Source of the DNA: a virus
Virus record (IMG/VR): IMGVR_UViG_3300025476_000007
Location: 1-29,804 of that record
DNA length: 29,804 nucleotides
Direction: 5' to 3' (one strand)
Under the pieces are notes generated by a model that saw nothing but the letters and a program-made list of their open reading frames with translations, did not search any database and was not told where the DNA came from. Each line of letters starts with the position of its first letter. Within the stretch, counting starts at the first letter, position 1. Positions 1 through 29,804 of the stretch are shown here, in pieces. A program made the position numbers and the translations under genes.

Positions 1-2
1 GG

Positions 3-485
3 GTATCTGAGATGGCAAAGAGGACTGGCAGCCTGGCTCAAACAGGTGGTGCTTTGTTCAACCCGCTCTTCGGTGACAATACTGATTACTCTTATGCAAG
101 TAGAAGCCTAGCAGGGCAGAAAATACCAGCAGGAATAGATTATGCCATGGGGCAGGTTCCAGGAGGCCGTATCATAAACGATATTGTCAGGCCAGGAATA
201 AACTTGGGGTATGGACTGGCTACGGGTAAGGAACTGGATCCACAGCGCCCCGAGCAGAGCAACCTTCAATCAGCAGCTCTCAACTTCCTTACTGGCATGA
301 AGGCAGTTCCTAATGATTACATGCAAAACATAATGAGATTACAGAATAGCAATGCGGCAGAATCACAACTTCATTGGCAGAATATGTTGAACGCTCTCCA
401 AAAAGGAGACTTCCCTCTCGCTCAACACGAAAAGGAAATCTCCCTGAGACTTCAACTAAGTGTTATGCCCCCCAAGCAACGTTAA
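3..485 (+). CDS. 3' end of a large phage protein (5' truncated)
   Basis: The frame is open back to the window edge, and the first ATG (position 12) has no Shine-Dalgarno site. This is therefore more likely the C-terminal end of a longer protein than a complete 157-residue gene. The visible part is rich in Gly, Asn and Gln, with a glycine-rich N-terminal stretch and helical, charged sequence near the end; no cysteine or membrane segment is seen. It is the only plus-strand gene left of the early block and has the same orientation as the structural genes at the right of the window. It may be the end of the late operon, for example a large internal or virion-associated protein. It converges with the next gene and overlaps it by 4 bp. 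The function is not recognised. Confidence 0.6.
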   Translation, partial: VSEMAKRTGSLAQTGGALFNPLFGDNTDYSYASRSLAGQKIPAGIDYAMGQVPGGRIINDIVRPGINLGYGLATGKELDPQRPEQSNLQSAALNFLTGMKAVPNDYMQNIMRLQNSNAAESQLHWQNMLNALQKGDFPLAQHEKEISLRLQLSVMPPKQR

Positions 486-946
486 ATCCTCGGTGGTGGT
501 GGGTTTTTCTTGAGATAATCCATCATTTCCTGTAGAGACATGGGCGGTGCCATAATTCGGGCCGCCCTTGGTGTTTGTTGAGTAGCCTTCTCTTTTGCCT
601 TCTCCTGCGCCTCCATGCTTCGAGCTACATCTTCCCTTATCTGTTCGATCTCAGCCTCTACGACGCTCTCAGGGACCTCTACGGGCACGGGGTGAGGCAC
701 GGCAGGAGTGTGAGGTTGTGGGGCTTCTGTTAAGGCATCAGGTGGTATCAATGTCTTGGGCTCACCATGATAGAAGGTTGCGAACTGTCCAGCATCAGCG
801 TTCCACTCAATCCACACACCTCGTCCACACAGATGCTCGGGAGGCACGGGCTTCCAAGTAGGCTCCAAGATGCACTGGCCATAATAGTAGTTGATACAAC
901 CGCCGCAATGTCGATACTTCAACTCAATAATCGCTTCATTCGCCAT
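482..946 (-). CDS. Four-cysteine motif protein with Pro/Glu-rich tail
   Basis: This protein has 154 residues. Near the N terminus it carries Cys14-x2-Cys17, Cys25 and Cys40 followed by a Trp (CGGCINYYYGQC, then HLCGRGVWIEW). This signature is shared with five other small proteins in the window. The rest is a low-complexity Pro/Glu/Ala linker, a charged helix (about residues 90-125) and a proline-rich end. The ATG lies 1 nt after the integrase stop, and the last integrase codons supply the Shine-Dalgarno site (AAGGAG). It is the last gene of the leftward block and overlaps the convergent plus-strand gene by 4 bp. A metal site (zinc or an iron-sulfur cluster) is inferred; the role is unknown. 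Confidence 0.75.
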   Translation of the reverse strand: MANEAIIELKYRHCGGCINYYYGQCILEPTWKPVPPEHLCGRGVWIEWNADAGQFATFYHGEPKTLIPPDALTEAPQPHTPAVPHPVPVEVPESVVEAEIEQIREDVARSMEAQEKAKEKATQQTPRAARIMAPPMSLQEMMDYLKKNPPPPRI

Positions 947-947
947 G

Positions 948-2420
948 TTAGTTCTCCTTTTTCTCTTTTAATCTACGGCTTTGACAGAAATCATTCAACT
1001 TCTTTCTCTTCGCTTCACGCTCCCTCCTGAGAATTTTAAGTCTTAGCGATATCACCTTAGCTTTCTTACGCTTTATTATGTTCACCGCTAAAACATCTAA
1101 ATCTTTTTGCTCTAAGCCCGTGTAACTTATAACCTTTTGCTTGAACTCTATAACGTCCTCAACTTCTTGAATATTGTCGTCATAGAGATCCAGGGCTGTC
1201 GCGTACCACTTGGGTACCTTGTTGTAGTTCATGCCCATAATCGGATGAACGTAATACGCTGATGTGGTGAGCAGTGAGCCATGCCCGAGAGCTGCCTGGA
1301 GCTGGAACATGTTCAACCGTTGAGTCTCCCATGTTGCAAAGGTATGTCGAGCTGTATGAATGCCCACTTTCCTTATCTTGCAGGCATCTAGGACACCGTA
1401 CCAGAGATGTGCCAGGCCCCTTGGCGTGAGATCTCTGCCCCCTAGCTTTGTGATGGAGGGTAGTAGTAGGGCATTGGGGTATTTCCCCTTCTGGACCCAC
1501 TCCCTTAAGTATGGGGCGAACTCGGGTATAACCTGGACGTGACGAGCCTTGCCACCCTTGCCGTTCCTTACCATAAGAACAGGTGGCTCCTCGTCGAGCA
1601 GGACATCATTGTAGGTGAGTTGGCGTATTTCCATTGATCTTAGCCCGGAGCCTAATGCCAAACGCACAAGAAAGCAAGCACGCCGCCACTTCCTTTTACG
1701 TTCTAGGATAGGTAATGCCAAATAAATTTGACAAAGCTCGGGATCCGTGAAATATTTCAATGGTTCCATGATTTGTTCTCCTTTCGTCGGCAGGCCAGAC
1801 GCCGGGGCAGTATTTACTGGAACAGCCTTCGGTTTCTGGCCACCTAAAAAGAGTCTTATTACCTCCTGTTTTCTTTTGAATATCCACTCGAATGAACCGT
1901 AGGGCATACCGGCTTGAGTTGCCAGGAACAGGCGCCCATGTTTGTGTAGTGCAGCCCAAGCTACGAATGCTGTCATGCGTAGGCGGTTAGTTGGACTGGA
2001 TGTGTGATTGTCATCGCTTAACCCCATGCCTTTGAACAGGCTCTTAATGAAATCCATTATGCCTAGCTCATCAGGATCAGTGAAGAGGAACTCTTGGTAA
2101 GTTTTAAGGCACATCTCTTTTCTGAGGAGTAGGTATGGGGCGAACTCGGGCATGACTTCACACACTCTGCCATTACAGCAGATCTTAGGTGCTTGTTTGC
2201 CTTTGTTGAAATCTTCCCAGACATTCTCAGTCTTCCATGTGAAGATCTCTTTGCGTGTGTGGCCAGTTGCCAATAGTGCTCGGGCCATGAATGCTCCATC
2301 ATGTTCAACTGGATACTCGTCTAATGCCTCCAGCATCAATATAAGGCGGGAGTATCTGAGAAACAGGTTGTACTTCCCTCTGTCCTTTTCCCTTCTTCTG
2401 GATCCTTTTCCTTTTGGCAT
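948..2420 (-). CDS. int: Tyrosine recombinase (integrase) with a duplicated catalytic domain
   Basis: This 490-residue phage integrase catalyses site-specific strand exchange. The C-terminal copy (about residues 235-395) has the tyrosine recombinase signature: Arg261 in GSGLRSMEIR, the beta-hairpin lysine in NGKGGKARHV, HTARHTFAT with His355 and Arg358, LGHGS with His380, and the nucleophile Tyr389 or Tyr390. The N-terminal half (about residues 30-182) looks like a second, degenerate copy about 208 residues earlier: GHTRKEI matches GLRSMEI, MPEFAPYL matches IPEFAPYL, and RMTAFVAW matches RHTFATW. Its catalytic Arg, His and Tyr positions are not conserved. The ATG at 2420 (GAGG about 10 nt upstream) is preferred to a TTG at 2453. 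The C-terminal tail is very basic. A terminator upstream separates it from the sliding-clamp module. Confidence 0.9.
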   Translation of the reverse strand: MPKGKGSRRREKDRGKYNLFLRYSRLILMLEALDEYPVEHDGAFMARALLATGHTRKEIFTWKTENVWEDFNKGKQAPKICCNGRVCEVMPEFAPYLLLRKEMCLKTYQEFLFTDPDELGIMDFIKSLFKGMGLSDDNHTSSPTNRLRMTAFVAWAALHKHGRLFLATQAGMPYGSFEWIFKRKQEVIRLFLGGQKPKAVPVNTAPASGLPTKGEQIMEPLKYFTDPELCQIYLALPILERKRKWRRACFLVRLALGSGLRSMEIRQLTYNDVLLDEEPPVLMVRNGKGGKARHVQVIPEFAPYLREWVQKGKYPNALLLPSITKLGGRDLTPRGLAHLWYGVLDACKIRKVGIHTARHTFATWETQRLNMFQLQAALGHGSLLTTSAYYVHPIMGMNYNKVPKWYATALDLYDDNIQEVEDVIEFKQKVISYTGLEQKDLDVLAVNIIKRKKAKVISLRLKILRREREAKRKKLNDFCQSRRLKEKKEN

Positions 2421-2589
2421 TTGGTTCGTCCTCGTCTTTTGATAAAGATTCAATCACTAAATACTGATACCATAAGTCCTCGATCATTTGAAGAGCTGCC
2501 TTTTTTACTGATTCCTCAGCGGAAGAGCTGGCCAGTTTGTTTAGGACTCTCATCATGTGGAGGATTACTCGCTTCTTAGCTATGTCCAT
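2305..2589 (-). CDS. Small helical protein overlapping the integrase start
   Basis: This 94-residue protein is of unknown function. The ATG at 2589 has a strong Shine-Dalgarno site (AAGGAG, 5 nt away). The first 50 residues are predicted helical (for example MMRVLNKLASSSAEESVKKA), followed by an acidic patch and a Lys/Arg-rich stretch. The last 116 bp overlap the integrase reading frame. The overlap is long for this genome, where 1-30 bp is usual, so the tail may have been gained by reading into the integrase gene; alternatively the integrase may start further in. Its position just upstream of int resembles that of excisionase or regulator genes, but no HTH motif is evident. Confidence 0.6.
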   Translation of the reverse strand: MDIAKKRVILHMMRVLNKLASSSAEESVKKAALQMIEDLWYQYLVIESLSKDEDEPNAKRKRIQKKGKGQREVQPVSQILPPYIDAGGIRRVSS

Positions 2590-2616
2590 GTTGTCTCCTT
2601 CCAATAGCCCACCGCA

Positions 2617-2647
2617 CGCCCTCGTCTTTCGTATCGCCCTCGTCTTT
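2617..2647. repeat. 13-bp direct repeat upstream of the integrase unit
   Basis: CGCCCTCGTCTTT occurs at 2617-2629 and again at 2635-2647, an 18-bp period. A third partial copy, CCTCGTCTTT, lies at 2430-2439 beside the integrase start. Short direct repeats beside an integrase gene could be arm-type integrase sites or operator sites. No core site or crossover region is identified. Confidence 0.4.
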
Positions 2648-2678
2648 GCGGATGAAAGAGAGAGAAGCGGGAGGCAAG

Positions 2679-2708
2679 AAAAAAAACCAGGGCCGGAGGG
2701 CGCCCTGG
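2679..2708 (-). terminator. Rho-independent terminator
   Basis: On the minus strand, CCAGGGC and GCCCTGG form a 7-bp GC-rich stem with an 8-nt loop, followed directly by eight T residues. It begins just after the stop of the gene at 2718-2984. It should end leftward transcripts of the sliding-clamp module before the integrase unit. Confidence 0.85.
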
Positions 2709-2717
2709 TGGTGGTTG

Positions 2718-2984
2718 TTATTCCGCAAGGGAAGTCACTGACTCGTTTGTTTCAATCTCAATCTGGCCGTTGACTTTCCGCACTGTTGCAATAAGTTTTA
2801 ACCTGGTGTCATTATGAGATCCGCCTGTTACCCAAACAACGATAACATCGTTGCCGCCCATATCGATGTACGCCTGACAATCAACGCCTATGTCCCATGT
2901 GTTGCATGATGTCACAAGGCGTTTGTGTCCTAACCTTGAGGCCTCGCTCCTGTTTCCCTGGACAGTTCCCCTAAATCTTGCCAT
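2718..2984 (-). CDS. Conserved small phage protein (MARFRGTVQGNRSEASRLG type)
   Basis: This protein has 88 residues. The N terminus MARFRGTVQGNRSEASRLGH resembles a small protein family that recurs in phage and virome genomes, as I recall it; no function is known to me. The rest reads as beta strands (DVIVVWVTGG, RLKLIATVRK). The ATG is preceded by GAAAGGAAACA, the unusual ribosome-site leader shared by the neighbouring sliding-clamp module. A 23-bp stretch covering this leader and the start codon is identical to that of the gene at 4400-4579. It is the last gene before a strong terminator. Confidence 0.8.
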   Translation of the reverse strand: MARFRGTVQGNRSEASRLGHKRLVTSCNTWDIGVDCQAYIDMGGNDVIVVWVTGGSHNDTRLKLIATVRKVNGQIEIETNESVTSLAE

Positions 2985-3033
2985 AGTCTTGTTTCCTTTC
3001 CATGTTGGTATTTAACGCACTCGGCGCTTATAA

Positions 3034-3081
3034 AAGCGGATTCCTTTACCGCTTAATTCCAGGATGGAACTCGGTCCATCC
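3034..3081 (-). terminator. Two adjacent stem-loops, possible weak terminator
   Basis: Reading leftward, GGATGGA/TCCATCC (7 bp, 6-nt loop; 3062-3081) is followed by AAGCGG/CCGCTT (6 bp, 9-nt loop; 3034-3054). The second stem runs into TTTTAT. Both lie in the gap between the membrane microprotein and the gene at 2718-2984. The short U-tract makes partial termination or an mRNA-processing or stability role as likely as full termination. Confidence 0.45.
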
Positions 3082-3101
3082 CGAAGGTTAAAAGGTAGAG
3101 G

Positions 3102-3179
3102 TTATTTTTTGTTAGCGTAATAGGCCAGAGACACATACACCATGAAGGACAACATCAAAGTCCAGTTGAGAACTCTCAT
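3102..3179 (-). CDS. 25-residue single-pass membrane microprotein
   Basis: The predicted sequence is MRVLNWTLMLSFMVYVSLAY followed by YANKK. It has a short basic start, a hydrophobic span of about 18 residues and a lysine end. The ATG lies 1 nt after the sliding-clamp stop codon, and the clamp's last codons supply a Shine-Dalgarno site (GAGGAAG). Position, ribosome site and membrane-like composition support a real gene despite its length. The function is unknown; it could be a small membrane effector of host takeover. Confidence 0.6.
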   Translation of the reverse strand: MRVLNWTLMLSFMVYVSLAYYANKK

Positions 3180-3180
3180 G

Positions 3181-4311
3181 TTACTTCCTCATGGGCATTA
3201 GGATATCGAGATTGCCATTGAAAGACTTGATAGCAACGGGACCACCACTTGAACAACCTGATTGCCTGAGTAACGTCAAGTTGTCAGTATGATCGATAAG
3301 CTCAACGAGGTAGTTCCTGTTGAGTATGATCTCAAAGTCTTCAGGAAATGTTCCCTTGAAGTTGCCTGTAGTGGTGTTACCTTCGGAGTCTTTACGAAAG
3401 ATATTAATCCCGGAACAATTGGATTTGATGGTGACACCTTTATTTTTCTCATATTCCTTCTTGCTGATATTTAATCCCTTGAGAAACTTCCTTGTTTCCT
3501 TTGCCGGCAACGTGCAAGTTTCCTTCAAGTCTACAGGGATGACTTTGTTGTATTCCGGATATTCACCATCCATAAGGCGGCAAGTCCAAACCATAGTTCG
3601 AGACAAGTTGGATATCATGATCCGCTTCGCTGTGACGTAACCTTGAATGTAACCTGAAGTCCCCTTGAAAAACACTTCAAGGTGTTTTATCCCGGACCTA
3701 GGTATGATAACTGGTGTCTGAAGTTGGTTAAACACCTGTGGAATAGTACGCGTAGCAAGTCGGTGTCCATCAGTTGCAACTAACAAGTTGGTTTTGCTAT
3801 CCAGGTAGATCCCGTTAAGGTTAAACCTGGAGTCGTCCGCACTTGCACAATAAAGGATACCGGCAAGGATGTTGATATCGGTGTTTTCACCAGTGCCAGT
3901 ATCATGTCCTTCAGGCGTGTGGTAAAAGTCAAACGTTGGGAAGTCTTCAGCTGGAATCGTTTGAATCCTAGTTGAAGCTGATCCGGATACTGATTCCATG
4001 ATGTACGCGTAAGAATGTTCGTCAATAGGCTTGCGGATCCTAATTGAATCGGTAGCATCCAGGCTATTACTAAAAGAATTCAAGGCTTCATAAGGCAATG
4101 CCCGCCTGAATTCAGTTTCAATATCCAGGTCCAGGCTTGCGTTGAGTTGAATTCTAACACCAGTGTCAAGGTTAGTTGCGTAGAGGTAAACGGCTCCTGA
4201 TGGTGTTGATTCAATAAGGACATGGTTAAGGATAGGCAAGTAAACCTTGCCGGATACGATAGGCTTGATACGCTTCAAGGCATCCTGAAGATCGTTGTTG
4301 TGAATTCTCAT
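3181..4311 (-). CDS. dnaN: DNA polymerase III beta subunit-like sliding clamp
   Basis: This 376-residue protein is close to the usual 366-380 for bacterial clamps. It should encircle DNA as a dimer of three-domain subunits and tether a polymerase. Recognisable motifs are NLLVATDGHRLATR in the middle domain, MDGEYPEYNKVIP at the start of the third domain (cellular form: GxFPDYxxVIP), and the terminal ILMPMRK (compare the clamp ending in MPMRL). The ATG at 4311 is chosen over upstream ATGs because GAAAGGAAACA lies just before it. The window has no DNA polymerase, so the clamp may serve a host or phage polymerase encoded elsewhere. A clamp of full cellular type is uncommon in phages of moderate size. 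Confidence 0.93.
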   Translation of the reverse strand: MRIHNNDLQDALKRIKPIVSGKVYLPILNHVLIESTPSGAVYLYATNLDTGVRIQLNASLDLDIETEFRRALPYEALNSFSNSLDATDSIRIRKPIDEHSYAYIMESVSGSASTRIQTIPAEDFPTFDFYHTPEGHDTGTGENTDINILAGILYCASADDSRFNLNGIYLDSKTNLLVATDGHRLATRTIPQVFNQLQTPVIIPRSGIKHLEVFFKGTSGYIQGYVTAKRIMISNLSRTMVWTCRLMDGEYPEYNKVIPVDLKETCTLPAKETRKFLKGLNISKKEYEKNKGVTIKSNCSGINIFRKDSEGNTTTGNFKGTFPEDFEIILNRNYLVELIDHTDNLTLLRQSGCSSGGPVAIKSFNGNLDILMPMRK

Positions 4312-4357
4312 AGTGTTTCCTTTCAATGGGACATAAACAGGCTTTAACACCTGAAGA

Positions 4358-4384
4358 TTGCCCTGGTAGCTAAGTCCAGGGCAA
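4358..4384. promoter_or_regulatory. Perfect stem-loop ahead of the sliding-clamp gene
   Basis: TTGCCCTGG and CCAGGGCAA form a perfect 9-bp inverted repeat with a 9-nt loop, between the gene at 4400 and the dnaN start. No T-run follows on either strand, so it is not a standard terminator. An mRNA-processing site, attenuator or protein-binding site is possible. Confidence 0.6.
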
Positions 4385-4399
4385 GGTTTCAAGAGTTAA

Positions 4400-4579
4400 C
4401 TACTTCGCTACATACACGTTCAAGTTGACAGATATTCCATCAATCTTTTCGGCCCCTGAAGTTGTGGCAATAATCAAAGTTTTGCCGGAAGCTGATGGAC
4501 CAAAGTTTTTCGTTACATCGGGAATAGTAATAAGGATGCTGTTACCCTTTTTTTCGATAGTCATGCCTTTTGTTGCCAT
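4400..4579 (-). CDS. Small conserved phage protein, 59 residues
   Basis: The protein begins MATKGMTIEKKGNSILITIP and contains NFGPSASGKTLIIATTSG before ending in NLNVYVAK. It is mostly beta-strand in character. The FGPSASGKT segment resembles, from memory, small phage proteins with the same phrase; it superficially looks like a Walker A loop, but the protein is too small to be an ATPase. The leader GAAAGGAAACA and the start codon are identical over 23 bp to those of the gene at 2718-2984. It belongs to the module 2718-4777 and lies upstream of dnaN. The function is unknown. Confidence 0.78.
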   Translation of the reverse strand: MATKGMTIEKKGNSILITIPDVTKNFGPSASGKTLIIATTSGAEKIDGISVNLNVYVAK

Positions 4580-4612
4580 AGTCTTGTTTCCTTTCTTAAG
4601 TGTTAGAGGATG

Positions 4613-4777
4613 TTAAAAAGTAAGTGGTGTTGAGATGAAGTCGATGAAGTGTCGGTCCAAGTAGTCACCAGCTTCGGCAACGGCTTCGAGGTAGTCAGTG
4701 TCATTGGAGTCCAGCAAGGTGTCGGCATCCAACATGATACGGTGAAACTCCTCCATGGTGAAGTCCTGATTAAACAT
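4613..4777 (-). CDS. Small acidic helical protein, 54 residues
   Basis: The sequence starts MFNQDFTMEEFHRIMLDADT and is strongly acidic and helical. The ATG at 4777 is chosen because the module-specific ribosome site GAAAGGAAACA precedes it; the frame stays open further upstream to 4861 without a good site. It is the first gene of the leftward module with the clamp. Small size and negative charge are compatible with a protein-binding or DNA-mimic role, but nothing specific is recognised. Confidence 0.7.
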   Translation of the reverse strand: MFNQDFTMEEFHRIMLDADTLLDSNDTDYLEAVAEAGDYLDRHFIDFISTPLTF

Positions 4778-5507
4778 TGTGTTTCCTTTCAAGGTTAGAT
4801 TATTTCGGCCCCAATAGGCCTTATCAAGCAAGCTGTTACTCTTGCGATAATCCCGTAACATTTAAGGTTAGGTTACGGTGTCCTAACTCTTAAGGACTTG
4901 TTGTCTAGTGGTGCTAACTGGATGTTGCAAGTTGTTGAGTGTGGTTTGTTTCCTTTTTTTGGCTTTTAGTGGTTTAGACAACGGGGTTTCCTGAGAGTTC
5001 CCAAAATATAGGGATGTAGGGAAATAAAGTTTAGGTAAAGTTGCATCTAAGAACAAGGATATGAGGAGGATTGCTATGTCTAGGTAGACACAAGGTAGTA
5101 GGACAAGGAGTTAGTACGCGTACGATGTGTGTGTAAAAGAATGTGTGGAGGAATGTGTAGCTCTACTTTGATAGGCTTATGTCACCCAAGACATAACGAG
5201 GCACTTTTTGGGCCGAAAATTGTGCTTCCGAGTATGGGCAATCAAAGCGGAAGGACTTTCGTTGTGCGTTGCGTTGCGTATGATTAAGGATAGCCGAGGG
5301 TTAGCCTGTGTTACATGGGCGGATCATGTGCGGCCAGGCAGCCAGGTCCAGGGAGGCGGGCCAGGCCGGGCTGGGACCCCCCTGAGCCTGTCGGTACGCT
5401 TATATATAAAAAGTCCAAGGTTGCTTAGAAATGGGGCTCGTGTTCTCGTGTCCCGAATTCCACCTGTTTTCGCCTACTTGTTTGTTCGCTGTTTGAACAA
5501 TGAACAA
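4778..5507. other. Long noncoding region with palindromes and a GC-rich patch
   Basis: No convincing gene is seen in 730 bp. The left part (4780-5000) should hold the leader and promoter of the leftward clamp module. It has CCGTAAC/GTTACGG (4853-4878) and a further AAAGGAAAC leader-like site near 4955 with no start codon after it. The middle has palindromes GTCTA-GG-TAGAC (5079-5090) and GTACGCGTAC (near 5113), and the inverted repeat TTATGTC/GACATAA (5177-5196). A 48-codon plus-strand frame begins at about 5141 (MCGGMCSSTLIGLC). Positions 5320-5400 are markedly GC-rich, followed by TTATATATA. Inverted TTGTTC/GAACAA lies at 5482-5507. It may be a control region, a second origin, or a noncoding RNA. 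Confidence 0.5.
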
Positions 5508-5684
5508 TCACCCGTCTTTCTTTAAACATTTGAGGCTACGAACAACCTCCTCAACCTTACTTAGCCTCCGCTCCAACTCCTTTATCATGTCCCGAAGCAC
5601 CTCATTGTCAGTCTTGAATTTTATACTACTGGCCTCCGTATAAACTATGCCATCGCTCTGATTAGTCCTACTTCTCTGTTCCAT
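5508..5684 (-). CDS. Small coiled-coil-like protein, 58 residues
   Basis: The protein starts MEQRSRTNQSDGIVYTEASS. Its C-terminal half is a heptad-like charged helix (EVLRDMIKELERRLSKVEEV) ending in Lys-rich sequence. The ATG is preceded by AAGGAGGA at good spacing, inside the end of the upstream gene, which it overlaps by 17 bp. The overlap and ribosome site support expression by translational coupling. The function is unknown; oligomerisation through the coiled coil is likely. Confidence 0.72.
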   Translation of the reverse strand: MEQRSRTNQSDGIVYTEASSIKFKTDNEVLRDMIKELERRLSKVEEVVRSLKCLKKDG

Positions 5685-5847
5685 CTCTTTGCTCCTCCTT
5701 CTCTATCTCCCTGATGAGTTCTCTGCACTTCAGTAACCCGTCCAAATAATTTTGAGCTACAAGCACCAGGTTCGAAGTCCTAAACTCCTCACATAATGCT
5801 TCGGCCTTCTCTATCTCAATATCCAACCGCTTTTTTAATTCTTCCAT
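5668..5847 (-). CDS. Small charged helical protein, 59 residues
   Basis: It starts MEELKKRLDIEIEKAEALCE and is almost entirely Lys/Glu-rich helix, probably a coiled coil. The ATG at 5847 follows a run of seven G residues that may serve as the ribosome site; a GTG at 5862 is an alternative start. It is the first gene of a two-gene unit with the coiled-coil gene at 5508-5684. No known family is recognised. Confidence 0.65.
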   Translation of the reverse strand: MEELKKRLDIEIEKAEALCEEFRTSNLVLVAQNYLDGLLKCRELIREIEKEEQRDGTEK

Positions 5848-6236
5848 GATACGCCCCCCCACCTAAAATAAACATCTCTAATATCAACTAGATAGTAAAC
5901 CACGCTGAATACTTAAGATTCAGGTATGTAGCTATAATGCTTATACAATCAGCCTTATCAGTAATGATTACTAATAAGAAAAAAGTGTCTATAATATAGG
6001 GCTCCAGAAGTTTCTCCTTGACAAGCATAAAGATTAGGAGTTATAGGAGCTTGTTCCTCAAGCGACTCTCTTGGAAGCTGCTTAATACAATCTGTATTGT
6101 TAAGTCCAGCTCAATCAAACTTCACTTACCTCTTCTCACTACTGTCTCCTTTCTTGCGACGAGTCTTACGAGTTGTCCGGTCCTAATCCCCTCTTACTCC
6201 TCTCTTAATTCCCTGGGCCTCAATGAATAGCTCTCA
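5848..6236. other. AT-rich intergenic region
   Basis: No supported gene is seen in this 389-bp gap between two leftward gene groups. The right half (6018-6230) is open on the plus strand only from a TTG with no ribosome site. Around 5954-5978 lies an operator-like palindrome, flanked by TATAAT boxes at about 5932 and 5991 on the plus strand and TATATT on the minus strand. The gap probably holds promoters, including one for the 5508-5847 gene pair, with the palindrome as a control site. Confidence 0.45.
5954..5978. promoter_or_regulatory. 25-bp near-perfect palindrome, operator-like
   Basis: The left arm CTTATCAGTAAT and right arm ATTACTAATAAG flank a single central G and are reverse complements except at one position. 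It sits in an AT-rich intergenic region next to TATAAT-like boxes, and no T-run follows in the proper direction. A dimeric repressor operator is the simplest reading. No repressor gene is recognised in the window. Confidence 0.6.
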
Positions 6237-6503
6237 TTATAGGTGCGGGTCCCACTCGTAGAGACTCGTCCCCCTCTCTGGCAACTTCTCCTTCTCTGTA
6301 AACCCTACCACTGGTTCATCGGCATACTTGATAACGTAGAGGTAGCCTCTATCTGAGAGCCACTCCCACTGGCCATGAGAGCAGAAGGCATTGGAGGGCA
6401 CCCACATAGGTTCAGGTTTGAGGTGACACCAGCCTAGATCCTCGTCGTATATAGGCCTCCAATAGATGCAGGTGAAGCATGTGCGTTGATGTCTGGGGAT
6501 CAT
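6237..6503 (-). CDS. Four-cysteine motif protein, 88 residues
   Basis: The protein has CFTCIYW, then a Cys in LGWCHLKPEP, then FCSHGQWEWL. This is the same C-x2-C ... C ... C-x3-W order seen in five other proteins of this window. The remainder (YLYVIKYADEPVVGF) looks like beta strands. The ATG overlaps the stop of the upstream gene in an ATGA arrangement, which decides the start. It is the last of a long chain of coupled small genes. Metal or iron-sulfur binding is inferred from the cysteines only. Confidence 0.8.
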   Translation of the reverse strand: MIPRHQRTCFTCIYWRPIYDEDLGWCHLKPEPMWVPSNAFCSHGQWEWLSDRGYLYVIKYADEPVVGFTEKEKLPERGTSLYEWDPHL

Positions 6504-6706
6504 TTGTTTATCCCCGCTGCTACTGTAAACATTCTGGTTATGACGTTGGTGAACAGCTCTTTCATCTGCTCCTCTGGCATTGCCGGGTAGACAAACTTCG
6601 GCTTCCTCCACCTCCAGCAGTCCGGACATACCAGCTCGTAACCCTTCTCCTTGGCTTTTTCCAGTGCGGGGTTCTCACAGTGGCACTCAGGTTTAATCTC
6701 GATCAT
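6500..6706 (-). CDS. Small Cys-rich (zinc-ribbon-like) protein
   Basis: This 68-residue protein has CHC near residue 8 and CPDCWRWRKPKF near residue 27, a plausible four-ligand zinc site in the N-terminal half. The C-terminal half is helical. GGAGG lies close to the ATG. It overlaps the upstream gene by 14 bp and the downstream gene by 4 bp (ATGA). Function unknown. Confidence 0.72.
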   Translation of the reverse strand: MIEIKPECHCENPALEKAKEKGYELVCPDCWRWRKPKFVYPAMPEEQMKELFTNVITRMFTVAAGINK

Positions 6707-6923
6707 TTTCCTCCAGCTCCTTTATAATCTCCTGTATCCGCATCATACCTTCCTGTTCAGCACATATCTCCTTCACAGTCCTATCCGCAGCTGTATCGCA
6801 GAGGTCCAGGATTTCTTGTTCGATACGACTTTTAAGTGTTCTCCACATAAACTGCTGTATGTGGAGTTCTTTGAGGGTACGATTACAGTCTGACGCAGAA
6901 CCATCGCAACGAGGTATTTTCAT
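6693..6923 (-). CDS. Small helical protein, 76 residues
   Basis: It starts MKIPRCDGSASDCNRTLKEL. Two cysteines near the N terminus are followed by a long charged helix ending in MMRIQEIIKELEENDRD. The ATG at 6923 forms an ATGA overlap with the upstream stop and is chosen over an upstream in-frame ATG at 6983 for that reason. Its end resembles those of the next two upstream genes (MKELEEK, MAELEKK). This hints at a set of diverged duplicates with a helical C terminus. Function unknown. Confidence 0.68.
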   Translation of the reverse strand: MKIPRCDGSASDCNRTLKELHIQQFMWRTLKSRIEQEILDLCDTAADRTVKEICAEQEGMMRIQEIIKELEENDRD

Positions 6924-7129
6924 TTTTCTTCCAGTTCTTTCATCTTCATTTCTATCCAATTTAGAGCATCGTCCCATCCCCATCGTTGGTCACAGGTAAA
7001 ATAAGTATTGTTTGGAACATCTGTAAGGACATCTTTTGAGTTTGTGGTTGTAAGGATTCGCTTCAACTCAGTCCATCTATCATACATCTCTCGATATCTA
7101 AGTTCATAATCTACCGTGGGAAGTTTCAT
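6920..7129 (-). CDS. Small protein with a Trp-rich helix, 69 residues
   Basis: The sequence runs MKLPTVDYELRYREMYDRWT ... WGWDDALNWIEMKMKELEEK. It is coupled at both ends by ATGA overlaps. The closing phrase (WDDALNWIEMKMKELEE) is reminiscent of many phage small proteins with a GW.DALN-type helix, but no function is known. It probably belongs to a locally duplicated set with the genes at 6693 and 7126. Confidence 0.7.
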   Translation of the reverse strand: MKLPTVDYELRYREMYDRWTELKRILTTTNSKDVLTDVPNNTYFTCDQRWGWDDALNWIEMKMKELEEK

Positions 7130-7338
7130 TTCTTCTCCAGTTCAGCCATCTCATTTAAAATATCCTGTAAAGCATTTCCATAGCCAGCTAGAAAATCTAG
7201 TATCACTGACGGTTTTTCATCTAATATTGGTACCTCATTCTCAACATACTTCCTCAATTTATTCCATCTTTCTTCTGAGGTCATGACTCTATCTTCAGGA
7301 TAAAATTCATCCACATCATGATAACCTTTCCGTATCAT
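7126..7338 (-). CDS. Small helical protein, 70 residues
   Basis: It starts MIRKGYHDVDEFYPEDRVMT and ends in a helix with YGNALQDILNEMAELEKK. The ATG at 7338 is set by a TAATG overlap with the upstream stop and by GGAG 9 nt before it; an upstream start at 7395 would overlap the neighbour by 58 bp. It resembles its neighbour at 6920 in layout (charged N terminus, helix with NALQ/DALN, ELEEK-like end). Function unknown. Confidence 0.7.
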   Translation of the reverse strand: MIRKGYHDVDEFYPEDRVMTSEERWNKLRKYVENEVPILDEKPSVILDFLAGYGNALQDILNEMAELEKK

Positions 7339-7538
7339 TATTTGTCTCCTGTTTGACGATAAATCCACACCAGCTCCCTGATGTACATGGTACATTCATT
7401 ATGTAAAAACTCATAAGCCCATGCCCTAGTTCCTATTGAGTGATGCCTATCATGATTATGCTGTCTAGCTCGTTTACAGGCGAACTTAATCAGGTCTAGT
7501 ATATAATGGTGTAAGAGTTGAATTTCTTCATTCATCAT
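7338..7538 (-). CDS. Small basic, His-rich protein, 66 residues
   Basis: It begins MMNEEIQLLHHYILDLIKFA, followed by CKRARQHNHDRHHSIGTR and a helix ending IYRQTGDK. It has an overall layout like the gene at 8236 (helix, R-rich middle, then REL/KQL..IYR). This suggests the two may be distant duplicates. GAGGG precedes the start. It overlaps the upstream gene by 11 bp. Function unknown. Confidence 0.7.
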   Translation of the reverse strand: MMNEEIQLLHHYILDLIKFACKRARQHNHDRHHSIGTRAWAYEFLHNECTMYIRELVWIYRQTGDK

Positions 7539-7704
7539 TCCCTCGCATTTCTATTGCTGTACTTTGCGGCTCAAACCCTTGAAGTTGTCTTAACAACCAA
7601 AGGTCTTGAAGGTAGTTAAAGACATCAGGACCATCACTGGTCTTTGGGATATCCATTCTCATCCAAAAAGGGAACCGCCAAGCACCTGTTGCAGTGAGGT
7701 TCAT
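7528..7704 (-). CDS. Small protein, 58 residues
   Basis: The protein starts MNLTATGAWRFPFWMRMDIP and continues KTSDGPDVFNYLQDLWLLRQ. The ATG at 7704 forms an ATGA overlap with the stop of the upstream gene, and a GGAG lies before it. It fills what would otherwise be the only gap in this run of coupled genes. Aromatic-rich N terminus and helical middle; no known family. Confidence 0.72.
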   Translation of the reverse strand: MNLTATGAWRFPFWMRMDIPKTSDGPDVFNYLQDLWLLRQLQGFEPQSTAIEMRGNDE

Positions 7705-7937
7705 TTGTTCTCCTTACCTTGCAATTCATAAAGATGCGTTATCAGGGGGCGTAGGTTGTTGAGGGCTAAATCTATACGGGCAATATCTGTTATCGCCCTA
7801 TGTTTTATAGTGGCAGTTCCCACCAGTGGCTCATTTATAACTTCATACAAATCTGCAACAGCATTACCTATGATAAGGAAGTTGGCATTGATGGTGGTTA
7901 TCTCGTCGTCCGTTAGGATATACTGAGGGAATGTCAT
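7701..7937 (-). CDS. Small helical protein, 78 residues
   Basis: It starts MTFPQYILTDDEITTINANF and is mostly amphipathic helix, ending HLYELQGKENK. The ATG at 7937 forms an ATGA overlap with the upstream stop and follows GGAG by 8 nt, so it is preferred over the longer frame from 7973. Function unknown. Confidence 0.72.
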   Translation of the reverse strand: MTFPQYILTDDEITTINANFLIIGNAVADLYEVINEPLVGTATIKHRAITDIARIDLALNNLRPLITHLYELQGKENK

Positions 7938-8101
7938 AATTCGCTCCATATTGGTTTTTGAATAGGCTGCCATGACTCACACCAGGATTCCCGTGTTCTC
8001 AAAACACCCCGCCCCAAAGCACACTTCACCAGACACTTCTTTTCGGTGGCGAGGGAATACTTACAACTACCGCAACTCTCACCTGGTTTGGGGCAGGACA
8101 T
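7934..8101 (-). CDS. Four-cysteine motif protein, 55 residues
   Basis: Almost the whole protein is the motif: CGSCKY, a Cys pair in KKCLVKC, then RESWCESWQP. This is the minimal version of the C-x2-C ... C ... W-C-x2-W signature repeated in the window. The ATG at 8101 has GGAGG at 5 nt. It overlaps the upstream gene by 23 bp and the downstream gene by 4 bp. A HiPIP-like or zinc-binding fold is inferred only from the cysteine spacing. Confidence 0.78.
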   Translation of the reverse strand: MSCPKPGESCGSCKYSLATEKKCLVKCALGRGVLRTRESWCESWQPIQKPIWSEL

Positions 8102-8267
8102 TTTTACCTCCATCCTTAAATAGCTCCATATGATTACATACGGTGCATGTGGCCCCCAGGAACTTACCTCCAGTGGGCTTACATAGGTTGTGAACCCTGA
8201 GTTTAGGGCCATAGGTTTTGTCCTGATAGCCATGGCTACAGGTGCATTTTTTTATTACTGTCGGCAT
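8079..8267 (-). CDS. Small zinc-ribbon-like protein, 62 residues
   Basis: Cysteines lie in KKCTCSHGY, HNLCKP and ATCTVCNH, with several histidines. A C-x-C ... C-x2-C zinc ribbon is plausible. GGAGGG stands about 8 nt before the ATG. It overlaps both neighbours (32 and 23 bp). The function is unknown; such ribbons commonly bind nucleic acid or proteins. Confidence 0.72.
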   Translation of the reverse strand: MPTVIKKCTCSHGYQDKTYGPKLRVHNLCKPTGGKFLGATCTVCNHMELFKDGGKNVLPQTR

Positions 8268-8439
8268 TTAGTTTCCCTCCGTTAACGCGGTAGATGTAAG
8301 TGAGCTGTTTGAGAATGGGGCTTAAGGCCCAATAAACATCCCCACTACGAGTTTGCCTTGCTGCCATTGCTACTCTTTTAATAAGCCCCAGGATATCAGT
8401 CCTGATGAGGAGCAAGTCATAATTCAGGTGCCCTGTCAT
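8236..8439 (-). CDS. Small helical protein, 67 residues
   Basis: It starts MTGHLNYDLLLIRTDILGLI with two helical stretches and a basic middle (MAARQTRSGDVYW), then ILKQLTYIYRVNGGK. The start is set by an ATGA overlap with the upstream gene. Its middle and end resemble the gene at 7338. Function unknown. Confidence 0.68.
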   Translation of the reverse strand: MTGHLNYDLLLIRTDILGLIKRVAMAARQTRSGDVYWALSPILKQLTYIYRVNGGKLNADSNKKMHL

Positions 8440-8744
8440 AGCGGCTCCAGTCCGAATCCCCCCATACCACAAGGCTGAGGCAGCTCCTCGGCATACCAAC
8501 CGTCCAAGGGGAGCAGGTGCCTGGTTGGAGGCTTATTGTTGTCAACGATAAGCTGAATTATGTGATTGTAATCACTGAGACTAAGGGTTCTGGGGAAGAT
8601 CGGGGTTAGGTCGTTCTCAAGGCCCTTAACCCCATCATGGAAGACAGTCGTGTGTTGCGCTGCCCAAACCGCCCACAGGAGGGAACCTTTTGTAGTCTGA
8701 ACATATTGATAGTCTACTTCAGGGTAATTCCATTTTTGTATCAT
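8436..8744 (-). CDS. Hypothetical protein, 102 residues
   Basis: It begins MIQKWNYPEVDYQYVQTTKG, contains SLLWAVWAAQHTTVFHDGVK and ends with the Gly/Pro-rich CGMGGFGLEPL. The ATG at 8744 forms an ATGA overlap with the upstream stop and has GGAGGAG before it. No family is recognised. Confidence 0.72.
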   Translation of the reverse strand: MIQKWNYPEVDYQYVQTTKGSLLWAVWAAQHTTVFHDGVKGLENDLTPIFPRTLSLSDYNHIIQLIVDNNKPPTRHLLPLDGWYAEELPQPCGMGGFGLEPL

Positions 8745-9124
8745 TTCTCCTCCCATCTCGAGCACCACCAGTCAGGGGTGTGGCGTACTGCATGAGGATC
8801 ATAATGACAGTCAATGTTTTTGTAGTCGTTTATTGGTGTCCCCCATTTACAACTATCACAGACTCGCTCCCGAGGTTCAGGTATCTTCTCCAGGGGAGAC
8901 GTTTCAAGGACTGCAATCCTAATGTTGCACTGATTCACCCTGTCGGTTAGCATTATCACTGTGTCCTCGAGCCGCTTCAATCTCTCTGCCCTGGCCCAGA
9001 CTTCCTCACATTCAGCCCAGTCTGGATCAGACAAGGGAAACGTAGTTGAGGAATTAAGGGACTCTTTGGCAACAAACTGCCTCCCATATTCATCACGGAC
9101 AAATTTGCCTTCCTTAATCGACAT
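8741..9124 (-). CDS. Coiled-coil protein with a C-terminal four-cysteine motif
   Basis: This 127-residue protein starts MSIKEGKFVRDEYGRQFVAK. Residues about 35-85 form a coiled coil (ERLKRLEDTVIMLTDRVNQC, then IRIAVLE). The C terminus carries CDSCKWG, a Cys in NIDCHYDP and DWWCSRWEE, one of the clearest copies of the repeated signature. GGAGGGAGG precedes the ATG. The coiled coil suggests an oligomer that presents the Cys domain. It overlaps the neighbours by 11 and 4 bp. Confidence 0.8.
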   Translation of the reverse strand: MSIKEGKFVRDEYGRQFVAKESLNSSTTFPLSDPDWAECEEVWARAERLKRLEDTVIMLTDRVNQCNIRIAVLETSPLEKIPEPRERVCDSCKWGTPINDYKNIDCHYDPHAVRHTPDWWCSRWEEK

Positions 9125-9389
9125 TGCCTCCCTCCTTCCGCTCCTCTGCTTCTCTATCCATTCTGTCCTTAGTTCGAAGCAGGACATAGATGTCTACCAA
9201 CTTCTGAGGCATGACATTCGCCATGTAAGGCTCACCGGGGATTTCGAAAAGCCAGTTGCCATTTGAACAATAGGATGTTGGTTCATAGATGAGGCCTGTT
9301 GCATGTCTGCATTGGTCCCCATCGCGGCAAGGATCGTTCCATATGCAGCTTTTGCAGTTGACATCTGCCAGTTTGGTAACGTAGTTCAT
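9114..9389 (-). CDS. Four-cysteine motif protein, 91 residues
   Basis: The N terminus carries CKSCIWNDPC, DQCRHATG and SYCSNGNWLF, the repeated Cys signature with one additional Cys. The rest is a basic/acidic helix ending in EERKEGGNVD. The ATG at 9389 has AAAGGAGA at good spacing; the longer frame to 9443 lacks one. Function unknown. Confidence 0.78.
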   Translation of the reverse strand: MNYVTKLADVNCKSCIWNDPCRDGDQCRHATGLIYEPTSYCSNGNWLFEIPGEPYMANVMPQKLVDIYVLLRTKDRMDREAEERKEGGNVD

Positions 9390-9400
9390 GCTGCTCTCCT

Positions 9401-9688
9401 TTAGTCCTTTGGTGGCAAAAGATCTGCTTCCATCCACCGGCAAATCATCTCAACGCAGTCTTGGAAGCCACGATTATAAGTGTCGTTGTCTGGATTAATC
9501 GGGGTATCATTTAACCCAGATCCCTTTCGCTGAAGGTGTTGCATCCAGTCTTGAAGTCTAGTCCAGCGGATTCCATATTCGCTCATTTTCTCTCTCTCCT
9601 TTGGCAGGCAAAAATGGCCCGCCGGTTCACCGTCGATTGCTTGATTGTTCCATGGCTGGTTACAAACCTTACACCAGTCTCGAATCAT
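9401..9688 (-). CDS. Small protein with N-terminal Cys cluster, 95 residues
   Basis: MIRDWCKVCNQPWNNQAIDG is followed by AGHFC, giving C-x2-C ... H-x2-C, a likely single zinc site. The C-terminal half contains RLQDWMQHLQRK and NRGFQDCVEMICRWM, in the style of phage proteins with a Y.rGf.D...mi..wl helix. AAAGGAGA precedes the ATG. It overlaps the membrane gene upstream by 20 bp. Confidence 0.75.
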   Translation of the reverse strand: MIRDWCKVCNQPWNNQAIDGEPAGHFCLPKEREKMSEYGIRWTRLQDWMQHLQRKGSGLNDTPINPDNDTYNRGFQDCVEMICRWMEADLLPPKD

Positions 9689-9791
9689 TCTGATTCTCCT
9701 TTATTGTTAAATAGATACACAGTCCCCCTAGACACAGTCCCAATAGGAAACCAACAAGGAATGTGATGAAGGGTGTTATAAGCTGAGTCAT
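9669..9791 (-). CDS. 40-residue membrane protein
   Basis: The protein starts MTQLITPFITFLVGFLLGLC and goes on LGGLCIYLTI, then a polar tail KENQNDSRLV. Residues about 7-30 form one long Gly-rich transmembrane segment with a short outside start and a polar cytoplasmic tail. The ATG at 9791 forms an ATGA overlap with the upstream stop, which supports it strongly. A tiny holin-like or host-takeover membrane peptide is possible, but no lysis gene lies beside it. Confidence 0.75.
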   Translation of the reverse strand: MTQLITPFITFLVGFLLGLCLGGLCIYLTIKENQNDSRLV

Positions 9792-10021
9792 GGTGTTCCC
9801 TCTACCTTGGCCGGAGTTACAATGTTCCGAAGCTCGTTGAGTTTGAGGAGAGCCTGGCCTACATCAATCGGTTCCTCCCGAAGCAGGTGATCCAGCTCAT
9901 CAACCATCCCGAGGTGCTGAAGCCAAAACCCCTGAAAGAAAATCTGAAGTCTATTCCTCTCCACCATCAGCCCTTTTACCTTCTTTCGATACTGAATTGT
10001 TTTGTCTTTCTTTCCGGACAT
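9788..10021 (-). CDS. Small helical protein, 77 residues
   Basis: It begins with the basic stretch MSGKKDKTIQYRKKVKGLMV, followed by an aromatic helix (FFQGFWLQHLGMVDELDHLL) and a final helix. AAGGAG stands 9 nt before the ATG. It overlaps the upstream gene by 71 bp, one of the longest overlaps here. Function unknown. Confidence 0.68.
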   Translation of the reverse strand: MSGKKDKTIQYRKKVKGLMVERNRLQIFFQGFWLQHLGMVDELDHLLREEPIDVGQALLKLNELRNIVTPAKVEGTP

Positions 10022-10241
10022 CCTTCATGCTCCTTTCGTATTCGTCCCAAGACTTCATTAAAATCGTGAGGTTGCGAGGTGTGAAGTAGGCTGCATTCTC
10101 AGCCCAGGCCGCGAGATCTTTGAGGCTCTCAAAAACCCTATCAGGCCAGGTTGTCTGGATGAACCAGCCAAGCGATCTAACATAACCCCTCTCGTGTCTT
10201 ATGAGATAGTCCACGAACCTATCGCGTGCTTTTTTGTTCAT
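9951..10241 (-). CDS. Hypothetical helical protein, 96 residues
   Basis: It starts MNKKARDRFVDYLIRHERGY, with several helices and an acidic/basic tail. The start is fixed by an ATGA overlap with the upstream zinc-finger gene. The last 71 bp overlap the next gene in another frame, so the tail is low complexity (SKEGKRADGGEE). No known family. Confidence 0.72.
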   Translation of the reverse strand: MNKKARDRFVDYLIRHERGYVRSLGWFIQTTWPDRVFESLKDLAAWAENAAYFTPRNLTILMKSWDEYERSMKDVRKERQNNSVSKEGKRADGGEE

Positions 10242-10612
10242 GGGTTACTCCATGGGCTGTTCCATCCAAGCTCAATGTTGCAGGAGCGGCAGCAGGTTGT
10301 GGTTTGGTATATAGCCATAAATGGTTCCCCGCAGATTCCGCAGCTCCGCCATTCTCTAATCTTGTTGCGTTTACGCCACTTGTAGACGTAGGAGTTGTCT
10401 CGGCACTTGATGGAGCAAAACTTGTCAGTGAGTCTGTACGCGGGAAAAACCTTACCACAAAGTTTGCAGTTCTGCATCCTGGCCGGCTCGAAGGTTTTTA
10501 ACCGGTATTGGGTGTTGTAGAAGGCTTTTGTGCACTTCTCAGAGCAGTACTTACTCTTCTGTTTGGGTAAACTTGTTCCGCACTGGATACAGGTTTTATT
10601 CTTCTTCATCAT
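10238..10612 (-). CDS. Protein with three tandem zinc-finger units
   Basis: The protein has 124 residues, with three repeats of a C-x2-C ... C-x3-C or C-x2-C unit: CIQCGTSLPKQKSKYCSEKC, CKLCGKVFPAYRLTDKFC and CGICGEPFMAIYQTTTCC. Each looks like a treble-clef zinc finger, and basic linkers (YKWRKRNKIREW) suggest nucleic acid binding. The ATG pair at 10612 follows GAGGAAG. A related two-unit protein is encoded at 14672-15094. HNH nucleases often carry similar zinc knuckles, but no HNH motif is present. Confidence 0.78.
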   Translation of the reverse strand: MMKKNKTCIQCGTSLPKQKSKYCSEKCTKAFYNTQYRLKTFEPARMQNCKLCGKVFPAYRLTDKFCSIKCRDNSYVYKWRKRNKIREWRSCGICGEPFMAIYQTTTCCRSCNIELGWNSPWSNP

Positions 10613-10760
10613 CGTAGTCTTCCTCGTCGTGGCGGTAACTGGCTTCTTCGGCCTCATCTTCTATGCCTAGGCAGCTATAGCAGATGGGAGAACCTAAATC
10701 TTCGTGCCAGTAACCGCCATAGTGAAAAATTTCATTGCATTTCCCGCATATTAGTTTCAT
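10596..10760 (-). CDS. Zinc-ribbon protein with acidic tail, 54 residues
   Basis: The sequence begins MKLICGKCNEIFHYGGYWHE and continues to PICYSCLG, a clear C-x2-C ... C-x2-C ribbon. It then ends in a run of acidic residues (DEEDYDDEEE). The ATG overlaps the upstream stop by 1 nt (TGATG). It overlaps the downstream zinc-finger gene by 17 bp. The acidic tail could mimic nucleic acid or bind a basic partner, possibly the product of the next gene. That is inference. Confidence 0.75.
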   Translation of the reverse strand: MKLICGKCNEIFHYGGYWHEDLGSPICYSCLGIEDEAEEASYRHDEEDYDDEEE

Positions 10761-11047
10761 CAGAAAGGTATCTCCTCTCCTCTGTCATTATACTCTCGGT
10801 AGTCCGGCCCCGGATCGTGTGTATCGTAACGTGGGGAATCTTCTTTCTTAACCTCTTTCTCCTTCTTTGACAGAGCTTGAAAATTCATCGTGTGTGTGGG
10901 AGACTTCTCACCTAATGGATTTTTGTTCACTAAGATGAGGACTTTAACTCCTCCCCATGTCCCAGTGAAGTAAGTGTCTCCAGCCTTGCTCACGTTCTCC
11001 CAGAGCCCACAAATATGCAGGATCGGGGCATCATTTTCATACGGCAT
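10760..11047 (-). CDS. Small conserved phage protein, 95 residues
   Basis: The N-terminal 55 residues (ILHICGLWENVSKAGDTYFT, then GGVKVLILVNKN) have the LW.N.SK.G..YF.G......l.NKN pattern, which I recall from small beta-rich phage proteins near replication genes. The C-terminal part is charged and disordered. AAGGAG precedes the ATG. A single-strand-binding or replication accessory role would fit the OB-like strand pattern and the location below dnaB, but this is unproven. Confidence 0.72.
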   Translation of the reverse strand: MPYENDAPILHICGLWENVSKAGDTYFTGTWGGVKVLILVNKNPLGEKSPTHTMNFQALSKKEKEVKKEDSPRYDTHDPGPDYREYNDRGEEIPF

Positions 11048-11060
11048 TTCAATTCTCCTT

Positions 11061-11528
11061 TTAACTAAACCAGTTACCTATTGAATCGTATCTTCTCACA
11101 GGACATTCAGACAACACCGCATAGAAGTCCTTTAGTGAATAAAACCTTCCATACTCATCCCTTATCGGTTTGCCCCTTGTAGACAAATTTTCCAGAATCG
11201 AGGGACACATTGCCCAGTTGAAAGAAGAGCAGGATTTGATCCCCGTCTTTTTCATAGGGCTGCTCTTGTTGAAACCCAGCTCTCTTCCGGCAGATGAGTC
11301 ATCAAGTTTTTCTACATCTTTGAGGTGAGGTTTTCCGCACTCAGGGCACGCATTATACCAACCAGCATCTCCCCTGCCGTTAAGTTCTTCGACTCCACCT
11401 ATATAAAGCGTCACCCCACAGTCCCAACACCAGATACCGGCAGCCGAGCGTTTGCCTATGTGGATAGTTGGATCAGCATAATCAAAGTCTTCTTCCTTTG
11501 CAGACGCCAAATAGAAATTAGTTCCCAT
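11061..11528 (-). CDS. Conserved phage protein (MGTNFYL...HIGKRSAAG type)
   Basis: This protein has 155 residues. The start MGTNFYLASAKEEDFDYADP, followed by IHIGKRSAAGIWCWDCG, matches a recurrent phage family beginning MGTNYY... with a conserved HIGK(S/R)SAG segment. Cysteines in WCWDC and CPECGK probably bind zinc. C-terminal residues resemble the family's FSLKDFY-like end. AAGGAGG precedes the ATG, which comes just after the helicase stop. The family's biochemical role is not known to me. Confidence 0.82.
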   Translation of the reverse strand: MGTNFYLASAKEEDFDYADPTIHIGKRSAAGIWCWDCGVTLYIGGVEELNGRGDAGWYNACPECGKPHLKDVEKLDDSSAGRELGFNKSSPMKKTGIKSCSSFNWAMCPSILENLSTRGKPIRDEYGRFYSLKDFYAVLSECPVRRYDSIGNWFS

Positions 11529-11529
11529 G

Positions 11530-12990
11530 TTATTCCTCCTTGTGAATAGTATCTATGCTGGAAAACGATGCAGTTTCAGGGGTCCAAAATAGTTGGATAG
11601 AATCTATTGGACCATTTCGATTCTTCAAGATTCTTAGGTGTCCGTGGTTTTTGTCGGCAATACTTTCAGAATCCACATACTTCCTCCATAACCCTAAGAC
11701 AACATCTGCGTTTTCCTCAATACTGCCAGATTCTCTTAGATCGCTAAGTCTAGGTTTTCTTTGTGATACCGGCCTCCCCTCTATATTTCTATTGAGCTGA
11801 GACAAAAGAATAATTGTGATCTGGAGACGTTTAGCAAGTTCCTTTAGTTGGTTGGTATAACTCGCTAATTGTCTGTGCCTTGACTCAAATCTCTTTGTGT
11901 CTGATGATCCCATGATCTGGAGGTGATCTATAATGACAACTCGAACAGTCTCTTTCGGCTTTTCTTCTTGAAATTTTTTCAGCCTTGCCTCAACAGCGTC
12001 GGGCGTTAGGTTCTTGTCTACAATCCAAAACAAGTCTTTGTCCTTGTTTATTCTATCGTACATGGAGGCAACCTGATATTCGGTTACATCCCCGGATCTC
12101 AGTTTATTTAAATTAATCCCGGTTTGTTTACTGATGATTCTGTGAATTATCTCATCCCGGTTCATTTCAAATGAGAAAAAAACAACAACATTACTACGAT
12201 CTGAAATCCATCTACCAATGTCTAAGGCAAAGGCCGTCTTACCCATACCCGGGCGCCCTGCCAGAATAATGAGATTACCCGGGAAAAATCCCCCTAGAAT
12301 GTGGTCCAAATCCCCGAATCCAGAGTTTACCGAGAAAGACTGATATTCGCCTCTTCTCTTTTCATCAATAAGGTCCACAGTTTGTTTGGCTATGTCCTTG
12401 TAGAAGACATGGGGGGACTCATCCTTGTTGGGTTCTGACAACTTGGCAATGAGATATTGAGCATATTTAATAATCTTCTTGGGGGTATCTAGGTTCCATG
12501 TTTCCATTGCTATGTTATAAATGTTTTCTACAGCATAGATAGCCGTCCTTTTGGTGTGTAACTCCTGTAACTCATAAAGTATTTCGAAATAATAGTCATC
12601 GAAGTCCAACCCCCAGTATTCGAACTTGAAGGTTAAAGGACAGGCGCCCTTCTGGACATACTCCTGTAGGGCTGAGTTGTTAAACCGTCCCCCCATGTCC
12701 GTATTAATATCAGTCCAGAAACCTAATACCTGCAACTGAGATTGAACCGCCGACAATGATGGTATTTTGTCTTTAGAGTGGAGTGTTTTGTAAACCTGTA
12801 ACAACTTTTGATTTCGCTCCTTGAAAAACATATTCGGATTAATTTCATCCAGCACCCTGATAAGTTCCTTGGCCTCGTCAACCTTCTTAGCCTCCTCCAC
12901 CAACCATAGCGGTAGTCCTAGTATTTCCATCTCTCTTCTAGGGTTCACATTGGCTGCAATGCTATCCCCCGGTCCTTGGTAAAGTTTCAT
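11530..12990 (-). CDS. dnaB: Replicative DNA helicase, DnaB-like
   Basis: The protein has 486 residues, of typical length for DnaB. It should unwind DNA 5'-3' as a hexamer at the phage fork. The C-terminal RecA-like domain has Walker A GRPGMGKTA (about residues 243-252), SFEM, Walker B VVIIDHLQIM, LLSQLNR and RKPRLSDLRESGSIEENAD with the arginine-finger region. The N-terminal domain is divergent from cellular DnaB. The ATG at 12990 follows GAGGAAG and starts 1 nt after the initiator's stop. Initiator followed by helicase is the usual phage replication pair, and the iteron array lies inside the upstream gene. Confidence 0.95.
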   Translation of the reverse strand: MKLYQGPGDSIAANVNPRREMEILGLPLWLVEEAKKVDEAKELIRVLDEINPNMFFKERNQKLLQVYKTLHSKDKIPSLSAVQSQLQVLGFWTDINTDMGGRFNNSALQEYVQKGACPLTFKFEYWGLDFDDYYFEILYELQELHTKRTAIYAVENIYNIAMETWNLDTPKKIIKYAQYLIAKLSEPNKDESPHVFYKDIAKQTVDLIDEKRRGEYQSFSVNSGFGDLDHILGGFFPGNLIILAGRPGMGKTAFALDIGRWISDRSNVVVFFSFEMNRDEIIHRIISKQTGINLNKLRSGDVTEYQVASMYDRINKDKDLFWIVDKNLTPDAVEARLKKFQEEKPKETVRVVIIDHLQIMGSSDTKRFESRHRQLASYTNQLKELAKRLQITIILLSQLNRNIEGRPVSQRKPRLSDLRESGSIEENADVVLGLWRKYVDSESIADKNHGHLRILKNRNGPIDSIQLFWTPETASFSSIDTIHKEE

Positions 12991-12991
12991 C

Positions 12992-13810
12992 TTAGTCTTC
13001 CTCTTCATCGGAAATTGATGCAAGTGGGTACGCCTTCTTTAACCAGTTGCTAAAGGCGGCCCTAAAATTGACATACTTGTAAGGGTTAACTCCGGGCTTT
13101 TTTGCTGTACCGTCGAGACAAGCCTCATAAAACCATCCCCAGGTATCTAAAACAGGATAATTTCCATAAATTTCTTTGAATGGGTCCAAGTTAAGCTCTA
13201 TCTCGTCTAAAATCTCTTTTATTTTGGCTCTATCCAAAAGGACTTTTTTCTTGGTTACGGTTTTAACAATAGGCGAAGGCGAGGCCGAAGCCGGCTCCCC
13301 CTCCCCCTCTGTACTCCCCCTCTTATTCTTCTCTGTATTAGTTCTTAATTCTTTCTTCTTAATTCTTAGGGGCTCTAAAACTGTTACTGGGAGCGGCTCG
13401 TTCTCGTCGCTGCTTACACTTTGCTTACAACTTGCTGACACATTGCTTACAGCCTCTTCGCTCTTGCCTTGTATGTTAGCGTAATTAATAAGCAATAAAG
13501 ACACCTCTTGCTTACACTTTGCTGACACATTGCTTACAACTTGCTTACACCTCTCAACTCGGCCATCTTCCTCCATCTCTTTAACAAGTCTTTTGGCTTG
13601 GTTGATGTTGGGAACTTCTCCTCTACTTGTTTTTGTATAGAGCCCCCACCTTATTGCCAACTTCGTCCATGTGGTGGTTATTGTCCCAATTTCTGTTCCG
13701 TTCCATTTTGCATCTAAGATCAGATATAGCCATGCCTTTAGACGAATAGGATCATCCCCATACTTATCAATGGAGCGACAAATTTTTACCCAATCTGGTG
13801 AGGCAGTCAT
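12992..13810 (-). CDS. Replication initiator / helicase-loader-like protein
   Basis: This protein has 272 residues. The N-terminal part (about 1-90) has a winged-helix pattern (LKAWLYLILDAKWNGTEIGT, then TKLAIRWGL, then VKEMEEDGRVE), as in phage replisome organisers. The middle (about 90-180) is low complexity with repeats VSNVSAKCKQEVS and VSNVSASCKQSVS. The C-terminal part contains a basic patch (KTVTKKKVLLDRAK) and a DnaD-like end (YVNFRAAFSNWLKKAYP). The repeats are the protein reading of 11-bp DNA iterons, so the gene itself probably contains the origin, as lambda gene O does. An ATGA overlap sets the start. It sits directly upstream of dnaB. Confidence 0.8.
   Translation of the reverse strand: MTASPDWVKICRSIDKYGDDPIRLKAWLYLILDAKWNGTEIGTITTTWTKLAIRWGLYTKTSRGEVPNINQAKRLVKEMEEDGRVERCKQVVSNVSAKCKQEVSLLLINYANIQGKSEEAVSNVSASCKQSVSSDENEPLPVTVLEPLRIKKKELRTNTEKNKRGSTEGEGEPASASPSPIVKTVTKKKVLLDRAKIKEILDEIELNLDPFKEIYGNYPVLDTWGWFYEACLDGTAKKPGVNPYKYVNFRAAFSNWLKKAYPLASISDEEED
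13411..13454. repeat. Iteron array 1: four tandem 11-bp repeats
   Basis: Four end-to-end copies of TGCTTACAnnn or TGCTGACAnnn begin at 13411, 13422, 13433 and 13444. The 11-bp period is one helical turn and not a multiple of three. The conservation is therefore at DNA level, not a protein repeat. Located inside the initiator gene. Confidence 0.85.
13455..13508. other. AT-rich spacer between iteron arrays, possible unwinding element
   Basis: This 54-bp spacer contains an AT-rich stretch (TAATTAATAAGCAATAAAG, about 13482-13499) between the two iteron arrays. By analogy with iteron origins it could be where the strands first open. It is coding sequence of the initiator at the same time. Confidence 0.4.
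13509..13552. repeat. Iteron array 2: four tandem 11-bp repeats
   Basis: Four copies begin at 13509, 13520, 13531 and 13542, with the same TGCTTACA/TGCTGACA core and orientation as array 1 and the same exact 11-bp spacing. Together with array 1 they make eight binding-site-like units in 142 bp. This is a strong candidate for the phage replication origin. Confidence 0.85.
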
Positions 13811-14490
13811 GTCAAATTTCCATAAATGTTTGTCGGCTTAAAAGGTTTCCTATCAGCCTCATCCTCGGAGCTGAACCCATTAATGGCATAAACCATAGCC
13901 TTCGTCAGTGGCCTCTTGATAACCTCCCCGACAGTTTGTTGATCGAGGATCCACGCACACTGCCCACAAGACGAGTGGAGCGTAAGCTCACCTTTCTTAA
14001 CCATTCCCACGAGCCTATCTATTCCGCCCAGTGGCGAGGCTTGGATGAAGCCTGGAACGCCTGTGACAAAGAGGAGGGTATCTCGACTTTGAAACCAAGG
14101 CCAGGTTGTTGCCAAATGTTCGTAGATAGGCGATCCGAAATTATCCAGTCCCAGGTTCCGGTATTTGGTGAGGCCGTCCATATCCAGGATGAGTCGGAGG
14201 AGTTCCTTGTCCCTCGTGTCAACCCACAACCTCTTCACGAGGAACCTGTCCTTCAGGTTCACACATTCCCAGAGCACGTCATCGAGGATTCCCAGAAACT
14301 CAGCCATGATAATTATGCGATCATCCGAAGTCTTGCCGGCCAGGACGCAGGCATGAAGAGATTCGTCTACAGTTGGATCGGCATACCCTAGTCCCATGGA
14401 AAATAGTTTGAACCGGGGGGCGGCAGGGGAGGAGAGGACAAGGAGGCCATCCTTCTCCTCGGTTACTGACAATTTGGGAGCGGACTCCAT
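13807..14490 (-). CDS. Conserved hypothetical protein, 227 residues
   Basis: It starts MESAPKLSVTEEKDGLLVLS after GAGGAGAG; the longer frame from 14526 is rejected because it lacks a site. It looks like an alpha/beta protein (RIIIMAEFLGILDD, RLWVDTRDKELLRLILDMDG) with a later SSCGQCAWILDQQ segment. Scattered acidic residues after beta strands would allow an RNase H-like or nuclease fold, but I cannot place it in a family. It lies between the zinc-finger gene group and the replication initiator, overlapping the latter by 4 bp, so a replication or DNA-processing role is likely from context only. Confidence 0.8.
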   Translation of the reverse strand: MESAPKLSVTEEKDGLLVLSSPAAPRFKLFSMGLGYADPTVDESLHACVLAGKTSDDRIIIMAEFLGILDDVLWECVNLKDRFLVKRLWVDTRDKELLRLILDMDGLTKYRNLGLDNFGSPIYEHLATTWPWFQSRDTLLFVTGVPGFIQASPLGGIDRLVGMVKKGELTLHSSCGQCAWILDQQTVGEVIKRPLTKAMVYAINGFSSEDEADRKPFKPTNIYGNLT

Positions 14491-14672
14491 TATAGACTCT
14501 CCTCTGGTTTTGGAATAGCCATACAAATGGCTTTGACTGCCTCTGTTTCCTCAGGAGAGAGGACAAGTCTTTTTACTATCTCACGATAAACATTCCGTAG
14601 GAGAGCAGCCTCTCCCTCGCTGATGCTTATCGTGATGACGTAGGATTTTTTTGTAGCGGTAGACGTTTGCAT
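14490..14672 (-). CDS. Small helical protein, 60 residues
   Basis: It begins MQTSTATKKSYVITISISEG, then a helix ALLRNVYREIVKRLVLSPEE and a short end. The beta-strand then helix layout resembles a ribbon-helix-helix DNA-binding protein (VITISISEGE as the ribbon), though a second helix is less clear. AAGGAG precedes the ATG, and TAATG overlaps join it to both neighbours. A regulatory role is possible. Confidence 0.72.
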   Translation of the reverse strand: MQTSTATKKSYVITISISEGEAALLRNVYREIVKRLVLSPEETEAVKAICMAIPKPEESL

Positions 14673-15094
14673 TATCTTCTCCTTTTTCCGTTTGCTCCCC
14701 AGGTGTTGACTTCATACCCACCGAGGTCCGCAATGTCCGGTACGTTGTTATGACAGGTGAGGCATATCCTTGTGTTGCGGATGTCTTTGGACTTAAAGAT
14801 CCTGCCACAACGAAGGCACTCTATGTAACCTGCCACGATCTTTCTCAAACCAATTCGGACAAGCTCAAGACTATTATCTTTCTCTTTAGATTTTTGTGGT
14901 AGTTTAGGTGGTTTGGTTTTTCTGGGGAGAGGATTAACTTTTCTGTTTTCTTTGCGACGCTGAATCTCTCTGAGAGATTTGGCTTTTATGCGGCAAGGGG
15001 AAGAGCAATAAAGATGGTGACTGTATGTTGATTGAAATTTAGTTTCACAGATGAGACACGTCACATCATAGACAACACCCCTTCTTCTTGTCAT
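14672..15094 (-). CDS. Two-unit zinc-finger, basic protein
   Basis: This 140-residue protein starts MTRRRGVVYDVTCLICETKF. The first zinc unit is CLIC ... YCSSPC, the second CLRCGRIF ... CLTC. Between them is a very basic linker (REIQRRKENRKVNPLPRK, then TKPPKLPQKSKEK), and the end is NGKRRR. This strongly suggests nucleic acid binding. It resembles the three-finger protein at 10238-10612. The ATG at 15094 follows GAGAGGGTG. The gene starts only 17 bp after a terminator hairpin, so its expression must come from readthrough or regulated antitermination, or from an overlapping promoter. Confidence 0.78.
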   Translation of the reverse strand: MTRRRGVVYDVTCLICETKFQSTYSHHLYCSSPCRIKAKSLREIQRRKENRKVNPLPRKTKPPKLPQKSKEKDNSLELVRIGLRKIVAGYIECLRCGRIFKSKDIRNTRICLTCHNNVPDIADLGGYEVNTWGANGKRRR

Positions 15095-15111
15095 TTTACA
15101 CCCTCTCTTGT

Positions 15112-15166
15112 AAAAAAAAAGTGCGAGACTGGGGGAAAGGAAACACGGTAAGGCCCAATCTCGCAC
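15112..15166 (-). terminator. Rho-independent terminator or attenuator
   Basis: On the minus strand GTGCGAGA pairs with TCTCGCAC (8 bp). It continues after one unpaired base each side with TGGG/CCCA, and is followed by nine T residues (15112-15120). It lies immediately upstream of the gene at 14672-15094 and downstream of the terminase group. It splits the leftward operon, and could be an attenuator controlling the replication genes. Confidence 0.85.
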
Positions 15167-15242
15167 ACAAAACTAACTAACCCGGGAAGTTCAATACCAG
15201 GTTCTTTTCCAAATGTCAAGAGTTATTTTCATGTTTTTGAAA

Positions 15243-15485
15243 TTAAGCATGACAGGACTCACAATCTTCCTCGTCTCTACCTCTGTAAATCCAGTCTCCG
15301 TATGCGTCATACATCATTTGATCTTCGTTAAACCATTGGCCTTGGCCGCACCATTTAAGCACGGAAGTTGTTGCTGTTTTTTCAGAGGCAGGGTGAAACC
15401 GGCATTCTCCAGCTCCGCCCCCCGGTGTGTTGACTACGAAGAATAAACAGTTTCCACAGATGTAATCTTCTTGAAGCATCGACAT
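15243..15485 (-). CDS. Four-cysteine motif protein, 80 residues
   Basis: It starts MSMLQEDYICGNCLFFVVNT and carries GECRFHP and LKWCGQGQWF, the same four-Cys signature as five other proteins here. Of the six it comes closest to the HiPIP pattern C-x2-C ... C-x-[FLY] ... W-C. A further CESC lies at the end. The ATG overlaps the terminase stop by 1 nt (TAATG), and GGAGG stands about 8 nt before it. Last gene before the terminator at 15112. Confidence 0.8.
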   Translation of the reverse strand: MSMLQEDYICGNCLFFVVNTPGGGAGECRFHPASEKTATTSVLKWCGQGQWFNEDQMMYDAYGDWIYRGRDEEDCESCHA

Positions 15486-17212
15486 TAGAAATCCTCCCTT
15501 GTTGGTTTGGGGCAGAAGCCTCTGCCAAAATTGTATGCTCTCATTGCATTAGCAATAGATAATGACATTACACCATCATCATTGTATAGTTCTGAGACTG
15601 GGTCTTTATTCTCTTGCATGTAGTTATCGTCTTTGGGGCTCCATATTAGTCCTTCGAGCTGTGTTAGTAACGGTATAGAGTATATCTTTATGTCTCTGTC
15701 TGAGATAAGCTCACCCAGCCTCACGATGGCATTCTTTTTAGATGTTCTCGATGTGTTGAATCCTAACCTGTTCCCTTCTTCAACGGTTTTCTTATCCAGG
15801 GGTGTTTCGTAATACAGGTTGGGATATCGACGGAGCTGCGGGTATTTCTGGCGATCCCCATGGCCGTGTTCCACTACAGCCAGGATAACAAGGCCCACGG
15901 CATTTCTTTCAACTCCCAGGAGCCCATAATAATAATAGGCCCCTAGGAGCCAGCAAGCTATACCGAAATCTTGAGGTTTGATGCGGTTATTACGGTAATG
16001 CGCGACAACCTTCACTTTTCTGGTGGAGAGCACAACGATCTCCGAATAGTCCGCGCCGATCCCCTCGCTACAGTCCACGCCCAGGACATACTCTTCATTA
16101 GTGTCGGGCTTCTCCCAGATTGTCAGAGAGCCCATCGGGGTGTCCACGAGTTTCGGGTAGGGCTCAGTTGCGCTCAGAAACTTAATCTCTCCAGTGAAGA
16201 TCGAGGGCGTCTTAACAGCCACGTCTTTCATGTTGCCTATAGTCTCAGGATCGAACACGTTGAACCCGGTGGAAATAAAGGCTGTGTGCTCATCCGGGGG
16301 ATACTCTTGGAAGAATTTCGGCCAGCTCCCATGACACTGATCCTGGCATGTCTTTCTCGCCCATAGGAGCTGTCCGTCTGTCCAGTGATGTTTTAGTTGA
16401 AACTCTATCTCTGTCTTGGATTTTTTCAGCTCTTGGCCAGGGGGTAGTTCAAGCGAGCAAGCTGGATCATCTACCCATGAAAAGAAAAAACCCTGCCAGT
16501 CCGACTCTTCCGTCTTAGCTAAATCCCAGTAGGTTTTAAACAGGTTTAGGCCGTTGGCCGTGGACTCGATCACATACATCGAGAACCACGTCTCAGAGGG
16601 CTTAGGGACGGCTTGGTTGAGGGAGGTGAGTGTAAGCTCGGGGTTCGGGAAAAAGGCCATCTCCGAACAGTGGACAAAGTTCAGTGTCCAGCTTCTCCCT
16701 ATTTCGTCACCGCCGGCAGTCATTACCCAAAAGGCCGAGGAGTGCGGTGGCATAAACTCGATATGATCCTTGGCCGGGCGTCCGCCTTCCAGCGGTATCT
16801 TCTCTTCCTTCGAGAGGTTCTGCCAGAATCGGCGGGCTATAGTGAACACGTTCCTTGTTGAATCATTTCTGTGGGCCAAGACGAGGCCCGTGGTGGATGG
16901 GTATTTGGTGAGTAAGTAGAACATGAAAGCCTCGACAAGAGTTGATATTCCAACCTGCCGCGACTTGAGGACAATGAACCTCACCGGCTTCTTCTGTTTG
17001 AAGTTTTTGACAAGAGCCGCCAGTAACCGCTTTTGGAACCGATTCAAAACAAATCGTTGCAACCCCCCACCTTTGGGCTTTATCCAGAGGTTTTTCTGAA
17101 TCCATCTGGCCATGTTGTCGTATTCTTTTTCAGGGGTGTTTTTCTTTAAATTAACAAGAGCGTCTACTGCCTTGGATAACTTGTCGAGGGTTTTTGCGTC
17201 AACTTTTGACAT
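15485..17212 (-). CDS. terL: Terminase large subunit
   Basis: This 575-residue DNA-packaging motor has an N-terminal ATPase and a C-terminal nuclease. The ATPase has the Walker A variant LKSRQVGIST (about residues 82-91), as in terminases of the SRQ-G-ST type. The Walker B region FVHCSEMAFF is at about 177-186 and the coupling-motif region IESTANG follows. The nuclease domain has GVDCSEGIGADYS (about 377), GVERNAVG and DDGVMSLSIANA (about 545), providing the acidic metal ligands. It is encoded on the minus strand with replication and recombination genes, not next to the portal, and overlaps the upstream gene by 14 bp. Length and motifs are complete. Confidence 0.95.
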   Translation of the reverse strand: MSKVDAKTLDKLSKAVDALVNLKKNTPEKEYDNMARWIQKNLWIKPKGGGLQRFVLNRFQKRLLAALVKNFKQKKPVRFIVLKSRQVGISTLVEAFMFYLLTKYPSTTGLVLAHRNDSTRNVFTIARRFWQNLSKEEKIPLEGGRPAKDHIEFMPPHSSAFWVMTAGGDEIGRSWTLNFVHCSEMAFFPNPELTLTSLNQAVPKPSETWFSMYVIESTANGLNLFKTYWDLAKTEESDWQGFFFSWVDDPACSLELPPGQELKKSKTEIEFQLKHHWTDGQLLWARKTCQDQCHGSWPKFFQEYPPDEHTAFISTGFNVFDPETIGNMKDVAVKTPSIFTGEIKFLSATEPYPKLVDTPMGSLTIWEKPDTNEEYVLGVDCSEGIGADYSEIVVLSTRKVKVVAHYRNNRIKPQDFGIACWLLGAYYYYGLLGVERNAVGLVILAVVEHGHGDRQKYPQLRRYPNLYYETPLDKKTVEEGNRLGFNTSRTSKKNAIVRLGELISDRDIKIYSIPLLTQLEGLIWSPKDDNYMQENKDPVSELYNDDGVMSLSIANAMRAYNFGRGFCPKPTREDF

Positions 17213-17567
17213 TCTTGGATGCCTCTGTTAGAGCCTCAATCTTAGATTCTAAGTCCTTGACATGCGTGTTTATTTGCCTTTGGACATCCAGTTCTTCTCG
17301 AATTTTGATTAGCTGCATGATGCGGTTGATTTGCTTGTCTACGGAATTGATCTTGTTTCGAGTTCGTTGTTTCTCTCCAGCCCGGAGTCCTACAACTATG
17401 AGGCCGGCGGAGATCGCTTCAATGTCCTTCAGCTCGAACTGTCCCCGGTTGATAGCCTCCTCAACTACAGACAAAACACTCACAAGGACTTTATCGGCCT
17501 TGTTGTCGGCATGAGAAGGGGAGACATATTTCGAGCTGAGGAGTTCAACACTTTGTTCTTTAGGCAA
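17199..17567 (-). CDS. Coiled-coil protein, possible terminase small subunit
   Basis: The frame is open from 17720, but the real start is uncertain. A TTG at 17567 has GGGAGG 5 nt upstream and overlaps the RuvC stop by only 8 bp; an ATG at 17600 has no good ribosome site. With the TTG start the protein has 122 residues, ending in a long basic coiled coil (NKINSVDKQINRIMQLIKIR, then EELDVQRQINTHVKDLESKI). Its place directly upstream of terL, overlapping it by 14 bp, makes a small-terminase role possible, but no HTH is evident. Confidence 0.7.
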   Translation of the reverse strand: MPKEQSVELLSSKYVSPSHADNKADKVLVSVLSVVEEAINRGQFELKDIEAISAGLIVVGLRAGEKQRTRNKINSVDKQINRIMQLIKIREELDVQRQINTHVKDLESKIEALTEASKNVKS

Positions 17568-18018
17568 CGAAACCTCCCAAGGCCCCAATGTAGAAAGCAT
17601 CAACTTGGTGGGCGTCACCTTCGAAGCCTTTAGATGCTGCAACCATACAAGCCTCTTCCTTCTTCTTGGTTCCTTTACTAATCTCTCGGAGCCTAATGTC
17701 ACTGTCCAGACAATAAACATCTAATCTCCCCAGAAGGTATCCATTGAAGTGATGAAAAATGCGGAGAGTGGGATTACTGCCTTTGCCTTGCCTGCCCCAC
17801 ATACCAGGCTCTTCGACTGCAATGACAGTGATTTTACTTTCACGAGAAAGAGACACATCCGATATCCAGGCTAAGAGAGCATCCACAATCTGTTGTCGCC
17901 TAACTCTTATCGGATCGTCGCGCTTCTTTGGCCGAAAGGTTTTTGTTAGAATAGCCTTTCCACCTGAGAAAATAACCACACCCGTCGCAGTGATTCCAGG
18001 ATCTATTGCTATCTCCAT
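17560..18018 (-). CDS. ruvC: RuvC-like Holliday junction resolvase
   Basis: This 152-residue protein is close to the RuvC length. The RNase H-fold active site is visible: Asp6 in MEIAIDPGITATGV, the glutamates in VIAVEEPGMW, and Asp residues in GDAHQVDAFYIG near the end, matching RuvC D-E-D-D. It should resolve branched DNA before or during packaging, and its neighbour is terL. The ATG at 18018 overlaps the upstream gene by 10 bp. Confidence 0.85.
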   Translation of the reverse strand: MEIAIDPGITATGVVIFSGGKAILTKTFRPKKRDDPIRVRRQQIVDALLAWISDVSLSRESKITVIAVEEPGMWGRQGKGSNPTLRIFHHFNGYLLGRLDVYCLDSDIRLREISKGTKKKEEACMVAASKGFEGDAHQVDAFYIGALGGFVA

Positions 18019-18242
18019 GGGGTTTTTGCCGGTTCATACTTGAGAAATTCACCTGTTGTCATATACACCCTTAACCCATGGACAGGTTTCAAGATGGCAA
18101 TCTCTATCTGCCCAATGAACTCCATTGTGACAGGATCTCTTTGTGACTCTATCTCAAGTCTAAGCTCTTGCAACTGGGTGTGAATCTTTTCAAAGATATG
18201 GTGGATTCGTAGTTGGCTTACTTTCTTTTCCTCATTGTTCAT
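18009..18242 (-). CDS. Small protein between nuclease and resolvase, 77 residues
   Basis: It begins MNNEEKKVSQLRIHHIFEKI, a charged helix, and ends RVYMTTGEFLKYEPAKTPWR. It overlaps the upstream nuclease gene by 11 bp and the resolvase gene by 10 bp. No motif is recognised; it may be an accessory factor to the recombination proteins. Confidence 0.75.
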   Translation of the reverse strand: MNNEEKKVSQLRIHHIFEKIHTQLQELRLEIESQRDPVTMEFIGQIEIAILKPVHGLRVYMTTGEFLKYEPAKTPWR

Positions 18243-19416
18243 TTGTTACCTTCCCAAAGGTGCTTTTGCCTCTGTTCCCCTCTAACACAAAGCTCTCTAA
18301 AATGGTATCAATAAGGTGGTGGTGTTCTTTTGGAAGGTAGTTAAGAGAAGATCTGGAGATATTGATAGCCTTCCCTAGGCCGTAGGTATCAACTCCCTGC
18401 GACTGAAGGAACTCGATGATCTTCCCTTTCTGCCAGATCTCCCCAGGCTTCTCACTCCAACCATACTCATCTATGCCGATCTTGAAAGTTCTCTTGTTTA
18501 TCTTGCACCAGTCCTTAACCTTCTTCTCAACGTCACTGAGGCCTGATTGAAAAGACTTAACAGCAATGTAAGCAGCGGAGATAATATCCTCGGGAATGGC
18601 TGCTATAGCTTCGGATCGCCTCACCTGCACGAGAGCATCCAATGGTGCGTTTCCTATTATCTGGTGCTCGCTCATTTCCACGGGAGCATAAAATGAAATA
18701 GGGCAGTTCTTGTCGAGGAAGTAACACGGGGCGCCATACCAGTTAAGGCATTGATCTCCGGGGTTAGGGTCCGGGGAAGAGAGGCAGACATCCCGCCACT
18801 TCTCTAGGAACCAGTCCCAGAGGTTTATGGTTTCGTTATCCTCCACGCAGCGGTAGGCAAAATAGTCTCCTCGTTCTAGCCGTTCATAATTCCAATGCTG
18901 TGTTTGTTTAACCTGGGGGTAAACCCTAGAAAACTTTATATGGACAGTGGGTCCATAGGCAACTACGTAGGCCAGGACATAGAGGTGCCTCTCAAAAACG
19001 TCGTCAACTATCCAGCGGCCTGTTTTGAGGTCTTCAACTATGGCGTGTTGTCTGTCTATAGGAATAATCCTATCAAGAATTGCCCGAGCCACAGCTTTGT
19101 TTCCGCGACGAGCCAAAGTACTGTCCATTCCAATTTTGATATCTTTCTCAAAATACTGGTTAGGATAGCCTGCATACTCATCCATCATTATGGACTCATA
19201 GAGGATATCCTGAGCAGCTTTATCAAGGTTTCTTACGGCAGTATCTAGGTTAAGAGTTCCTATAAGAACTCTCCTACGGAGGGCGTGGAGCTTTCTACCA
19301 AGAGCGGCAGCAGGCCCAGCGGCGGGCCGGATCTTATCAATGTATTCCGATGCAGCCCGCCAGTGGCATTTCTCCCATACCCCATAACGACTTTTTGAGA
19401 GTGGGGTAAGCTCCAT
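18232..19416 (-). CDS. Cas4/RecB-like PD-(D/E)XK exonuclease with probable Fe-S cluster
   Basis: This protein has 394 residues. LSKSRYGVWEKCHWRAASEY at the start matches the S.S....C...Y opening of Cas4/RecB-family nucleases; GRKLHALRRR is the following helix with the conserved His. HAIVEDLKTGR holds the active-site D-x-K (the [DE]xK motif). The C-terminal part of the core has C-x6-C-x6-C (QCLNWYGAPCYFLDKNCP), which with Cys17 could bind a 4Fe-4S cluster. The last 120 residues are an added helical domain. Lying next to a RecT/Bet annealase, it is the likely partner exonuclease of a Red-like recombination pair. Confidence 0.85.
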   Translation of the reverse strand: MELTPLSKSRYGVWEKCHWRAASEYIDKIRPAAGPAAALGRKLHALRRRVLIGTLNLDTAVRNLDKAAQDILYESIMMDEYAGYPNQYFEKDIKIGMDSTLARRGNKAVARAILDRIIPIDRQHAIVEDLKTGRWIVDDVFERHLYVLAYVVAYGPTVHIKFSRVYPQVKQTQHWNYERLERGDYFAYRCVEDNETINLWDWFLEKWRDVCLSSPDPNPGDQCLNWYGAPCYFLDKNCPISFYAPVEMSEHQIIGNAPLDALVQVRRSEAIAAIPEDIISAAYIAVKSFQSGLSDVEKKVKDWCKINKRTFKIGIDEYGWSEKPGEIWQKGKIIEFLQSQGVDTYGLGKAINISRSSLNYLPKEHHHLIDTILESFVLEGNRGKSTFGKVTNEQ

Positions 19417-20354
19417 TACTTTCCTTTCTTGAGGATGGGGGGCATCATTTCGTTGTCAATCAGTTGCGGAATCAATTCAGCCCACACATACTTTTTCACT
19501 GTTTCCATCTCTACTTCAGGGATATCCCAGATAGCATCGACAGCGTAGGCTGCAACAACAGTTTCCCATACCCAATCAATGCCCTCCTCGGTACACCCGT
19601 TCTTTGCCAGATAGTCTGTGATCTTTTTCCACTTCTCTTCCTGAACTGAAATAACAGGGGGAGACTTGGGCTTGGGAGGTGGAGGCTCGATGTCCTCGGG
19701 AACATGCGGTGCCATCGGCGGAGGTAGAGCTTTTTTAACTGGCTTCTCTATGGTAACAGTGGCAGTGAACTTCTCATCAGCCTGGTGCATCTCCTCCTGT
19801 GTGTAAACTCCCCTCGTTTCGTTGGGGAACGTCCTACGAAGTGCTACGGCCTGGGCGCACTTGTAAAGCATTAGAGGCTCACCTGCTGGGCCCCAAAAAT
19901 TGCTGAACTGATCGCCGCTCTTCTTGTAGAAACTGAGGTCCGCGAAGTACTCCTGCGGAACTGGAAACTCCTTGTTAATTACCCTGGCGATGGCACGAAC
20001 AAGCTCATGCTTCTTGGCATCGTATAGACTCATAGGGATTTCAAAAAGATCTTCTCCTTTAGTGGCATCTCTGAATCTCACCACGCACGCTGGTGGAAGA
20101 AAGCCTCCATAGTGGCCGCTCTTAATGGCCATCTTGATGTAGCCTTCAATCGAGGTTTGGTAAACGATCTTGGGGTTCTTTCCACCATACCTTACGGGCC
20201 AAAGTTCGGGAATTAACGGATCTAGGCCAGTATGTTCACAGCAATAACGGTAGGCTTGAAATTCAGCAATACTCTGAAATACATCATTGTATTTCGTCTT
20301 GACTAAAGCCGCCATCTGCGGGCTCCATGCTATTGTCTCCGGCAAATTCGTCAT
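19416..20354 (-). CDS. bet: RecT/Bet-family single-strand annealing protein
   Basis: This 312-residue protein's core (about residues 1-190) has the Bet/RecT pattern: FQAYRYCCEHTGLDPLIPEL, then IVYQTSIEGYIKMAIKSGHY, with YKCAQAVALRRTFPNE at its end, the conserved K..A...A.R.afp segment. It should anneal complementary single strands at recessed ends made by the neighbouring exonuclease. A proline-rich linker (about 215-240) joins a C-terminal helical domain that may bind SSB or another partner. ATGA overlap with the upstream gene; AAGGAG 8 nt before the ATG. Confidence 0.88.
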   Translation of the reverse strand: MTNLPETIAWSPQMAALVKTKYNDVFQSIAEFQAYRYCCEHTGLDPLIPELWPVRYGGKNPKIVYQTSIEGYIKMAIKSGHYGGFLPPACVVRFRDATKGEDLFEIPMSLYDAKKHELVRAIARVINKEFPVPQEYFADLSFYKKSGDQFSNFWGPAGEPLMLYKCAQAVALRRTFPNETRGVYTQEEMHQADEKFTATVTIEKPVKKALPPPMAPHVPEDIEPPPPKPKSPPVISVQEEKWKKITDYLAKNGCTEEGIDWVWETVVAAYAVDAIWDIPEVEMETVKKYVWAELIPQLIDNEMMPPILKKGK

Positions 20355-20638
20355 TTATTCAGCTCCTTTTTGAATCGTGAAGAGGCTGCGAATCGCAACC
20401 TGAAACTGGCGGGGTAATCGTCTGTCTTTTTTGTGATGTGGTTTGTGAATCTTCGGGCCGGCCAATATGCAACCTTCCAGGCACCGAAGTATTTTTCCCG
20501 GTAGCTTTTGTGAGTTCTACACATACTTTGCCGAAGCACCTGGAAAAAATCATGTAGGAACCTGGCAGCATTAGTCACTCCCAGTCCATACTTTCTCAGG
20601 TTCATCTCATCCAAAATCTCTCTACGCGTAAGATACAT
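20351..20638 (-). CDS. HU/IHF-like DNA-binding protein (divergent)
   Basis: This 95-residue protein has the length of HU. It starts MYLTRREILDEMNLRKYGLG; TNAARFLHDFFQVLRQSM fits the second helix, YFGAWKVAYWPARRFTNHIT fits the GFG.F.v...aAR.GrNP.T arm segment, and FRLRFAASSRFKKELNK fits the closing ...v.F.pgk.lk..vn. Key HU residues (Arg, Asn, Thr in the arm) are in place, though the proline of the tip is not. It is the first gene of the leftward operon, after GGGAGGTG. It could act in replication initiation, integration or packaging. Confidence 0.6.
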   Translation of the reverse strand: MYLTRREILDEMNLRKYGLGVTNAARFLHDFFQVLRQSMCRTHKSYREKYFGAWKVAYWPARRFTNHITKKTDDYPASFRLRFAASSRFKKELNK

Positions 20639-20677
20639 CTTCACACCTCCCTTCATCCTTACTGTTTTATAGGAGCG

Positions 20678-20706
20678 TCCATATCCTATTTTTTTATGTA
20701 TGTCAA
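20678..20706 (-). promoter_or_regulatory. Leftward early promoter candidate
   Basis: On the minus strand a perfect -35 box TTGACA (20701-20706) is followed after 17 bp by TATGGA (20678-20683), about 40 bp before the ATG of the first leftward gene. The flanks are AT-rich with A-tracts. The -10 is poor, so an activator or a different -10 register is possible. The plus-strand promoter for the portal operon should lie in the same 180-bp gap; TACAAT near 20787 is a candidate without a good -35. Confidence 0.5.
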
Positions 20707-20819
20707 GAAAAAAAGAACGAGTTGATTTAAATACTTTATATCTTTAAGAAACCTATTGTATTTTAATTAATTAGCACATAGCCCTACAATAGCTGATAGT
20801 TTTGGACTAGGAGGAATAA

Positions 20820-23186
20820 ATGCTTCAGTTTCCGGAACTTCCGGTTCAACCATCGAATACACCCTCCCTCCCGATGAAGATGCCTTTGAGTCTTGCACTT
20901 CCAAGTCCAGTTAAAAGGCCGGCTGAAGCACCTCCTCCAAGTCCTGCTTTTATAGAGGTAGCCAAGGACTATGTGAGTAGTTTTTGTAAATCCTCAAGAG
21001 CGTTTATGAACGATTACAAGTCTCAGTGGGAATTACTGGAAGCATTATATTTATCTCAGATAGGAATACGGGAATGGGAAGAGTGGAAGAAGGCAGGACG
21101 ACTGGGCTATACTGGAAGCTATTCCAGAAAGGATCCACTGTCTGCACTTCTCGAAGCTGAAGGAGATGCTGAGGCCGCTGCCTGGCAATCCAATTACATT
21201 CATTCCCCAGGGTTCATCGTCGATAATTTCGTAGACAATTCGTGGAGTGCTATCTTCAACTCCTCAGAATATTTGGTTTTGATAAACGAGTCAGGTAACA
21301 AACAAAAACCTCCTCCGCCCCCAATGCCACCACCGATGCTACCGCCTATGCCCATGGCACAGGGGCCTCCTGGAAGTCAACCTCCAATGGGAGGTATGCC
21401 ACCTCCAGGTGCGCCAGGCATGATGCCGCCCCCAATGCCACCGCCTCCTCCGCCCATTGAATCTCAGTTCACAACAACAAAGAAACTCCAAACGCTACTC
21501 TTGGAGAAGCTAGATAATAGCTTTGTTCATTCAAGAGTTTACGAGGCTCTTCAAAGTTGCGTTATTTTGGGCACGGTTTTCGCAAAGGTATATTGGCATA
21601 GCAGATCAATTCCTAGACATCTCTGGAAGATAGATGACTTCGATGCAAATCGAGAGACTGAGGATGAGATTATCTCAGAGGGCCCGGTGATTCAGCTCCT
21701 ACCGCTTGATACGGTATTGCCAGATCAAAAGGCTCTCCACTCAAATGTCCAGCAATGGCGGGGAATTGGCCACACTGTTGACAGAACTTATGAGGATCTA
21801 CAGTGGAATTTCGACGAAGGCATCTTTAATATTAATGAAAAAGAATTCAAGGCCCGTTGGGGTAAAAGTAAGGGTGAAGAGTCTAGTGGAGGTGGGGAAA
21901 CTTCTACAGGACTCTACAAGCTCGCAAGCACAGATATTGAGGCTGATGTTCAGAAGTGGTTTACGGTTTGGGAATGGCACGGATCCATCCCGTTCAAGGG
22001 AGATTTCGTTGAGTGTTGTGCTTCCTTCGTTACCACCCAGGGAGCCGAAGATCCCAAATCCGGCGTGATGGTGCGGCTCACAACTCGGCCACTCCTCGAC
22101 GTGGGCACCAGGCCGTTTGTCTGTGCTCAGTTTAACCCTCGGCCAGCTTGCCTAGGCGTCGGCATAATTGAGCGAGAGCAAGACATCCTGTATCAGATGA
22201 GTCAGTTCATTGGGCAGAGCCAGGACAATGCGCGCTCGACATCCAATGCGATGTATCAGCTCGACTCAAGCTCTCCTGCCTGGGCGGACCTTCAAGCTAA
22301 CAACAATAAACTCAAACCTGGCATGGTATTTAGAAAACTAGCTGGAGACGAGCAGGGACTAACTCCGGTTCAGCTCCCGTCGTTTCCTTCACAAGAAATC
22401 TCTAACATGGTGCATTTCTTATCGAATGTCCTTGAGAGGCACACAGCAATCACGGACACGCAGCAAGGAATGTCGCAAAGGCCCAAGACAGCTACGGAAT
22501 CTCACATCTTGCAACAGCAAGGACAGGTTCCTATGCGATCCAGGACAACGCTTTTTGCGAAGTCTTTCTTGAGGCCAGCTTTCAATATTGCCTTGGCCAT
22601 GATTCGTCAAATGGTAGAGAGTCCTCAAAAGGTTACGATGCAGGTTGCCGGCACTGGGGAAGTTCCTGCCGAGATAACCGTTGATGAGTTGAAGGCCGGA
22701 ACGTATAGAGTTGAGCCTACGATTACACGACAGGACGCTTCTCAAATTGCACGGGCTCAGTCCATAGAGCGGATCCTCCCAAACCTTGCAAACCTGAATC
22801 CTCTGCTTCAGGCCGAGGGGATCAAGATCTCTTTTTCCGAACTGTTAAAGCAGTACATGGAGTTGCTTGGGATCGAAGGTGTGGATCGTATCGTAACGGT
22901 TGGCCCTCCGCCTCCACCGCCAATGCCTATGCCTCCGCCCGGAATGGCTGGGCCAGGGCCACCGCCCGGTCCTCCTCAAGGTGGTCCACCAAGGCCAGGG
23001 CCTCCTCCAGGCCCACCACCAATGAATTCTCCGGGGCGTCCTAACATGCCCCCTCCCCCAGGAAATCCTCCTCAATTAGTCCGTAGGGGCGGACCTTTAG
23101 GGGCAGGGCAGACTGATACCAATGCCCTAGCCCAATTTTTACAGTTGCAGGCATTAGGTAAACAGGGAGGGATGCCAAGAGGATGA
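20820..23186 (+). CDS. Portal protein with two polyproline insertions
   Basis: This 788-residue protein should form the dodecameric portal ring at one capsid vertex for DNA entry. The central region contains portal-like segments: GVGIIEREQDILYQMSQFIG, the QGMSQRPKTATESHILQQQG helix with the typical TAxE motif, and FLRPAFNIALAMIRQM. Unusual are a Pro/Met/Gly-rich insert (residues about 164-212, 21309-21455) and a second one near the end (about 696-751, 22905-23072), both with runs of five or six prolines. The N terminus is also Pro-rich. First gene of the rightward operon, with AGGAGG before the ATG. Scaffold and capsid genes follow. Confidence 0.85.
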   Translation: MLQFPELPVQPSNTPSLPMKMPLSLALPSPVKRPAEAPPPSPAFIEVAKDYVSSFCKSSRAFMNDYKSQWELLEALYLSQIGIREWEEWKKAGRLGYTGSYSRKDPLSALLEAEGDAEAAAWQSNYIHSPGFIVDNFVDNSWSAIFNSSEYLVLINESGNKQKPPPPPMPPPMLPPMPMAQGPPGSQPPMGGMPPPGAPGMMPPPMPPPPPPIESQFTTTKKLQTLLLEKLDNSFVHSRVYEALQSCVILGTVFAKVYWHSRSIPRHLWKIDDFDANRETEDEIISEGPVIQLLPLDTVLPDQKALHSNVQQWRGIGHTVDRTYEDLQWNFDEGIFNINEKEFKARWGKSKGEESSGGGETSTGLYKLASTDIEADVQKWFTVWEWHGSIPFKGDFVECCASFVTTQGAEDPKSGVMVRLTTRPLLDVGTRPFVCAQFNPRPACLGVGIIEREQDILYQMSQFIGQSQDNARSTSNAMYQLDSSSPAWADLQANNNKLKPGMVFRKLAGDEQGLTPVQLPSFPSQEISNMVHFLSNVLERHTAITDTQQGMSQRPKTATESHILQQQGQVPMRSRTTLFAKSFLRPAFNIALAMIRQMVESPQKVTMQVAGTGEVPAEITVDELKAGTYRVEPTITRQDASQIARAQSIERILPNLANLNPLLQAEGIKISFSELLKQYMELLGIEGVDRIVTVGPPPPPPMPMPPPGMAGPGPPPGPPQGGPPRPGPPPGPPPMNSPGRPNMPPPPGNPPQLVRRGGPLGAGQTDTNALAQFLQLQALGKQGGMPRG

Positions 23187-23452
23187 GCGTTCACCTATCA
23201 TGGAAAGAGTGGGTAGACTGGACAGCAGGTAACGAGGATGTAAGCCTGAAGGAGCTTGAGCAGGATCTCAATGTCCTTTTGGGTGAGAGTATAAAAGTTA
23301 GACAATTTATAGCCCTCATGGAGAAATGGATTAATTACCACCAGATACAAGAATACGGTAACTACTGTCAAAATCCAATGAAGGTGCTCCGGAATTACAG
23401 TGAGTGCCTTAGAGACATTTTAAATTTACTTGAACGGTTAGGCACAAAATAA
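23183..23452 (+). CDS. Small protein between portal and scaffold, 89 residues
   Basis: It starts MSVHLSWKEWVDWTAGNEDV and is largely helical. The ATG forms an ATGA overlap with the portal stop. Position suggests a minor head or connector component, but no family is recognised. It ends in a leucine-rich helix (CLRDILNLLERLGTK). Confidence 0.75.
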   Translation: MSVHLSWKEWVDWTAGNEDVSLKELEQDLNVLLGESIKVRQFIALMEKWINYHQIQEYGNYCQNPMKVLRNYSECLRDILNLLERLGTK

Positions 23453-23461
23453 GGAGAGAAT

Positions 23462-24211
23462 ATGTCCCCTGAGACACAGTCCGCAATGGACGAAAACCAA
23501 GTATTAGATGAGGGGGTAGGCGATTCTGGATCCGATGCTGAAGAGCAGAGTCAAGAAATCACTACCGAGGAAGTAAAGTCACAGGCCCCTAGTAAATTCT
23601 GGGGTAGGTATAGTTCGGAAGACGAAGCAAGGATGGCACATGAGCAGATAGTCAACACCTTGCAGCATGTTTATAACGAGAAACAAGCGGCTGATAAAGC
23701 ACAGCAGGTTGCCTATCAGCAAGAGATGCAACGACGGGCCTCGGTTCCGATTGAGCAGCGGCCCATGGAAGAGGACGAGGAGCTATTTTTAAAGAGATAT
23801 AAGGAAAACGTTGACAACAAGAAATTCACAGAGGCTCTGCTTCTACTGAAACGGGACATCGAAGGCAAGAGCATGAAGAATGCCGCTGAGATAGCTCGGG
23901 CAGTATATCAGGAAGCAGCTAGTCAAAATGAGGCACCTAAACGGAGCAAGCAAGAGTTTCTCAACAACCAAGAACTGGCGGACCTACACCCGGTTGCCGA
24001 TGCCGCGATTATGTTGGATCAGGTGCTCTCACCATACGGTTACAAAAAAAGCGATGTCCTTCAGTTGATGAGAAACATCCAGGGCGCCGCACCAAAGAGA
24101 AAGAATCTCGGCATGGAAGAGCCTTCAAAATCTTCTTGGGCAGATCTCAGTGACGGAGACATCGACAAGAAGGCACGAAGCTGGATGAAAACCATGCTGG
24201 GAGCCAAATAG
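23462..24211 (+). CDS. Scaffold-like protein
   Basis: This 249-residue protein has a highly acidic first 45 residues. A long helical, Gln/Glu/Lys-rich middle (QIVNTLQHVYNEKQAADKAQ) follows, and the C terminus (DIDKKARSWMKTMLGAK) is basic and helical. Composition, absence of cysteine, and position directly before the major capsid gene fit a head scaffolding protein that templates shell assembly and then leaves. GGAGAG precedes the ATG. No protease motif is seen. Confidence 0.72.
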   Translation: MSPETQSAMDENQVLDEGVGDSGSDAEEQSQEITTEEVKSQAPSKFWGRYSSEDEARMAHEQIVNTLQHVYNEKQAADKAQQVAYQQEMQRRASVPIEQRPMEEDEELFLKRYKENVDNKKFTEALLLLKRDIEGKSMKNAAEIARAVYQEAASQNEAPKRSKQEFLNNQELADLHPVADAAIMLDQVLSPYGYKKSDVLQLMRNIQGAAPKRKNLGMEEPSKSSWADLSDGDIDKKARSWMKTMLGAK

Positions 24212-24245
24212 TTTGAGATAATGTAACAGAAAAGGAGTAAGGAAA

Positions 24246-25487
24246 ATGACTGCTTGGGCAACGCAAAGCGACTTCATGAAACTCTGGACTCAGAGTGGAC
24301 AGGTTGCTGAAAGAAAGCTACAAAAGTTTTTGCTGGCTGGGCTTGATGAGATCTCCAAGGCCAAGTGTGACATCGCATCCAAGATCAAAAAAGCCGAGTC
24401 TATTTCCACACCAGTTATCCGTTGGATGGAAGAGTACGATTATCCGACACAGTTGACGGCAACCTGGAATGGAAGCACCACGCTTACTATCGCAGGAAAC
24501 CTTTTCAATGCAGCGGTAACGCTTGAGAACATCCGTAAGATCGTCCGAGTTGGAACCATCCTTGAGAGACGAAGTGACGGTGTTCAGTTGAAAGTCTCCG
24601 CGGTAACCGGGATTGATGACGGAGCCCCCTTTGCGGCAACTGTTGGGCTTTACGGCAACACCACGGGCTCATTAGATGGTGCGGATGTTGTTTGGGAAAT
24701 CATATCTGAGGTTTGGAGCGACTACAAAGAGGTAGATGAAACCAGATCTCTCGATAGAACCTTCCGAGAAGTGGGCACGCAGATCTGGGCCGAGACTTTT
24801 GACTTGCCTTGGACCAGAAAAAACACCTCGTACGAGTTGGTGAAGAACGAAGAAGATCACCAAATTAAAAAGCTCCTGGAGAAACTCAGAAGGCATACCT
24901 CGATGGCGCTCCTAAGAGGCCGTCCTTATTATTCTTCCTCGTACAAGTACGGGAACCAAACTGAAGAGTCAACGATGCTCGGTTTGATTACCTGGCCTGA
25001 GATAACGCAGGCGGAATGCGCCGATACTAATGTGTATGTGGCAGCGGCAGGTGCGGAAATCTCCAAGTCTTACCTCAACGATCTCATTAGGAATATGTGG
25101 CTTGATGAGAACGCGGACTTCGGACAGGGCGACTGGTGGATCGTATGTCATCCGCTCGTGGCGAAGTACATCATGGAATTTGATGCGAACTACAGAAGGA
25201 TGACTCAGGATGCCACCACTGTCGGCTACAGTGTGAATGTTTTCGATAGCGACATTGGCAAGTCCTTCCCAGTAGTTTCGGATCAGTACTGGCGCCCCGA
25301 TGTGCTCCAGGTTGTGGACTTCTCAAAAACCTCTTACGGCTACTACAATAACGATGAGATGACTCGTAAGAAAATCGAGACAGCGGGCCGCTTCGACAGA
25401 TGGCTGCTCACCTTCCAGACTTATGGCCTTGTTGTTCGTGAGCCTCGCCGATCCATCGGCATGATCTACGGCCTAGCAACTTCATAA
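24246..25487 (+). CDS. Major capsid protein (DUF5309/SU10-like)
   Basis: This 413-residue protein has features of the DUF5309/SU10-type shell proteins: STPVIRWMEEYDYPTQLTAT, VWSDYKEVDETRSLDRTFRE, TSMALLRGRPYYSSS and GDWWIVCHPLVAKYIMEF, then the C-terminal QTYGLVVREPRRSIGMIYGL. An HK97-like fold is expected. It follows the scaffold-like gene and has AAAAGGAG upstream. Codon use is rich in GC-ending codons compared with the fibre genes, as usual for highly expressed capsid genes. A stem-loop follows the stop. Confidence 0.82.
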   Translation: MTAWATQSDFMKLWTQSGQVAERKLQKFLLAGLDEISKAKCDIASKIKKAESISTPVIRWMEEYDYPTQLTATWNGSTTLTIAGNLFNAAVTLENIRKIVRVGTILERRSDGVQLKVSAVTGIDDGAPFAATVGLYGNTTGSLDGADVVWEIISEVWSDYKEVDETRSLDRTFREVGTQIWAETFDLPWTRKNTSYELVKNEEDHQIKKLLEKLRRHTSMALLRGRPYYSSSYKYGNQTEESTMLGLITWPEITQAECADTNVYVAAAGAEISKSYLNDLIRNMWLDENADFGQGDWWIVCHPLVAKYIMEFDANYRRMTQDATTVGYSVNVFDSDIGKSFPVVSDQYWRPDVLQVVDFSKTSYGYYNNDEMTRKKIETAGRFDRWLLTFQTYGLVVREPRRSIGMIYGLATS

Positions 25488-25495
25488 ACTACAAG

Positions 25496-25517
25496 GGCAC
25501 GGATTAACTTCCGTGCC
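25496..25517 (+). terminator. Stem-loop after the capsid gene
   Basis: GGCACGGA and TCCGTGCC form an 8-bp GC-rich stem with a 6-nt loop, 9 nt after the capsid stop. No T-run follows. It could be a partial terminator, or a 3' stabilising structure that sets capsid mRNA apart from the downstream fibre genes. Confidence 0.55.
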
Positions 25518-25541
25518 TAACTACCTAAAAGGAGACGGAAA

Positions 25542-26702
25542 ATGATTTGGTTCGGGACAGGATCTCCAAAACCAATAGTCTATACCAACAGTGCAACACT
25601 CAAGTCTCGACACTTCTCTGTTGAGCAACTTCTGGTTGCGTCCGTGGCGTCAAAAACCTACACATTGCCGACGCCTATCAAGGATCTTGCCGGTAAGCCG
25701 ACATGGTTTGTAAACAACAGCACGGGATCTCAGACACTATCGGGAGCTTTTGTGGGGGGCTCGTCTGAAACGGTTCTAACAAAAACAATGGTTTGCCTTA
25801 TGGTATTGCCAGTATCCCCAGGCGTTTTTAAGTGGTTTGCGTTTGGAATAACCAGTGTAACGGCGGGCCTGGCTGAAATCGTGATGGATTATGTGGACAC
25901 GATGTTTCAGGCCGGAACACACACGGGTTTGACGGTTACCTATAACGATGCTCAGGACAAAGAATCTATTGCTGTAACCTACGGTGCGGTAGGGGACATT
26001 GCTGCCATAGGTGCCCTGACATCTTCTGGGGCAGCCGGAGCTGTATCAGGGAAGGCTGCGAATGCGGGGCATGTTCATCCAATGGTGTCGCATCCGCACA
26101 GTGGCATAACTGACGGTGGGTTAATTCCCTGGGCCAACATCGATAAAACCACAAGTTCGATTGCAAACATTACTACTAAGGCGCACACCGATCTTACTGC
26201 AATAGGCACCAATACTCATGCTCAGATTGATACGGCACTGGGGACTACAATACCAGCCTATTTCAATGTCTCAACTGGTCACGATCACGACGGGGTTGAT
26301 TCAAAACTTCTGCCTATCCCCTCCATAGTGGAGTCTGTTGAGTGGACTACGTTTACAAGCACGCTGGTATTCACCACAGCGACACCTACTGTAACAGTTA
26401 TTGCAAGATACCGCAGATTAGGGAAGAGTGTGGAGTTTTTGATTGACATAACAACCGCTGACGGGCTTGACGGTGTTTTTGTTTCTGCCACGCTTCCGGT
26501 GGTTCCTAAAGCCATAGATGCCTACGTGCCTGTTTCGTACACCAAACTGATAAATGCAACTTACACCACTGGCAAAGCGATAGAGATTGATGCAGCTAAT
26601 GCTACCCCGGCCAATAGGATCGTCAAGGCTAGGGAGACTATTGCCCTTACCACTGGGAATGCGTGCAGACTGTCCATCCGTGGTTCCTATGAGGTAGCGT
26701 AA
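25542..26702 (+). CDS. Fibre- or head-decoration-like structural protein
   Basis: This 386-residue protein has a beta-rich N-terminal domain (1-110). A segment with repeated His/Gly motifs (GKAANAGHVHPMVSHPHSGI, then THAQIDTAL and STGHDHDGVDSK) follows, like the trimeric shafts of phage fibres where His pairs bind metal. A beta-sandwich-like C-terminal domain (about 265-386) completes it. Position right after the capsid gene suggests a head fibre or tail fibre component. AAAAGGAG precedes the ATG. No enzymatic motif is seen. Confidence 0.72.
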   Translation: MIWFGTGSPKPIVYTNSATLKSRHFSVEQLLVASVASKTYTLPTPIKDLAGKPTWFVNNSTGSQTLSGAFVGGSSETVLTKTMVCLMVLPVSPGVFKWFAFGITSVTAGLAEIVMDYVDTMFQAGTHTGLTVTYNDAQDKESIAVTYGAVGDIAAIGALTSSGAAGAVSGKAANAGHVHPMVSHPHSGITDGGLIPWANIDKTTSSIANITTKAHTDLTAIGTNTHAQIDTALGTTIPAYFNVSTGHDHDGVDSKLLPIPSIVESVEWTTFTSTLVFTTATPTVTVIARYRRLGKSVEFLIDITTADGLDGVFVSATLPVVPKAIDAYVPVSYTKLINATYTTGKAIEIDAANATPANRIVKARETIALTTGNACRLSIRGSYEVA

Positions 26703-26965
26703 TGTTGAATTCACTACAATGGTTAGCATTAGCACCAAAGAGGGCTCAAATAGAGGCGGCACTCCAGGTTTTGGGGGTGCCCCTCATTGGATGGATGAAT
26801 CATGTGCCCATGTTTAAGGAAGGGTTTAATCCGAATTGGGATGAGATAGAAAACATCGCAACCGCAGTTAATACGAAGGGAGTAGGCCAATGGAAAAAGC
26901 CCGAAAAGGTGCCGGAAAAGGCAAAGGCACCAAAAAAGGCGGTAAAGGCTGTTAAGAAGAAATAA
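26702..26965 (+). CDS. Small protein with Lys/Pro/Ala-rich tail, 87 residues
   Basis: It starts MLNSLQWLALAPKRAQIEAA and ends in a lysine-rich low-complexity tail (VPEKAKAPKKAVKAVKKK) like that of histone H1-type or DNA-condensing proteins. The ATG overlaps the upstream stop by 1 nt (TAATG). The tail may bind DNA or a capsid surface; the N-terminal 65 residues are unrecognised. Confidence 0.72.
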   Translation: MLNSLQWLALAPKRAQIEAALQVLGVPLIGWMNHVPMFKEGFNPNWDEIENIATAVNTKGVGQWKKPEKVPEKAKAPKKAVKAVKKK

Positions 26966-27024
26966 CCTTCCTCTCGTCCTGCTAAGCCTGGGGGAATCTA
27001 GGGGGATAGCAAAAGGAGTATAAA

Positions 27025-27945
27025 ATGGCGCAAATTCCTCACGCAAATTACACACTTACCAAACGATTCACCAATGTTGGTTCACTTGGGCAGGCTATCT
27101 CATTCAAGGAATGGGCTATTAAAGGAATAGCTATTCACTTCGAGGGATCTACCTGTGTTGGGATAGTAAAGGGCTCTGGCACTGTTACAGGCAGCGGAGA
27201 CGCACACCTTACCAGTGATGGAATAACTCTCACTCTGGATGGTATGTGGGATGCTGGAGATACCATAACTACACTTTACACACCTACGGCAAATGGCAGT
27301 GATAAAATAGTAAACGGTGCAATGGCAACTGATTCAGGGGTAGCATGGGCCAAAGGTACTGGATGGGTGTTGAATGGAGTTGCTACACATACCACGGGTA
27401 ATGCCACAACCCTTGTTGAAACCACATCCACGGTTGTCAATGGCGAACAATATCTCTTTGTCTACACACTAGCCTCCACAACCACAGCGGGGGTTTTAAC
27501 ACCATCAGCGGGAGGCGTGACTCTTACTACTAGAACTGGAGTGTTAGCTCTTCCAACTACAGTAAGTCCATCAGGTGGTTCAGGATGTACCATTGCTGTT
27601 GCTTCGGTGAGTTCAACTGGTGAGGCTCTTACTGTTACAGTAGTTGCCGGGGGAACGGGATATGCAGTGGGAGATGTGTTAAGCGTTACTTTTGCCGCAG
27701 CTACGAGGCCACTGAAGCTGAAAGTTTTGACGTTATCCACCACGGCTGTTGCCACTGTTATCATCGTAGACAATGGTTTGGGGTATGAAGTTACTGGAGC
27801 CTCTAAGACTTACTCAGAAGAGTTTACGGCGATTAGCACAGCTAAAGTTACTTTCACAAGTGATGCAACCTGGGCCGGGACTATTGATGACGTGAAAATG
27901 TATCGAGTCTACCCATGTGTATGTAGTATTGTGGCATGGCGATAA
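27025..27945 (+). CDS. Beta-rich virion surface protein candidate
   Basis: This 306-residue protein is dominated by Thr/Val/Gly/Ser beta strands. The middle (NGAMATDSGVAWAKGTGWVL, about residues 97-170) resembles carbohydrate-binding-module-like jelly-roll domains found in phage virion proteins. The part with VVAGGTGYAVGDVL (about 210-250) has the GTGY..GDvl motif common in phage structural proteins. AAAAGGAG precedes the ATG. It lies directly upstream of the DGR target gene, 10 bp away, and could be the virion-anchored partner of the variable protein. Confidence 0.72.
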   Translation: MAQIPHANYTLTKRFTNVGSLGQAISFKEWAIKGIAIHFEGSTCVGIVKGSGTVTGSGDAHLTSDGITLTLDGMWDAGDTITTLYTPTANGSDKIVNGAMATDSGVAWAKGTGWVLNGVATHTTGNATTLVETTSTVVNGEQYLFVYTLASTTTAGVLTPSAGGVTLTTRTGVLALPTTVSPSGGSGCTIAVASVSSTGEALTVTVVAGGTGYAVGDVLSVTFAAATRPLKLKVLTLSTTAVATVIIVDNGLGYEVTGASKTYSEEFTAISTAKVTFTSDATWAGTIDDVKMYRVYPCVCSIVAWR

Positions 27946-27955
27946 GGAGGTAACA

Positions 27956-29032
27956 ATGGCTGGTACAATTAATATAACAAGCGGCGGTGGGGCTGTGGCT
28001 TACATCAAGTCTCATTACAATCATGATACGTCATGGACTGGTGGTGCTGCAACTTCGGCTACAACTAGGCGAACCATCAATTCCCCGAATGAAGTTGAAG
28101 TTAAGATTGACACGGTGGGGTTGAAGCTCGCCACTCAAACAACTCTTGATCTTAATACTGCTGGTTCATGGGATACTGTTTCTGGTACTGATTACACAAC
28201 TGCTGCAAATAGGGCAGGTAAAAATTTCTATATTTACATGTGTCAACCTGTATCTGGTACTGTACCGGTGATTAAACTATCAGCTAACTCAACGGTTCCG
28301 TCTGGTTATTCTGCATCTACCTCCAGAAAAGTAGGTGGTTTCCATTGTTTATGCGTAGCAGTTGGGACTATATCTGGACACACGCTTACAGGTTATTTGG
28401 CTGGCGACATACTTCCACTTTCAGTGTGGGATTTATGGCATAGAGCAGAATCTGGTAATGAAGGTATGGTTTATGCTCCGGGTATTAGTGCTTGGGTAGA
28501 TATTTACTTAACAACTGGTTCAATAACAGTACCAACTTCTGTAAATAACGCTACAATTCTTAATGCGATAACGCAGTATGCTTTTGTAGATACTCTTGCA
28601 TTAGTAAACAAACGTCTTTTGTTTGACCACGAATTTACTTATATTGCAACTGGTTCAAACGAAGCTACTAATATTACTGCAAGTGCAGATCCTGTTACAA
28701 CTTCAGGACATTCAGATACTGCTGGTAGGAGAATGATTTCCAACATTGGTTGTGAAGATTGTGCTGGAGTTCTTTGGCAATGGCTAAATGATTCTCTTAC
28801 TCCAGTCCAAGGTGTTGATTATGCTACAGGTGTAGCATTTGGATGGAAAGATGTCACAGGTACCAGAGGTCAAGTTTATTCCCAAGGAACTTATGGGTTT
28901 ATGAAGCTGGTTGCCGGTGGTGCTTGGGATTATGGTGCTCGTTGTGGGTCACGGGCGCGTAATTTGTATCATTGGGCGTGGCTTGCGCATACGTCTATCG
29001 GTAGTCGCGCGCTGAGTAATAAACGGATTTAA
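27956..29032 (+). CDS. DGR target (variable) protein, probable receptor-binding protein
   Basis: This protein has 358 residues. The start at 27956 is set by AAGGAGG 5 nt upstream; the frame from 27917 has none. The N-terminal 180 residues are Thr/Ser/Gly-rich, probably a virion-attachment domain. The C-terminal part contains SNIGCEDCAGVLWQWLNDSL and ends GGAWDYGARCGSRARNLYHW, then AWLAHTSIGSRALSNKRI. The W..G..CGSRARN ... IG.RA order is the signature of C-type-lectin-fold variable proteins of diversity-generating retroelements. The variable repeat occupies its last codons (28906-29014) up to 15 nt before the stop codon. The product should bind host surface ligands, with about 16 varied codons forming the binding face. 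Confidence 0.9.
   Translation: MAGTINITSGGGAVAYIKSHYNHDTSWTGGAATSATTRRTINSPNEVEVKIDTVGLKLATQTTLDLNTAGSWDTVSGTDYTTAANRAGKNFYIYMCQPVSGTVPVIKLSANSTVPSGYSASTSRKVGGFHCLCVAVGTISGHTLTGYLAGDILPLSVWDLWHRAESGNEGMVYAPGISAWVDIYLTTGSITVPTSVNNATILNAITQYAFVDTLALVNKRLLFDHEFTYIATGSNEATNITASADPVTTSGHSDTAGRRMISNIGCEDCAGVLWQWLNDSLTPVQGVDYATGVAFGWKDVTGTRGQVYSQGTYGFMKLVAGGAWDYGARCGSRARNLYHWAWLAHTSIGSRALSNKRI
28906..29014 (+). repeat. DGR variable repeat (VR)
   Basis: This 109-bp copy of the template repeat at 29089-29197 differs at 21 sites. Every one is an A in the template replaced by G, C or T; all 77 non-A positions match. It lies at the 3' end of the target gene. The last 19 bp (from about 28997) contain GTCGCGCGCTGA, a GC-rich element with only two A-to-G differences from the template, and are a likely initiation-of-mutagenic-homing (IMH) site. 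Confidence 0.95.
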
Positions 29033-29038
29033 CGAGTT

Positions 29039-29066
29039 AGGTCCAGCCCTTGCGAGGGTAAGACCT
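29039..29066 (+). promoter_or_regulatory. Stem-loop downstream of the variable repeat
   Basis: AGGTC ... GACCT (5 bp) encloses, after symmetrical 3-nt internal loops, CCCT-TGCG-AGGG (4-bp stem, tetraloop). Hairpin or cruciform structures shortly after the VR aid target recognition in characterised DGRs (for example Bordetella phage BPP-1). This one lies 25 bp beyond the VR end and 22 bp before the template, so it may instead belong to the template RNA. Confidence 0.65.
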
Positions 29067-29088
29067 GATAGGTAGATAGTTATAAAAT

Positions 29089-29197
29089 GCTGATTGCCGG
29101 TAGTAATTGGAATAATGGTGCTAATTGTGGATCACAGGCACGTAATTTGAATAATTGGACGTGGAATGCGAATACGAATATCGGTAGTCACGCACTG
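29089..29197 (+). repeat. DGR template repeat (TR)
   Basis: This 109-bp invariant template contains 32 adenines, including ten AAT codons in the register of the target gene. AAT is the preferred DGR template codon because changes at its first two positions reach many residues without making a stop. 21 of 32 adenines differ in the VR. If read in the target frame it gives AGSNWNNGANCGSQARNLNN and onward, clearly the undiversified form of the target's C terminus. It lies 131 nt before the reverse transcriptase start. Confidence 0.95.
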
Positions 29198-29328
29198 ATA
29201 CATGAAAGTAGCCAAACTTCATGGCTGAACTATTTACCTTGTTCCTCTACGGAGCAAAATACAAAGCGAAGGAGGGGGTAGGATAGTAGGTAGCAATACT
29301 GAAACACCCATCTCCTCAGAACACTAAA

Positions 29329-29804
29329 ATGAAAAGACACAACAACTTATTTGACCAAATTGTTTCTTACGAGAACCTAGAGTTAGCTTATCAAAAAGCT
29401 AAGAAAGGCAAGAGCAAGAAGATTTCTGTGATTAAGTTTTCACAAAATATTGAGGAGCGTTTACTTAAGATTCAAGAATCTTTAGTCAATAAGACTTTTA
29501 CTACGTCTCATTATACAACCAAGAAGGTTTATGAACCCAAAGAAAGATTAATCCACGTATTGCCGTTTGCTCCGGATAGAATTGTTCAACATGCCATTAT
29601 GAATTTCCTCGAACCTATTTGGGATAATTTATTCATTTTTGATTCATATGCTTGTAGGATAGGTAAGGGGATTCACAAAGGTTCCCGTAGAACTATGGAG
29701 TTCGTTAGGAAGTACAAGTATTGTCTCAAGTGCGATGTGTCTAAATTCTATCCTTCTATCAACCACGACATTTTATATAAGATTATTTGTAAGAAGATAA
29801 GATG
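29329..29804 (+). CDS. DGR reverse transcriptase (3' truncated by window end)
   Basis: The first 158 residues are present, starting MKRHNNLFDQIVSYENLELA. The sequence has the N-terminal fingers of group II-intron/DGR-type reverse transcriptases: KERLIHVLPFAPDRIVQHAI, then SYACRIGKGIHKGSRRTM, then motif A, CLKCDVSKFYPSINHDIL, whose Asp binds catalytic metal. The YxDD motif lies beyond the window. The frame has a TAG at 29287 upstream, and the ATG at 29329 lacks an obvious Shine-Dalgarno site, so expression may be low. Position right after the template repeat assigns it to the DGR and not to a mobile intron. Confidence 0.93.
   Translation, partial: MKRHNNLFDQIVSYENLELAYQKAKKGKSKKISVIKFSQNIEERLLKIQESLVNKTFTTSHYTTKKVYEPKERLIHVLPFAPDRIVQHAIMNFLEPIWDNLFIFDSYACRIGKGIHKGSRRTMEFVRKYKYCLKCDVSKFYPSINHDILYKIICKKIR

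Follow-up and report, generated by a model that had tools for sequence, protein, structure and literature searches.

The window, by which we mean the whole 29,804-nucleotide stretch of viral DNA analysed here, ends in what we read, with a probability of about 95%, as a diversity-generating retroelement (DGR) of a tailed phage, which diversifies an Mtd-like tip protein and belongs to a clade that lacks Avd and has a probable OB-like helper. DGRs are machines for targeted diversification of proteins; most of what is known of how they work comes from BPP-1, which cannot do without Avd. The element of the window combines an adenine-only pair of template and variable repeats (TR and VR), an adjacent reverse transcriptase (RT) of DGR type and a location of the VR at the 3′ end of the target gene; the earlier note on this DNA had called it a DGR, an identification that these repeats, the type of RT and the Mtd homology of the target all uphold. 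The lack of Avd, the other conserved gene behind the RT in the clade and the loss of that gene in L002, a contig continuing the window, had escaped that note. With regard to the Avd-less viral clade, the RT grouped within it (97/97) and the TAGTA spacer stem was present, whereas the OB gene was absent from L002. As an element this DGR is new, and its lineage is a variant.

An adenine-only repeat pair and its Mtd-like target

The VR is found at positions 28906-29014 on the plus strand, ending five codons before the stop codon of the target gene, and the TR follows on the same strand at 29089-29197, with a distance of 183 bp from start to start. Ungapped alignment over 109/109 positions gave 21 differences, located at 21 of the 32 adenines of the TR and at none of its 77 other bases (hypergeometric p = 8.5e-15), exactly as the earlier note had counted. 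The substitutions from TR to VR were A>G at 11 sites, A>C at 6 and A>T at 4, altering 17 codons and 14 residues, and the similarity between the repeats stopped sharply at either end. All 10 AAY codons of the TR are AAT, no TR codon can be converted to a stop by an A-to-N change, and the protein variants that could arise through such changes number ~3.8e16. At six of the 21 changed sites (repeat positions 14, 48, 52, 71, 102 and 106), G was found in all of four related VRs, and these six are therefore probably fixed, or reflect how IMH and IMH* differ, and did not arise as separate mutations of recent date. The 3′ ends of TR and VR have a block in common with two fixed A/G differences, which makes them candidates for IMH* and IMH as judged by sequence. 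The same scan found no second A-only TR/VR pair in positions 1-24000 of the window.

The target gene (27956..29032, plus strand) encodes 358 residues and, like the RT start at 29329, lies where it had been placed before. Its product matched the second domain of Mtd in Pfam (mtd_2nd, 7.6e-18), the tail protein family phrog_11262 (9.5e-58), BPP-1 mtd in tblastn (3e-13) and Mtd in hhalign (probability 99.9, E 4.8e-31, 280 columns); unlike hhalign and Pfam, phmmer against the PDB gave no Mtd match. An AlphaFold2 model of the target built from 15 relatives reached a pLDDT of 46 and was not used, so the fold assignment is based on sequence homology. On that basis the target is an Mtd homologue of the C-type lectin type with a C-terminal VR, and its previous description as a C-type-lectin-like protein ending in the VR agrees with both the Pfam and hhalign results and the position of the repeat. 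Homology to Mtd also supports the reading of the product as a receptor-binding tip, which is the natural one and had likewise been proposed from the sequence.

Upstream of the target lies an ORF of 306 residues in the same late operon (27025..27945, plus strand; no family match), preceded by an SU10-type portal and a major capsid protein of the SU10 type (24246..25487, plus strand; Pfam SU10_MCP 1.4e-27), which puts the DGR in a structural operon. Searching 50,697 phage records by tblastn gave no match to the capsid protein. The window further encodes a beta clamp (3181-4392), DnaB, RecT and an integrase, which together suggest a bacterial host for the phage.

Reverse transcriptase, spacer RNA and rewriting in relatives

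The RT gene (29329..29804, plus strand) is cut by the end of the window after the N-terminal 158 residues, which matched phrog_1423 (1.4e-60). L002, an IMG/VR contig of 7.5 kb, equals positions 23967-29804 of the window save for two mismatches, both in the final 18 bases and a hint of strain variation, and it encodes a full RT of 324 residues (L002:5363-6337), the C-terminal half being known from L002 and not from the window. The YxDD motif that the earlier note had hoped to recover by extending the contig was found in this continuation as YCDD, together with a GNYTSQ motif. The best solved relative of the full RT was the BPP-1 DGR RT (8ub7, 1.7e-55), with a group II intron RT at 8e-16; residues 2-316 of the 324 align to the BPP-1 RT, and the catalytic motifs are intact. 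In the IQ-TREE phylogeny, the window RT fell into a 15-member clade of RTs from viruses and Melainabacteria (97/97) adjoining other DGR RTs, with group II RTs forming a separate clade (100/100) and with no labelled retron RT included in the tree. Scores against group II and retron models were far below the curated cut-offs. A grouping with group II introns or retrons had been named beforehand as evidence against a DGR; with the BPP-1 DGR RT as best match and the group II RTs apart, the enzyme is of the DGR type. Two plasmid RTs of unassigned type, from Vibrio and Yersinia, were also placed among the DGR RTs, on long branches.

An alignment of the spacer RNA between TR and RT (29198..29328, plus strand; 131 nt) from 12 clade loci contained invariant blocks, among them GCTG and TAGTA. 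In the window, stem arms at 29271-29279 and 29304-29315 surround the TAGTA at 29284-29288, and in the 12-locus alignment most pairs of this TAGTA-capped stem had changed on both sides, i.e. covaried. The window spacer has kept the blocks, but its stem requires a bulge to pair; the best ungapped register gives 7/9 pairs, a value within reach of shuffles. In BPP-1, this segment serves to recruit the RT-Avd complex and to prime cDNA synthesis (PMC12875486), and the clade spacer RNA is thus probably its counterpart. No Rfam match was found in the window. A stem-loop of 34 nt was predicted by ViennaRNA just after the target stop codon, 21 nt 3′ of the VR (29036..29069, plus strand), with a fold of -18.4 kcal/mol for positions 29033-29080. 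BPP-1 has a hairpin downstream of its VR, and this stem-loop is a candidate for a similar element, to which a corresponding function might be ascribed by analogy.

Most of the relatives that we found by their RT have an A-only TR/VR pair of their own, and those without one were mostly cut upstream. Direct evidence for A-targeted rewriting came from a sister group of four loci from four IMG samples (L005, L006, L008 and L009), the RTs of which are 61% identical to the window RT. These loci have an identical TR and 2077 identical bp downstream, L006 and L008 sharing 2216 identical bases upstream as well, and yet any two of their VRs show 16-18 differences, with all 24 variable sites corresponding to a template A. 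Because TRs and flanks are identical in these sister loci and the VRs differ at A positions only, the clade is active. The VRs of the window and L002, as the two copies at hand, were identical, with no variation within the window phage.

Absence of Avd, the OB-like gene and known systems

No Avd was detected with the Pfam bAvd model (PF22296) in the window, in L002 or in 11 records of the clade, among them vir525 with its 60 kb, and the model did detect its positive controls in BPP-1, BalMu-1, ACA1 and phiWae15. A home-made HMM from the control Avds, which also detects the held-out phiWae15, VHML and Mushu, likewise found none in the window or L002, and Avd was absent from the long clade members vir525 (60 kb) and the L026 record (57 kb). 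Such a gene would have only 74 nt of room between VR and TR, and 131 nt in the spacer before the RT. Most DGRs encode Avd, but not all of them do (PMC10053308).

Members of the clade instead have an OB-fold-like ORF of ~98 residues that starts at or inside the RT stop codon, following DGR RTs without Avd (L008:5704-6000, L014:7010-7312, L030:17336-17623 and L047:4529-4825). Searching the viral collection with the OB-like protein alone (alignment A2) gave 80 loci. At 79 of them a DGR-type RT preceded the gene in the same orientation (directly at 73 loci and within 370 nt at 6), and the 80th was cut by the contig end. Avd was found at none of the 80 loci, and an A-only TR/VR pair at 70 of them. 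Control pairs under the same rules were T-only at 2 loci, C-only at 0 and G-only at 7, the last of which are no surprise, since A-to-G changes appear as G-only when the pair is read in reverse. AlphaFold confidently modelled the protein (pLDDT 87) as a small beta barrel that gave VIA-align Z scores of 5.5-7.3 against SSB, PriB and RuvBL DII, middling values on which we would call it OB-like; Foldseek returned no match for the model at E < 0.001. No curated family naming the protein was found, PHROG 19665 (unknown function) being a weak match, and it showed no relation to bbp4 or ACA1 gp45, two ORFs downstream of Avd-type DGRs. Given its linkage to the RT, the OB-like protein probably takes the helper role in place of Avd. 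The open literature that we searched holds no description of an OB-like DGR helper, and the helper gene of this DGR lineage thus seems undescribed in searchable papers. Three Melainabacteria/Gastranaerophilales genomes (L040, L041 and L042) have an RT of the same clade together with the OB-like gene, probably in proviruses.

The window resembles the BPP-1 DGR (mtd-avd-TR-brt) in its Mtd-like target with a C-terminal VR, the TR between target and RT, the A-only differences and the DGR RT; it differs in the interval from VR to TR, which holds avd in BPP-1 but is 74 nt long and lacks Avd here, and in an RT from another DGR lineage. The closest annotated phage is vir525 (Caudoviricetes sp., BK063673, Methanosarcinales virus), with 56% identity in the RT and 49% in the target, which has the same gene order, no Avd and the same spacer RNA, but which carries an OB-like gene of ~96 residues directly after the RT and is otherwise a different virus with an annotated tail sheath. 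The DGR of ANMV-1 virus (KP703175) also has an Mtd-like target, no Pfam bAvd match and an OB-like gene after its own RT, but it belongs to an archaeal virus and its RT falls outside the window clade; the ANMV-1 paper draws an ORF labelled Avd (PMC4372165). Finally, the C-terminal part of the 434-residue RT of the Bacteroides hankyphage (L064) matches the OB-like family (2e-5), the domain here being fused to the RT and a separate Avd being annotated in the record.

In the mechanism that we propose for the window element, the TR (29089-29197) and the structured spacer (29198-29328) would be transcribed, and the RT (29329) would copy the TR into cDNA with misincorporation opposite adenines. The cDNA would then take the place of the VR (28906-29014) in the 3′-terminal part of the Mtd-like tail gene and leave the TR unchanged, so that the receptor-binding tip could take on about 4e16 forms at most. 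For priming and homing, this scheme follows what is inferred from BPP-1.

Alternative explanations and RT-less relatives

L002 encodes neither Avd nor the OB-like protein, an HNH gene following its RT instead; as the window ends inside the RT, the absence of the OB gene is read from L002, the only contig continuing it. In L097, a collinear contig from the same sample as L002, the order is target-TR-RT-OB-HNH-97aa gene, compared with target-TR-RT-HNH-97aa in L002, and the end of the L002 RT matches the leader of the 97-aa gene of L029 over 23 identical bases, ATAGGAGTAATATAATGGAAGGT (L002:6290-6345 versus L097:4470-4960 and L029:5515-5560). This match of the last RT codons points to recombination. 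With the OB gene missing in L002, the window's own copy need not be working at present; it may be inactive, it may be served in trans, or the continuation of the window may be unlike L002. The missing OB gene and the altered RT end, together with the identical VRs of the window and L002, would fit a decaying, once active DGR that recombined with an RT-less locus and thereby had its final RT codons exchanged, its OB gene deleted and its VR frozen. We regard such decay as a tentative and rather unlikely explanation, since the RT retains its catalytic motifs and all residues aligning to the BPP-1 RT, the comparison covers two copies that possibly come from related samples, the OB gene could be encoded elsewhere in the incomplete genome, and the two-base difference in the last 18 nt means that the continuations of window and L002 may differ.

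As the window is a fragment (29.8 kb), one could also imagine an ordinary DGR of BPP-1 type with avd in the missing part of the genome. The gaps around the TR have no space for it, though, and none was seen in vir525, the L026 record or the 80 OB loci with models that find Avd in BPP-1, BalMu-1, ACA1, phiWae15, VHML and Mushu, which makes this explanation highly improbable. Still harder to credit would be a duplicated gene end, i.e. a paralogous repeat, beside an unrelated RT from a group II intron or retron; the RT does score with group II and retron models, though below cut-off, but adenine-only differences (p 8e-15), the grouping of the window RT with DGR RTs and the A-only pairs in most RT-found relatives all argue against it. 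We thus favour a DGR of the Avd-less clade.

Mtd-like targets without any RT were found in L028 (989-2068) and in tandem on the 122-kb contig of L029 (4058-5461 and 5851-7047), about 80-86% identical to the window target, and neither record holds an RT, TR or OB gene, that of L029 included at its full 122 kb. Of the 77 non-A sites of the window TR, 76, 75 and 76 are the same in the VRs of L028 and of the two L029 targets, respectively, whereas 20, 18 and 21 of the 32 A sites differ; the 180 nt directly upstream of these VRs are 8-10% different from the window. By this pattern, the three VRs are written from almost the same template as the window TR, possibly in trans, or else by a DGR since lost or by one in an unassembled part. 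When viral contigs were searched with the TR end, A being read as N, the hits were confined to L002, L028 and the contig of L029. A wider interpretation, for which we consider the odds about even, is that a large Avd-less viral DGR clade uses a dedicated, undescribed OB-fold-like protein, of the type binding single-stranded nucleic acid, together with a clade-specific spacer RNA, with the window phage as a natural helper deletion and with RT-less phages of related communities having targets written, possibly in trans, from nearly the same template. If true, a clade visibly active without a recognisable Avd, and with another conserved helper gene and a conserved spacer RNA, would reveal which components are common to all such machines, and one more system could be reconstituted beside that of BPP-1.

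The conserved gene of ~97 residues comes after Mtd-like targets both in the presence and in the absence of a DGR (L002:7071-7364, L097:5637-5951, L028:2797-3090 and L029:5549-5839) and possibly encodes a tail accessory protein or chaperone; that it might be the OB protein was rejected, as both stand side by side in relatives. HNH-endonuclease-like genes, one of which was confirmed by PHROGs, also occur in the target region (L002:6337-7074; L028:261-986 and 2159-2800; L029:1973-2656 and 8526-9332) and may drive the exchange of target genes between phages.
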